In this document: piece by piece, positions 1-55,730 of the stretch
Layout: the number at the start of each line of letters is the position of its first letter
How positions within the stretch are numbered: position 1 is the first letter of the stretch
Program-made: the position numbers and the translations under genes
NCBI RefSeq assembly: GCF_900101025.1
Contig: NZ_FMUH01000010.1
Span: 1 to 55,730, forward strand
From: Klenkia marina
Lineage (GTDB): Bacteria > Actinomycetota > Actinomycetes > Mycobacteriales > Geodermatophilaceae
DNA: 55,730 nt
Reading direction: 5' to 3'
The notes under the pieces: generated by a model
Seen by the model: the letters and a program-made list of their open reading frames with translations, nothing else
Databases searched by the model: none
What the model was told of the DNA's origin: nothing

Positions 1-132
1 GACGGCGGACGCGACGGCGGGGCCCTGCGTGTAGGGAGCCAGGGTCTCTTGCGCTGTCGGAGTGCCGGCCGTCGAGCTCCCGCACGCGGCGACGATCAGA
101 AGGACAGGAGCGAACAGGACTGCGCGGCGCAT
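1..132 (-). CDS. Lipoprotein, N-terminal part only (cut by window start)
   Basis: Reading leftwards from an ATG at 132, 44 codons stay open to the window edge. They give a typical lipoprotein signal peptide: MRRAV, a hydrophobic run, then the lipobox VAAC followed by GSSTAG, with the predicted lipidated Cys at residue 17. The leader GGGGGA sits a few bases before the ATG as a ribosome binding site. Beyond residue 25 the chain is Thr/Ala/Pro-rich, as in a linker after the lipid anchor. The functional domain lies outside the window, so no role can be given beyond an envelope-anchored protein. It lies on the far side of a tRNA-His 3' fragment (313-339) and may therefore be cargo of an integrated element. 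Confidence 0.7.
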   Translation of the reverse strand, partial: MRRAVLFAPVLLIVAACGSSTAGTPTAQETLAPYTQGPAVASAV

Positions 133-203
133 GGTGGTCCCCCGTGGTGATGTGGTGGCCGGACGGTACCGGACCGACACGATCAGGAAGGTGGACACCA
201 CCG

Positions 204-224
204 CGTGTTGACCGGGTCAACACG
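204..224. promoter_or_regulatory. 21-base perfect palindrome (possible operator)
   Basis: The half CGTGTTGACC (204-213) is repeated in inverse as GGTCAACACG (215-224) around a single central G. It lies about 72 bases upstream of the lipoprotein start at 132 (minus strand) and about 90 bases from the tRNA fragment. The size and symmetry suit a dimeric repressor operator for the lipoprotein gene. A recombinase binding site is an alternative because of the nearby putative att site. Function is inferred. Confidence 0.4.
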
Positions 225-312
225 GAACGCTTGGCAACACGACCCGGCGCGTCTGTGCCCACGGCTACGCCGCAGGTCAGCGGGCCGCACCGTCCGGACC
301 TGCGCCCCCGCT

Positions 313-339
313 CGGGTTCAAGTCCCGTCACTCACCCCA
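313..339 (+). pseudogene. tRNA-His 3' fragment, probable att site remnant
   Basis: The 27 bases at 313-339 read as the T arm (CGGG, TTCAAGT, CCCG), the acceptor 3' strand CACTCAC, discriminator C and CCA. A C discriminator with a CACTCAC acceptor strand is characteristic of bacterial tRNA-His. The 5' acceptor strand (GTGAGTG or similar), D arm and anticodon arm are absent: nothing in 180-312 matches them, and the first T-stem pair (312 with 328) is already a mismatch. A terminator follows at 351-379 with the same spacing as after the intact tRNA-Lys. The simplest reading is the displaced 3' end left when an element integrated into the tRNA-His gene. The intact gene would then lie beyond the left edge. 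Confidence 0.65.
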
Positions 340-350
340 GAACGCCGACT

Positions 351-379
351 GGCCCCCGATCCGCTCCGGATCGGGGGCC
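351..379. terminator. Strong hairpin terminator
   Basis: A 13-base-pair perfect stem, GGCCCCCGATCCG (351-363) with CGGATCGGGGGCC (367-379), closes on the 3-base loop CTC. It sits 11 bases after the tRNA-His fragment and 16 bases beyond the stop of the convergent L,D-transpeptidase gene, so it can serve both directions. There is no long U tract, as is common for terminators in high-GC actinobacteria. Confidence 0.75.
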
Positions 380-394
380 TGTCGCATCACCGGC

Positions 395-1699
395 TCAGTT
401 CAGGGCGCTGCCGGCCACCCACTGGTCCCACGGGATGGCCCAGTCGTAGATGTCGCCGTCGGCGCGGGACAGGGTCGGGCCGACCGAGTTGACGATCTCG
501 ACCACGTCACCGGGCTGCGAGAACTGGTAGAACCACTGCGCGCGCTCGGTGGACAGGTTGATGCAGCCGTGCGACACGTTCGACGAGCCCTGCTGGCCCA
601 CCGACCACGGCGCGGCGTGCACGAACTCTCCGTTGTTGGAGATGCGCGTCGCGTACTGGACGTCGGTGCGGTAGCCACCGGGGGCGTCGACGGCCAGCCC
701 GAAGGTCGAGGAGTCCATCGTGATGTCGGCGAACTTCTCGAGCACGACGTGCGGGCCGTTGCGGGTCGGGTTGGCGTTGCTGCCCGCGCTCATCGGGTAG
801 GTCTGCACGACCTGGTCGCCGGAGGAGACGGTGAGGGTGTGCGTGGCCGCGTCGGCCACCGAGACGTGCTTCTCGCCGACGGCGAAGGACACCGAGCGGT
901 TCTTCTCGCCCCAGATGCCGTTGCCCATGTCGACGCCGTAGAGGTTGGCGTCCAGCGTCACCTGGGTGTTGGCCGGCCAGTAGGTCGAGGGGCGGAAGTG
1001 GACCTCCTCGTCGCTGATCCAGTTCCACCGCCCATCGGTGGGCGTGCTGCTGGTGACCACGAGGTTGCGCTCGACGTCGGCCTTGTTGACCACCGCCTGG
1101 TCGAAGAAGACCCGGATCGGCATGCCCACCCCCACGGTGGTGCCGTCGAGGGGGCCGATCGACGGGGTGCTGACCGAGGCCGGGGCCACCGTGGTGAAGG
1201 ACCCGCTCGCGTCGGCCTCCATGCCGTCGGCGTTCTCGGCCACGGCCTTCACCGTGTACGTGGTGCCGTAGGCCAGCGGTGCCGACGGCGTCCAGGTGCT
1301 CGTGGTTCCCGCCGGCGCGGCGGCCGGGTCGGCCGCGGTCGAGGAGGCCCCCGACGACGCAGCACCCGAGTTGGCCGCACCGGACGACGGGGCGGCGGAC
1401 GACGGGGCGGCGGCCGGCGCCTCGGCCAGCGTGCCGGCCACGGTGGCACCGGCGGCGTCGGTCACGGTGACGTCGGTGACCGACCCGCCGACGACGGTGG
1501 CCTGCAGCAGGGTGGCCGGGGAGACCTCGGTGGCGCCGTCGACGACGGACAGCGTGACGACAGCGGGCTCGGCGGGCGGTGTGGTGGCCGCGGCCGAGCC
1601 CCCTCCGCCGTCGGCGTCGGGCCCGCAACCGGCCAGCACCAGCAGCACCCCGGCTGCGCCGAGCGCGAGAACGGAACGACGATCGATCTGCAGGACCAC
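395..1699 (-). CDS. L,D-transpeptidase lipoprotein (Ig-like plus YkuD)
   Basis: This 434-residue protein starts at GTG 1699 behind GGGGGAAG. It has a lipoprotein signal with lipobox VLAGC, then an Ala/Ser/Pro-rich linker (about 30-145), a region resembling the bacterial Ig-like domains of mycobacterial LdtMt2/LppS, and a C-terminal YkuD domain. The catalytic motif SHGCINLS is present, with His near 377 and nucleophilic Cys near 379. The family makes 3-3 cross-links between meso-diaminopimelate side chains of peptidoglycan, or attaches proteins there, outside the membrane. Its length is usual for actinobacterial Ldt enzymes. It is a single gene, convergent with the terminator at 351-379. The family call is firm; which cross-links it makes is inferred. 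Confidence 0.9.
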   Translation of the reverse strand: MVLQIDRRSVLALGAAGVLLVLAGCGPDADGGGGSAAATTPPAEPAVVTLSVVDGATEVSPATLLQATVVGGSVTDVTVTDAAGATVAGTLAEAPAAAPSSAAPSSGAANSGAASSGASSTAADPAAAPAGTTSTWTPSAPLAYGTTYTVKAVAENADGMEADASGSFTTVAPASVSTPSIGPLDGTTVGVGMPIRVFFDQAVVNKADVERNLVVTSSTPTDGRWNWISDEEVHFRPSTYWPANTQVTLDANLYGVDMGNGIWGEKNRSVSFAVGEKHVSVADAATHTLTVSSGDQVVQTYPMSAGSNANPTRNGPHVVLEKFADITMDSSTFGLAVDAPGGYRTDVQYATRISNNGEFVHAAPWSVGQQGSSNVSHGCINLSTERAQWFYQFSQPGDVVEIVNSVGPTLSRADGDIYDWAIPWDQWVAGSALN

Positions 1700-1869
1700 C
1701 TAGGACTTCCCCCTCACCGGGCCGGGGCGCAGGAGTGCCTCCGACCGTCGGCGCCCAGTGTGCCCCTCGGGTCTGACAAGTTGCTGTCATGCACGACACG
1801 TGGGCCCGGGTCGCACGGCCGACCGGGGGCCGTGTAGTGTTCTCCCGGTCGCCGCAACGCGGTGGCGCC

Positions 1870-1945
<76 letters not shown>

Positions 1946-1947
1946 CC

Positions 1948-1983
1948 CAGAACGGCCCCGCCCCCACCGGCGGGGCCGTTCTG
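1948..1983 (+). terminator. tRNA-Lys terminator
   Basis: A 15-base-pair perfect stem, CAGAACGGCCCCGCC (1948-1962) with GGCGGGGCCGTTCTG (1969-1983), closes on a 6-base loop. It starts two bases after the encoded CCA end of tRNA-Lys. Confidence 0.85.
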
Positions 1984-2008
1984 CTGTCCGGACCCGGGAA
2001 GGGGCGCC

Positions 2009-2413
2009 ATGAGCACCGCTGAGGAAGGGCGCCGCCGCGCCGAGGAGCACCTGGCCCTGGTCGCCGCCGGCCGCCAGGACGACGCCGACGCCGTCCTCGG
2101 CACCGCCACCGACCTCGCCGCCATCACCTACCTGGGCGCGGCCTTCACCGCGTTGTCGCGCAGCGGGGCCCGCGAGCTGTCCCCCGCCCAGCGCGCCCAG
2201 GCCACCGGCCGGCACATGCGCCTGTCCGCCCAGCGCGACGCCGCCGGTCGCGACCCGCAGGCTCTGCGCCCCTGGTTGCACGCGCTGGCCCGCGAGGCCG
2301 CTCTGGTGCAGGAGATGCAGGCCCTGGCCGCTGCCCGCGCAGCCCGGGGCGCGCCCGGGGCCGACGGCGGCGAGCACGGGGCCGACGGCGGGGAGCCGGT
2401 CAGCGGCGGGTGA
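2009..2413 (+). CDS. Small hypothetical protein, helical and Ala/Arg-rich
   Basis: A 134-residue product starting at ATG 2009, with GGGAAGGGG upstream as a ribosome binding site. The first ~105 residues are predicted helical (AEEGRRRAEEHLALVAAG, then AREAALVQEMQALAAARAA). The last ~20 residues form a Gly/Asp-rich tail with two copies of GADGGE. There is no signal peptide or membrane segment, and I do not recognise a family. It stands between the tRNA-Lys terminator and a convergent MFS gene, overlapping that gene's 3' end by 14 bases. Codon use matches the surroundings, so it is likely a real soluble cytoplasmic protein. Confidence 0.65.
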   Translation: MSTAEEGRRRAEEHLALVAAGRQDDADAVLGTATDLAAITYLGAAFTALSRSGARELSPAQRAQATGRHMRLSAQRDAAGRDPQALRPWLHALAREAALVQEMQALAAARAARGAPGADGGEHGADGGEPVSGG

Positions 2414-3551
2414 CCCGCACCGCCGCCGGCAGCATCGCGGCGACCGCCACGGCCAGCACCGCGTAGCTCCAGCCCGGCCCGAGGGTCGCGGTCAGCAGAC
2501 CCACCACCAGTGCACCCAGACCGGTGCCGGCGTCGAACGAGGCGTTCCACACCGCGCTGGCCGCCGTCGTCCCGCGGTCGCCGGCCCGGGCCATCGCGAC
2601 GACGAGGGTGGTGTTCTGGGTGCCCCCGTAGCCGGCACCGAACACCGCCGCACCCAGCACGACGACGGCGTCGGACCCCAGCCCGACCCCGAGCAGCACC
2701 AGCCCGGCCGCCGCGACCAGCAGTGCCGGCACCAGCAGCACGCGCGCGCCCACCCGGTCGACCAGCACTCCACCGCCCCAGCGGGCGAGGGCCGCGAGCA
2801 CCCCGAAGGCCAGCAGCGCGAGCGTGGCCACCGACCCGTCGGGCCGGGCCAGGGGAAGGAAGGTGACCAACCCGGCGCTGGCGAGGGTGACGACGAACAG
2901 CACCGCCGACGGCGCCGCGGCGGCCCGCGCAGCCGGCCCGGACGGCGTCCCGGAGGCGGCCGTGACCTCGACCGGCACGGCCCGCACCAGGGCCGGGACG
3001 ACGAGCAGCCCGAGCACCGGAGCCGCGGCCAGCAGCGCCACCACCTCGACGTGGCCGCCCAGGGCCAGCGCGGCACCACCGGGGGTGGCGGCCAGCGTGG
3101 GCAACCCCAGCGCCAGGCCGTAGACCCCGAGGGCCTCCCCGCGCCGCTCCACCGGGACGGCGCGGGCCGCGATGGTGGAGCCCAGGACGGTGAGCACCCC
3201 GAACCCGGCCCCGCGCACGCCGGAGACCGCGCACAACCAGCCGAGCGAGTCGTCGACCAGGTAGAGCGGCGCCGGGGCGCCCAGGGCGAGCAGTCCACCC
3301 GCCAGCACCGGCCCGAGCCCCCACCGGGCGACCACCCGGGGCACCGCTGCCTGGGTCGCGACGGTGACGACGAGGAAGACCGTGGTGACCAGTCCGGCCG
3401 CCGACAGCGACGCCCCGCCGGCCGCGGCCTGGACGGGCAGCGCCGAGAGGGTGACCGCGAAGCTGGTGAACCCCAGCGCGGTGGCCGCCACCAGGGCGCG
3501 GATGGCCGGGACCCGCCACACCGACCCCGTCTGCTGCTCCCCCGTCACCAT
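2400..3551 (-). CDS. MFS transporter, probable drug or metabolite exporter
   Basis: A 383-residue membrane protein with about 12 hydrophobic segments and the short loops of the major facilitator superfamily. The pattern is two six-helix halves with a cytoplasmic loop around residues 180-200 (Val/Pro/Ala-rich, AASGTPSGPAARAAAA). The motif-A-like stretch RWGGGVLVDRVGARVLL occurs at the start of the second half. The length suits the smaller DHA1-type exporters. The start ATG at 3551 leaves a 47-base divergent gap to gluconokinase. The substrate cannot be inferred from sequence; adjacency to gntK hints at sugar acids but is not evidence of transport. Confidence 0.8.
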   Translation of the reverse strand: MVTGEQQTGSVWRVPAIRALVAATALGFTSFAVTLSALPVQAAAGGASLSAAGLVTTVFLVVTVATQAAVPRVVARWGLGPVLAGGLLALGAPAPLYLVDDSLGWLCAVSGVRGAGFGVLTVLGSTIAARAVPVERRGEALGVYGLALGLPTLAATPGGAALALGGHVEVVALLAAAPVLGLLVVPALVRAVPVEVTAASGTPSGPAARAAAAPSAVLFVVTLASAGLVTFLPLARPDGSVATLALLAFGVLAALARWGGGVLVDRVGARVLLVPALLVAAAGLVLLGVGLGSDAVVVLGAAVFGAGYGGTQNTTLVVAMARAGDRGTTAASAVWNASFDAGTGLGALVVGLLTATLGPGWSYAVLAVAVAAMLPAAVRVTRR

Positions 3552-3598
3552 GTCCGGTCGATCCTGCCTGCCCGGCCCGGGACCCCTACGGTCGGGGC

Positions 3599-4128
3599 AT
3601 GGCCGACACCGCTCCCCCGCCGACCACCGTCTCCGTCGTCGTCATGGGGGTGTCGGGCACCGGCAAGTCCACCGTGGGGGTGGGCATCGCCGAGGCATTG
3701 GGCTGCGACTTCGTGGAGGGCGACGACCTGCACCCGGCCGCGAACGTCGAGAAGATGCGCTCGGGCACCCCGCTCACCGACGAGGACCGCTGGCCGTGGC
3801 TCCGGGCGGTGGCGGCCACGGTCGGCGAGCACGAAGCCGCGGGCACCGACCTCGTGATCACCTGCTCGGCGCTGCGGCGCAGCTACCGCGACCTGCTGCG
3901 CGAGGGGCACCCGTCGGTGTGGTTCGCCCACATCGACACCCCGCACGACGTGCTGGTCGAGCGGCTGCGCAAGCGCACGGGCCACTACATGCCCGGCTCG
4001 CTGCTGGACAGCCAGCTGGCCACCCTCGAGCCGCTGGCCGACGACGAGCCGGGCCACGCGTACTCCGGCCAGGGCTCGGCGCAGCAGACCGTCGACGGTC
4101 TGCTGGCCGAGCTCCGGGCCGAGCGCCC

Positions 4129-4141
<13 letters not shown>
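3599..4141 (+). CDS. gntK: Gluconokinase
   Basis: This 180-residue kinase phosphorylates D-gluconate with ATP to 6-phosphogluconate, feeding the pentose phosphate pathway in the cytoplasm. The Walker A motif GVSGTGKST is at residues 17-25. The family signatures EGDDLHPAANVEKM and GTPLTDEDRWPWL follow, as does the lid stretch RLRKRTGHYMP. It is full length for the GntK family. TACGGT at 3587-3592 lies 6 bases before the ATG, consistent with a -10 box and a leaderless transcript. The 3' end overlaps the convergent pruA gene by 13 bases. The product is the substrate of the 6-phosphogluconate dehydrogenase encoded at 44140 in the same window. Confidence 0.95.
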
Positions 4142-5754
<1,613 letters not shown>

Positions 5755-5789
5755 GAGAGAGTCAGCTCCTTGGATCGAGTAGGTGGTGC

Positions 5790-5847
5790 GGCCGCCCTTC
5801 AGGGGCCCGCGGCGAGCGTGCGAGTCGTGGGGGGAAGGGGGGTCCTT
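5790..5847 (-). repeat. Intercistronic stop-codon-adjacent repeat, copy A
   Basis: Read on the minus strand, the element begins immediately after the TAG of the proline dehydrogenase gene with AAGGACCCC and ends with GGGCGGCC before pruA. The outer stem inner pairs are CTTC with GAAG, and the core contains CACGACTCGCACGCTCGCCG. See copies B (17065), C (48871), D (50281) and E (53287). It lies inside the presumed proline operon in sense orientation. There is no U tract, so it is not an ordinary intrinsic terminator. Confidence 0.75.
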
Positions 5848-6774
5848 CTAGGAGGTCGTGACGAGGGAGCGGAGGAAGAACTGCAGGTTGGCCGGGCGCT
5901 CGGCCAGGCGGCGCATGAAGTAGCCGTACCAGTCGGCGCCGTAGGGGACGTAGGCGCGCACGGTGTGCCCCTCGCGGGCCAGCCGCTGCTGCTCACCGGT
6001 GCGGATGCCGTACAGCAGTTGGAACTCGTAGCTGTCGGCGGCGCGGCCGGTCTCGGCGACCAGCTCCAGCGCCCGCGCGATCATCGCCGGGTCGTGGGTG
6101 CCGGCCATCGGGTGGCCACCGCCCCGGAACAGGATCTCGAGGCAGCGCAGGTAGGAGGCGTCCACCTGGGACTTCTCGGTGAAGGCGATGGTGCGCGGCT
6201 CGGCGTAGGCACCCTTCACCAGCCGCACCCGCGAGCCGGCGACGGCGAGGGCAGCGGCGTCGGCCTCGGTGCGGTGCAGCGCCGACTGCAGCACCGCGCC
6301 GGTGCCGGGGTGGTCGCGGCGCAGCTCGGCGAGGACGGCGAGGGTGGAGTCGACCGTGGTGTGGTCCTCCATGTCGAGGGTCACCGTGGTGCCCAGCGCC
6401 GTCGCGGCCTCGGCGACCGGGCGCACCAGCTCGGTGCAGACGTCGTGCCCGCCGGGCAGCGCCTGGCCGAAGGCCGAGAGCTTGACCGACACCTCGGCGG
6501 CCCGGCCGAGCTGCAGCGGGGCCAGCCCGTCGAGCAGGGCGAGGTAGGCGTCCCGGGAGGCCACGGCCTCGGCCCGGCTGGTGATGTCCTCGCCGAGGTG
6601 GTCGAGGGTGACGGCGATGCCGTCGGCCTGCAGTGCCCGGACGGCGGTCAGCGCGTCGGGCAGCTGCTCGCCGGCGACGAAGCGGTCGACCACGCGACGG
6701 GTGACCGGGGTGCCGACGACGACGCGGCGCAGACCGGGCCGGCGGGACGCGACGAGCAGGGCCTGACCGAGCAC
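5848..6774 (-). CDS. Proline dehydrogenase (monofunctional)
   Basis: This FAD enzyme oxidises L-proline to 1-pyrroline-5-carboxylate. I choose the GTG at 6774 (308 residues): GGAGG (6780-6784) lies 5 bases upstream, and VLGQALLVASRRPGLRR matches how actinobacterial enzymes begin. An upstream GTG at 6831 would add 19 residues but overlaps the likely promoter. Family features of the TIM barrel are seen: SVKLSAFG, VRLVKGAYAEP (Lys for substrate/FAD), ATHD-like AGTHDPAM, EFQLLYGIR and YVPYGADWYGYFMRRLAERP with the paired Arg. It is the first gene of a two-gene operon with pruA and divergent from a PucR-type regulator. Confidence 0.93.
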   Translation of the reverse strand: MLGQALLVASRRPGLRRVVVGTPVTRRVVDRFVAGEQLPDALTAVRALQADGIAVTLDHLGEDITSRAEAVASRDAYLALLDGLAPLQLGRAAEVSVKLSAFGQALPGGHDVCTELVRPVAEAATALGTTVTLDMEDHTTVDSTLAVLAELRRDHPGTGAVLQSALHRTEADAAALAVAGSRVRLVKGAYAEPRTIAFTEKSQVDASYLRCLEILFRGGGHPMAGTHDPAMIARALELVAETGRAADSYEFQLLYGIRTGEQQRLAREGHTVRAYVPYGADWYGYFMRRLAERPANLQFFLRSLVTTS

Positions 6775-6803
6775 GGGGACCTCCGGGAGCAGTGGGTGGC
6801 TCG

Positions 6804-6831
6804 ACCGTAGGAGTGGGGTGTTGGCGGTCAC
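6804..6831 (-). promoter_or_regulatory. Probable promoter of the proline dehydrogenase-pruA operon
   Basis: On the minus strand GTGACC (6831-6826) and TACGGT (6809-6804) are separated by 16 bases, a plausible -35/-10 pair. It would start transcription about 25 bases before the GTG at 6774, with GGAGG in the leader. Its position argues against the longer ORF start at 6831. Confidence 0.5.
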
Positions 6832-6869
6832 CAGCGACAGCTGTCCGGACTCCTTCGTACGATCGTCTG

Positions 6870-8021
6870 ATGCGGGACGACCTCCAGGACCTCGTCGACG
6901 AGGTGTCCCGGTTGCTCGGCGCGCCCGCGACGCTGGAGGACACCGAGTTCACGCTGCTGGCCTTCTGCGCCCAGGGCGACGAGGTGCTCACCGGCCTGGA
7001 CGCCGTGCGCACGCGGTCGATCCTGACCCGCGGCTCGACGGTGGACACCCGGCGCTGGTTCACCGGCTTCGGGATCGACGAGGCCACCGAGCCGCTGCGC
7101 ACGCCCGCCGACCCGGTGGCCGGCGTCCTGACCCGGCTGTGCCTGCCGGTGCGGCACCGCGGCCGGTTGCACGGCTGGCTGTGGCTGCTCGACGAGGGCC
7201 GCACCGACCTCGGGCAGCCCGACCCGCCCGGGCTCGCGGCCGCGCGCGAGCTGGCCGACCGGGCCGGCGCGCTGCTGGCCACCCGCCCCACCGGCGGGAC
7301 CGCCGACGACCTGCGGGCGGCCCTGACCGGCGACGAGGCCGCCGCGCACCGGCTGACCGGGCGCCTGGGCCGGGACACCCCCGTGGCCGTGGTCGCCCTG
7401 CGCCCGGGCCCCGAGGGCCTGCCGGACGGCTGGGTCTCCCCCGGCGCCGGGGCGGTCAGCGCACCGGTGGGCCCGCTGGTCGCCGTCCTGCTGCCCGTGC
7501 CGCACGTCGACGACGACCGCCCCGCGGTGGCGTTGTCGGCGGCCGCCCTGCACCGGCTCCCGCCCGGCAGCACGGCGGGGGTCGCCGTCCCCCGCGCCGG
7601 GTGCCACGACCTGCCGGCGCAGTGGCGCGAGGCCGTCGACGCCGCCCGGGTGGCCGCGGTGGAGCCGACCCTGGCGCCGGTGGCGTCGTGGGCCGAGCTC
7701 GGTGCGTGGCGGCAGGTCGTGCTCCTGCCCGGGCCCGACCCCGCGTTCGCCGCCCTGCTCGCCGACCCCGTGCTGGCCCGCACGGCCGAGGTGTGGCTGG
7801 ACCGGGCCGGCTCACCCCGGCGTGCGGCGGCCGAGCTCGTCGTGCACCGGCAGACGCTGTACTACCGGCTGGGCCGCATCGCCGAGCTCACGGGGCTCGA
7901 CCTCGCCGACGGCGGCGACCGGCTGGCGCTGCACCTGGCCCTGCGCAGCGCCCGGCTGGACGCTGCGGGGCGGGGCGCGCGGCCGGTGGCCCGCGGTGAT
8001 CTAGGGTCGACGGTCCCATGA
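6870..8021 (+). CDS. PucR/CdaR-type transcriptional regulator, candidate proline regulator
   Basis: A 383-residue protein with a middle GGDEF-like region and a C-terminal PucR-type helix-turn-helix: ELVVHRQTLYYRLGRIAEL around residues 325-345, then DLADGGDRLALHLALRSARL. The ATG at 6870 follows TACGAT (6858-6863) by six bases, suggesting leaderless translation; an upstream in-frame start is less likely. Regulators of this fold stand next to and activate proline-utilisation genes in several actinobacteria (PutR/PruC type), so proline sensing is the first guess. Its stop, however, overlaps the start of the heme oxygenase gene (ATGA at 8018-8021), so it is also the first gene of the phytochrome operon. 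Confidence 0.85.
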   Translation: MRDDLQDLVDEVSRLLGAPATLEDTEFTLLAFCAQGDEVLTGLDAVRTRSILTRGSTVDTRRWFTGFGIDEATEPLRTPADPVAGVLTRLCLPVRHRGRLHGWLWLLDEGRTDLGQPDPPGLAAARELADRAGALLATRPTGGTADDLRAALTGDEAAAHRLTGRLGRDTPVAVVALRPGPEGLPDGWVSPGAGAVSAPVGPLVAVLLPVPHVDDDRPAVALSAAALHRLPPGSTAGVAVPRAGCHDLPAQWREAVDAARVAAVEPTLAPVASWAELGAWRQVVLLPGPDPAFAALLADPVLARTAEVWLDRAGSPRRAAAELVVHRQTLYYRLGRIAELTGLDLADGGDRLALHLALRSARLDAAGRGARPVARGDLGSTVP

Positions 8022-8689
8022 CGAGGCAGCCCGGCACCGACGTGCTGTCCCCGGTCGACGTGATGCTGCGGTTGCGCACCGCCACCGCGCCCGAGCACCA
8101 GCAGCTCGAGGACACCCTCGACCTGCTCTCCCCCGACCTGACCCCCGGCCGGCTGGCCGCGGTGCTGCAACGCATGCACGCGTACTGGGCCGCCGTCGAG
8201 GCAGGGCTCGACGCCTGGGCCGCGGCGCACCCGGCCGCGGCGACCGCGCTCGACTGGGCCGCCCGCCGCCGCACCCACCTGTTCACCGCCGACCTGGCGG
8301 CGCTCGGCGCCGCCCCGCTGCCCGACCGGCCGACCGACGTGGGGCCGCCGGCGGGCACCGACGAGGCCCTGGGCACGCTGTACGTGCTCGAGGGGTCGAC
8401 GCTGGGCGGGGTGTTCATCGACCGCCACCTCGCCGCGTTGCCCGCGCTGGCCGGGGTCGGCCCGCTGGCCGCCTTCAGCCCCTACGGCGAGCGCACCGGC
8501 GCCCGCTGGGCCGCGTTCCGGCGCGCCACCCGCGACCACGTCGCCCACGGCGGCGGCGACGCCGACGCCGTCGTGTCGGCAGCGGGACGTACTTTCCGAT
8601 CCATGGCGGCCTGGTGCCGCGACGTCCAGCAGAGCGCGTCGCCCACCACCGCATCCACCACCCATCCCGGCGGAGGTGTCCCCGCATGA
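8018..8689 (+). CDS. Biliverdin-producing heme oxygenase
   Basis: A 223-residue all-helical heme oxygenase of the bacteriophytochrome-associated type. It opens heme to biliverdin IXalpha, the chromophore of the phytochrome encoded next. The probable proximal heme ligand is His27 in TAPEHQQLE. The conserved distal-helix signature appears as LYVLEGSTLGG. The start overlaps the regulator by four bases and the stop overlaps the phytochrome start by four bases (ATGA at 8686-8689). The last 20 residues are Ser/Thr/Gly-rich and outside the domain. Pairing with a phytochrome makes the assignment strong. Confidence 0.88.
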   Translation: MTRQPGTDVLSPVDVMLRLRTATAPEHQQLEDTLDLLSPDLTPGRLAAVLQRMHAYWAAVEAGLDAWAAAHPAAATALDWAARRRTHLFTADLAALGAAPLPDRPTDVGPPAGTDEALGTLYVLEGSTLGGVFIDRHLAALPALAGVGPLAAFSPYGERTGARWAAFRRATRDHVAHGGGDADAVVSAAGRTFRSMAAWCRDVQQSASPTTASTTHPGGGVPA

Positions 8690-11058
8690 CGGAGACCCAG
8701 CCCGTGCAGTGGCTGACGCCGGACACCCCGGTCGACCTGTCCAACTGCGAACGCGAACCCATCCACGTCCCCGGCAGCATCCAGCCCCGGGGCGTGCTCA
8801 TCGCGGTCAGCGAGCCCGACCTCGTCGTCGAGCAGGTCTCGGCGAACCTGGCCGACGTCACGGGCATGCCGTGGGAGCAGGCGCTGGGCCGGTCGCTGGC
8901 CGAGGTGCTCGGCACGGTGCCGGCCCAGGCGGTGGCCCGCAGCGCGTCGGCCTTCGGCGACCTGCGCGAGCGCAACCCGGTCGAGCTGACCCTCGACCTC
9001 GACGGCACCCCGGTGCCGGTCGACGCGATCCTGCACCGCGCCGTGCACGGCCCGGCCGGGGCGACCACCCACCCCGGGGAGGGCGTCGGCACGCCTCCGG
9101 CGACCAGCCTGGTGGTCGAGCTCGAACCGGCGATCGGCCCGCGCCCCTTCAGCTTCCCGAACACCTACCAGGCGGTGCGCAGCACGATCGCCGAGCTCAA
9201 CCGCACCACGGACCTGCAGGAGCTGTACGACATCACGGTGCAGGCGGTGCGCAACCTCACCGGCTTCGACCGCGTGATGCTCTACCGCTACGACGCCGAG
9301 TACAACGGCGAGGTCGTCGCCGAGGCCCAGCACGGCGGTCTCGACACCTTCCTCGGCCTGCACTACCCGGCCTCCGACATCCCCGCGCAGGCCCGCGCGC
9401 TGTACGAGAAGAACTGGATCCGGCTGATCTCGGAGGTGCCGTACACGCCCTCCCCCATCCACCCGGTCGACCACCCCGCCACCGGCCAGCCGCTGGACCT
9501 CACCTTCTCGACGCTGCGCAGCGTCTCCCCGATCCACGTCGAGTACCTGGTCAACATGGGCGTGACCTCCTCGATGTCGCTGTCGCTGCTGCGCGACGAC
9601 AAGCTCTGGGGCCTCATCGCCTGCCACCACTACAGCGGCCCGCACGCCCCGCCCTACGCCACCCGGGCGGCCGCGGAGTTCCTCGGCTCGACCCTCTCGC
9701 TGCGCCTGGTCGACCGGGCCGCCGAGGAGGAGGTGCGCCGCGCCCTCCGGGCCCGGTCGACCCTGGCCTGGCTGACCGCAGCCACCCTCGACGAGGACCG
9801 CCCGCTGGCCGACGCGCTGCTGGGCACCCCCGACCTGCTCGACCTCGTCGACGCCGACACGGTCGTGGTCGACCTGCAGGGGCACTCCGCCGTGCGCGGT
9901 GCCCCGCTGGACGCCGAGGTGCACGCCGCGGTGGCCGACTGGGCCGCCGACCGGGGCGCCGAGGTGGCCTCCACCGAGAGCCTGGTGCACGACGCGCCCG
10001 AGCTCGGCGTGCCCACCGAGGTCGCGTGCGGGGCGCTGGTCGTGCCGCTGCCCGACGGCCAGTACGTGCTGTGGGCCCGGCAGGAGAAGATCCGCACCGT
10101 CGAGTGGGGCGGCGACCCCTCCCGCAAGGCCGAGGTGGTGGTCGAGGGCGACCACGTGCGGATCTCCCCGCGCAAGTCCTTCGCCCGCTGGGAGGAGACC
10201 GTGCGCGGCCGGTCCGAGCCGTGGACCGGGGCCGAGCTGGGCGAGGCCAAGGAGCTGCGGCACAACCTGCTCGAGGCGCTGTACGCCCGGTCGCGCCGAG
10301 TCGCGCGCACCGCCGAGACGCTGCAGCGCAGCATGCTGTCCGAGCCGGCCCAGCCCGACCACCTGCAGATGGCGGTGCGCTACGTGCCGGCCGCCCGCGA
10401 GGCCCAGGTCGGCGGTGACTGGTACGACGTGTTCACCCAGCCCGACGGGGCGACCGTGCTGGTCATCGGCGACGTCGTGGGCCACGACACCGAGGCCGCC
10501 GCGGTCATGGGGCAGCTGCGCGGTGTGCTGCGCGGCATCGCCTACGACAGCGACGCCGGCCCGGCCGAGGTGCTCGCCCGGCTCGACCGGGCCATCGCCG
10601 GCCTGCGCATCGACGCGATGGCCTCGGTGCTGGTGGCCCGGCTGGAGCAGACCGGCGACGAGTTCGACGAGGGCGTGACCCGCGTCGTGTGGTCCAACGC
10701 CGGCCACCTGCCGCCCGTGGTGCTGGACCCCGACGGCTCGACGCGACTGCTGACCACCGCCACCCCCGACCTCCTGCTGGGCGTCCACCCGCAGATCAGG
10801 CGCCAGCAGCACGAGGCCGAGGTGCCCCGCGGATCCACCGTGCTGCTCTACACCGACGGCCTGGTCGAGCGCCGCGACCAGGTCTTCGACGAGGGCATCA
10901 CGGCCCTGCAGCACCAGCTGACCGAGCTGTCGGGCCAGCCGGTGGAGCAGCTCGTCGACGGCCTGCTGAGCACGCTGCTGCCCGAGCGGGCCGAGGACGA
11001 CGTCGCGCTCGTCGCCGTCCGGCTGCACCGCCAGGACCGCCCGCGCCCCGACCGCTGA
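8686..11058 (+). CDS. Bacteriophytochrome fused to a SpoIIE/PP2C phosphatase
   Basis: I choose ATG 8686, with CGGAGG at 8671-8676, giving 790 residues. The N-terminal PAS region has the chromophore-binding Cys at residue 21 (LSNCERE) and GSIQPRG, where most bacteriophytochromes have His instead of this Arg. The GAF domain carries PASDIPAQARALY (DIP Asp about 231) and LIACHHY (His about 314). A PHY domain runs to about 520. Instead of a histidine kinase, the C terminus is a SpoIIE-type phosphatase (550-790): GGDWYDVF, IGDVVGHD, SNAGHLPP, YTDGLVERRD and DDVALVAVRL keep the metal-binding Asp residues. It should sense red/far-red light with biliverdin and dephosphorylate an anti-anti-sigma-like partner. 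Confidence 0.93.
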   Translation: MTETQPVQWLTPDTPVDLSNCEREPIHVPGSIQPRGVLIAVSEPDLVVEQVSANLADVTGMPWEQALGRSLAEVLGTVPAQAVARSASAFGDLRERNPVELTLDLDGTPVPVDAILHRAVHGPAGATTHPGEGVGTPPATSLVVELEPAIGPRPFSFPNTYQAVRSTIAELNRTTDLQELYDITVQAVRNLTGFDRVMLYRYDAEYNGEVVAEAQHGGLDTFLGLHYPASDIPAQARALYEKNWIRLISEVPYTPSPIHPVDHPATGQPLDLTFSTLRSVSPIHVEYLVNMGVTSSMSLSLLRDDKLWGLIACHHYSGPHAPPYATRAAAEFLGSTLSLRLVDRAAEEEVRRALRARSTLAWLTAATLDEDRPLADALLGTPDLLDLVDADTVVVDLQGHSAVRGAPLDAEVHAAVADWAADRGAEVASTESLVHDAPELGVPTEVACGALVVPLPDGQYVLWARQEKIRTVEWGGDPSRKAEVVVEGDHVRISPRKSFARWEETVRGRSEPWTGAELGEAKELRHNLLEALYARSRRVARTAETLQRSMLSEPAQPDHLQMAVRYVPAAREAQVGGDWYDVFTQPDGATVLVIGDVVGHDTEAAAVMGQLRGVLRGIAYDSDAGPAEVLARLDRAIAGLRIDAMASVLVARLEQTGDEFDEGVTRVVWSNAGHLPPVVLDPDGSTRLLTTATPDLLLGVHPQIRRQQHEAEVPRGSTVLLYTDGLVERRDQVFDEGITALQHQLTELSGQPVEQLVDGLLSTLLPERAEDDVALVAVRLHRQDRPRPDR

Positions 11059-11059
11059 G

Positions 11060-12100
11060 TCACGCCGCCGCCGTGCCGAGCGTGGTCAGCAGCTCGCGCA
11101 CAGCGGTGCGGCCGGCCCGGTTGGCCCCGATGGTCGACGCCGAGGGTCCGTAGCCCACCAGGTGCAGGCGTGGCTCGCCCACCACCCGGGTGCCCTCGAC
11201 GGCGATGCCGCCGCCGGGGGCGCGCAGGTGCAGCGGGGCGAGGTGGTCCAGCGCCGCGCGGAAACCGGTGGCCCACAGCACGACGTCGACGTCCAGGCTG
11301 CGGGCGGGGTCGTCCCACGCCACCCCGGTCGGGGTCATCCGGGCGAACGCCGGCAGCGGGTCGAGCAGGCCGCGCTCACGCCCCCGCAGGACCTCGGGCG
11401 TCACGGGCAGGCCGGTCACCGAGACGACGCTGCCCGGCGGCAGGCCGGCCCGGACCCGCTCGTCGACCAGCGCGACGGCGGCGCGCCCGGCGTCGGGGTC
11501 GAAGTCGGTGCTCCGCCACACCGGCGGGCGCCGGGTCACCCACGTGGTGCGGGTGACCTCGGCGATCTCCAGCAGCAGCTGCAGCGCCGAGATCCCGCCG
11601 CCCACCACCAGCACGTGCTGACCCGCGAACGCCGCCGCCCCCGGGTACTGCGCGGCGTGCAGCTGCTGGCCGCCGAAGGTCTCCCGCCCCGGGTAGGCGG
11701 GCCAGAACGGCCGGGTCCAGGTGCCGGTCGCGTTGACCAACCCGCGCGCCGTCCACGGCCCGGCGGTGGTGCCCAGCGCGAAGCCGTCGTCGGTGCGGGT
11801 CACCCGGCGGACGGCGACCGGGCGGCGCACCGGCAGCGCGAAGTGCCGCTCGTACTCGGCGAAGTAGCGCGCCAACACCACCGAGGCCTTCTCCTCGGGG
11901 TCGCCGGTGAGCGGTAGGCCGGGCAGGTCGGCGATGCCGTTGGCCCGCTCCAGCCGCAGCGAGTCCCAGCGGTGCTGCCAGGCCCCGCCGGGTGCGGCGT
12001 CGGCGTCGAGCACGACGAAGTCGGCCCCGGCCCGCTGCAGGTGGTGGGCCGCCGAGAGCCCGGCCTGACCGGCCCCGATGACCACCACGTCCGCGTGCAC
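11060..12100 (-). CDS. FAD/NAD(P)-binding oxidoreductase, flavin monooxygenase-like
   Basis: A 346-residue flavoprotein of the CzcO/flavin-containing monooxygenase type. The FAD Rossmann motif VIGAGQAGLSAAHHLQRAG is at residues 6-24. The second, NADPH-binding motif VLVVGGGISALQLLLEIAE is near the middle, and LWATGFRAALDHL near the end matches the ATG motif of the family. The start is GTG 12100 without a clear ribosome binding site. It follows the methyltransferase gene by 28 bases on the same strand and its stop is next to the end of the convergent phytochrome gene. Substrate unknown; it could be an FMO, an N-hydroxylase or a trimethylamine-type enzyme. Confidence 0.82.
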   Translation of the reverse strand: MHADVVVIGAGQAGLSAAHHLQRAGADFVVLDADAAPGGAWQHRWDSLRLERANGIADLPGLPLTGDPEEKASVVLARYFAEYERHFALPVRRPVAVRRVTRTDDGFALGTTAGPWTARGLVNATGTWTRPFWPAYPGRETFGGQQLHAAQYPGAAAFAGQHVLVVGGGISALQLLLEIAEVTRTTWVTRRPPVWRSTDFDPDAGRAAVALVDERVRAGLPPGSVVSVTGLPVTPEVLRGRERGLLDPLPAFARMTPTGVAWDDPARSLDVDVVLWATGFRAALDHLAPLHLRAPGGGIAVEGTRVVGEPRLHLVGYGPSASTIGANRAGRTAVRELLTTLGTAAA

Positions 12101-12128
12101 ACCCGGCTGAACACCCCGGGTGGGCCGG

Positions 12129-12872
12129 TCATGCCCCGCGGTCGGCCACCACCAGCACCGGCTGGACGTCGCCGGAGGCCACCAGCGCGCCCATGCGGGC
12201 CGACTGCTCGTCCGCCCGGGCCCACCGGGGGTCCGCGCCGTGCCTCCGTGCCACCTCGGCCTCGACGGCGTCGACGGCCTCCGCCCAGGCCGGCGGGTTG
12301 TCGTGCAGGTCGGCGACCGCCCGGTCGCGCACCGCGAAGCCGGCGGCGGTCAGCAGGTCGTCGAGCCCGTCGGCGGCGGGGAAGGAGTTGCCCTCCGGCG
12401 GCGCCGTGCGCAGCGGCCCGGTCTGCGCGAACACCAACAGGCCCAGCCGGCCACCGGGGACGAGCACCCGGTGCAGCTCGCGCAGCGCGGCGGCCTTGTC
12501 CGGCAGGGTGCACAGCACGCCCAGGCACCAGGCGGCCTCGGCGGTGCCGTCGGCCAGCGGCAGCGCCTGCGCGTCGCCGAGCACGGTGGGCAGGCCGAAC
12601 AACCGCCGCGAGGCGTGCACCGCCCCGGCCATCGGCTCGACGCACACCGGCTGCACCTGGCGCTCGCCGGCCAACCACGCCGCGGGCCCGCCCACGCCGG
12701 CGCCGGAGTCGATCAACCGCGTCCCCGGGCGCAGGTCGAGCCGGTCGGCCAACCAGCTCAACGAGCCCACGCTGCCCGACCCGCGGCAGCCGGCGGGGAC
12801 GGCGTGCCCGGGTCCCAGCGCCCGGGCCGCCTCCTCCGTCCAGGCGGCCACGACGTCGAACTCGTCGTCCAT
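12129..12872 (-). CDS. Class I SAM-dependent methyltransferase
   Basis: A 247-residue methyltransferase. Motif I is LIDSGAGVGGPAAWL (AdoMet glycine loop, about residues 46-60). It is followed by the acidic stretch VCVEPM, the post-motif LGDAQALPLADGTAEAAWCLGVL, and LREVHRVLVPGG-like LRELHRVLVPGGRLGLL. This is the UbiE/Erg6-like small-molecule class. ATG 12872 is used; GTG 12881 is an equally possible start, preceded by GGACGGGG. It is probably cotranscribed with the flavoprotein downstream. The target is not evident. Confidence 0.8.
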   Translation of the reverse strand: MDDEFDVVAAWTEEAARALGPGHAVPAGCRGSGSVGSLSWLADRLDLRPGTRLIDSGAGVGGPAAWLAGERQVQPVCVEPMAGAVHASRRLFGLPTVLGDAQALPLADGTAEAAWCLGVLCTLPDKAAALRELHRVLVPGGRLGLLVFAQTGPLRTAPPEGNSFPAADGLDDLLTAAGFAVRDRAVADLHDNPPAWAEAVDAVEAEVARRHGADPRWARADEQSARMGALVASGDVQPVLVVADRGA

Positions 12873-12969
12873 CGCGCTCACGGCGTCCACCCCGTCCTGT
12901 CGTGCACCGCGCACCCCGGCGGCGTCGTCGACACCGGCTGCCCGCCGTGCGGGGGTGTCAATCCCCACG

Positions 12970-12981
12970 GGGAACGTTCCC
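12970..12981. promoter_or_regulatory. 12-base palindrome GGGAACGTTCCC
   Basis: A perfect inverted repeat lies in the 183-base gap between the divergent methyltransferase (start about 12872) and anti-sigma-like kinase (start 13065). Its position between two divergent genes suits an operator. No other copy was noticed in the window. Confidence 0.35.
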
Positions 12982-13064
12982 GGTCGGATGTGTGCGGCGG
13001 CTTCTGCGGGGCACAACGAGCGCAGGTCGACCAGCAAGGGTCGACCGGTGGAGCGGGGGACGTC

Positions 13065-14006
13065 GTGGCGCTGGAGGGGTACCGGCACGTCGCCGGTACC
13101 GGTGGACCCGATGCGTCCTCCGGTGCCGCGTTGCTGCCTGCGCTGCGCGCCGGGCTCGCCGCCGGGTCGCCCGTGGTGCTCGCCTGCTCCTCCGAGCTGC
13201 GAGCCGGGCTGGAGACGGAGCTGACCGGCGACCCCGTGCACGTGATCGACCCCGACGAGCTGGCCGGCCGGGCACCCGACGCGCTGGCCGGCTACACCGC
13301 CCTGCTGGACCGGCTCTCCCTCGACGGCAGCCGGCTGCAGCTGGTGACCGACAGCGTGTGCCAGGCGAAGGCCGGAGTGGTGGCCTGGCTGCAGACCGAG
13401 GCACTGCTCAACCACGTGCTCGCCGACCGGGCGGTCGACCACTACTGCGTGGTGGACCCGCGCCAGCTCGGCGACGACCTGCCCACCGCGCTGGCCTGCC
13501 ACCCCCTCCGGCTCGCCGACGGCAGCCCCGCCGTCAACCCCGGTTTCCGCGAACCCGCCGAGGTGCTCCGGTCGCTGTGGACCGATCCCGGCCCCGACCC
13601 CGTCGAGGCCACCCCGCCGACCCTCTCGATCGACGACGTCGGGAGCATGCGCGAGCTGCGGCGCGCCCTCACCGCCAGCCTGGCCGACGGCCCCCTGCAC
13701 CCCGACGAGGCCGAGGACCTGGTGCTGGCCATCGACGAGGTGGTGTCCAACGCCGCCGAGCACGGCGTCCCCCCGGTCGACGTCCGGCTGTGGGTGACCG
13801 CGCAGCGGGTGCTGTGCGCCGTCGCCGACCGCGGGGCGGGGTTCGACGAGCCGCTGGCCGGCTACGGCCCCGCCCACGGCACGGACCTCAGCGTCGGCGG
13901 GATGGGCCTGTGGCTGGCCCGGCGGGCGGTCGACCGCATGACCACGAGCCCGCTGGACGGCGGCGACGGCTGCGTCGTCCGGCTGACCATCGACCCCCGG
14001 CGCTAG
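13065..14006 (+). CDS. MEDS-type sensor with HATPase anti-sigma kinase domain
   Basis: A 313-residue protein started by GTG 13065 behind GAGCGGGGGA. The N-terminal ~190 residues (YRHVAGTGG..., then PVVLACSSELRAGL and NPGFREPAEVL) resemble the MEDS/DcmR sensory domain seen ahead of anti-sigma kinases in actinobacteria. The C terminus is an RsbW-like HATPase: N box AIDEVVSNAAEHG (about 222-234), G1 box ADRGAGF and G2 box GGMGLWLARRAVD. Such proteins bind sigma factors or phosphorylate anti-anti-sigma factors in partner-switching pathways. A SpoIIE phosphatase is encoded 2 kb upstream, but no STAS partner lies in the window. The MEDS call is weaker than the HATPase call. Confidence 0.8.
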   Translation: MALEGYRHVAGTGGPDASSGAALLPALRAGLAAGSPVVLACSSELRAGLETELTGDPVHVIDPDELAGRAPDALAGYTALLDRLSLDGSRLQLVTDSVCQAKAGVVAWLQTEALLNHVLADRAVDHYCVVDPRQLGDDLPTALACHPLRLADGSPAVNPGFREPAEVLRSLWTDPGPDPVEATPPTLSIDDVGSMRELRRALTASLADGPLHPDEAEDLVLAIDEVVSNAAEHGVPPVDVRLWVTAQRVLCAVADRGAGFDEPLAGYGPAHGTDLSVGGMGLWLARRAVDRMTTSPLDGGDGCVVRLTIDPRR

Positions 14007-14533
14007 CCGGCGAGCAGGCCCGTCGCCTCGATCAACCGGGCCTGCTCCCGGCACCACGGCGACCAGGCGTCGCCCTCGGTGTCCTGCCGGGCGCGGAAGG
14101 CGGCCCAGTCGAGCACCTCCCACTCCCCCACCTCGCCGGCCGCGGGCACCGGCTCGCCGTGGAAGACGCCCAGGTAGACGGGGCAGATCTCGTTCTCGAC
14201 GATGCCGAGCAGCTCGGCGCGGTAGCGGTAGTCCGGCAACGCGGGCCGCAGGTCGGACACCCGCAGCCCCAGCTCGTCGGACGCGCGACGGGCGATCGCG
14301 TCGGCGTCGGCCTCGCCCGGGCCGGGGTGCCCGCAGACGGTGTTGGTCCACATGCCGGGGAAGGTCTGCTTGTCCAGGGCTCGGCGGGTCACCAGCAGCC
14401 GGCCCTCGGCGTCGAAGAGGTAGGCCGAGAAGGCGCGGTGCAGCGGCGTCTCGCCGTGGTGCACCAGGGGCTTCGGCATCACGCCGATCTGCTGGTTGTC
14501 GTCGTCCACCAGCACGATGAGTTCTTCCGGCAC
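14003..14533 (-). CDS. idi: Isopentenyl-diphosphate delta-isomerase, type I
   Basis: This 176-residue Nudix-fold enzyme interconverts IPP and DMAPP for isoprenoid synthesis. The active-site Cys is in NTVCGHP and the catalytic Glu in IVENEICPVYLG. The metal-binding Nudix-like region GHPGPGEADADAIARRASDELG is intact in order (His, Glu, Glu). The N terminus ELIVLVDDDNQQIGVMPK is typical. It overlaps the stop of the convergent kinase gene by four bases. No carotenoid or terpene genes adjoin it here. Confidence 0.95.
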   Translation of the reverse strand: MPEELIVLVDDDNQQIGVMPKPLVHHGETPLHRAFSAYLFDAEGRLLVTRRALDKQTFPGMWTNTVCGHPGPGEADADAIARRASDELGLRVSDLRPALPDYRYRAELLGIVENEICPVYLGVFHGEPVPAAGEVGEWEVLDWAAFRARQDTEGDAWSPWCREQARLIEATGLLAG

Positions 14534-14543
14534 GTGCCCCAGG

Positions 14544-15611
14544 CTAGGCGTCGAAGTCCACGGTCACCTCGGCGGACACGGGCAGGGTCTGGCAGGTGAG
14601 CACGTAGCCCTTGGCGACCTCGTCGGGGTCCAGGGCGTAGTTGCGCCGCATCTCGACCTCGCCGGAGGTGACCTTGGCCCGGCAGGTGCCGCAGACCCCG
14701 CCCTTGCAGGCGAAGGGGAGGTCCGAGCGCACCTGCTGCGCGCTGTCGAGCACGGGCACGCCCTGCTCGAGGGCCAGCGTGGTCGAGCGGCCGTCGAGCA
14801 CGATCGTCACCTGGCTGGAGGGGCCGTCGACGGTCTGCTCGTCGCCGCGCACCGGCTCCGGCGGGGCGTCGTCGACGAAGAACAGCTCCTGGTGCACCCG
14901 CTCGCGCGGCACGCCGAGCTCGGCGAGCAGGTCGCGGGCCTCGGTGACCATGCCGTGCGGCCCGCACAGCCACCAGTGCTCGACCTCGGGGACGTCGACC
15001 AGCGCGCCGACCAGGGTGCGCAGCCGCTCGCCGTCGAGCCGGCCGCTGGTGACCTCGGCGTCGCGGGGCTCGCGGGAGAGCACGTGCACCAGCTGCAGCC
15101 GCTGCCCGTAGCGGTCCTTCAGGTCGGCCAGCTCGTCGGCGAACATCACCGTGTTGGTGCGCCGGTTGCCGTAGAACACCGTGACCGTGGACTCGCCGTC
15201 GCGCAGCACCGACCCGGCCAGGCTCAGCGCCGGGGTGATCCCCGACCCGGCGACGACGAACACGTGGTCGGCCGGGGTGGACACGTCGGCGGTGAAGGTG
15301 CCGCTCGGCGGCAGGACGTCGATCTGCTGGCCGGGGCGCACCTCGTTGACCAGCCAGGCCGAGAAGTAGCCACCGGGCACCTCGCGGACGCCGACCCGCG
15401 GCGCCTCGCCCACCGGCGCGCAGATGGAGTACGAACGGCGCTCGTCGCGGTCGCCGTCCACCCGGCGCAGCGTGAGCGCCTGCCCGGGGGCGAAGGCGTA
15501 GTCCTCGGCGAGGTGGTCGGGCACGTCGAAGGTGACCGCGACGGCGTCGTCGGTGAGCTGCTCGACCCGGGCCACCGTCAGCGGGTGGAAGGTCGGACGG
15601 GTGCGCGCCAC
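14544..15611 (-). CDS. paaE: Phenylacetyl-CoA epoxidase reductase subunit PaaE
   Basis: A 355-residue iron-sulfur flavoprotein that passes electrons from NADPH to the PaaABCD oxygenase. The N-terminal ferredoxin-NADP reductase part has RRSYSICAP (FAD) and VAGSGITPALSL (NADPH), and the C terminus is a plant-type 2Fe-2S ferredoxin with CKGGVCGTC and a final Cys in VLTCQT. GTG 15611 overlaps the TAG of paaD by one base, so translation is coupled. It is the last gene of the paaABCDE run. Confidence 0.95.
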   Translation of the reverse strand: MARTRPTFHPLTVARVEQLTDDAVAVTFDVPDHLAEDYAFAPGQALTLRRVDGDRDERRSYSICAPVGEAPRVGVREVPGGYFSAWLVNEVRPGQQIDVLPPSGTFTADVSTPADHVFVVAGSGITPALSLAGSVLRDGESTVTVFYGNRRTNTVMFADELADLKDRYGQRLQLVHVLSREPRDAEVTSGRLDGERLRTLVGALVDVPEVEHWWLCGPHGMVTEARDLLAELGVPRERVHQELFFVDDAPPEPVRGDEQTVDGPSSQVTIVLDGRSTTLALEQGVPVLDSAQQVRSDLPFACKGGVCGTCRAKVTSGEVEMRRNYALDPDEVAKGYVLTCQTLPVSAEVTVDFDA

Positions 15612-16108
15612 TAGATCTCCTTGACGTGCTCGAACGGTTCTCGGCAGGTGCGGCAGCGGCGCAGCGCCTTGCAGGCGGTGCCGCTGAACTCGCTGAGCTC
15701 CTCCGTGTCGGCCGAGCCGCACAGCGGGCAGGTGGCCGTCCGGCGGGTGGGTCCGAGGTTCAGCGGGATCGGCCCGGTGTGCCTCGTGGCCGCGCCGGGC
15801 GGCGCGATGCCGCCCGCGGCGAGCTTGCGGCGGCCCTCGTCGCTGATCCAGTCGGTGGACCACGGCGGGGACAGCACGGTGCGGACGTCGACGTCGGCGA
15901 ACCCGGCCCGGTGCAGCGCGTGCACGAGGTCGGCGCGCATGACGCCCATCGCCGGGCAGCCCGAGTAGGTGGGCGTGATCTCGACGACCACCTGCTCGCC
16001 CTCGGTGCGCACGTCGCGCAGCACCCCGAGGTCGGCCAGCGTGAGCATGGGCAGCTCGGGGTCGGTGACGGTCTCGGCGACCGCCCGCGGGTCGGTCAGC
16101 GTGCTCAC
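15611..16108 (-). CDS. paaD: PaaD, Fe-S cluster maturation component of phenylacetyl-CoA epoxidase
   Basis: A 165-residue protein with a DUF59/MIP18-like domain (DPELPMLTLADLGVLRDV, then ITPTYSGCPAMGVM). The C-terminal zinc-like module has CPLCGSADTEELS and CRTCREPF. In other bacteria PaaD is needed for epoxidase activity and is thought to serve Fe-S or di-iron assembly. GTG 16108 lies seven bases after the paaC stop. It is full length. Confidence 0.93.
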   Translation of the reverse strand: MSTLTDPRAVAETVTDPELPMLTLADLGVLRDVRTEGEQVVVEITPTYSGCPAMGVMRADLVHALHRAGFADVDVRTVLSPPWSTDWISDEGRRKLAAGGIAPPGAATRHTGPIPLNLGPTRRTATCPLCGSADTEELSEFSGTACKALRRCRTCREPFEHVKEI

Positions 16109-16115
16109 GGCCGGC

Positions 16116-17027
16116 TCACCAGGTGGCCGCCGGGTGCTCGCGAGCCAGGCCCTGCAGGGTGGCCAGCAGGGGTGCCAGCTCGTCGGTGTGCTCCCCCGCG
16201 CGACCCGGGCTGGGCCGGTCGGCCGGCCACGACGGCACGGCCAGGGTGGCCCGCTCGACGACCATGGTGAGGACGTCGCGCACCTCGTCGCGGGTGGTCG
16301 CGGGGTCCACCGCCACGCCCTGCTCCACGAGTCGGCGCTCGACGTCGGTGGCGGTGAACAGGTCGGCGGTCAGCGGCCACACGGCGTCCACGGCCGCCTG
16401 CGCCCGGCGGTGGGACTCCTCGGTGCCGTCACCCAGGCGCAGCACCCAGCGCGCGGCGTGGTCGCGGTGGTAGGTCAGCTCGGGCACGCCCTTGGCCGCG
16501 ATCGCGCTGACCACCGGGTCGCGCGAGTCCCGCAGCCGGGCGAACAGGGCGAGCCGGGCGGTGCTGGCGACCAGCAGCCGCACCATGGTCTGCGCGAAGT
16601 CGCCGCCGTCGGTCTCGGCCAGGTGGTGGTTGACGAACTCGTCGGCGTCGCGGAAGTAGGCGAGCGCGTCCTCGTCGGGGATGGAGTCGGTCGCGTGCCG
16701 GCGGGACCTGCCGAGCACTCCGCAGCTGCCCGCGCGGGCCAGCAGCAGCCGGGCCTGGCCGAGCAGGTCCAGACCGCAGTTGGCGATCGCGACCTCCTCC
16801 TCGAGCTCGGGCGACCGGGTGGCCCACTCGGTGAGCCGCTGGCAGAGCACCAGGGCGTCGTCGCCCAGCATCAGGCAGTAGGCGCCCAGGTCGGCGGGGT
16901 CGACGCCGTCCGGGACGGTGGTGTCGACGCCGGCCAGCGGGTCGTCGAACCCGGTGCCGAACGCCCACTGGCCCTCGCCCCCGTGGGCGTGGTCCAACGC
17001 GTCGTAGACGGTCTCCTCGTGCGCCAT
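16116..17027 (-). CDS. paaC: Phenylacetyl-CoA epoxidase structural subunit PaaC
   Basis: A 303-residue ferritin-like helical subunit that stabilises the catalytic PaaA. It lacks a full di-iron centre in the family. Characteristic stretches are LGAYCLMLGDDALVLCQRL, ANCGLDLLGQARLLL, ADEFVNHHLAE and ELTYHRDHAARWVLRLGDG. The ATG at 17027 is separated from the paaB stop by 94 bases occupied mostly by repeat copy B. Confidence 0.95.
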   Translation of the reverse strand: MAHEETVYDALDHAHGGEGQWAFGTGFDDPLAGVDTTVPDGVDPADLGAYCLMLGDDALVLCQRLTEWATRSPELEEEVAIANCGLDLLGQARLLLARAGSCGVLGRSRRHATDSIPDEDALAYFRDADEFVNHHLAETDGGDFAQTMVRLLVASTARLALFARLRDSRDPVVSAIAAKGVPELTYHRDHAARWVLRLGDGTEESHRRAQAAVDAVWPLTADLFTATDVERRLVEQGVAVDPATTRDEVRDVLTMVVERATLAVPSWPADRPSPGRAGEHTDELAPLLATLQGLAREHPAATW

Positions 17028-17064
17028 GCCAACCGCACCTCTCTTCAGGTCGTGCCCAGCGGCC

Positions 17065-17121
17065 GGCCCCGTCTCAGGGCCCCGCGGCGAGCTTGCGAGT
17101 CGTGGGGGGAGACGGGGTCCT
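17065..17121 (-). repeat. Intercistronic stop-codon-adjacent repeat, copy B
   Basis: On the minus strand AGGACCCCGTCTC follows the paaB TGA directly and pairs with GAGACGGGGCC at the far end. One A is bulged and all other pairs match. The inner part has CCCCCC, CACGACTCGCAAGCTCGCCG and GGGG. It separates paaB from paaC inside the paa operon. Confidence 0.8.
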
Positions 17122-17508
17122 TCAGATATGCGGGACGTTCTCGGGGATCTCGTAGAACGTCGGGTGGCGGTAGACCTTGTCGCCGGACGGGGCGAACATA
17201 GGGTCCTTCTCGTCGGGGCTCGACGCGGTGATGTGGGACGCGCGTACCACCCAGATGCTCACGCCCTCGTTGCGGCGGGTGAACAGGTCGCGGGCGGCGT
17301 GCACGGCCATCTCGTCGTCGGGGGCGTGCAGCGAGCCGACGTGGACGTGGTTGAGCCCGCGCTTGCCGCGCACGAAGCACTCGTAGAGCGGCCAGTCCTT
17401 GCGGGCCGCCCCCGAGGGCGAGGGATGCGCACCGCTGGGGACCTCGGGGCTGGTCGGGACGGCCCCGTGCCCGCCCTCGGCGGTCGTCTCGGTCGTCGGG
17501 TCGCTCAT
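17122..17508 (-). CDS. paaB: Phenylacetyl-CoA epoxidase subunit PaaB
   Basis: This 128-residue small subunit links PaaAC dimers in the epoxidase complex. The core matches the family: [54 protein letters not shown] and [16 protein letters not shown]. The first ~35 residues form a longer Thr/Gly/Pro-rich leader than usual, so a later start cannot be excluded. ATG 17508 overlaps the paaA stop by four bases (ATGA). Confidence 0.93.
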
Positions 17509-18455
17509 GCCGAGTGCTTCGCGGCGTAGGCGGTGGCGGCCTCGGTGACCCACGCGTTGTCGTCGCGGGCGGCCCGGCGGCGGGTGACCCGCTCCTCGTT
17601 GCAGGGGCCGTTGCCGGAGATGACCTGCTTGAACTCGGTCCAGTCGATCTGGCCGAACCGGTACCGGCCGGTGGTCTCGTCGAGGGCCAGCTCGGGGTCG
17701 GGCAGCGTGACGCCGAGCGCGGCCGCCTGCGGCACCGACATGTCGACGAAGCGCTGGCGCAGCTCGTCGTTGCTGTGCCGCTTGACGCCCCAGGCCATCG
17801 ACTGCGCCGAGTTGGGGCTGTCGTCGTCCGGCGGACCGAACATCATGAGCGAGGGCCACCACCAGCGGTCGACGGCGTCCTGCACCATCGCCCGCTGGGC
17901 GTCGGTGCCGCGCATCATCGTCATGAGCAGCTCGTAGCCCTGCCGCTGGTGGAAGGACTCCTCCTTGCAGACCCGGATCATGGCGCGGGCGTAGGGCCCG
18001 TAGCTGGACCGGCACAGCGGCACCTGGTTGCAGATGGCCGCACCGTCGACCAGCCAGCCGATGACGCCGCAGTCGGCGTAGGTGAGCGTCGGGTAGTTGA
18101 AGATCGAGCTGTACTTCTGCTTGCCGTTGACCAGCTTGTCGGTCAGGTCGGCCCGGTCGGCGCCGAGGGTCTCGGCCGCCGAGTACAGGTACATGCCGTG
18201 GCCGGCCTCGTCCTGCACCTTGGCCAGCAGCACGGCCTTGCGGCGCAGCGACGGGGCCTTGAGCAGCCAGTCACCCTCGGGCTGCATGCCGATGATCTCC
18301 GAGTGCGCGTGCTGGGCGATCTGGCGCACCAGGCCGGCCCGGTACTTCTCCGGCATCCAGTCGCGCGGCTCGATGCGGCGGTCGGCGGCGATGGTGGCGT
18401 CGAACTGCGCCTGCAGCTCGTCCTCGGTCGGGCGGACAGCGGTCGGTGCGGACAT
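17505..18455 (-). CDS. paaA: Phenylacetyl-CoA epoxidase catalytic subunit PaaA
   Basis: A 316-residue ferritin-like di-iron oxygenase that epoxidises the aromatic ring of phenylacetyl-CoA. Iron-ligand motifs are visible as [13 protein letters not shown] (ExxH) and [14 protein letters not shown] (ExxxH/ExxH type). [15 protein letters not shown] and [14 protein letters not shown] are family signatures. I choose ATG 18455 because CTGGAGG stands 8 bases upstream; the longer ORF start would remove that leader. It is the first gene of paaABCDE, directly behind the inverted repeat at 18476-18499. Confidence 0.97.
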
Positions 18456-18475
18456 CCGGCGAACCTCCAGCGGCA

Positions 18476-18499
18476 ATTACTGACCAAGCGGTCGGTAAT
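18476..18499. promoter_or_regulatory. Probable PaaR operator upstream of paaA
   Basis: ATTACTGACC (18476-18485), a 4-base spacer AAGC, and GGTCGGTAAT (18490-18499) form an inverted repeat with one mismatch, 20 bases before the paaA ATG. The same motif precedes paaK (19854-19877). The TetR-family gene between paaK and paaZ is the obvious ligand-responsive repressor. Confidence 0.75.
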
Positions 18500-18556
18500 G
18501 AGTGTGCCCCGGAATCCGCTTCCCCACAACCCCGCGCGGGGCCAGGGTGTGAGGGC

Positions 18557-19090
18557 ATGAGCACGGACGAGCACGGCCGCCCGGAGCCACCACCGCGCGG
18601 CGACGAGGCCAGCACGCTGATCGGCTTCCTGGAGTGGCAGCGCGCCACCCTCGCCTGGAAGACCGCCGGTCTGGACCACGAGGGGCTGCGGGCAACCGTC
18701 GGGCCGTCGTCCATGACGCTCGGCGGGATCCTGGTCCACCTCAGCTGGGTCGAGGCCCAGTGGACGACGTACCGCCTGCACGGCCGCCGACCCGTCGCGC
18801 CGTGGGACACGGTGAACTGGGCGGCCGACCCGGACGCCGACTGGCACCTGGCGGCCGACCTGTCACCCGCCCAGGTCCGGGACCGGTGGACCGCCGCCGT
18901 CGAGCTCTCCCGGGCCCACGTCGCGGAGGCGATGGCGGGCGGCGGCCTGGACGTGACGACCGTGGTCCCCGACGAGCGCGGCCCGCTCAGCCTCCGGTGG
19001 TTGCTCGTGCACCTGGTGGAGGAGTACGCCCGGCACAACGGGCACGCCGACCTCCTCCGCGAAGCCGTCGACGGCCGGACCGGCGAGTGA
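18557..19090 (+). CDS. DinB family (DUF664) protein
   Basis: A 177-residue four-helix DinB-like protein. Typical features are LEWQRATLAWKTAGLDHEGL, LGGILVHLSWVEAQW with the first metal-ligand His, and the C-terminal LVHLVEEYARHNGHADLLRE with two further His residues. Such proteins are putative metal-dependent thiol transferases (bacillithiol/mycothiol S-transferase relatives) or unknown. ATG 18557 follows GAGGGC. It is divergent from paaA and is followed by a long hairpin at 19097. Confidence 0.85.
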   Translation: MSTDEHGRPEPPPRGDEASTLIGFLEWQRATLAWKTAGLDHEGLRATVGPSSMTLGGILVHLSWVEAQWTTYRLHGRRPVAPWDTVNWAADPDADWHLAADLSPAQVRDRWTAAVELSRAHVAEAMAGGGLDVTTVVPDERGPLSLRWLLVHLVEEYARHNGHADLLREAVDGRTGE

Positions 19091-19096
19091 CCTCAG

Positions 19097-19155
19097 CCGA
19101 GCGCACGACTGCGGTGGTCTCGACGGTCGCCCGGCCACCGCAGTCGTGCACTCGG
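19097..19155 (+). terminator. Long hairpin after the DinB gene (repeat-like)
   Basis: Two 21-base arms (19097-19117 and 19135-19155) pair with one mismatch and a 17-base loop. Key arm sequence: GCACGACTGCGGTGG against CCACCGCAGTCGTGC. It lies 6 bases after the DinB stop. A related hairpin follows gnd at 45593-45652, so this may be a repeated terminator type. Confidence 0.65.
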
Positions 19156-19218
19156 CGATGAGTTCCGGTGCTGTCGGCGGTCCCCCACCCCGACACCGCC
19201 GACACCCGGGAGCACGCC

Positions 19219-19830
19219 ATGGGCCAGATCCACCTCGAGCTGTTCGCCACCCTCGACCTGGTGGGCCAGGCTCCCGGCGGTCCGGACGAGGACCCGAGCG
19301 GGGGCTTCGGCTTCGGCGGCTGGCAGGCGCCGCTCATGCACGAGGAGGGGGGTGCGCAGGTGCAGGCGTCCTACCGCGGCACCGACGCGCTGCTGCTGGG
19401 CCGGCGAACGTACGACATCTTCGCCGCGTACTGGCCGCACGAGGACGGTCCGTTCGCCGAGCTGTTCAACGCCGTCCCCAAGTACGTGGCCTCGCGCGGC
19501 ACTCCCGACCTGGCCTGGGCCGGGTCGAGCCAGCTGGGCCCGGACCTGCCCACCGCCGTGCGCGAGGTGCGCGACCGGCACGAGGTGGTGAAGGTGGTCG
19601 GCAGCCTCGACCTGGTGCAGACGCTGCTGCGCGAGAAGCTGTTCGACGAGCTGCACCTCTGGCTGCACCCCATCACCCTCGGCACCGGCAAGAAGGTGTT
19701 CGCCGACGGCGCCGTGCCCACGAACCTGCGCCTGCTGGACCCACCGGCAGCGACCCCCGCCGGCAGCGTCCTGCTGCGCTACGGCCTGCTCGAGGGCACC
19801 CCCGCGACGGGCGACATGACCACGGGTTGA
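19219..19830 (+). CDS. Dihydrofolate reductase/RibD C-terminal family protein
   Basis: A 203-residue protein of the RibD C-terminal fold: QIHLELFATLDLVGQAPG, LLLGRRTYDIFAAYWP (NADPH-binding loop), KYVASRGTPDLAWAGSS, VVKVVGSLDLVQTLL and LHPITLGTGKKVF. These are stand-alone NADPH-dependent reductases of unknown substrate, common in actinobacteria. ATG 19219 with GGGAG upstream is preferred; an earlier ORF start adds an unlikely 17 residues. It is not part of riboflavin synthesis by context. Confidence 0.85.
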   Translation: MGQIHLELFATLDLVGQAPGGPDEDPSGGFGFGGWQAPLMHEEGGAQVQASYRGTDALLLGRRTYDIFAAYWPHEDGPFAELFNAVPKYVASRGTPDLAWAGSSQLGPDLPTAVREVRDRHEVVKVVGSLDLVQTLLREKLFDELHLWLHPITLGTGKKVFADGAVPTNLRLLDPPAATPAGSVLLRYGLLEGTPATGDMTTG

Positions 19831-19853
19831 CAGTCGTCGCCCTCGGGTCTTGC

Positions 19854-19877
19854 ATGACTGACCGAACGGTCAGTAAT
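19854..19877. promoter_or_regulatory. Probable PaaR operator upstream of paaK
   Basis: ATGACTGACC (19854-19863), spacer GAAC, and GGTCAGTAAT (19868-19877) form an inverted repeat matching the site before paaA. The central ACTGACCGAACGGTCAGT is fully symmetric apart from the centre. It ends 20 bases before the paaK GTG. Confidence 0.8.
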
Positions 19878-19897
19878 CCGCGAGCCCGGGAGACCAC

Positions 19898-21229
19898 GTG
19901 ACGACGACGTCCGCACCGCAGCGCCTCGGCGAGGCCCCCGACCCGGCCCTGCTCGACCCGGCCGAGCGCATGGGCATCGACGAGCTGCGGGCCCTGCAGC
20001 TCGAACGGCTGCAGTGGACGCTGCGGCACGCCTACGAGAACGTGCCGCACTACCGCCGGTCCTTCGACGCCCACGGCGTGCACCCCGACGACTGCCGCTC
20101 CCTCGCCGACCTGGCGAGGTTCCCCACCACGTCGAAGGCCGACCTGCGGGAGAACTACCCGTTCGGCATGTTCGCCGTCCCCAAGGACCAGGTCGCCCGG
20201 GTGCACGCCAGCTCGGGCACCACCGGCAAGCCCACCGTCGTCGGCTACACCCGGCAGGACATCGACACCTGGGCCACCGTCATGGCCCGCTCGATCCGGG
20301 CCGCCGGCGGGCGCAGCGGTGACATGCTGCACAACGCCTACGGCTACGGGTTGTTCACCGGCGGGCTGGGCGCGCACTACGGCGCCGAGGCGCTGGGCTG
20401 CACGGTCGTCCCCATCTCCGGTGGCATGACCCCGCGGCAGGTGCAGCTCATCGGCGACTTCGGGCCGCGGATCATCATGGTCACGCCCAGCTACATGCTC
20501 GCGCTGGTCGACGAGTTCGAGCGGCAGGGTGTGGACCCCCGGTCGAGCAGCCTGCAGATCGGCATCTTCGGTGCCGAGCCGTGGACCGAGCAGATGCGCC
20601 GCGAGATGGAGGAGCGCCTCGACATCCACGCGGTCGACATCTACGGGCTGAGCGAGGTCATGGGCCCCGGCGTCAGCCAGGAGTGCGTGGAGACCAAGGA
20701 CGGCCTGCACGTCTGGGAGGACCACTTCTACCCCGAGGTCGTCGACCCGCTGACCGCCGCGCCGCTGGCCGACGGCGAGGAGGGCGAGCTGCTGTTCACC
20801 TCGCTCACCAAGCAGGCGCTGCCGATCATCCGGTACCGCACCCGCGACCTCACCCGGCTGCTGCCGGGCACCGCCCGCCCGGGCATGCGACGCATGCAGA
20901 AGGTCACCGGCCGCACCGACGACATGATCATCCTGCGCGGGGTGAACCTCTTCCCGACCCAGATCGAGGAGGTCGTGCTGCGCACCCCCGGGCTGTCGCC
21001 GCACTTCGCGCTCGAGCTCTCCACCCGCGGCCGCATGGACCACCTGGTCGTCAGCGTCGAGGCCCGCCCCGACTGCCCGCCCGACCGCCGCTCCCCGGCG
21101 GCCGCCGAGGTGCAGGTCGGGCTCAAGGAGACCGTCGGCACCAGCGTCGAGGTGGTCGTCGTCGACCCCGAGACCCTGCCGCGCTCGATGGGCAAGCTGC
21201 AGCGGCTGACCGACCGGCGCAGCCGGTGA
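19898..21229 (+). CDS. paaK: Phenylacetate-CoA ligase
   Basis: This 443-residue adenylate-forming enzyme activates phenylacetate with ATP and CoA, the entry step of the pathway. The P-loop-like A3 motif is SSGTTGKPTVVGYT (about residue 104). Other signatures are YGYGLFTGGLGAHYGAEALGC, DIYGLSEVMGPG, IIRYRTRDLTRL and GRTDDMIILRGVNLFPTQIE. GTG 19898 follows GGGAG. Its stop overlaps the paaR start (GTGA), so paaK-paaR-paaZ is one translationally coupled operon. Confidence 0.96.
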   Translation: MTTTSAPQRLGEAPDPALLDPAERMGIDELRALQLERLQWTLRHAYENVPHYRRSFDAHGVHPDDCRSLADLARFPTTSKADLRENYPFGMFAVPKDQVARVHASSGTTGKPTVVGYTRQDIDTWATVMARSIRAAGGRSGDMLHNAYGYGLFTGGLGAHYGAEALGCTVVPISGGMTPRQVQLIGDFGPRIIMVTPSYMLALVDEFERQGVDPRSSSLQIGIFGAEPWTEQMRREMEERLDIHAVDIYGLSEVMGPGVSQECVETKDGLHVWEDHFYPEVVDPLTAAPLADGEEGELLFTSLTKQALPIIRYRTRDLTRLLPGTARPGMRRMQKVTGRTDDMIILRGVNLFPTQIEEVVLRTPGLSPHFALELSTRGRMDHLVVSVEARPDCPPDRRSPAAAEVQVGLKETVGTSVEVVVVDPETLPRSMGKLQRLTDRRSR

Positions 21230-21824
21230 CCGCACCCGTCCCGACCCAGGTCCGGCGCGGTCGGCCGGGTCACTCGCTGGACTCGCTGCTGGACACCGCG
21301 GTCGCGGTGTTCAACGAGCGCGGCTACGAGGCCACCTCGATGGACACCCTGGCCGAACGGCTCGGGGTCACCAAGTCGGCGATCTACCACCACGTGCGGT
21401 CCAAGGTCGAGCTGCTGGAGCTGGCGCTGGACCGGGCGCTGGACGGGTTGTTCGCCGTCCTGCCCGCCGCCGACGACGGCCCGGCCATCGACCGCCTGGA
21501 GTCCGTCGTCCGCGGGTCGGTCGGCGTGCTGGTGGCCGAGCTGCCCTTCGTCACGCTGCTGCTGCGGGTGCGCGGCAACTCCCCCGTCGAGTCGCACGCG
21601 CTGGGCCGCCGCCGCGAGTTCGACCGGGTGGTCACCGAGCTGGTGCGCGCCTGCGTCGCCGAGGGCTCCGTGCGCCCGGACGTCGACCCCGCCCTGACCA
21701 GCCGGCTGCTGTTCGGCACCGTCAACTCCCTCACCGAGTGGTACCGCCCCGGCGGCGACCTCTCGGCCGACGACCTGGCCGACGGCCTGGTCACCACCCT
21801 GTTCTCCGGACTGAGGAGCACCCC

Positions 21825-21828
<4 letters not shown>
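21226..21828 (+). CDS. paaR: TetR-family regulator PaaR
   Basis: A 200-residue TetR-family protein with the N-terminal HTH: LLDTAVAVFNERGYEATSMDTLAERLGVTKSAIYHHVRSKVELL (shown in parts; HTH at about 25-65). The start GTG 21226 overlaps the paaK stop and the stop overlaps the paaZ start. Lodged between two paa genes, it is almost surely the phenylacetyl-CoA-responsive repressor known as PaaR in actinobacteria. Its likely sites are the inverted repeats at 18476 and 19854, which implies autoregulation. Ligand is inferred from the family. Confidence 0.9.
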
Positions 21829-23882
<2,054 letters not shown>

Positions 23883-23909
23883 CCCGTCACCACCGAGCGG
23901 CGCGGCGCG

Positions 23910-24623
23910 TCAGGGGAGCTGGTCGGGCGGGGGCAGGGTCCAGTCGATCGGGTCCCCGCCGCGCTCGACCAGGAGGGCGTTGACCCGACTGAACGGCTTC
24001 GAGCCGAAGAAGCCGCGGCTGGCCGACAGCGGCGACGGGTGGGGGGAGGCGACGAACGGCACCGGGCCCAGGTGCGGCTCCAGACCCTGGGCGTCCTTGC
24101 CCCACAGGATCGCCGCCATCGGCTGGCCGGCGGCAGCGCGCTGGACCAGCACCCCGATGGCGTGGGCCGTGATGTGCTCCCAGCCCTTGCCCCGGTGCGA
24201 GGCGGGCGCGCCCGGCTGCACGGTCAGTGACCGGTTGAGCAGCATGACCCCGCGGTCGCGCCACGGGGTGAGGTCACCGTGCGGCGCCGGCTCGATGCCG
24301 AGGTCGTCGCGCAGCTCCTTGTAGATGTTCACCAGCGACTTCGGGAGCGAGCGCACCTGCCGGTCGACGGCGAAGCTCAGCCCGATGGGGTGCCCGGGCG
24401 TCGGGTAGGGGTCCTGGCCCACGACCAGCACCCGGACGTCGGCCAGCGGTGCCCGGAACGCCCGGAAGACGTGGTCGCCGTGCGGCAGGTAGGGCCGGCC
24501 GGCAGCGACCTCGTCGCGCAGGAACCGGCCCATCGCCGCGATCTGCTCGTCGACGGGGGCCATGGCCTCCGCCCAGTCCGGCGCCATGAGTCCCTTGCCG
24601 ACCAGCCCGCTCAACGCACCCAC
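23910..24623 (-). CDS. ung: Uracil-DNA glycosylase, family 1
   Basis: This 237-residue base-excision repair enzyme removes uracil from DNA. The water-activating motif is [16 protein letters not shown] and the DNA-intercalating motif is [22 protein letters not shown] is also diagnostic. I use GTG 24623 because TAGGGT (24636-24631) ends 7 bases upstream, fitting a leaderless start. GTG 24632 would add three residues. Its first bases lie in the hairpin 24623-24652. Confidence 0.95.
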
Positions 24624-24652
24624 GCCCGGCACCCTACGAGGGGTGCCGGGCG
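24623..24652 (-). terminator. Hairpin after the VOC gene, overlapping the ung promoter
   Basis: A 12-base-pair perfect stem (24623-24634 with 24641-24652; core CCCGGCACCC with GGGTGCCGGG) has the 6-base loop TACGAG. It stands 22 bases beyond the stop of the VOC gene, as a terminator would. It also contains the putative -10 box and start codon of ung. Confidence 0.6.
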
Positions 24653-24674
24653 CGGGCAGCGGGAGCGGAGCGGG

Positions 24675-25073
24675 TCAGGAGGCGGGGGCCATGAGTTCCA
24701 GGGCGACGTTGTCGGGGTCGCGGAACTCCAGGATCCAGCCCTGGCCGATGTCCTTGACGCCCTCGTGCGGGATGCCCAGGGAGTCCAGGTGGTTCGCCGC
24801 GTCGTCCAGCTCCTGCTTGGAGCCGACCTTGAGGGCGAGGTGGTCCAGGCCGGTGCGGTCCTCGTCGAAGCGGTCCTCCGACACCGGGCGCAGGCCCAGC
24901 AGCGTCGCGGGGTCGATGGCGTAGATGACCCCACCGAAGGCGAAGTCGGGCTCGCCGTCCTGCCCGTCGACGGCCACCGGCAGGCCGAACACCGAGTCGT
25001 AGAACTGCTTGGAGCGCGCGATGTCGGTGACGGTCAGGCGGATGTGGGCGTACCCCGTGGGTGTGATCGGCAT
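24675..25073 (-). CDS. VOC/glyoxalase-fold protein
   Basis: A 132-residue vicinal-oxygen-chelate protein starting at ATG 25073. Paired beta-alpha-beta modules are seen: GYAHIRLTVTDIARSKQFYDSVFGL and TGLDHLALKVGSKQELDDAANHLDSLG, ending ILEFRDPDNVALELM. Metal-ligand positions are His (YAHI), His (LDHLAL) and Glu (ALELM). The reaction is unknown: glyoxalase, dioxygenase and antibiotic resistance are all possible. No clear ribosome binding site. Confidence 0.8.
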   Translation of the reverse strand: MPITPTGYAHIRLTVTDIARSKQFYDSVFGLPVAVDGQDGEPDFAFGGVIYAIDPATLLGLRPVSEDRFDEDRTGLDHLALKVGSKQELDDAANHLDSLGIPHEGVKDIGQGWILEFRDPDNVALELMAPAS

Positions 25074-25146
25074 GGATGGGGTGGTGCCCGATCCGGCGGT
25101 GCTCAACCGGGTGCGCGCGGACGCATCCGTGTCGGAGGCAGCGGGC

Positions 25147-25986
25147 ATGCTGTCGGGCGTGGACTCCTTCACCCGCTCCGGACTGACCTTCGACGTGCGC
25201 GACACCGGGCCGGCCGACGGCGAGCCGGTCGTGCTGCTGCACGGGTTCCCCCAGGACGCCGGCAGCTGGGACCGCGTGGTCCCCGGTCTGCACGCCGCCG
25301 GGCTGCGCACCCTGGCGCCCGACCAGCGTGGCTACTCCCCGGCCGCCCGCCCCGCCGGCCGCCGCGCCTACGTCGTCCGCGAGCTGGTGGACGACGTCCG
25401 CGCCCTGCTCGACGCCGCGGGCCTCGAGCGCGCCCACGTGGTGGGCCACGACTGGGGCGCGATGGTGGCCTGGGCGACCGCGGCCTGGCACCCCGACCGG
25501 GTCTCCAGCCTCACCGCGGTCTCGGTGCCGCACCCGGCCGCGTTCGCGAAGTCCTTCCTCACCAGCACGCAGGCCGCGAAGTCGGCCTACATGGCGTTCT
25601 TCCAGCTCCCGGTGGTGCCCGAGAAGCTGCTCACCCGCGGCAACGGGGCATTCCTCCGGGACCTGCTGGTGCGTGCCGGGCTCCCCCGGGCGGACGCCGC
25701 CGAGACCGTCACCCGGCTGCGCCCGGCCGGCGCCCTGACGGCGGCCCTGAACTGGTACCGCGCCCTGCCGCTGGGGGCCGCGGACCCGGTGGGCCGGGTC
25801 GCGGTCCGCACCCTGCACGTCTGGAGCGACCGCGACGGCTTCCTGGGTCGGGCCGGCACCGAGGCCACCGAGCAGTACGTCACCGGCGACTACCGCCTCG
25901 AGGTGCTGCCCGGGGTGAGCCACTGGGTGCCCGAGACCGCTGGCGACCGGCTCGCCGACCTCGTCGTCGGGCACGTGGGGGGATGA
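25147..25986 (+). CDS. Alpha/beta hydrolase, epoxide hydrolase-like
   Basis: A 279-residue alpha/beta hydrolase. VVLLHGFPQDAGSWDRV gives the HG oxyanion motif. The nucleophile elbow GHDWGAMVAWATA has Asp rather than Ser, as in epoxide hydrolases and haloalkane dehalogenases. VLPGVSHWVPE supplies the catalytic His. ATG 25147 is chosen because GGAGG lies 8 bases upstream; the open frame extends further left. It starts a run of three plus-strand genes with short gaps. The substrate is not predictable. Confidence 0.87.
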   Translation: MLSGVDSFTRSGLTFDVRDTGPADGEPVVLLHGFPQDAGSWDRVVPGLHAAGLRTLAPDQRGYSPAARPAGRRAYVVRELVDDVRALLDAAGLERAHVVGHDWGAMVAWATAAWHPDRVSSLTAVSVPHPAAFAKSFLTSTQAAKSAYMAFFQLPVVPEKLLTRGNGAFLRDLLVRAGLPRADAAETVTRLRPAGALTAALNWYRALPLGAADPVGRVAVRTLHVWSDRDGFLGRAGTEATEQYVTGDYRLEVLPGVSHWVPETAGDRLADLVVGHVGG

Positions 25987-25993
25987 CCTCGTC

Positions 25994-27064
25994 GTGACCA
26001 GCTGGAGCCGCGCCGACGTCCTGGCCCACCGGGTCCGGGCCCAGCAGCTCGACCGCGACGCCGGGGGGACGGTGGCCGACACCGCCGTCCTCGACCTGGG
26101 TGTGCAGGACACCGGCCCGGCGGGTGCGGCCCGCTGGGCCCTGGCCGTCCGGGGGCTGGTCGACCCCGACGGGGCCGAGCTGGCCACCGCCTGGACGCTG
26201 CGCGGGGCCCCGCACACCTACCGTCGCACCGACCTCGCCGGGGTCGCGGCAGCCACCTGGCCGTGGTCGGAGGCCGACGCCGCCAAGCGCATCTTCGACG
26301 GCGCCCGCCCCTTGAAGGCAGCGGGCATCCCGGTGCTCGACGCCCTCGCCCACGTCGCCGACGAGATGCGCGCGGTGGCCACCACCCCGACCGTGAAGGG
26401 CGACATGTCCGGGGCGTTGCGCGACCGGTTGCCCGAGCCATACCTGCGGTTCTGCACGCCCTGCGACGCGGTGCACGCCTACGAGCAGACCTTCCGGCTG
26501 GCCGCGCTGCACGCCGGGCTGGTGCTGCGCCCGGGCACCTCGCCCCCGGTGCTCGAGCAGACCGGCACCGCGCCCGCCGACCAGGTGCCCGACCAGCTGG
26601 ACGTCGTCCGGGCGTACCTGCGACTGCACGGCCCAGGCACGCCGAAGCAGGTGGCCGCCTACGTCGACTCCACCGTGGCGGAGGTGAAGAGTCACTGGCC
26701 CGAGGACGCCGAGCCGGTCGACGTCGCGGGTGAGCAGCGGTGGGTGCTGGCCGGCACCCGGCCACCCGACCGGGTGCGCACCACCCGGCTGCTCGCCCCC
26801 TTCGACCCCTACCTGCAGGTGCGCGACCGCGAGCTGCTGGTGCCCGACCGGCCGGTGAAGGAGCTGTGGCCGGTGCTCGGCCGCCCCGGCGCCGTCCTGG
26901 TCGACGGCGAGGTCGCGGGCACCTGGCGGCCCAGCACCAAGGGCGGCCGGCTGGCGCTGACGGTGACCCGGTGGCGGTCCTTCGACCGGTCAGCGGTCGA
27001 TCAACAGGCCGAGGCCATGGCGGCCGCGCGCGGGTTGCGCCCCGGCGGCGTGACCGCGACGTGA
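25994..27064 (+). CDS. Winged-helix DNA-binding protein, AlkZ/YcaQ-like (HTH_42)
   Basis: A 356-residue protein of the family that includes the AlkZ and YcaQ DNA glycosylases, which excise bulky or cross-linked alkylated bases. The N-terminal HRVRAQQLDRD matches the position of the catalytic QxQ/QxD-type loop. Repeated winged-helix modules follow (about 20-270): LDVVRAYLRLHGPGTPKQVAAYV, and VRTTRLLAPFDPYLQVRDRELLVPD near the end. GTG 25994 lies seven bases after the hydrolase stop. Many relatives have no tested activity, so glycosylase function is an inference. Confidence 0.7.
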   Translation: MTSWSRADVLAHRVRAQQLDRDAGGTVADTAVLDLGVQDTGPAGAARWALAVRGLVDPDGAELATAWTLRGAPHTYRRTDLAGVAAATWPWSEADAAKRIFDGARPLKAAGIPVLDALAHVADEMRAVATTPTVKGDMSGALRDRLPEPYLRFCTPCDAVHAYEQTFRLAALHAGLVLRPGTSPPVLEQTGTAPADQVPDQLDVVRAYLRLHGPGTPKQVAAYVDSTVAEVKSHWPEDAEPVDVAGEQRWVLAGTRPPDRVRTTRLLAPFDPYLQVRDRELLVPDRPVKELWPVLGRPGAVLVDGEVAGTWRPSTKGGRLALTVTRWRSFDRSAVDQQAEAMAAARGLRPGGVTAT

Positions 27065-27081
27065 GCGGGTAGGGCGACACG

Positions 27082-28152
27082 GTGACCACAGAACCGTCGA
27101 CCACCTCAGCCGACCCCGGCCACCTCGACGGGCAGACCGTCGCCGTCACCGGCGGCACCGGCAACGTCGGGACCGCGTTCCTGCGCCAGCTCGGCCTCAC
27201 CGGCGTGCACCAGGTGCGCGGACTCGCACGTCGACAGCCCCCGGACACCGCTCCCTACAGCTCGGTCTTCTGGACCCACACCGACCTGGGCACCCCGGGG
27301 TCGGCCGGTCCGCTGCGGGAGTTCCTCGACGGCGCGACGACCCTCGTCCACCTCGCCTGGGCGCTGCAGCCGGGCCGTGAACCCGACCGCCTGGCCCAGG
27401 TCAACGTCGACGGCACCCGGCGGGTCCTCGCCGCCGCGGCCGACGCCGGCGTCGGTCACGTCGTGGTCATGTCGTCGTTGGGCAGCTACGCCCCGGGCAA
27501 CCCGGCCGACCGGGTCGACGAGAGCTGGCCGACCAGCGGGGTGCCCAGCTCGCAGTACAGCCGCGACAAGGTGGCCGTCGAGCAGCTCACCCGCGAGTTC
27601 GCCGCGGCCCACCCCGACGTGGCGGTCACCGTCGTCCGGCCGACGCTGGTGCTGCAGCCCGACGCCGCCAGCGAGATCGGCCGCTACTTCCTGGGCCCGC
27701 TGCTGCTGCGCGGCGCCCGCGCCCTGCCCGGGGCCGTCGCGGGCGCGGTGCCGCTGCCCCTGCCCGACGACCTGCACCTGGGCCTCGTGCACGCCGACGA
27801 CGTCGCCGACGCCCTGCTGCGGATCATCGACCGCCGGGCCGACGGCGCGTTCAACCTGTCCGCCGAGCCGGTGCTCGACCCTGCCGGGTTCGCCGCGGCC
27901 CTGGGCTCGAGGCGGGTGCCGGTCCCGCGAGCGGTGCTGCGGGCCGGGCTGTCGGCGGCCTTCCACGCACGACTGGTGCCCACCGAACCCGGCTGGCTCG
28001 ACCTCGGCCTCGGCGTCCCGGCGCTGGACACCACCCGGGCCCGCGAGGTGCTGGGGTGGTCGCCGAGGCACCGCGGCGACCACCTGCTGGCCGACTTCGT
28101 GGCGGCGCTCGGCCGCGGCGACGGCGGCCAGGGCCCGCTGCTGCAGCCCTAG
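27082..28152 (+). CDS. NAD(P)-dependent epimerase/dehydratase (extended SDR)
   Basis: A 356-residue extended short-chain dehydrogenase. The cofactor motif VTGGTGNVGTAFLRQL is at residues 22-37. NVDGTRRVLAAAADAGV, MSSLGSYAPG and the catalytic YSRDK (Tyr-x3-Lys) follow. The Asp/His-rich strand HLGLVHADDVADALL and FNLSAEPVLDPAGFAAALG are typical of sugar epimerase-like proteins. GTG 27082 starts 17 bases after the previous stop. Substrate unknown. It overlaps the convergent thioesterase gene by four bases. Confidence 0.83.
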   Translation: MTTEPSTTSADPGHLDGQTVAVTGGTGNVGTAFLRQLGLTGVHQVRGLARRQPPDTAPYSSVFWTHTDLGTPGSAGPLREFLDGATTLVHLAWALQPGREPDRLAQVNVDGTRRVLAAAADAGVGHVVVMSSLGSYAPGNPADRVDESWPTSGVPSSQYSRDKVAVEQLTREFAAAHPDVAVTVVRPTLVLQPDAASEIGRYFLGPLLLRGARALPGAVAGAVPLPLPDDLHLGLVHADDVADALLRIIDRRADGAFNLSAEPVLDPAGFAAALGSRRVPVPRAVLRAGLSAAFHARLVPTEPGWLDLGLGVPALDTTRAREVLGWSPRHRGDHLLADFVAALGRGDGGQGPLLQP

Positions 28153-28826
28153 GGCCGCGCCGTCCAGGCCTCCGGGGCGTGGTCGACGCCGGCGAAGGTG
28201 GCGGCCGCGGCCTCGGGGCGCAGGGCCACGAAGAGGCCCTCGCCCTCGGCCAGCACCGTGTCGGGGTCCTCGGCGGTGGTGATGCGGGCCCGGGCGGTGG
28301 AGCGTCGTCCCTCCGTGGCGGCGACCTCCGCGTGCAGCACGTGCTCGACGCCGAGGCGCACCGGCCGGCGGTAGGTCACGGTCAGCGTCGCCGTGAGCCC
28401 ACCCCGACCGGCCGAGCGCAGCGCCCGGGCCAGCACGTGGTCGAGCACCGTGGCGATGGTGCCGCCGTGCGCCAACCCGGGTGGACCCTCCAAGGCCTTG
28501 GGCACCGTCACCCGTGCGGTCACCCGACCGCCGCCCTCGCTGTCGACCAGCAGCGGCGGGGCCACCGGGCTGCCCGGCCCGTAGACGGGTGAGTACCAGC
28601 GCTCGCCGGCGACCGGGTCGTCGACGGCGGCGACGTCGAGCAGGCCACGCCCGCCCACCCGCAGCGCCGCGGCCAGCTCCCGGGCGGTCGCGGCGGCGGC
28701 CGCCAGGTCGGCAGCCGGCACCTCGGTGCGCACCGCGGCGTCCACCAGCTCCCGGAGCGCCGACCCGAGCTCGGCCACGGCAGCCCGCCGTTCGTCCCGG
28801 GCCGGCCCGGTGAGCAGCTCAGCCAC
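28149..28826 (-). CDS. PaaI-type hotdog thioesterase
   Basis: A 225-residue protein with an extra N-terminal helical region (about 80 residues, AVAELGSALRELVDAAV) and a hotdog domain containing EGPPGLAHGGTIATVLDHVLA and TATLTVTYRRPVRLGVEHV. The HGG turn is the hallmark of PaaI/4HBT acyl-CoA thioesterases. I start it at GTG 28826, which overlaps the stop of the acyl-CoA dehydrogenase gene by 8 bases. Together they suggest an acyl-CoA processing pair. Confidence 0.8.
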   Translation of the reverse strand: MAELLTGPARDERRAAVAELGSALRELVDAAVRTEVPAADLAAAAATARELAAALRVGGRGLLDVAAVDDPVAGERWYSPVYGPGSPVAPPLLVDSEGGGRVTARVTVPKALEGPPGLAHGGTIATVLDHVLARALRSAGRGGLTATLTVTYRRPVRLGVEHVLHAEVAATEGRRSTARARITTAEDPDTVLAEGEGLFVALRPEAAAATFAGVDHAPEAWTARP

Positions 28827-29973
28827 GCGGCATCCCTGCAGCCCGCAGCAGCCCGCCACCGACGATGACCCGCTGCACCTCGCTGGTGCCCTCGTAGAGC
28901 CGGTACAGCCGGGCGTCGCGGTAGAACCGCTCCACCGGTGTGGTGCGCAGGTAGCCCAGGCCGCCGTGCACCTGCACCGCCCGGTCGGTGGCCCGGCCGA
29001 CCATCTCCGAGCAGAACAGCTTGGCCGCCGACGGACCGATCGAGGTGTCCTCGCCGGTGTCGTAGCGGGCGGCGACGTCGACCACCATCGCCCGGGCGGC
29101 CAGCAGCTCGGTGTGCATGTCCGCGATGAGGGCCTGCACCAGCTGGAACCGGCCGATCGGCGCCCCGCCCTGCTTGGCGGTGGCGGCGTAGGCGACCGAC
29201 TCGTCGAGCACCCGCTGCGCCATGCCCACGCAGAGCGCGGCGACGTGCAGCCGGCCGCGGGAGAGCACGGTGAGCGCCTTGCTGTAGCCGCGGCCCTGCT
29301 CGCCGACCAGGGCGTCGGCCGGCACTCGGACGTCGTCGAGGAACACCTCGGCGGTCCAGGCACCCGACTGGCCGGTCTTGCGGTCGTGCGGCCCCACGGT
29401 GACCCCGGGGGTGGTGGCCGGGACCAGGAAGGTGGAGATGCCCCGCCCGCCGGTCTGCTCGGGCTCGGAGCGGGCGAACACCACGAACAGGTCCGCGATC
29501 GGTGCGTTGGTGATGTAGCGCTTGCCACCGTTGATCACCCAGTCCTCGCCGTCCCGGCGAGCCGTGGTGCGCAGACCCGCGGGGTCCGAGCCGGCCTCGG
29601 CCTCGGTCAGGGCGAACGAGCCGATGAGGTCGCCGGCGGCCAGGCCCGGCAGCCACGCCTTCTTCTGCTCGTCGTCGCCGAACCGGGCGATGACCTGGCC
29701 GGCGATGCCGTTGTTGGTGCCGAACAGCGAGCGGAACGCCGGCGAGGTGTAGCCGAACTCGAAGGCCAGCTGCACGTCCTCGCTCATCGTGACGCCGAGG
29801 CCGCCGAACTCCTCGGGCAGGGCGTAGCCGAACAGGCCCATGTCGGCGGCGGCCCGGCGCAGCTCGTCCGGGACGGCGTCGGTCTCCTCGATCTGCTCCT
29901 CGAGGGGGACCACCCGTTCCCGGACGAGCTCGCGGACGGCGGTGCGGACCTGGGCGAAGACGTCGGCGTCCAT
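28819..29973 (-). CDS. Acyl-CoA dehydrogenase
   Basis: A 384-residue FAD enzyme catalysing alpha,beta-desaturation of an acyl-CoA. Signatures: FALTEAEAGSDPAGLRTTA (FAD/substrate), GGKRYITNAPIADLFVVFA, QVHGGLGYLRTTPVERFYRDARL with downstream LYEGTSEVQRVIVGGGLLR. The usual catalytic base Glu is the E of YEGTSEVQR. It is full length. ATG 29973 follows TAGACC by seven bases, suggesting a leaderless transcript. Chain-length specificity unknown. Confidence 0.93.
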   Translation of the reverse strand: MDADVFAQVRTAVRELVRERVVPLEEQIEETDAVPDELRRAAADMGLFGYALPEEFGGLGVTMSEDVQLAFEFGYTSPAFRSLFGTNNGIAGQVIARFGDDEQKKAWLPGLAAGDLIGSFALTEAEAGSDPAGLRTTARRDGEDWVINGGKRYITNAPIADLFVVFARSEPEQTGGRGISTFLVPATTPGVTVGPHDRKTGQSGAWTAEVFLDDVRVPADALVGEQGRGYSKALTVLSRGRLHVAALCVGMAQRVLDESVAYAATAKQGGAPIGRFQLVQALIADMHTELLAARAMVVDVAARYDTGEDTSIGPSAAKLFCSEMVGRATDRAVQVHGGLGYLRTTPVERFYRDARLYRLYEGTSEVQRVIVGGGLLRAAGMPRG

Positions 29974-30005
29974 GCCCGCAGGTCTACCAGGCCGGCGCGG
30001 GCCGA

Positions 30006-30863
30006 TCAGGCCAGGGCGTCCAGGCGTGCGACGTCCTCGGCCGACAGGGTCAGCTGCGCCGCGCCGAGGTTCTCGGTCAGGTGGTCGACCGACTTCGTGC
30101 CCGGGATCGGCAGCACGACCGGCGAGGTCTGCAGCAGCCAGGCCAGCGCCACCTGCGAGGGCGATGCCCCGAGCTCGCGGGCGATGTCGGCCACCGGGCT
30201 GTCGGGCTTGGCCAGGTCACCGGTGGCGATCGGGAACCACGGGATGAACGCGATGCCCTCGGCGGTGGCGTGGTCGAGCACGTCCTGGGACTGCCGGTTG
30301 GTCAGGTTGTAGAGGTTCTGCACGCTGGCGATCTCGGTGATCTCCTGCGCCTGCTTCAGCTCCTCCAGCGACACCTCGCTGACGCCGATGTGCCGCACCT
30401 TGCCCTGCTCCTTGAGCTCGACGAACGCGCCGAGGGAGTCGGCCAGGGGCACCTGCGGGTCGATGCGGTGCAGCTGGATGAGGTCGATGCGCTCGACACC
30501 GAGGTTGCGCAGCGACAGCTCGACCTGCTGCGTGAGGTACTCCGGGCGGCCCACCGGCGGCCAGACGCCCGGGCCGGTGCGGGTCAGCCCGGCCTTGGTC
30601 GCGATGACCAGGCCGTCGGCGTAGGGGTGCAGCGCGTCGTGGATGAGCTGCTCGCTGACCTGCGGGCCGTAGGAGTCGGCGGTGTCGATGAAGTCGACGC
30701 CGTGCTCGACGGCGGCGCGCAGCACGGCGAGGGCGCCCTCGCGGTCGGCCGGCGGACCCCAGACGCCGTCGCCGGTGATCTGCATGGCGCCGTAGCCGAG
30801 GCGGTGCACGGTCAGGTCGCCGCCCAGGGCGAACGTCGCGGGGTGGGTGGTGGAGGAGGTCAT
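30006..30863 (-). CDS. Aldo/keto reductase
   Basis: A 285-residue NADPH-dependent TIM-barrel reductase. Catalytic tetrad residues are visible: Asp and Tyr in [16 protein letters not shown], Lys in VIATKAGL and His in [12 protein letters not shown]. The C-terminal [18 protein letters not shown] binds the NADP phosphate. Resembles the AKR11/YhdN type. ATG 30863 lies close to the divergent transporter gene. Substrate not predictable. Confidence 0.9.
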
Positions 30864-30921
30864 GGTGGGTGCAGCACCGTCCGGGGGCGCCGGTGTTCCC
30901 GGCGGGGGGCAAGCTGTCCGG

Positions 30922-32136
30922 GTGGGCACGGGGGTTCGGACGACGGCGCGCGCCGCGGTGCCGGGGCTGCTGCTGGCCGGGGTGCTCCTGGTCGCGCTGA
31001 ACCTGCGCGGCCCGCTGATCGCGGTCGCCCCGGTGGCCGGCGAGCTGCGCGACGACCTCGCCGTCGGCGCGGGCACGGTCGGGCTGCTCACCTCGATCCC
31101 GGTGCTGCTGTTCGGGCTGGCCGCCCCGCTGGCCTCGTGGGTGATCGCCCGCGCGGGCACCCACCGCGCGGTGCTGCTGGCGATGCTGGGTGTGCTGGCC
31201 GGCACGCTGCTGCGCTCGGTGGGCGACGTCCGCACCGCCCTGGCGGGCACGGTGGTGCTGGGGTTGGCCATCACCGTGGGCAACGTCGTCGTCCCCGTCG
31301 TCATCGGCCGTGACTTCCCGGGCGTCACGCACGTGGTGACCGCGGCCTACACCTCGGCCCTGAACCTCGGCGCGACGCTGACCACCACCCTCACCGCCCC
31401 GCTGGCCGACCTGGTGGGCTGGCGGTGGGCACTGGCCTCGTGGGGGCTGCTGGTCGGGGTCGCCTGCCTGGTCTGGACGGCGGGACTGCGCCGGCAGGCC
31501 GCCCGCGCGGGCGGGGCACCACCGCCCCCGCCACCCCCCGCCGACGCCCGGCCGGTCTGGCGCCAGCCGGCGGTGTGGGGCCTGACGCTGGCCTTCGCCG
31601 CCCAGGCCTTCAGCTACTACGGGGTCACCGCCTGGCTGCCCACGCTGCTGGCCGACGAGCAGGGCCTGTCCCGCAGCGCCGCCGGGGTGAGCAGCTCGCT
31701 GTTCCAGGTGTTCGCCGTCGCCGGGGCCTTCGCCGTCCCCGCGCTGGTGGCGTGGTGGCGCCGTCCGTCGGCGGTCCTGCTGGCCGTCACGGCCACGTGG
31801 GCCACCCTGCCGGTCGGGCTGCTCGCGGCGCCCGGCCTGTGGCCGCTGTGGTGCGCGCTGGCCGGGGTGGCCCAGGGCGGTGGTCTGACGGTGGTGTTCA
31901 TCGCGATCGTGGCCCGCTCGCGCGACCTCGCCGAGAACCGGCGGACCTCGGCGATGGTGCAGGGCGGCGGGTACGCGGTCGCCGCTACCGGCCCGCTGGT
32001 CGTCGGGGCCGCGCACGACGTCTCGGGTGCCTGGACGGTGCCGATGCTGGTGGTGCTGGGTGCGATCGTGGTCATGGCGGTGGCCGGCGGACCGTCCGCC
32101 GGTGGCCGCACCGAGGAGAGGAGCTCCCGTGGGTGA
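30922..32136 (+). CDS. MFS transporter, CynX/NimT type
   Basis: A 404-residue membrane protein with about 12 helices. [31 protein letters not shown] is the first helix and loop that mark the cyanate/nitroimidazole transporter (CynX/NimT) group. A proline run (residues about 203-212, [13 protein letters not shown]) forms the central loop. The GTG at 30922 is preferred; ORF starts at 30847 or 30862 would overlap the divergent aldo/keto reductase. The stop overlaps the next gene by 8 bases. Substrate unknown. Confidence 0.83.
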
Positions 32137-32713
32137 GGTCGTCGTCGTCCGGCACGGGCAGACGGAGTGGAGCCTGTCCGGGCAGCACACGGGGGTGACC
32201 GACCTGCCGCTGCTGCCCGAGGGCGAGCAGCAGGCCCGGGCGCTGCGCGGCCCGCTGGCCGGACGCCGGTTCGTGCAGGTGCGGGTCAGCCCCCGGCTGC
32301 GCGCCCGCACGACGGCCGAGCTGGCCGGGCTGCCCACCGACACCGTGGACGACGACCTGGTCGAGGTCGACTACGGCCGCTGGGAGGGCCGCACCACCCC
32401 GGACATCTCCGCCGAGCTGGGCCGCACCTGGTCGCTGTGGACCGACGGCACCGAGCCCGGCGACACCCCCGGCGAGACACTCGCCCAGGTGGCCGCACGC
32501 TGCGACCGGGTGCTCGACCGCGTGCGCCCGCTGCTGGCCGACGGCGACGTCGCCCTGGTCGCGCACGGGCACGTGCTGCGCATCCTCACCGCCCGCTGGC
32601 TGGGCCTGGCGCCGGAGGCCGGGGCCATGTTCGCCCTGCACGCGGGGTCCTTCGGCGCGCTGGGCCACGAGCACGACCGCCCGGTGCTGTCCGGCTGGAA
32701 CCAGGCCGGCTGA
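32129..32713 (+). CDS. Histidine phosphatase family (phosphoglycerate mutase-like)
   Basis: This 194-residue enzyme has the N-terminal phospho-His motif VVRHGQTEWSLSGQHTGVTD, the second Arg/Glu region VEVDYGRWEGRTTPDI and the C-terminal His in LVAHGHVLRILTARWLGL. Such proteins are acid phosphatases or mutases with many substrates. GTG 32129 has GAGGAG upstream and overlaps the transporter stop, so the two genes are coupled. Confidence 0.9.
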   Translation: MGEVVVVRHGQTEWSLSGQHTGVTDLPLLPEGEQQARALRGPLAGRRFVQVRVSPRLRARTTAELAGLPTDTVDDDLVEVDYGRWEGRTTPDISAELGRTWSLWTDGTEPGDTPGETLAQVAARCDRVLDRVRPLLADGDVALVAHGHVLRILTARWLGLAPEAGAMFALHAGSFGALGHEHDRPVLSGWNQAG

Positions 32714-32725
32714 CCGGGGCCCGGC

Positions 32726-33832
32726 TCAGCCGGCCAGCGGCTCGGGGACGAGGTCGGCAGCGCGGGCGGGGCGGCCGAACAGCCAGCCCTGGCCCAGGTC
32801 GACGCCGAGCTGGCGGGCCCGGTCGGCGCTCGCCTGGGTCTCGACGCCCTCGGCGACCACGACCGCCCCGAGCGAGTGCGCCACCTCCACCAGCCCGCCC
32901 ACCACCGCCCGGGCGGCGCCGCTGTCCAGCCGGGCCACCAGCGCCTTGTCGAGCTTGACCACGTCCGGGCGCAGCGCCGAGACCAGCGCCAGGCTCGACC
33001 ACCCGACGCCGACGTCGTCGAGGGCGACCCGCCAGCCCTGGGCCCGGTGGTGCTCCAGTACCGCCAGCAGGTGGCCGCGGTCGCGGGCCGCGTGCGCCTC
33101 CACCACCTCGAAGACCACCTGGTGCGGGGCGATGCCGGCCGCGCGCACCGCCTGCACGGTGCCGGTCAGGCAGACCTCGGGCCGGTAGACCGCCTCGGGG
33201 CTGCTGTTGACGAACAGGTCGGCCGGCCCCAGCCACGGCGCGGCGCCGACGACGGCGGCCTCACGGGCGAACCGGTCCAGCCGGTCGCCCCACCCGGCCG
33301 CGGCGGCCAGGAAGAACAGGTCCCCGCCACCGACCTCGCGGCCGTCGACCCGCCCCCGCAGCAGCGCCTCGTACCCGGTCGTGCGGCCGTCGGCCAGGTC
33401 CACCACCGGCTGGTAGACGGGGAACAGCTCGGCCTCGGTCAGCAACCCGACCTCGGCGGTGACCCCGCGGCGGGCCAGCTCCACCGACAGGGTGGGGGCG
33501 GCCATGAGCTGGGCGGCGAAGGCGATGCCGTCGTCGTCGCCGGGGTCGGTGGCCACCCGGACGACGTCGGTCTCGGCCACGCTGAGCTCGCGGGCCAGCC
33601 GGGCCAGCAGCCGGTCGAAGCGGCCGGCGTCCAGCGGACTGCTGTCGTCGACGACGTCGACCAGGCCCGGCGCGCGCTCGGCGTTGAGCCCGAGCTCGGT
33701 GGCGGCGCGGACGACGACCGGCAGCACGTGCTCCACCGGGCTGGCCAGCAGGAGCCGTGCGACCCGACCCGGGAGCGGGAAGCGCGGGGCGGGCACCGCG
33801 TGGCCGACGGACACGAGCCGAGGATCGCGCAC
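32726..33832 (-). CDS. EAL-domain protein (c-di-GMP phosphodiesterase-like)
   Basis: The C-terminal ~240 residues are an EAL domain: YEALLRG (Glu of EAL), DLFVNSSPEAVYRPE (Asn), VFEVVEAHAA (Glu), ALDDVGVGWSSLALV (paired Asp, canonically DDFGTGYSS), VVKLDKALV (Lys), VVAEGVET (Glu) and QGWLFGRPA. Most metal and catalytic residues are kept, so hydrolysis of c-di-GMP is likely. The ~120 residues before it are an unrecognised helical domain. No start has a clear ribosome binding site: GTG 33832 (368 residues) is used, GTG 33814 is close, and the longest frame begins at TTG 33919 inside the AT-richer promoter region. Divergent from a TetR gene. Confidence 0.8.
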   Translation of the reverse strand: MRDPRLVSVGHAVPAPRFPLPGRVARLLLASPVEHVLPVVVRAATELGLNAERAPGLVDVVDDSSPLDAGRFDRLLARLARELSVAETDVVRVATDPGDDDGIAFAAQLMAAPTLSVELARRGVTAEVGLLTEAELFPVYQPVVDLADGRTTGYEALLRGRVDGREVGGGDLFFLAAAAGWGDRLDRFAREAAVVGAAPWLGPADLFVNSSPEAVYRPEVCLTGTVQAVRAAGIAPHQVVFEVVEAHAARDRGHLLAVLEHHRAQGWRVALDDVGVGWSSLALVSALRPDVVKLDKALVARLDSGAARAVVGGLVEVAHSLGAVVVAEGVETQASADRARQLGVDLGQGWLFGRPARAADLVPEPLAG

Positions 33833-33943
33833 CCGGGGCGGGGGGCGCCACAGGCGCGCAGGAGTCGCCAGGTACCGGAACTCAACCGTAAAGGCCGACC
33901 ACAACCTCCTCGTGCCCAACAGTCAACGGTCTAAAGTCTTGGC

Positions 33944-34564
33944 ATGGCTACACCCACCATGCAGCAGGCCGGCCGTCCCAACCGCGGCGGCCGGCCGCGG
34001 GACCCCTCCCGCGACGGCGTCATCCGCGCCGCGATCCTGCGCCTGCTCGCCGAGGTGGGCTACAACTCGCTCACGATGGACGCCGTCGCCGCCGAGGCCG
34101 GTGTCGGCAAGGCGACCATCTACCGCCGGTGGCGCACCAAGTCCGACCTCGTCGTCGACACCATCGCCGAGATGAGCCGCGAGGGCACGCCCACCCCCGA
34201 CACCGGCTCGCTGGCCGAGGACCTCCGCGTGATGCTCCGGTCGCTGGTCGACGTGGTGAACGGGCCGACCGGCGCCGCGTCGCTGTCGCTGCTGTCCACG
34301 CTCCCCCACCAGCCGGCGCTGGCCCAGGCCTTCCGCGAGGGCCCCCTCGCGGAGTGGCGCGACGGGCTCGCCGAGGTCTGGCGGCGCGCCGAGGCCCGCG
34401 GTGAGGTCGCCCCCGGCGCGGCGTCCTCCGCGGTCGCCCAGGCCGCGTCCGGCTTGGTCGTGCAGCGCTGGCTGCTGACCGGCGAGCCCCTCGACGAGGC
34501 CTACGTCGAGACCGTGCTGGACACCGTCGTCCTGCCCCTGGCCCGGGCGGGCGCTCCCGGGTGA
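33944..34564 (+). CDS. TetR-family transcriptional regulator
   Basis: A 206-residue regulator. N-terminal HTH: RDGVIRAAILRLLAEVGYNS, LTMDAVAAEAGVGKATIYRRW. A C-terminal TetR_C-like ligand domain contains SLLSTLPHQPALAQAFREGP. TAAAGT (33932-33937) ends six bases before the ATG, consistent with a leaderless start. It is divergent from the EAL gene, its most likely target along with itself, and convergent with copA. Ligand unknown. Confidence 0.9.
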   Translation: MATPTMQQAGRPNRGGRPRDPSRDGVIRAAILRLLAEVGYNSLTMDAVAAEAGVGKATIYRRWRTKSDLVVDTIAEMSREGTPTPDTGSLAEDLRVMLRSLVDVVNGPTGAASLSLLSTLPHQPALAQAFREGPLAEWRDGLAEVWRRAEARGEVAPGAASSAVAQAASGLVVQRWLLTGEPLDEAYVETVLDTVVLPLARAGAPG

Positions 34565-34577
34565 GGCCGGCCGGCCC

Positions 34578-36782
34578 TCAGGGCCGGCCGAACCGGCGCA
34601 GCCGCAGGCTGTTGGCGACCACGAGCACCGACGAGGCCGCCATGGCCAGCCCGGCCAGCAGGGGGTTGAGGTACCCCAGCGCGGCCAGCGGGATCAGCGC
34701 GACGTTGTAGCCGAACGCCCAGACCAGGTTCACCTTGATGGTCGACAGCGTGCGCCGGGCCAACCGCACGGCGTCGGCCGCGGCGGCGAGGTCGGCCCGC
34801 ACCAGGGTGACGTCGCCGGCCTCGATGGCGACGTCGGTGCCGGTGCCCATCGCGAGGCCCAGGTCGGCGGTCGCCAGCGCGGCGGCGTCGTTGACGCCGT
34901 CGCCGACCACGGCCACCACCCGGCCGCGGGCCTGCAGGTCGCGGACGACGTCGACCTTGCCCTCGGGCAGGACGCCGGACACGACCTCGCCGGCGTCGGG
35001 GTCCAACCCGACCTCCCGGGCGACGGCCGCGGCCGGGCCGGCGGCGTCGCCGGTGACCAGCACCGGCGCCAACCCCAGCGACCGCAGCTCGGCCACGGCT
35101 GCCCGGCTGGTCGGCCGCACGGTGTCGGCCACGACGAGCACCGCCCGCACCGCACCGTCGACCTCGACCGCGACGGCGGTGCGGCCGGCGGCCTCCGCGG
35201 CCGACACGGCCCCGGCCAGCTCGGCCGGTGCCGCGGCTCGGCCCACGCGCACCCGGTGGCCCTCCACGGTGCCGCGCACGCCGTGCCCGGCCTCGGCGAC
35301 GAAGCCCGTCACCTCGGGCAGCGGATCCGGGTGGCCGGCGACGACCGCTCGGGCGATGGGGTGCTCGGACGCCGCCTCGACCGCGGCGGCCAGGCGCAGG
35401 GCGGCGGGGTCGCCGAGCACCTCGAGCAGGGACATGCGCCCGGTCGTCACGGTGCCGGTCTTGTCCAGCACCACGGTGTCGACGGCCCGGGTGGACTCGA
35501 GCACCTCGGGGCCCTTGATGACGATGCCCAGCTGCGCCCCGCGGCCGGTGCCCACCAGCAGCGCGGTGGGCGTGGCCAGCCCGAGCGCGCACGGGCACGC
35601 GATGACCAGGACGGCGACCGCGGACGTGAAGGCCGCCGCGACGTCGCCGGTGACCAGCAACCAGACCACCAGGGTGGCCAGCGCGACGAGCAGTACCACC
35701 GGCACGAACACCGCCGACACCCGGTCGGCCAGTCGCTGCACCGGCGCCTTGCCGCTCTGCGCGGCGGTGACCAGGCGACCGAGCGCGGCCAGCGTGGTGG
35801 TCTCGCCGACGCGGTCGGCCTCCACCACCAGCCGGCCGCCGGAGTTGATCGAGGCCCCGGTGACCCGGTCGCCCTCGCCGACCTCCACCGGTACGGGCTC
35901 GCCGGTCAGCATCGACACGTCGACCGCCGAGGACCCGGACACGACGACGCCGTCGGTGGCGATCTTCTCCCCGGGCCGGACGACGAAGCGGTCGCCGACC
36001 ACCAACTGCTCGGCCGGCACCCGCACCTCGACGCCGTCGCGCAGCACCGCGGCGTCCTTGGCACCCATCGCCAGCAGCGTGCGCAGGGCCTCGCCCGACC
36101 GGCGCTTGGCCCGGGACTCGGCGTACCGCCCGGCCAGCAGGAACACCGTGACGGCGCTGGCGACCTCGAGGTAGATCTCGCCCGAGCCGGCGCCCTGCTC
36201 GGCGAGCAGGTGGAACTGCATGCGCATGCCGGGCATCCCGGCCCCGCCGAGGAACAGGGCGTAGAGCGACCACAGGTAGGCCGCGACGATGCCGATCGAG
36301 ACCAGGGTGTCCATGGTGCTGGCGCCGTGCCGGGCGTTGACCACCGCAGCGCGGTGGAAGGGCCAGGCGCCCCACACCGCGACCGGGCTGGCCAGGGTGA
36401 GCGCCAGCCACTGCCAGTTCTCGAACTGCAGCGCCGGGACCATCGACAGCACGAGCACCGGCAGGGCCAGGGCGGCGGAGACGACCAGCCGCTGCCGCAG
36501 GTCGCGGTCCTCGGCGGGCTCGCCCTCGGTGGCCGGCGCGTCGTCGGCCGGGGGCGCGGGGAGGCGGGCGGTGTACCCGGCGGCGGACACGGTGGCCAGC
36601 AGGGTGCCGGTGTCGACCGTGCCCGGGTCGTACCGGACGGTGGCCGCCTCGGTGGCGTAGTTGACGCTGGCCTGCACCCCCGCGACCTTGTTGAGCTTGC
36701 GCTCGATGCGGTTGGCGCAGCTGGCGCAGGTCATGCCGGTGATGTCGAGCCGGACCTCGGTCGGCTCGGCGGTGGTGCTCAT
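34578..36782 (-). CDS. copA: Copper-exporting P1B-type ATPase
   Basis: A 734-residue Cu(I) exporter. One N-terminal heavy-metal domain has GMTCASC (residues 16-22). Eight membrane segments are expected. The transmembrane metal site is CPC in [26 protein letters not shown] contains the phosphorylated Asp, TGEPVPVEV the actuator [12 protein letters not shown] the HP motif, and [18 protein letters not shown] the hinge. Its start overlaps the copZ stop (ATGA), and csoR lies just upstream, so it is the last gene of a copper operon. Specificity for Cu+ follows from CPC plus the context. Confidence 0.96.
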
Positions 36783-36985
36783 GCCGGGGTGGCGGAGTAC
36801 CCGGCCTCCACCACGGCTGCCTGCACCTGCGCGGGGTCGACGTCCGAGCCGGTGACGCGCAGCGATCCGGTGTCGAGGTCGACGTCGACGTCGGTGACGC
36901 CGGCGACCTCGGAGACCTCCTCGGTGACCGAGGCGACGCAGTGCTGGCAGGTCATGCCGGTGACGGTGTAGTCGAGCGTGGTCAT
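36779..36985 (-). CDS. copZ: Copper chaperone CopZ (HMA domain)
   Basis: A 68-residue single heavy-metal-associated domain with [11 protein letters not shown]: copper ligands are Cys13 and Cys16. It would carry Cu(I) to CopA or to CsoR in the cytoplasm. GAGGGGG lies 5-6 bases before ATG 36985. The stop overlaps the copA start. Confidence 0.95.
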
Positions 36986-36995
36986 GGGGTCCCCC

Positions 36996-37289
36996 TCAGG
37001 ATCGGACGAGCCGGGCGATGGCGGCGGAGGCCTCGGCGATCTTGGCGTCGGCGGCGGCGCCGTCGTCCTCGGCACTGCTGGCGACGGCCTGCCGCACGCA
37101 GTGGCCGAGGTGGTCGTCGAGCAACCCGAGGGCGACGGCCTGCAGGGCCTTCGTGGCCGCGGACACCTGGGTGAGGACGTCGATGCAGTACGTGTCCTCC
37201 TCGACCATGCGGGAGATGCCGCGCACCTGGCCCTCGACGCGCTTCAACCGCGCGAGCACCTGCTCCTTGTTGCCCTCGTAACCGGCCAT
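36996..37289 (-). CDS. csoR: Copper-sensing repressor CsoR
   Basis: A 97-residue helical repressor that leaves DNA on binding Cu(I). The ligand triad is Cys35 (TYCIDVL), His60 and Cys64 (DDHLGHCV), the same pattern as M. tuberculosis CsoR. RLKRVEGQVRGISRMVEED is the DNA-facing family signature. First gene of csoR-copZ-copA. TACCTT (37302-37297) ends seven bases before the ATG, so translation is probably leaderless. Confidence 0.96.
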   Translation of the reverse strand: MAGYEGNKEQVLARLKRVEGQVRGISRMVEEDTYCIDVLTQVSAATKALQAVALGLLDDHLGHCVRQAVASSAEDDGAAADAKIAEASAAIARLVRS

Positions 37290-37300
37290 GCGGTCGAAGG

Positions 37301-37315
37301 TACCCCTAGGGGGTA
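37301..37315. promoter_or_regulatory. CsoR-type operator in the copper operon promoter
   Basis: TACCCCTAGGGGGTA is a G/C-tract inverted repeat of the kind bound by CsoR proteins. It overlaps the upstream end of the putative -10 box of csoR and fills the promoter spacer, so binding would block transcription of csoR-copZ-copA. Confidence 0.75.
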
Positions 37316-37319
37316 GGGG

Positions 37320-37817
37320 TTACCACCCGCGGGTGCCGGCCTCGCCCTTGAACGGGCCCACCACCTCGTCGGTGATCCACCCGCCGTAGAAGTCGCCGGC
37401 CTGCGCGCGCACGACCTCGCCGTCGACCGTGGCCCGGTCGACCTTGGACGGGTAGAACGCCACGGCCCCGCGCAGGTGGCGGTAGCCCTCGGTGGGGTTC
37501 TCGTACGACCAGCCGACGGCCGGGTGGCGGACGCCGTCGACCACGGCGTCCCAGTAGGTGGCCACGCCCTTCCACTCGCACCAGCTCGCGCCCTCGGCGC
37601 GCTGCAGCACGCCGTCGGCGACGTCCTCGCGGGGGACGTAGTAGACCGGCGGGTGGCTGGTCTCGCAGACCCGGGCCGCCCGGTCGGTGCGCGCGACCAC
37701 CTGGCCGCCGAGCACCACCTCGATGCGCCGCGGGGTGACGTCGGCCGAGGGCGGGCGGGGGTAGTCCCAGACCGATTCCTGACCGGGGCCGACGGGGTCG
37801 GGGTGCGGGTGCCTCAC
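37320..37817 (-). CDS. DUF427 domain protein
   Basis: A 165-residue protein with the DUF427 core: PRRIEVVLGGQVVARTDRAARVCETSHPPVYYVPRED, ASWCEWKGVATYWDAV and AVGWSYENPTEGYRHLRGAVAFYPSKVD. The family is common in actinobacteria and has no established reaction. The start GTG 37817 has CACACT 8 bases upstream. Its 3' end lies beside the CsoR operator, so it is convergent in space with the csoR promoter but reads the same way. Confidence 0.85.
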   Translation of the reverse strand: MRHPHPDPVGPGQESVWDYPRPPSADVTPRRIEVVLGGQVVARTDRAARVCETSHPPVYYVPREDVADGVLQRAEGASWCEWKGVATYWDAVVDGVRHPAVGWSYENPTEGYRHLRGAVAFYPSKVDRATVDGEVVRAQAGDFYGGWITDEVVGPFKGEAGTRGW

Positions 37818-37835
37818 CCGCCCCAGTGTGCCCGC

Positions 37836-38066
37836 CTACCGGTTGCGGTGCCGGACCTTCTGGACGACGACGAACGTCACTAACAGCCCGGCCGCGGCCA
37901 GCGTCGCCTGACCGGCCGGGCTGGTCAGCCACAGCTGTACGCGCGCCTTGGCCTGGTCGCTCAACCGGCCCGGGCTGCCCCGGAAGACCAGCTGGTCCAA
38001 CGTGGCCGCCAGGGACTCACGGGCGGCGTCGATCTCCTGCTGGATCTGCTCGGGGCTGCGTGGCAC
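37836..38066 (-). CDS. DUF3618 small membrane protein
   Basis: A 76-residue protein. The N-terminal helix PRSPEQIQQEIDAARESLAATLDQL is the DUF3618 signature. One membrane segment follows near the C terminus (AGQATLAAAGLLVTFVVV) with a basic end KVRHRNR. Homologues usually adjoin phage-holin-like or DUF1269 genes; here it stands alone next to tRNA-Leu. The start GTG 38066 is inferred from the domain. Confidence 0.8.
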   Translation of the reverse strand: MPRSPEQIQQEIDAARESLAATLDQLVFRGSPGRLSDQAKARVQLWLTSPAGQATLAAAGLLVTFVVVQKVRHRNR

Positions 38067-38120
38067 GCCGACAGCCTGCCACGTCCGCCGCCGTCCCACC
38101 GCTCCTAGACTCCCCCGTGC

Positions 38121-38204
38121 GCGGGAGTGGTGTAACGGCAGCCACGCCAGGTTTAGGTCCTGGTGCCTTCGGGCGTAGGGGTTCGACTCCCCTCTCCCGC
38201 ACCA
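38121..38204 (+). tRNA. tRNA-Leu (TAG), CCA encoded
   Basis: Acceptor GCGGGAG (38121-38127) pairs with CTCCCGC (38194-38200), then A and CCA. The anticodon stem CCAGG/CCTGG holds loop TTTAGGT with anticodon TAG (38154-38156). The long variable arm (GCC, TTCG, GGC) is typical of class II tRNA-Leu. A terminator follows. Confidence 0.97.
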
Positions 38205-38225
38205 CGGTTCCCCCCACGGTTCCCC

Positions 38226-38258
38226 CCGGGTGTCACCCGGGCGGGTGACGGCACCCGG
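38226..38258 (+). terminator. tRNA-Leu terminator
   Basis: CCGGGTG (38226-38232) pairs with CACCCGG (38252-38258), and the inner TCACCC pairs with GGGTGA, giving a long GC hairpin 22 bases after the tRNA. Before it, the 12-base unit CACGGTTCCCCC is directly repeated (38203-38214 and 38215-38226), the first copy overlapping the CCA end. Confidence 0.7.
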
Positions 38259-38300
38259 GTCGGGCTGGTCCACCGCCGGCCCCCTGCCGAGTCCACCTGT

Positions 38301-41186
38301 GTGACGACGGGACTGGACCACGACACCGGAGCACCCGCTGCGGGCCCCACCGGGGCTGCGCCGACCGCGCGACCCGCGGTCGCCGAGCGCCGGCTCGGCG
38401 ACGTGCTCCGCGACAACGGCACCATCACCGCCGAGCAGCTGGACGCCGGCCTCGCCCAGGCCCGCCGGGTGGGCGAGCCGCTGGGCTCGGTGCTGCTGGC
38501 CAAGCAGTGGATCACCCGTCGTCAGCTCTACGTCGCCCTCGCGGAGGTCTGGGGCGCCGAGATGGCCTTCGTGGACCCGGTCGACGTCGACACCGACCTG
38601 GCCCAGTTGTTCCCCTACCCGATGCTGGCCCGCGAGATGTGGGTGCCGCTGCGCACCGAGCGGACCGACGACGGCGAGCTGCAGGTGGTCGTCGCGTCCT
38701 CCGGGCGGCCGAGCGCCGACGTCGAGCGCGAGGTGCTCGAGCGCACCGGGATCAGCCGCGTGCACCAGCAGGTGACCACCGACTGGGACGTCCAGCGCGC
38801 CCTGCGCACCGTGTGGCGGGACGAGGTCGTGCACGAGGCGGTGTCCTCGCTGGCCGAGCGCCGGCCCGAGGAGTCGGCGTCGACCGTGTTCACCTGGCCC
38901 CAGGTGCTCAGCGCGGTGCTCGCCGTCCTCGCCGTCGTGGTCGGGCTCGTGCTCGACTTCCCGACCACCGTCGTCGTGCTGCTGGCGATCATCAACGTCA
39001 CCATCGGCCTCTCCGTCGGCGCCAAGGCGCTGATCAGCACCGTGGGCACCGCGTCGGAGACCGTGGAGCAGGTGACCGACGCCGAGGTCGCGGCGCTCAC
39101 CGACGCCGAGCTGCCGCGCTACACGATCCTCGTGCCGGTCTACAAGGAAGCCGGCATCGTCGGGCTGCTCATGCGCAACCTGTCGGCGCTGGACTACCCG
39201 CGCGAGAAGCTGGAGATCCTGCTCCTGCTCGAGGAGGACGACCCCGAGACGCTGCAGGCCGCACTGGCCGCCGCACCGCCGGACATCGTGCGCATCCTCG
39301 TCGTGCCGCACTCGATGCCCAAGACCAAGCCCCGGGCCTGCAACGTCGGGCTGTCCTTCGCCCGCGGCGAGCTCGTGGTCATCTACGACGCCGAGGACCG
39401 CCCCGACGCCGACCAGCTCAAGAAGTCGGTGGTCGCGTTCGCCAAGGGCGGCGAGGAACTGGTCTGCGTCCAGGCGGCGCTGAACTACTTCAACGCCGAG
39501 GAGAACCTGCTCACCCGCATGTTCACCCTCGAGTACAGCTCGTGGTTCGACTACACGCTGCCCGGCCTGGACGCCATGCGGCTGCCCATCCCGCTGGGCG
39601 GCACGAGCAACCACTTCCGCGCGGACATGCTGCGCGAGCTCGGCGGCTGGGACCCCTTCAACGTCACCGAGGACGCCGACCTGGGCGTGCGCGCCTCGGC
39701 CCGCGGCGGGCGCGTGGCGGTGGTCAACTCGACCACCTACGAAGAGGCCAACATGGCCGTCGGCAACTGGATCCGGCAGCGCAGCCGCTGGATCAAGGGC
39801 TACATGCAGACGTTCCTGGTGCACAGCCGGCACCCGCTCAAGCTCGTGCGGGCGATCGGGCTGCGCCAGACGATCGGGTTCCTGCTGACCATCGGCGGCA
39901 CCCCGGCCACGTTCCTGCTGACGCCGATCCTGTGGGTGCTGTTCATCCTCTGGTTGGCCTTCCCGCACCAGTTCAGCCCGGCGCTCCCGCCCTGGCTGCA
40001 GTACGTCAGCCTGGCCAACCTGCTCGTGGGCAACGGCCTCATCGTCTACCTCAGCCTGCTGGCCGGGTTCAAGCGCCGCAGCTACGGCCTGGTGGCCTAC
40101 GCGCTGCTGTCGCCGCTGTACTGGATGCTGCACTCGGTAGCCTCCTACAAGGCCGCCTGGCAGCTGGTGACCAAGCCCTTCTACTGGGAGAAGACCCAGC
40201 ACGGGCTCACCAGCCACACCCAGGAGGACGGCGAGGACGGCGCGGCGGCGGTGACGACGACCCGCCCGGCCGAGCTCCCCGCCGGGTCGTCGGCCGCCTC
40301 GGCCACGGTGGCCGCCGTGGCCTCGGCGCACCGGCGCGTCCCCACCGCCCAGGCGCTGGCCGAGCTGGCAGCCCCTGCCGCCGTCCCCCCGGTCGCCGTC
40401 CCCCCGGCCGCCGGCGCTGCCGCCGCGCCCCGGCGCGACGAGCCGCGCGCCACCGCCTCCGTGCCGGGCGGCACCCACGCCCCGGTCGCACCCGGTGCGG
40501 CCCCGCCGCCGGACCACGTCCCCCACCCCGACCCCGCCGAGGACCTGATGCGCCCCCTGGACCTGGACGACCTGGCCGTGCTGCAGGCCGAGCTCGAGGT
40601 GCTCGACGAACGCGACCTGATCGCCGAGCTGGCCCCTGGCCTCGTGCCCGACCGTCCAGCGGCCCCCGCACCGGACCGTGCGCGGGAACGTGCACCGGAC
40701 CGTGGCCCGGACCGCGCACCTGGCGTCCCGCCGGTCCCCGCCCGCCGTGCGCGCCGTCCGCTGCCCCCGCTCCGTCCCGTTCCCCGGCGACCCGCCGTCG
40801 ACCGGGTCGCCGCAGCCGCCGTCGGGCAGGTCCCCGGGCAGCTCACCGCGGAGCCGCCGACGCGGCCCCCCGTGCGGGCATTGCCCGCCGTGCCGGCCCC
40901 GGTCGACCGGCCGGCCCGCCGGCGGGGCCCGCTGCCGGCCGTGGTCCCCACCCGTCAGCCCGCCGCGCCCCCGGCCGTCGGGTCGGACGAGGCCCGCCCC
41001 ACGACCGGGCGCCCCCCGGTCCCGGGGATGACCGTCGTGCGGCTGCTGCCCGCCGTGCCCGCCCCGCCCGCTCCCGCGCCGACCCCCGCCGCCCCCGCCG
41101 CGTCCCGGCGTGCCCGGCACGCCGCCAACGCAGCCCCGGCCGGTCGCGGTCTGCTGTCCTGGCTGGACCGGGGGCCGGACGAGTGA
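38301..41186 (+). CDS. Membrane glycosyltransferase family 2 with N-terminal GspE-type domain
   Basis: A 961-residue protein. Residues about 30-150 resemble the N-terminal domain of type II secretion ATPases (RLGDVLRDNGTITAEQL, then EVWGAEMAFVDP). Two membrane segments follow (194-250). The catalytic GT2 region has ILVPVYKEAG (272), YDAEDRPD (about 361), TEDADLGVR (456) and QRSRWIKGYMQT (492), the D, D, D, QxxRW set of processive cellulose/hyaluronan-like synthases. More membrane helices lie at 523-622, then a Pro/Ala-rich disordered tail of ~325 residues. It would polymerise or transfer a sugar at the membrane; the XagB-type adhesin synthases share the core. GTG 38301 is inferred. Coupled to the next gene. 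Confidence 0.85.
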   Translation: MTTGLDHDTGAPAAGPTGAAPTARPAVAERRLGDVLRDNGTITAEQLDAGLAQARRVGEPLGSVLLAKQWITRRQLYVALAEVWGAEMAFVDPVDVDTDLAQLFPYPMLAREMWVPLRTERTDDGELQVVVASSGRPSADVEREVLERTGISRVHQQVTTDWDVQRALRTVWRDEVVHEAVSSLAERRPEESASTVFTWPQVLSAVLAVLAVVVGLVLDFPTTVVVLLAIINVTIGLSVGAKALISTVGTASETVEQVTDAEVAALTDAELPRYTILVPVYKEAGIVGLLMRNLSALDYPREKLEILLLLEEDDPETLQAALAAAPPDIVRILVVPHSMPKTKPRACNVGLSFARGELVVIYDAEDRPDADQLKKSVVAFAKGGEELVCVQAALNYFNAEENLLTRMFTLEYSSWFDYTLPGLDAMRLPIPLGGTSNHFRADMLRELGGWDPFNVTEDADLGVRASARGGRVAVVNSTTYEEANMAVGNWIRQRSRWIKGYMQTFLVHSRHPLKLVRAIGLRQTIGFLLTIGGTPATFLLTPILWVLFILWLAFPHQFSPALPPWLQYVSLANLLVGNGLIVYLSLLAGFKRRSYGLVAYALLSPLYWMLHSVASYKAAWQLVTKPFYWEKTQHGLTSHTQEDGEDGAAAVTTTRPAELPAGSSAASATVAAVASAHRRVPTAQALAELAAPAAVPPVAVPPAAGAAAAPRRDEPRATASVPGGTHAPVAPGAAPPPDHVPHPDPAEDLMRPLDLDDLAVLQAELEVLDERDLIAELAPGLVPDRPAAPAPDRARERAPDRGPDRAPGVPPVPARRARRPLPPLRPVPRRPAVDRVAAAAVGQVPGQLTAEPPTRPPVRALPAVPAPVDRPARRRGPLPAVVPTRQPAAPPAVGSDEARPTTGRPPVPGMTVVRLLPAVPAPPAPAPTPAAPAASRRARHAANAAPAGRGLLSWLDRGPDE

Positions 41187-41800
41187 GCGCGTCGCTGTCC
41201 CCCAGCAGCGCCGTCCCGGGTGCCGTCGCCGTCCCGGGTGGCGTCGCCGTCCCGGCTGCCGTCGCCGTCCCGGGTGCCGTCGCCGCCCCCCGGGAGCCGA
41301 TCCGCGTGCGGATGGGCGTCGTGCTGCTGGCCGTGCTGGCGGTGCTGGTCGCCGAGCTGGTCGCCGGTGTCCTGGTCGGGGTGCCCCCGCACCTGTTGGG
41401 CGTGGGCATGTGCCTGTCGACCGTCGTGGTGTTCGGCCTGGTCTTCTGCTTCGGCGCCATCACCATCGCCGGGTTCGCCGCGGGGGCCGGGGCGGCGGGC
41501 GTGGTCGTCCTGGAGCCCGGCTGGCTGGCGCCGGCGCTGCTGGCCCTGGCCGTCATGGCCGTGGTCTGCGGGCTGGCGCCCGGGTGGGCGCGGGTCGAGG
41601 CCTGGCAGGCGGTGCGCTCGGCCCCGGTGGGCGAGGCAGGTCAGCGGGCGCTGAGCAGCTCCGCGCCGACCTCGCTGCCGTCGCGGCTCGCGGTGCGGTG
41701 GCGCACCGACCGGGTGGTCGCGGCCTTCCTGGTGCTGGCCTTCCCGCCGGTGTTCGTCACCGCGGCGATCGCGTTCATCACCTGGACCGCCCACCGCTGA
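41183..41800 (+). CDS. Small membrane protein coupled to the glycosyltransferase
   Basis: A 205-residue protein whose GTG 41183 overlaps the glycosyltransferase stop (GTGA). After an N-terminal hexapeptide repeat (VPGAVA/VPGGVA units, 41213-41284) it has four hydrophobic segments: VVLLAVLAVLVAELVAGVLV, LSTVVVFGLVFCFGAITIAG, PALLALAVMAVVCGL, and FLVLAFPPVFVTAAIAFI. No family recognised. Coupling suggests it assists or regulates the glycosyltransferase. Confidence 0.7.
   Translation: MSASLSPSSAVPGAVAVPGGVAVPAAVAVPGAVAAPREPIRVRMGVVLLAVLAVLVAELVAGVLVGVPPHLLGVGMCLSTVVVFGLVFCFGAITIAGFAAGAGAAGVVVLEPGWLAPALLALAVMAVVCGLAPGWARVEAWQAVRSAPVGEAGQRALSSSAPTSLPSRLAVRWRTDRVVAAFLVLAFPPVFVTAAIAFITWTAHR
41213..41284 (+). 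repeat. Four tandem 18-base units inside the coding sequence
   Basis: Four units of GTCCCGGGTGCCGTCGCC, with single changes in the second and third, lie head to tail and in frame. They encode VPGAVA, VPGGVA, VPAAVA, VPGAVA near the N terminus of the small membrane protein. Confidence 0.9.
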
Positions 41801-41818
41801 CCCGCCGGCGCCGGGCGG

Positions 41819-42421
41819 TCAGCCCAGCAGCTCGGCCACCACCGGGAGCAGGGCCGCGAACGCCTGGCCGCGGTGGCTGGCGGCGTCCTTCTCGGCGGGC
41901 TCGAGCTCGGCCGACGTGCGGTCGAGGCCGTCGGGCAGGAACACCGGGTCGTAGCCGAAGCCGTTGCTGCCCCGCGGCTCGTGGAGCACGACCCCGCGCC
42001 ACTCGCGGCGCAGCACCCGCTCGGTGCCGTCGGGCAGCACCAACGCCGCGGCGCAGACGAACGCCGCGCCGCGCCGCTCGTCGGGCACGTCGGCCAGCTG
42101 CCCCAGCAGCAGTGCGGTGTTGGCCGGGTCGTCGCCGTGCCGGCCCGACCAGCGGGCGGACAGGATGCCGGGCATGCCGTTCAGGGCGTCGACGGCGATG
42201 CCCGAGTCGTCGGCGACCGAGGGCAACCCGGTCCACCGCACCGCCTCGCGCGCCTTGAGCAGCGCGTTCTCCTCGAACGTCGCGCCGGTCTCGGGCGCCT
42301 CGGGGTACTCGGGGACGTCGCGCAGCCCGACCACCTCGACCCCGGGGACGGCGGTCTCCAGCAGCCGCTGCAGCTCGGTGAGCTTGCCGGCGTTGCGCGT
42401 GGCCAGCAGCAGCCGGCTCAC
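41819..42421 (-). CDS. rdgB: XTP/dITP diphosphatase (RdgB/HAM1)
   Basis: A 200-residue enzyme that hydrolyses non-canonical purine nucleoside triphosphates to monophosphates. [15 protein letters not shown] is the substrate loop, [41 protein letters not shown] and [12 protein letters not shown] are family signatures. GTG 42421 overlaps the rph stop (GTGA), the same gene pair order as Rv1340-Rv1341. Confidence 0.95.
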
Positions 42422-43140
42422 TTCGCCAGCGCCTCGGCCTGGGCGAGCGTGAGCTCGGCGCAGCCGGCGACGGCGAGGTCGAGCAGCTGGTCGAGGGTGG
42501 CCCGGTCGAACACCGCGCCCTCCGCCGTCCCCTGCACCTCGACGAACCCGCCGTCCCCGGTGCACACCACGTTCATGTCGGTGCCGGCGCGCACGTCCTC
42601 CTCGTAGGCGAGGTCCAGGCGCGGCTCACCGTCGATCACCCCGACGCTGACCGCGGCGACCGACTGCACCAGCGGCTGGGCCTTGGCCAGCTTGCCGCGC
42701 TCGCCGAGGTGGGCGACGGCGTCGGCCAGCGCCACGTAGGCACCGGTGATGGCCGCTGTGCGGGTGCCGCCGTCGGCCTGCAGGACGTCGCAGTCCAGGG
42801 CGATCGAGTTCTCGCCCAGCGCCGAGAGGTCGATCGAGGCGCGCAGCGAGCGGCCGATGAGCCGGCTGATCTCGTGGGTGCGGCCACCGATCTTGCCCTT
42901 GACCGACTCGCGGTCGCTGCGGGTGTGGGTGGCCCGCGGCAGCATCGAGTACTCGGCGGTCACCCAGCCCAGGCCCGACCCACGGCGCCAGCGCGGCACG
43001 CCCTCGGTGACGCTGGCCGCGCAGAGCACGCGGGTGCGGCCGAACTCGACCAGCACCGAGCCCTCGGCGTGGTCGAGCCAGTTGCGGGTGATGGTCACCG
43101 GGCGGAGCTGGTCGGCGCTGCGGCCGTCGGGGCGGGTCAC
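42418..43140 (-). CDS. rph: Ribonuclease PH
   Basis: This 240-residue phosphorolytic exonuclease trims tRNA 3' ends. [18 protein letters not shown] at the N terminus, [39 protein letters not shown] (phosphate-binding Arg region) and [20 protein letters not shown] are diagnostic. GTG 43140 is preceded by TACCCT (43154-43149) at 8 bases, suggesting leaderless expression. Divergent from yjbQ across 36 bases. Confidence 0.96.
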
Positions 43141-43176
43141 GTGGATCGAGGGTAGTGGGCGGGGAAGACTGGTCCC

Positions 43177-43581
43177 ATGCGATCAGAACTGCGCCAGCTG
43201 CGCACCGGCGGCGCCCCGGCCGTCGTCGACCTGACCGACGAGTGCGCCGACTTCGTGCGGGCCGAGGGCGATGGCCTGCTCCAGGTGTTCGTGCCGCACG
43301 CCACGGCGGGCATCGCGATCATCGAGACCGGCGCCGGCAGCGACGACGACCTGCTCGCCCAGCTCGACGTCCTCCTGCCCACCGACGGCCGGTGGCGGCA
43401 CCGGCACGGCTCCCCCGGGCACGGCCGGGACCACGTGCTGCCGGCGTTCGTGCCGCCGCACGCCACCGTGCCGGTGCTGGAGGGGCGGCTGGCGCTGGGC
43501 ACCTGGCAGCGCATCTGCTTCGTCGACACCAACGGCGACAACCCCACGCGGCACGTGCGGTTCAGCTTCCTGCGCGGCTGA
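43177..43581 (+). CDS. YjbQ family protein (UPF0047)
   Basis: A 134-residue YjbQ fold. [24 protein letters not shown] and the metal-site region [21 protein letters not shown] carry the conserved His residues, ending [21 protein letters not shown]. Members show weak thiamine-phosphate synthase activity in vitro; the real role is unknown. AAGACT ends six bases before ATG 43177. Confidence 0.88.
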
Positions 43582-43623
43582 CCGGGCGCCGTCGGTGTCG
43601 GTGGGGTCTGCCACCATGCCCGC

Positions 43624-44109
43624 ATGACCGAGAGCGCTGCCGCCACCCGCCTGTCCCCCGGTGACCCCGCGCCCGACTTCACCCTGCCCGGTCCCGACGG
43701 CACCGAGGTGTCGCTGTCGTCCTACCGCGGGCGCCGGGTGGTCGTGTACTGCTACCCCGCCGCGCTGACGCCGGGCTGCACCACCCAGGCGGTCGACTTC
43801 ACCGCCGCGGCCGGCGAGTTCGCCGAGGCCGGGCTCGACATCATCGGCATCTCCCCCGACGCCCCCGAGAAGCTCCAGCGCTTCCGCGAGCAGGAGTCGC
43901 TGTCGATCACGCTGGTGTCCGACCAGGACACGTCGGTCCTGCAGGCCTACGGCGCCTACGGGCCCAAGAAGCTGTACGGCAAGGAGGTCGTCGGCGTGAT
44001 CCGGTCGACCTTCGTGGTCGACGCCGAGGGCCGCATCGAGAAGGCGGCCTACAACGTCAAGGCCACCGGGCACGTCGCCAAGCTGCGACGAGACCTCGGT
44101 CTCGGTTAG
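43624..44109 (+). CDS. bcp: Thioredoxin-dependent peroxiredoxin, Bcp type
   Basis: A 161-residue peroxiredoxin that reduces peroxides. The peroxidatic Cys is in YPAALTPGCTTQ (about residue 51). The usual second Cys five residues later in the E. coli type is replaced (CTTQAVDF), so it is a 1-Cys enzyme or resolves with another partner. GDPAPDFTLPGPDGTEVSL is the typical N terminus. A perfect hairpin follows the stop (44115-44138). Confidence 0.93.
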   Translation: MTESAAATRLSPGDPAPDFTLPGPDGTEVSLSSYRGRRVVVYCYPAALTPGCTTQAVDFTAAAGEFAEAGLDIIGISPDAPEKLQRFREQESLSITLVSDQDTSVLQAYGAYGPKKLYGKEVVGVIRSTFVVDAEGRIEKAAYNVKATGHVAKLRRDLGLG

Positions 44110-44114
44110 CCCGA

Positions 44115-44138
44115 CGTTCGGTCGGGCACGACCGAACG
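44115..44138. promoter_or_regulatory. Perfect 10+4+10 inverted repeat abutting the gnd start
   Basis: CGTTCGGTCG (44115-44124), loop GGCA and CGACCGAACG (44129-44138) lie between the bcp stop (44109) and the gnd ATG (44140). It can act as a bcp terminator, but it also fills the place where a gnd ribosome binding site would be. A DNA operator is a third possibility, since the arms resemble TetR sites. Confidence 0.6.
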
Positions 44139-44139
44139 C

Positions 44140-45576
44140 ATGAGCGGACAGATCGGGGTCACCGGCCTCGCGACCATGGGCGCCAACCTCGCCCGCAACC
44201 TCGCCCGGCACGGCCACCAGGTGGTGGTGCACAACCGCACCCAGGCGCGCACCGACGCCCTGCTCGAGGCGCACGGCGACGAGGGCGACTTCGTCGCCGC
44301 TGCCAGCCCGCAGGAGCTCGTCGACGCCCTCGACCAGCCGCGCACCGTCATCATCATGGTCGCCGCCGGCGACCCGACCGACGCCGTGGTCGAGGAGCTG
44401 GCGCCGCTGCTGGCCGAGGGCGACGTGCTGGTCGACGGCGGCAACGCCCGGTACACCGACACGATCCGGCGCACGCGTGAGCTGGCCGAGCGCGGCATCC
44501 ACTTCGTGGGCTGCGGCATCAGCGGCGGCGAGGAGGGTGCGCTCAACGGGCCGAGCATCATGCCCGGCGGCTCGGCCGAGGCGTACGCGATCGTGGGGCC
44601 GGTGCTGGAGGACATCTCCGCGCACGTCGACGGCGAGCCGTGCTGCACCCACGTGGGCACCGACGGCGCCGGCCACTTCGTGAAGATGGTGCACAACGGC
44701 ATCGAGTACGCCGACATGCAGCTCATCGCCGAGGCCTACGACCTGCTGCGGCAGGGGCTGGGCATGACGCCCGCCGAGATCGGCGACGTGTTCGCCACCT
44801 GGAACGAGGGCGACCTGCAGTCGTACCTGATCGAGATCACCGCCGACGTGCTGCGGCACACCGACGAGCGCACGGGTCAGCCCTTCGTCGACGTCGTGCT
44901 CGACGAGGCCGAGCAGAAGGGCACCGGCCGCTGGACGGTGCAGTCCGCCCTCGACCTCGGCACCCCGGTGTCGGGCATCGCGGAGGCGGTGTTCGCCCGG
45001 GCGCTGTCGGGTCACCGCGAGCAGCGCGAGGCCGCGCAGAAGGTGCTGCCGGGCCCGGGGCGCGACTGGGACGACCAGGTCGCCGACCGCGAGGCGTTCA
45101 CCGAGTCGGTGCGGCAGGCGCTGTACGCGGCGAAGGTGGTGGCGTACTCGCAGGGCTTCGACCAGATCGCCCGCGGGGCCGAGGAGCACGGCTGGGACGT
45201 CGACCGGGCCGCGCTGGCCGCGATCTGGCGGGACGGGTGCATCATCCGGGCGGCCTTCCTGGACCGCGTGCGGCAGGTGTTCACCGACGAGCCCGACCTC
45301 ACGACGCTGCTGACCAACGAGTACTTCCGCGACGCCGTGGCCGAGGCGCAGGAGGGCTGGCGCCAGGTCGTCGCCGGCGCCGCACGGCACGGTGTGCCGG
45401 CACCCGGTTTCGCCAGCGCGCTGGCCTACTACGACGGGCTGCGGGCCGAGCGCTCCCCCGCCGCGCTGATCCAGGGGCTGCGCGACCGGTTCGGCTCGCA
45501 CACGTACCGCCGGGTCGACGCCGAGGGCTCGTTCCACACGACGTGGTCGGAGGACCGCAGCGAGGTCGAGGCCTGA
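44140..45576 (+). CDS. gnd: 6-phosphogluconate dehydrogenase (decarboxylating)
   Basis: A 478-residue NADP-dependent oxidative pentose phosphate enzyme giving ribulose 5-phosphate and CO2. IGVTGLATMGANLARNLARHG is the dinucleotide fold (GxxxMG type), VVHNRTQART the NADP 2'-phosphate region, GISGGEEGALNGPSIMPGG and HFVKMVHNGIEYADMQLI (catalytic Lys) the substrate site. Full length of the long homodimeric type. No ribosome binding site because of the hairpin two bases upstream. Confidence 0.96.
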   Translation: MSGQIGVTGLATMGANLARNLARHGHQVVVHNRTQARTDALLEAHGDEGDFVAAASPQELVDALDQPRTVIIMVAAGDPTDAVVEELAPLLAEGDVLVDGGNARYTDTIRRTRELAERGIHFVGCGISGGEEGALNGPSIMPGGSAEAYAIVGPVLEDISAHVDGEPCCTHVGTDGAGHFVKMVHNGIEYADMQLIAEAYDLLRQGLGMTPAEIGDVFATWNEGDLQSYLIEITADVLRHTDERTGQPFVDVVLDEAEQKGTGRWTVQSALDLGTPVSGIAEAVFARALSGHREQREAAQKVLPGPGRDWDDQVADREAFTESVRQALYAAKVVAYSQGFDQIARGAEEHGWDVDRAALAAIWRDGCIIRAAFLDRVRQVFTDEPDLTTLLTNEYFRDAVAEAQEGWRQVVAGAARHGVPAPGFASALAYYDGLRAERSPAALIQGLRDRFGSHTYRRVDAEGSFHTTWSEDRSEVEA

Positions 45577-45592
45577 CCTCGCGCGCCCCGGC

Positions 45593-45652
45593 TGTGCAGT
45601 TGCGGTCGCCGACACGCGCCGCCGCGCCGACAGGAACGACCGCACCTGCACA
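45593..45652 (+). terminator. Long hairpin after gnd (repeat-like)
   Basis: TGTGCAGTTGCGGTCG (45593-45608) pairs with CGACCGCACCTGCACA (45637-45652) with one mismatch, enclosing a 28-base GC-rich apex. It lies 16 bases after the gnd stop, between convergent genes. It shares GTGCA and TGCGGT blocks with the hairpin at 19097-19155. Confidence 0.65.
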
Positions 45653-45674
45653 CTCGACCGGACGTCCGGGCGGG

Positions 45675-46610
45675 TCAGCCGCCCTCGGCGGCCTTCTTGC
45701 GGCGCTTGCCCTCGTGCATCGCGGCGACCCGGGCGACCGGGATGGTGTGGCCCTCGGCGACCAGGTCGGCGGGCAACTCCTGCGGGGCGGGCAGCGACGC
45801 CGTCCAGGGGTCGTCGGGGAACCGGGCGGCCGCGTCGGCGACGGTGACGCCCTGCGGGGTGACCTCGTCGAGGTCATCCCACGCGACCGGCACGGAGACC
45901 GGCAGGCCGGGGCGCGCCCGGGGGGACCAGGCGACCGCGATCGTGCCCCGCCCCGATCGGGTGGAGTCCACGAACACACGGCTTCCCCGGTCGGCCACCA
46001 CGTACTCCGTCGTCGCGACGTCGGGGTCCAGGGCCGCCGTGCGGGCGGCCAGCGCCCGGGTGGCCGCGGCGACGTCCTCGTGCGGCGAGCCCTGCACCGG
46101 CACCACGACGTGCAGCCCGCGCGACCCGCTGGTCTTCACCGCGGCCGCCAACCCCACCGCCGCCAGCGCCTCGCGGGCGAGCTGGGCCACCGCCACCACC
46201 TGCGAGAAGGGTCCGTCGTCGGGCGGGTCCAGGTCGAGCACCAGCCCGGTCGGCGCGGCGAACGCGCCGTCGACCACCGGGGAGAACGGCACGTGCAGCT
46301 CGACGGCCCGCTGGTTGGCCAGCCACAGCAGCGTGCGCCGGTCCTCCACCAGCACCTGGTGCACCTCGCGCCGCGTGCGGTCGGACCAGGTGGCCACCGT
46401 GCGCACCCAGTCCGGCGCCCCCTTCGGGATGTCCCGCTGCACGAACGCCGCCGCCCGCGGCCGGATGCGCACCATCGTGAGCGGCCGCCCCGACAGCAGC
46501 GGCACCAGGCGGTCGGCGAAGGCGTCGTAGTGCTCCACCAGGGCCCGTTTGGTCACCCCCAGGCCGTCACCGAGCTCGTCGTCGAGCGAGGAGAAGGTGA
46601 CGCCGTCCAT
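45675..46610 (-). CDS. LigD-type DNA polymerase domain protein (NHEJ primase-polymerase)
   Basis: A 311-residue stand-alone archaeo-eukaryotic primase-like polymerase as found in bacterial LigD. Metal-binding Asp pair: LVLDLDPPDDGPFS. TSGSRGLHVVVPVQGS is the nucleotide-binding signature and VFVDSTRSGRGTIAVAWSPRA contains the third carboxylate. It would fill or extend ends in double-strand break repair. No ligase domain, nuclease domain or Ku gene is nearby. ATG 46610 overlaps the last base of the MBL gene's stop. Last gene of the murI-MBL-polymerase run. Confidence 0.92.
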   Translation of the reverse strand: MDGVTFSSLDDELGDGLGVTKRALVEHYDAFADRLVPLLSGRPLTMVRIRPRAAAFVQRDIPKGAPDWVRTVATWSDRTRREVHQVLVEDRRTLLWLANQRAVELHVPFSPVVDGAFAAPTGLVLDLDPPDDGPFSQVVAVAQLAREALAAVGLAAAVKTSGSRGLHVVVPVQGSPHEDVAAATRALAARTAALDPDVATTEYVVADRGSRVFVDSTRSGRGTIAVAWSPRARPGLPVSVPVAWDDLDEVTPQGVTVADAAARFPDDPWTASLPAPQELPADLVAEGHTIPVARVAAMHEGKRRKKAAEGG

Positions 46611-47350
46611 CAGACCTCGTACACCCCGAGCGGGGCGACCAGCTCGCTGGCCGCGAAGACCGCCGTGGCGTCGGCCAGCTGCGCGGCCGGGTCGACCCAC
46701 GACGGCACGTGCGTGAGCAGCAACCGGCCGACGCCGGCGTCCCGGGCGTGCTCGCCGGCCTCGCGGCCGGTCAGGTGCAGGTCCGGCGGCAGGCCGGGGA
46801 CGTCGGGGTGCGCGGCCTCGGCCAGCAGGACGTCGGCGCCGCGGGCCAGCTCGACGACGCCCGGGCACGCGCCGGTGTCGCCGGTGTAGACCAGCGACCG
46901 TCCGCCCGCGGTGAGCCGGAAGGCGTAGCACTCGACCGGGTGGGCGGTGCGGGCCGTCTGCACCTGGAACGGGCCGAGCTCGAAGGAACCCGCGCCGATG
47001 CCGAACACCTCGAACACGTCGTCGAGGGGGCCGTCGGACAGGTCGTAGGCCAACCGCAGCCGCCGGTCGGCGCCGACCGGGGCGTACAGCGGCACCGGGC
47101 CCCGGGTGGCCAGGCCCGAGTACCGCCGCCACACGGTGAAGGGCGCGACGTCCAGGCAGTGGTCGGCGTGCAGGTGCGACAGCAGCACGGCGTCGACCTC
47201 GTCGGGCGGCAGCACCCGCTGCAGCACCCCGAACGCGCCGCTGCCCAGGTCGAGCACCAGCCGGTACCCCTCGTGCTCGACCAGGTAGGACGACGCCGGG
47301 GAGTCCGGCCCGGGCCCGGAGCCCGAGCAGCCGATGACCGTGAGCCTCAT
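46610..47350 (-). CDS. MBL-fold hydrolase, Rv1339-like (candidate cyclic nucleotide phosphodiesterase)
   Basis: A 246-residue metallo-beta-lactamase-fold protein. Metal site: [13 protein letters not shown] (HxHxDH), [20 protein letters not shown] and [10 protein letters not shown]. Position after murI and near rph is that of M. tuberculosis Rv1339, which has been reported as an atypical cAMP phosphodiesterase; RNase Z-like activity is the alternative. ATG overlaps the murI stop (ATGA). Confidence 0.88.
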
Positions 47351-48153
47351 GCCGGCACCACCGTGTCCACGACCGGGCCGAGGAAACGGCGGCCCAGCCG
47401 GGCGAACGGCTCGGGGTCACCGGTGGCGAGGAAGGCGTGCTGCGGCGGCGGGGCGTCGTCGGGGCGCAGCTGGTCGGCCCCGGTCAGCACCCGGTAGACG
47501 TCCTGGGCGGTCTCCTCGGCGCTGGACACCAGCGTCACCTCCGGGCCGAGCACCAGCGACAGCACGCCGGTGAGCAGCGGGTAGTGGGTGCAGCCGAGCA
47601 CCACGGTGTCCACGTCCGCGGCCAGCAGCGGCTCGAGGTAGGCCTGCGCGAGCCCCAGCAGCTGCCGGCCACTGGTGACCCCGCGCTCGACGAAGTCCAC
47701 GAAGCTCGGGCAGGCGGCGCTGGTCACGGTGATGTGGGGCGCAGCGGCGAAGGCGTCGGCGTAGGCGCCCGACGTCACCGTCGCGGTCGTGCCGATCACC
47801 CCGACCCGGCCGCTGCGGGTCGCCGCGGTCGCCCGGCGGACGGCGGGCAGCACGACCTCCACCACCGGGACGTCGTAGCGCTCGCGCGCGTCGCGCAGGC
47901 ACGCGGCGCTGGCCGAGTTGCAGGCCACCACCAGCATCTTGACCCCCGCCTCGACCAGGTCGTCCATCACGGCCAGGGAGTGCCGGCGCACCTCGGCGAT
48001 CGGCAGCGGACCGTAGGGCCCGTTCGCCGTGTCGCCCACGTACCGCACCGCCTCGTGCGGCAGCTGGTCCAGCACCGCCCGGACGACGGTCAACCCACCC
48101 ACGCCGGAGTCGAACACCCCGATCGGTGCGTCAGCGCTCGGCACGGTCCCCAT
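47347..48153 (-). CDS. murI: Glutamate racemase
   Basis: A 268-residue racemase that supplies D-glutamate for peptidoglycan. [18 protein letters not shown], the first catalytic Cys in [11 protein letters not shown] and the second in [13 protein letters not shown] are all present. ATG 48153 lies 11 bases after the stop of the HAD gene. The order murI then MBL is as in mycobacteria. Confidence 0.96.
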
Positions 48154-48164
48154 CAGGGGGAAGG

Positions 48165-48845
48165 CTAGTGCCGACCCGGGCCCCTCAGCACGGTGGCGGC
48201 CGGGAGCAGCAGTCCGTCGCCGGCCCAGCGGGCCCCGGCCAGGTCGCGGACGACGACGTCGGCACCGCTGGCGAGCGCCTCCTCGCCGATCCCCAGCACC
48301 GGGCAGCCCGCGGCCTGCCCGGCCTCGATGCCGCTCGGGCTGTCCTCCACGACCAGGGCGTGCGCCGGCGCCAGGCCCAGCCCGGCCGCGGCGGCGAGGT
48401 ACCCGGCGGGGTCGGGCTTGCCGGCGGCGACGTCGTCGGCGGTGACGAAGACCTCGGGCACGGGGATGCCGGCGGCCCCCAGCCGGGCGGTGGCCAGCGC
48501 GCGCGTGCCGCTGGTGACCACGGCCCAGGTGCCCGGGGGGAGCATGGCCAGCAGGGCGGGGACACCGGCCATGGCGGCGACCATGCCGGCGTCCTCGATC
48601 TCGAGGGCGTCGATCAGCTCGACGGCCGCCGTACGGCGCTCGGCCGGGAGCAGCGCCGCCACGGTGTCGACCGCCCGACGGCCGTGCACGATCGACAGCG
48701 CCTGCTCGGGCTCGAGGTCGTGCGCGTGGGCCCAGCGCGACCACGCGCTCTCCACGGCCGGCAGGGAGTCCACCAGCACCCCGTCGTTGTCGAACAGGAT
48801 CCCGCGCGCGGGGACGTGCAGGTCGGGGGCCAGGGGGGTGGTCAT
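48165..48845 (-). CDS. HAD-superfamily sugar phosphatase-like hydrolase
   Basis: A 226-residue HAD hydrolase. [21 protein letters not shown] holds the nucleophile; note Asn at the usual second position, DND rather than DxD with Asp-Gly. [12 protein letters not shown] gives the Thr/Ser motif, [13 protein letters not shown] the Lys and [17 protein letters not shown] the acidic motif. It resembles GPP/DOG1 glycerol- or sugar-phosphatases. Starts at ATG 48845 or 48854 are equally possible. It occupies the slot where mycobacteria have a rhomboid protein (Rv1337). Confidence 0.85.
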
Positions 48846-48870
48846 GCGGAGCATCCAGTCATGCAGGTAC

Positions 48871-48930
48871 GGCCCCCGTGCAGGGGCCCGCGGCGAGCGT
48901 GCGAGCGGTGGGGGGCACGGGGGTCCTTCC
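48871..48930 (-). repeat. Intercistronic stop-codon-adjacent repeat, copy C
   Basis: On the minus strand, the cysM TGA is followed by GGAAGGACCCCCGTGC, then CCCCCC, the core CACCGCTCGCACGCTCGCCG and GGG, and finally GCACGGGGGCC. The outer stem pairs fully except a bulged A. It separates cysM from the HAD gene. Confidence 0.8.
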
Positions 48931-49908
<978 letters not shown>

Positions 49909-50184
49909 TCAGCCGCCGGCGACGGCGGGCAGGATGGTGACCGAGTCGCCGTCCTTGAGCGCGGTGTCCAGGGCGCCGGTGAAGCGGACGTCCTCGTCGT
50001 TGACGTAGACGTTGACGAAGCGGTGCAGCTTGCCCTCGTCGGTGACCAGGCGGCCCTTGATGCCGGGGTGCTGGCCGTCGATGTCGTCGACCAGGGCGGC
50101 CAGGGTGTCGCCCGAGCCGGTGACGGTCTTGTTGCCGCCGGTGTGGGTGCGCAGGATGGTCGGGATCCGGACCTCGATGGCCAT
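49909..50184 (-). CDS. cysO: Sulfur carrier protein CysO
   Basis: A 91-residue ubiquitin-like carrier ending in AVAGG, the tail that is thiocarboxylated. IPTILRTHTGGNKTVTGSGD and LHRFVNVYVNDEDVRFTG are as in mycobacterial CysO. It donates sulfur to CysM. ATG 50184 is preceded by GAAAGGC. Confidence 0.97.
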   Translation of the reverse strand: MAIEVRIPTILRTHTGGNKTVTGSGDTLAALVDDIDGQHPGIKGRLVTDEGKLHRFVNVYVNDEDVRFTGALDTALKDGDSVTILPAVAGG

Positions 50185-50280
50185 GGCGGTGCCTTTCGTG
50201 GGGTGGGGTCACCTCGCGCAGCACGCAGCGAGGGTGGTCTCTACGGGACGGAACGGTCAGCGCCTGACCGTCATTCCGCC

Positions 50281-50341
50281 GGCCCCCTCGCAGGGTCCCG
50301 CGGCGTGCGGAGCACGTCGTGGGGGGCGAGGGGGTCCTTCC
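50281..50341 (-). repeat. Intercistronic stop-codon-adjacent repeat, copy D
   Basis: On the minus strand, the mec TGA is followed by GGAAGGACCCCCTCGC, CCCCCC, an inner hairpin CGTGC/GCACG with loop TCC, then GGG and GCGAGGGGGCC. The outer stem differs in sequence from copies A-C but stays paired. It lies between mec and cysO. Confidence 0.8.
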
Positions 50342-50815
50342 TCAGTCGTAGACGACGGTGGTGGGCGAGTGCCCGAAGAGGTAGGACTCGACGACGTCGA
50401 CGTCCTCCTCGGTGACGACGCCGTCGACGATCCGGAAGCTGCGGAGCTCGACGTCGTCGCCGACCAGACCGGTCTGGTCGCCGTGCTCGCGCGTGGAGAC
50501 CAGCACGTAGTGGGCGAAGGGCTCGGACGCGTAGCTGATGTCGGTGCGCGAGGGGTAGGCCTCGGTGGCGGTGTGCGAGTGGTAGACGACGACCGGGACC
50601 TCGTCGCGGTCGTCCATCTCGCGGTAGAGCTTCAGCAGGTCGGCGCTGTCGAACTCGTAGAACGTGGGCGACCGGGCGGCGTTGAGCATGGGGATGAACC
50701 GCTCTGGCCGGTCGCTGCCCTCGGGGCCGGCCACGACGCCGCATGCCTCGTCGGGGTGGTCACGGCGTGCGTGCGCGACGATCGCGTCGTAGGACGCCCG
50801 GTCGATGCGCAGCAC
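50342..50815 (-). CDS. mec: CysO-cysteine peptidase Mec (JAMM)
   Basis: A 157-residue JAMM metalloprotease that releases cysteine from the CysO-cysteine adduct. Zinc motif HSHTATEAYPSRTDISYA (HxH, then SxxD) and an upstream Glu in DEACGVV are present. GTG 50815 is used; TAGACT (50828-50823) ends 7 bases before it, suggesting leaderless expression. First gene of mec-cysO-cysM. Confidence 0.93.
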   Translation of the reverse strand: MLRIDRASYDAIVAHARRDHPDEACGVVAGPEGSDRPERFIPMLNAARSPTFYEFDSADLLKLYREMDDRDEVPVVVYHSHTATEAYPSRTDISYASEPFAHYVLVSTREHGDQTGLVGDDVELRSFRIVDGVVTEEDVDVVESYLFGHSPTTVVYD

Positions 50816-50903
50816 GGGCCGCAGTCTACGTGCGGCCCGGGACGCCGCCGAACGAGGTGGCCTGCACGGGGGAACCGGTACGGTCCGGGATCGTGGTGCC
50901 CCC

Positions 50904-51263
50904 GTGCTGATCCTCGTCCTGATGGCCGCCGGTGTCGTCGTGCTGTGCCTGCCGGCACTGGTGCTCGGCGCCCGTCGGCTGACCCGCCGCGGTCCGCGCA
51001 GCGTCCGGTCCGCCGGCGGCAGCCGCTCGGAGTTCGTGGTCGTCCTGCTCGGACGCACCCTCGGCCTGCTGGCGATCCTGGTGCTCTCGGCCCTGGTGCT
51101 GGTCGCCTCGATCGGGGCGCTGGTGCGCGACCTGCACGACGTGCCGAGCCTGGTCTACGTCGCGTTCGTGCTGGACCTGCTGCTGGCCGCCCTCGTGGTG
51201 CTCACCTCGGGCGGCTCCCGCCGGCCACGAGCGCGTCGACGAGCGAGCCCTGCAGCGCGGTGA
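50904..51263 (+). CDS. Putative small membrane protein
   Basis: A 119-residue frame with three hydrophobic stretches: ILVLMAAGVVVLCLPALVLG, LGLLAILVLSALVLVASIGALV and [17 protein letters not shown]. The Arg-rich end ([15 protein letters not shown]) lies in a 62-base convergent overlap with the DUF2017 gene. GTG 50904 has no convincing ribosome binding site. No family recognised. Hydrophobic pattern and conserved codon bias make it plausible but unproven. Confidence 0.5.
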   Translation: MLILVLMAAGVVVLCLPALVLGARRLTRRGPRSVRSAGGSRSEFVVVLLGRTLGLLAILVLSALVLVASIGALVRDLHDVPSLVYVAFVLDLLLAALVVLTSGGSRRPRARRRASPAAR

Positions 51264-51684
51264 GCCAGTGGTACACCGACAGCTGTGCCTCGTCGGTGTC
51301 CTCGGGGGCGCCCTCGGCGGTGATGCCCAGCCGGGCGCCCAGCGCCAGGCGCAGGTCGTTGGTGGTGCGCAGCCACGAGCGCGCCTGGTCGACGTCCAGC
51401 CGCACCGCCCCGCCCTCGACCGGGATCGTCGCCCGCACCAGTGCCAGGTCCTCGGCCTTGCCCTCGCGCAGCGAGGACTCGGTGAGCTCGCGGTAGTCGC
51501 GGGCGAGCTCGGGGTCCGAGGCGTGCCCGGCCGGGAACAGCCTGGCCACGACCGGGTCGCCGACGGCGCCGCCGTCCCCGGCGAGCAGCTGCTCGAGCTC
51601 GTCGAGCAGCAGGGTGAGGACGGCGGACTCGGCGGGCACGAAGCCGGCCTCCATGCGGTCGCCGCGCCGGCGGAAGGGCGTCAC
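51202..51684 (-). CDS. DUF2017 protein
   Basis: A 160-residue helical protein of DUF2017, which in actinobacteria nearly always follows clpS (Rv1332 position). [40 protein letters not shown] and DARSWL-like [23 protein letters not shown] are typical. GTG 51684 overlaps the clpS stop (GTGA). Function unknown; a role with ClpS/Clp is suggested only by linkage. Confidence 0.9.
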
Positions 51685-51977
51685 GAGTCGCGCTGGTAGC
51701 TGGCCCACAACCCGTAGGCGTGCAGCCGGCTGGTGTCGTGCTCCATGCGCTCGCGGGGGCCCGAGCTCACGATGGCCTTGCCCTCGTGGTGCACCTGCAG
51801 CATCAGGGTGGTCGCCTTCTGCTCGTCGTAGCCGAACAGCTCCTGCAGCACGAAGGTCACGTAGGTCATGAGGTTGACCGGGTCGTCCCAGACCACGGTC
51901 ACCCACGGACGGTCGAGCTCGTGCTCGGCGTCCGTGGTGGTCTCGGGGGCCCTCTCGGGGGCGAGCGGTCCGGCCAT
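51681..51977 (-). CDS. clpS: ClpS adaptor protein
   Basis: A 98-residue adaptor that delivers N-end-rule substrates to ClpC/Clp[25 protein letters not shown] and [16 protein letters not shown] contain the substrate pocket Asn/Asp and Clp-contacting residues. ATG 51977 is 7 bases after TAGAGT. Divergent from pncB over 25 bases. Confidence 0.95.
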
Positions 51978-52002
51978 CGGCCCCACTCTAGGCTGCCTGC
52001 CC
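51978..52002. promoter_or_regulatory. 25-base divergent promoter, overlapping -10 boxes
   Basis: TAGAGT (51990-51985, minus) serves clpS and TAGGCT (51989-51994, plus) serves pncB. The two hexamers share two bases, and each ends 7-8 bases from a start codon, so both mRNAs would be leaderless and the -35 boxes would lie inside the opposite coding sequence. Confidence 0.55.
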
Positions 52003-53286
52003 ATGGCCCTCCGCCCGGTGTTGCTGACCGACCGGTACGAGCTCACGATGCTCGCCGCCGCCCTCGCCGACGGCACGGCCGACCGCGACTGCACCTTCGA
52101 GGTGTTCGCCCGTCGGCTGCCGCACGGACGCCGCTACGGCGTCCTGGCCGGCACCGGTCGCCTGCTCGAGACCCTGGCCGACTTCCGGTTCGGCGACGCC
52201 GAGCTCGCCGCGCTGCGCGAGCAGGGGCTCACCGACCCGGCCCTGCTCGACCGGCTGGCCGGCTTCGCCTTCACCGGCGACGTCGACGGCTACGCCGAGG
52301 GCGACGTGTACTTCCCGGGCAGCCCGGTGCTCAGCGTGCGCGCGCCGTTCGGGCAGGCCGTGCTGCTGGAGACGTTGGTGCTCTCGGTGCTCAACCACGA
52401 CAGCGCGATCGCCTCGGCCGCGGCACGCATGGTCGGCGCGGCCGGGGGTCGGCCCTGCATCGAGATGGGGTCCCGGCGCACCCACGAGGAAGCCGCGGTG
52501 GCCGCCGCCCGGGCCGCCTGGCTCGTCGGGTTCGGGTCGACCTCGAACCTGGCCGCCGGCGCCCGCTACGGCGTCCCGACCGCCGGCACCAGCGCGCACG
52601 CCTTCACCCTGCTGCACGACGACGAGGCCGCCGCGTTCCGCGCCCAGGTGCAGACCCTGGGCACCGGCACCACGCTGCTGGTGGACACCTACGACACGAT
52701 GCGGGGCATCCGGACGGCGATCGAGGTGGCCGGCCCCGAGCTGGGCGCCGTGCGGCTGGACTCCGGCGACCTCGGCGACCTGGCGGTGCAGGCGCGCGCC
52801 CTGCTGGACTCCCTCGGCGCGCACCGCACCCGGGTGACCGTCACCAGCGACCTCGACGAGTACGCCATCGCCGCGCTGGCCGCGGCCCCGGTCGACGGGT
52901 ACGGGGTGGGCACCTCGCTGGTCACCGGTTCGGGCTCCCCCACGGCCGGCATGGTCTACAAGCTGGTCGAGCGCGACGGGGTGCCGGTGGCCAAGACCGC
53001 CGAAGGCAAGCGCTCGGTGGGCGGGCGGAAGAACGCCGTCCGCCGGCACGACGCGGCCGGCACCGCCACCGCCGAGGTGGTCTCCCCGCATCCGGTGCAG
53101 GCACGCGACGGCGACCGCGACCTGCTCGTGCCCCTGGTGCGCGGCGGCCGGCTGGTCGACGACCTGGACCCCGCGGCTCGGTTGCGCGCGGCCCGCGACC
53201 ACCACGAGCGTGCCCGCACGGCTCTGCCGGCCGAGGCGTGGTCCCTCTCCCGCGGCGAGCCGGCCATCGACACCGTCAGCTCATGA
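52003..53286 (+). CDS. pncB: Nicotinate phosphoribosyltransferase
   Basis: A 427-residue NAD-salvage enzyme making nicotinate mononucleotide from nicotinate and [18 protein letters not shown] (substrate Tyr/Glu), [13 protein letters not shown] (Arg and phosphohistidine His region), [32 protein letters not shown] and GVGTSLVTG are diagnostic. ATG 52003 is in the mycobacterial pncB-clpS divergent arrangement. Followed by repeat copy E and pncA. Confidence 0.95.
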
Positions 53287-53343
53287 CGGAAGGACCCCGT
53301 CCTCCTCGTCCCTCGTACCTCGGGCGAGCCTCCGGACGGGGCC
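53287..53343 (+). repeat. Intercistronic stop-codon-adjacent repeat, copy E (divergent core)
   Basis: The pncB TGA is followed by CGGAAGGACCCCGTCC and closes with GGACGGGGCC. The core differs from copies A-D and forms its own stem CTCGTCC/GGGCGAG around a 10-base loop. It is on the plus strand, the same sense as pncB and pncA. Confidence 0.7.
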
Positions 53344-53362
53344 GACGGGCAAGATGGGCGGC

Positions 53363-53941
53363 ATGAGCCGCGCCCTGGTCGTAGTCGACGTGCAGAACGA
53401 CTTCTGCGAGGGGGGCAGCCTCGCCGTCGCCGGCGGGGCCGCCGTCGCCCGCGCGATCACCGTGCACGCCGGTCAGGGCCTCGAGCGCGGGCAGTACGCG
53501 CACGTGGTGGCCACCCGCGACCACCACGTCGACCCCGGCGCGCACTTCTCCGACTCCCCCGACTTCGTCGACACCTGGCCCGAGCACTGCGTGGTGGGCA
53601 CCGGCGGGGTCGAGCTGCACCCCGACCTGGACCGCGGCCTGCTGCAGGCCGTGTTCGACAAGGGCGAGCACGCCGCCGCCTACTCCGGCTTCGAGGGCGC
53701 CGCCGGCGGTGTCGGCCTCGCGGCCTGGCTGCGCGAGCGCGGGGTGGACGCCGTCGACGTCGTCGGCATCGCCACCGACCACTGCGTACGGGCCACCGCG
53801 CTCGACGCGGTCGGCGCCGGCTTCGCCACCCGCGTGCTGCTCCCGCTGACGGTGGGCGTGGCCGAGGGGACGACGGCGGCCGCACTCGAGCAGCTGAGCT
53901 CCGCCGGCGTGGCCCTGGAGGGCGAGCCCCAGCGGTTCTGA
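53363..53941 (+). CDS. pncA: Nicotinamidase
   Basis: A 192-residue isochorismatase-fold enzyme that deamidates nicotinamide to nicotinate, the substrate of the upstream pncB product. VVVDVQNDFCEGGSLAV gives the catalytic Asp, VFDKGEH the Lys and GIATDHCVRATALDAV the nucleophilic Cys. ATRDHHVDPGAHFS carries the metal-binding Asp/His. Start ATG 53363, in-frame with a longer open stretch that covers repeat E. Confidence 0.95.
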   Translation: MSRALVVVDVQNDFCEGGSLAVAGGAAVARAITVHAGQGLERGQYAHVVATRDHHVDPGAHFSDSPDFVDTWPEHCVVGTGGVELHPDLDRGLLQAVFDKGEHAAAYSGFEGAAGGVGLAAWLRERGVDAVDVVGIATDHCVRATALDAVGAGFATRVLLPLTVGVAEGTTAAALEQLSSAGVALEGEPQRF

Positions 53942-53942
53942 C

Positions 53943-55184
53943 TCAGACCGCGTCGAGCACCTCGTCGCGGGTGAAGCCCAGCACCTGCAGCACCGCGTCG
54001 AGGTAGGGCTGGTTCAGCGCGGTGTGCGCCTGCTCCCGCACGAACGGCTTGGCGTTGAAGGCGATGCCCAGCCCGGCGGTGCTGAGCATGTCGAGGTCGT
54101 TGGCGCCGTCGCCGACCGCCACGGTCTGCTCCAGCGGGATGCCGTGCTCGGCGGCGAACCGGGCCAGCGCGCGGGCCTTGCCGGGCCGGTCGACGATCTC
54201 CCCCACCAATCCGCCGGTGAGCACGCCGTCGGCCACCTCGAGGGTGTTCGCGGCGGCGAAGTCCAGCCCCAGCGAGGCGGCGAGCGGGTCGGTGATCTGG
54301 GTGAAGCCACCGGACACGATGCCGCAGCGGAAGCCAAGCCGCTGCAGGGTGCGGATGAGCGTGCGCGCCCCCGGGGTGAGCACCAAGTGCTCACGGACCT
54401 CGTCGAGCACGGCCACGGGCAGCCCGGCCAGCGCGGCCACCCGGGCCCGCAGCGACTGCTCGAAGTCCAGCTCGCCGTTCATCGCGGCCGCGGTGATGCG
54501 GGCGACCTCGGCCGCCCGGCCGGCCCGGGCGGCCAGCTCGTCGATGACCTCGCCGCGCACCAGTGTCGAGTCGACGTCGAGCACGATGAGCCGCTTGCTG
54601 CGCCGGGCCAGCCCGACCTGCTCGACGGCGACGTCGGCCCCCGTGGCGGCGGCGACCGCGCCGAGGGCGGCCCGCAGCGCACCAGCCTCGGCGCCGGAGA
54701 CGGTGAGCTCGAAGCTGGTGACCGGGTAGTCCGAGAGCCGCCGGATCGCATCGATGTTGCCGCCGACCTCGGCGATGGCCCGCGCCGCCCCGCCCACGGC
54801 GCCGGGCGGCACCGGGCGCCCCAGCACGATCACGTGGTGCCGGCGCACGCCGTCGTCGGCCAGCCCGTGGGCGCCGCCGGCGGGCTCGACCTGCACCTGC
54901 ACACCCGTGGCCTGCCCCACCGCTGCGGCCGGGCCGGCCAGTCGGGCGACCAGGGCGTCGTCGTCGTCGCCTCCGTGCTCGTGCACCACCACACCCAGCA
55001 CCAGCTGGCCGTGCACCACCACCTGCTCGACGTCGACCACCTCGAGCCGGGGGACCTCCGCGAGGGCGCCGAAGAGCCGGGCGGTGACGCCGGGGCGGTC
55101 GGCTCCGGTGACGGTCAGCAGCGCCCCGGCGTGGGGGACGGCGGGGGCGGGGGCGTCCTGCTCGGGGCCGGTCACGGGCGACAT
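53943..55184 (-). CDS. serB: Phosphoserine phosphatase with ACT domains
   Basis: A 413-residue SerB as in mycobacteria. Residues about 15-190 form two ACT-like domains (LLTVTGADRPGVTARLFGAL; HVIVLGRPVPPGAVGGAARAI), which bind serine in relatives. The HAD domain has IVLDVDSTLVRGEVIDELA, GIVSGGFTQITDPLA and AVGDGANDLDMLSTAGLG. It makes L-serine, and its substrate O-phosphoserine is also the substrate of CysM. Convergent with pncA, one base apart. Confidence 0.95.
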   Translation of the reverse strand: MSPVTGPEQDAPAPAVPHAGALLTVTGADRPGVTARLFGALAEVPRLEVVDVEQVVVHGQLVLGVVVHEHGGDDDDALVARLAGPAAAVGQATGVQVQVEPAGGAHGLADDGVRRHHVIVLGRPVPPGAVGGAARAIAEVGGNIDAIRRLSDYPVTSFELTVSGAEAGALRAALGAVAAATGADVAVEQVGLARRSKRLIVLDVDSTLVRGEVIDELAARAGRAAEVARITAAAMNGELDFEQSLRARVAALAGLPVAVLDEVREHLVLTPGARTLIRTLQRLGFRCGIVSGGFTQITDPLAASLGLDFAAANTLEVADGVLTGGLVGEIVDRPGKARALARFAAEHGIPLEQTVAVGDGANDLDMLSTAGLGIAFNAKPFVREQAHTALNQPYLDAVLQVLGFTRDEVLDAV

Positions 55185-55278
55185 CGTGCCCGACGGCTCG
55201 GTGCGGCCCCGCACACACCCTGCGCCCGCACGCACCCTGCACGCGCACCCCGCACGCCCACCCCGGCCCCGGACGCGG

Positions 55279-55314
55279 CGACGCCCCGCCGGCCGGGTGG
55301 CCTGCGGGGCGTCG
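55279..55314 (-). terminator. Terminator after ctaD
   Basis: CGACGCCCCGC (55279-55289) and GCGGGGCGTCG (55304-55314) form an 11-base-pair perfect stem with a 14-base loop, 15 bases after the ctaD stop. The rest of the 145-base gap (55185-55329) has C/A-rich runs of GCACCC and no gene. Confidence 0.7.
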
Positions 55315-55329
55315 TCGTGCGGAGCTGGT

Positions 55330-55730
55330 CTACAGCGGGTCGGGGTCGTTGGCCCCGGCGCGCTTGCCGGTGCCGTCCAGCAGCTCGCTGGCGTACGGCC
55401 CGTGCTTCTTGCCTGCGTGTGCTTCGGCTTCGAGGCGGTCGCGCAGGTGGGGGTAGTGCAGCTCGAAGGCGGGGCGTTCGGAGCGGATGCGGGGGATCTC
55501 CAGGAAGTTGTGCCGGGGCGGGGGGCTGCTGGTGGCCCACTCCAGGGAGTTGCCGTGGCCCCAGGGGTCATCGCGCAGGGCGAGTTGGCCGTACTTCCAG
55601 GACTTCACCACGTTGTACAGGAACGGGATGGTGGAGGCCCCCAGCACGAACGAGCCGATCGTGGAGATCGTGTTCAGGGTGGTGAACCCATCAGTTGGCA
55701 GGTAGTCGGCGTAGCGGCGGGGCATGCCCT
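55330..55730 (-). CDS. ctaD: Cytochrome c oxidase subunit I (CtaD), C-terminal part
   Basis: The last ~133 residues of an aa3-type oxidase subunit I, cut by the window end. [15 protein letters not shown] is the conserved loop before the last helix, [23 protein letters not shown] is a membrane helix, and [20 protein letters not shown] the C-terminal signature. The enzyme is the terminal oxidase of the aerobic respiratory chain. Confidence 0.97.

Follow-up and report, generated by a model that had tools for sequence, protein, structure and literature searches.

A REP-like palindromic repeat family anchored at stop codons in Klenkia and other Geodermatophilaceae

Introduction

Bacterial REPs of the GTAG and CGTC superfamilies are 20-40 bp long and carry a GTAG or CGTC tag; their ends often supply a TAG stop codon to flanking ORFs, and CGTC REPs are without a known transposase (PMC3733652). 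In the sections of that paper drawn on here, REPs were reported from phyla other than Actinobacteria. Another structure associated with gene ends, the RTS, is a stable fold located directly behind stop codons, which lowers re-initiation and, in the part of the source used here, is described as more pronounced behind genes of abundant proteins and where neighbouring genes lie on opposite strands (PMC7518266). MIRU repeats, in the portion of the literature considered here, are stated to enter at start codons and to couple an internal ORF to the gene (PMC12548453).

The element described here is a REP-like repeat with unusual stop-codon anchoring. Like REPs, it is a high-copy palindrome that is unevenly distributed between species, supplies stop codons and, as in the case of CGTC REPs, has no known transposase. 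Unlike REPs, it is about 61-76 bp long, has no GTAG or CGTC tag at the start of the hairpin and, in the 19 family genomes searched, is not accompanied by a RAYT; it also lies mostly at one position and in one orientation relative to the stop codon, which sets it apart from REPs as they are described in the sections of PMC3733652 mentioned above. With MIRU it shares being an actinobacterial, apparently mobile repeat at gene junctions (PMC12548453, in the same portion), but it starts at stop codons and is a hairpin. It resembles the RTS in being a stable fold by position, with 121 of 155 copies starting at most 6 nt from a sense stop codon. Unlike the RTS, which its source presents as a general folding signal lacking a shared sequence, it is a homologous repeat family with species turnover and a better antisense fold. 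Integron attC sites also follow ORFs, act as a folded antisense strand, and have bulged bases and a variable inner part. The element resembles them in its location behind ORFs, its antisense fold, its bulged base and its variable inner part; its ends do not match what we take to be the terminal boxes of attC, and no cassette arrays were seen. In our literature search, with most subscription journals outside its coverage, no title or abstract opening described this family.

Results

The window, i.e., the whole stretch of 55,730 nucleotides of a Klenkia genome (G000) that was analysed, contains five copies of the element (Table 1). In the original prediction, five intercistronic copies had been listed that run in the same sense as the genes beside them and start at stop codons. 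They are present at all five places in that orientation, and the measured gaps between the upstream stop codon and their leading GAAGG range from -2 to +2 nt. In copies 1 and 2 the stop codon (TAG and TGA, respectively) is completed by the first bases of the element itself (TA-G, T-GA). The stem arms, the bulged A and the ends GGGGCC or GGGCGGCC are as had been claimed, with the addition of one mismatch in copy 1, and the functions assigned to the flanking genes are consistent with their Pfam matches (Pro_dh, Aldedh, PaaB, PaaA_PaaC, PALP, HAD hydrolase, Prok-JAB, ThiS, NAPRTase_N and Isochorismatase). Copy 5 has a different apical type (CTCGTACCTCGG) and is the lowest-scoring of the five (28.4 bits in R1, 36.9 in R2).

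Table 1. Location of the five copies in the window and of further features mentioned in the text
Feature	Position	Strand	Gap from stop codon to GAAGG (nt)	Context	Arms or remark
Copy 1	5789..5848	(-)	-1	proline dehydrogenase/pruA junction; covers final base of TAG stop	outer arms CCCCCCTTC / GAAGGGCGG, single C.C mismatch
Copy 2	17064..17123	(-)	-2	paaB/paaC junction; overlaps GA of TGA stop	variable arms GTCTC / GAGAC
Copy 3	48870..48929	(-)	+1	cysM-like (PALP)/HAD hydrolase junction; 1 nt past TGA	variable arms CGTGC / GCACG
Copy 4	50280..50340	(-)	+1	mec-like (Prok-JAB)/cysO-like (ThiS) junction; 1 nt past TGA	variable arms CTCGC / GCGAG; inner stem CGTGC-TCC-GCACG
Copy 5	53289..53344	(+)	+2	pncB/pncA junction; 2 nt past TGA	variable arms GTCC / GGAC
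Tandem array	L052:2001-2252				
Tandem array	L123:434-595				
Tandem array	L130:16875-17057				
Tandem array	L126:6044-6153				
Sense copy followed by GTCCTTC	L133:8594-8653				
Sense copy followed by GTCCTTC	L139:9391-9450				
Retron-like reverse transcriptase	L291:5699-7153	(-)		same gene-order position in L292, L294, L295, L296	
Second reverse-transcriptase match	G004:C12:17985-18635 (in L293)				37% identity

The sense folding z-scores of copies 1-5 were 0.22, -0.33, -2.00, -2.81 and -0.68, and the octamer AGGACCCC occurred 8 times versus 3.96 expected. As single-copy folds are unremarkable and this octamer is not rare, the case for the element rests on genome-wide evidence. A terminator scan covering the 45-55 kb region called no U-tract terminator at the three copies there, and there is no T run in the flanks of the copies. 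A search of the window against Rfam at gathering score returned two tRNAs only and no family for the element.

When read in the sense orientation, the element begins with GAAGG, followed by the bulged A and an arm CC..GC. Two C, one side of an internal loop (CC / NCCCT), then lead into an inner hairpin with as many as 12 pairs, which CCC opens and GGG closes; NCCCT, the other side of the loop, precedes the returning arm and GGCCG. The length of the element is about 61 bp, or about 76 bp with a 3' tail near TTCCAKCACGTCACC. The tail is carried by 34 of the 79 G000 copies, and its first three letters are able to pair with the leading GAA. The start is GAAGG or GGAGG, and there is no GTAG tag; CGTC occurs inside the tail of many of the tailed copies, not at the hairpin edge. 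Many copies without a nearby sense stop codon have CA directly 5' of GAAGG (L020, L026, L035, L044, L054, L063, L232 and L237), as do several copies at +2 (TGACA-GAAGG), so that the true left end of the element may be CAGAAGG.

A covariance model built from the copies and a genome search, which had been proposed as a check, revealed a repeat family in Geodermatophilaceae. The first model, made from four copies with the outer stem alone imposed, gave at least 83 matches (E <= 0.05) in G000 (4.22 Mb, 14 contigs), and the second model, made from 60 copies, gave at least 86. All copy counts are lower bounds, since 143-150 first-look candidates were scored per genome, and 22 in the class sample. 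Among the 31 genomes sampled, 16 had the element: 9/9 of Klenkia and 7/10 of other Geodermatophilaceae genera, versus 0/12 of other families of the order. Klenkia genomes contained from at least 5 to at least 84 copies, and the seven carriers of other genera from at least 65 to at least 149. In a wider sample of Geodermatophilaceae, 28 of 38 genomes had the element. In the class sample, searched at E <= 1e-5 with stricter filters, it was found in one of 246 genomes, the window's own, and in none of the 245 others. Within a single genus (g11) copy number ranged from 0 (G037) to at least 132 (G018) and at least 134 (G044).

No two of the 60 copies compared were identical, the nearest ones being 81-97% alike, which indicates that the copies are old or were altered on copying, and that amplification may be over. 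Tandem arrays of two to four units were also observed (Table 1); some of their units are identical, and the left arm is often missing.

The position of the element relative to genes was determined with gene calls from a codon-usage gene finder trained on the window. In a set of 155 copies, from which tandem units and one self-match had been removed, 121 copies started at most 6 nt from a sense stop codon. Before this removal the counts were 57/79 in G000, 30/44 in four other genera and 34/42 in G005 and G006, the last being the better-scoring copies among the matches listed. Random intergenic starts, taken on either strand, lay this close to a sense stop codon in 2.65% of cases for the window and in 2.54% for the other genera, where the 20-kb stretches had been picked around known matches and the density is no genome average. 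Copies at random positions in both orientations, which had been named as an outcome that would speak against a structured RNA, are thus not what was found.

The gaps of the 121 anchored copies were distributed over -3 (6 copies), -2 (22), -1 (20), 0 (1), +1 (39), +2 (30), +3 (1) and +5 (2), i.e., a stop codon directly abutted GAAGG in 1/121. A simple DNA target such as TGA is unlikely, as the element starts at -3, -2, -1, +1 or +2 from the stop. Of the remaining 34 copies, 8 had only the stop codon of an antisense neighbour near their 3' end and 26 had neither, and some of these 26 may adjoin missed genes. Antisense copies exist, for instance in G018 at the rplK/rplA junction.

In convergent gene pairs of G000, the stop codon of the neighbour was located exactly 5 nt (6 copies) or 10 nt (7 copies) past the hairpin in 13 of 26 cases, and in G005 and G006 in 9 of 20 (4 at 5 nt and 5 at 10 nt). 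At two loci, L133 and L139, the element start recurs as its reverse complement (GTCCTTC) no more than some 20 nt behind a sense copy, at the end of the convergent gene, as if two converging elements overlapped. Where the gene next to an anchored copy in G000 is codirectional, it begins 9-702 nt past the element.

Covariation was analysed in an alignment of 60 copies (A5) and judged against shuffled and slid controls. Altogether, 86.4% of cells were paired, versus 72.9% in shuffled alignments, and 175 cells were doubly changed, versus 50.7 (sd 4.9); the co-varying stem that had been seen in five copies thus extends genome-wide. The covariation score of 0.311 fell to at most 0.057 with the partner slid and was reached in 0/500 shuffles. 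As the outer stem was imposed in aligning, its 96.8% pairing is biased towards the model; the inner helix, which was not imposed, had double changes in 8 of 12 pairs. Distances between copies in the left and right outer arms were correlated (r 0.90) and those in the outer arms and the inner hairpin were not (r -0.05); the idea that the outer and the inner stem are linked by descent was rejected on that basis.

The mean sense MFE of the element is about -34 to -35 kcal/mol. The folding energy of the antisense RNA was lower than that of the sense RNA in 100 of 101 copies (59/60 and 41/41), by about 9 kcal/mol in the set of 60 and 11 kcal/mol in the set of 41. In agreement with this direction, A.C mismatches in the sense strand, which are G.U or G.T pairs on the opposite strand, outnumbered sense G.U pairs 125:5 in A5, 44:8 in the other genera and 97:0 in G005 and G006, the inner excess being mostly at two shared positions and possibly representing few events. 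In the outer stem the ratio was 21:6 overall (p 0.006), with 18:2 in Klenkia and 3:4 in other genera. The A.C excess and the better antisense fold argue against selection purely on a sense RNA, and for a step involving antisense RNA or single-stranded DNA. The original prediction favoured a structured RNA with the same sense as the genes, and this is supported in part: covariation, sense orientation and the start at stop codons speak for it, and the better-folding antisense strand and the excess of A.C over G.U speak against it. The inner hairpin, the 3' tail and the better antisense fold had not been part of that prediction.

The five junctions were compared in seven Klenkia relatives whose genes are in the same order, G007 being readable at 3 of the 5. 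The copy between proline dehydrogenase and pruA was found in G004 (with a decayed left arm), G005 and G006; the paaB/paaC copy in G004-G006, with differing stems and apical part; and the mec/cysO copy in G004 and G006. The mec/cysO elements of G000 and G006 are nearly identical, and the adjoining intergenic DNA has diverged. The cysM/HAD and pncB/pncA copies were in none of the Klenkia relatives compared. No clear target-site duplication was found at the empty sites of the Klenkia relatives; AAGG flanks both sides at the proline dehydrogenase/pruA junction and may be the ribosome-binding site of the next gene. In G002 and G003 (L106, L109), two short palindromes of the type NCGTCATGTGACGN, possibly regulator binding sites, replace the hairpin between paaB and paaC.

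Gene ends common to the G005/G006 copies and the G000 copies numbered 9 of 42. At 94% gene identity, L222 and L059 have stems that are wholly different yet paired. Among the proline dehydrogenase loci of 31 Geodermatophilaceae, the element was found behind the gene in Modestobacter muralis and M. lapidis, and several other loci had junctions of 10-20 nt or another palindrome. The latter lies directly behind the proline dehydrogenase stop codon in Modestobacter and Blastococcus (L147, L148, L150, L153, L161, L162 and L164), and has a TGGCCA-like centre and arms that vary from species to species yet pair, e.g., GGGCGGAAG TGGCCA CTTCCGCCC.

In other genera, 3 of 30 upstream proteins were common to the G000 copies (rplK, groES and one more). 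The rplK copy is alike in G016 and G000, which indicates that some sites are old. The rplK/rplA junction was inspected in 30 genomes: a sense copy of full length was seen in six, its stem being damaged in one of them, an antisense copy in one, shortened copies in two and relics with tail letters in two, and the other 19 were without the element. Thus, the element can sit in, and be lost from, an essential operon. Judged from the translations, G016 has copies behind nusG, rplK, rplA, rplL and rpoB, and G000 behind groES and groEL. Many relatives are without the element at the same junction, with no visible harm. The mobile REP-like repeat, which had been offered as an alternative to a structured RNA, is supported by the orthologous presence and absence, by the tandem arrays and by the range from 0 to at least 134 copies within one genus.

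As a candidate mover, RAYT (PF01797) was searched for in 19 Geodermatophilaceae genomes, 16 of which carry the element, and matched in none of them, while control genomes matched in 5/14; mobilisation by a RAYT was rejected. Five Klenkia genomes have a retron-like reverse transcriptase in the same syntenic position, next to a gene for a xanthine/uracil permease (Table 1). Its best PADLOC matches are RT_other and RT_outgroup, and it has an RVT_1 match; a match to the enzyme was present in 28 of 57 family genomes, several of them broken or fragmentary. G004 has a second, more distant match (Table 1). A candidate parS-like site in front of the enzyme was rejected, as its sequence differs and there was no exact match in 311 loci.

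Discussion

Taken together, these results indicate that the element likely spread as DNA and is best read as a REP-like palindrome for which no RAYT, the transposase usual in such repeats, was found in the genomes searched. Our preferred reading, to which we give a probability of about one half, is that it is a non-autonomous DNA repeat spread via an antisense-folding step, whose hairpin, once inserted, acts as a ribosome termination structure that blocks downstream re-initiation. The element would disperse through a single-stranded step with the antisense strand folded, and the sense hairpin behind the stop codon would keep the finished ribosome from re-initiating downstream. In the relatives that are empty at the proline dehydrogenase/pruA, cysM/HAD and pncB/pncA positions the junctions are tight, and hence an insertion there would uncouple the translation of the neighbouring genes. 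Copies behind genes of likely abundant proteins (groES, groEL, rplK and rpoB) support an RTS-like role. We infer that the element moves, or moved, as DNA by means of some enzyme, and that it insulates translation. Against this stand the better antisense folding, which an mRNA role does not predict, the 34 of 155 copies that are not at a sense stop codon, and the failure to find a dispersal enzyme among those searched. Further points against it are the lack of a clear target-site duplication at the empty sites, the absence of identical copies among the 60 compared, the age of some sites, the outer-stem ratio of 3:4 outside Klenkia, and the many relatives in which the junction is empty with no apparent damage. 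The element may also have a role in mRNA processing, in stability or in protein binding.

A bolder version, which we consider rather unlikely, is that the hairpin is a mobile element aimed at the ends of reading frames. Its dispersal would recognise terminating genes, and it would be inserted, mostly in one orientation, at most two bases from the stop codon by a non-RAYT enzyme acting on the folded antisense strand, rebuilding the stop codon from its own first bases and offering stops in its tail to a converging gene.

It is unlikely that the element is simply selfish DNA or a fossil repeat that does nothing where it lies, its pairing being upheld by template switching between the arms and not by selection. 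Template switching is, in the part of the literature drawn on here, a published route to compensatory changes (PMC8794818). The outer stem of A5 contains G.U in 2 of 653 gap-free cells, although its pairs vary widely, and this scarcity of G.U intermediates may reflect template switching, which is able to keep pairing without selection. Compensatory changes at single orthologous sites (L224/L017 and L252/L034, one pair changed from C-G to T-A in each) and the losses and relics at orthologous junctions fit the same explanation. However, it leaves the anchoring within two bases of the stop codon and the mostly single orientation unexplained, the fixed unpaired motifs (the A bulge, CCC/CCCT) are conserved, and the mec/cysO element stayed nearly identical in G000 and G006 next to intergenic bases that diverged.

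The strand preference could also be read as a sign of an antisense roadblock, i.e., a hairpin in opposite-strand transcripts coming from downstream that halts them before the 3' end of the gene, either as a terminator of convergent genes or against divergent promoter noise. The lower antisense energy in nearly all copies, the excess of A.C over G.U in the sense strand, and the tail that carries the stop codon of the convergent neighbour at +5 or +10 would suit such a function. We regard it as distinctly unlikely, as 31 of the 57 anchored copies in G000 precede a codirectional gene, and the antisense hairpin is followed by UCCUUC, which is no more than mildly rich in U.

Improbable, too, is the reading in which each gene end has one transcription terminator lacking a U tract, or one 3'-end stabiliser, kept by selection on the hairpin of the sense mRNA. 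The sense orientation right behind stop codons and the GC-rich stem favour it, and of the 57 copies anchored in G000, 26 have a convergent gene as their next neighbour; as 24 of 58 gene ends in the window are convergent, this enrichment is slight. A classical intrinsic terminator was rejected, none having been called at the three copies scanned, and the sense strand is the worse-folding one. Moreover, copies lie within rplK/rplA, nusG/rplK, rplL/rpoB, rpoB/rpoC and groES/groEL. That they come and go within essential operons argues against efficient sense terminators, and operon-internal attenuation by efficient termination, one of the roles suggested at the outset, is disfavoured by the copies inside rplK/rplA and rpoB/rpoC.

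Copying of the element from its (antisense) RNA by the retron-like reverse transcriptase is very improbable, and the enzyme was rejected as the mover: Klenkia genomes with it had more copies (84, 51, 40, 55 and 58 in G000, G003, G004, G005 and G006) than those without a match (5, 20 and 29 in G001, G002 and G007; one-sided p 0.018, leaving out G008, which is 73% complete, with 19 copies and a partial match), but this pattern may represent a single loss in one clade, there was no association in the 33 genomes of the family that are 90% or more complete (a median of 80 copies in 14 with an intact enzyme versus 68 in 19 without, p 0.66), the high-copy genomes G009, G010, G011 and G014 had no enzyme match, and no element adjoined the enzyme (best match E 0.33 within 12-kb regions).

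To return to the DNA repeat with a translation-insulating hairpin, short palindromic repeats of bacteria are usually linked to a RAYT and loosely intergenic, whereas the present family is mostly anchored within two bases of stop codons, in one orientation, and a RAYT was not found. In related species a given junction, for example that behind rplK, occurs naturally both with and without the element, which makes it directly testable whether the hairpin insulates translation and which machinery is able to bring DNA to gene ends.
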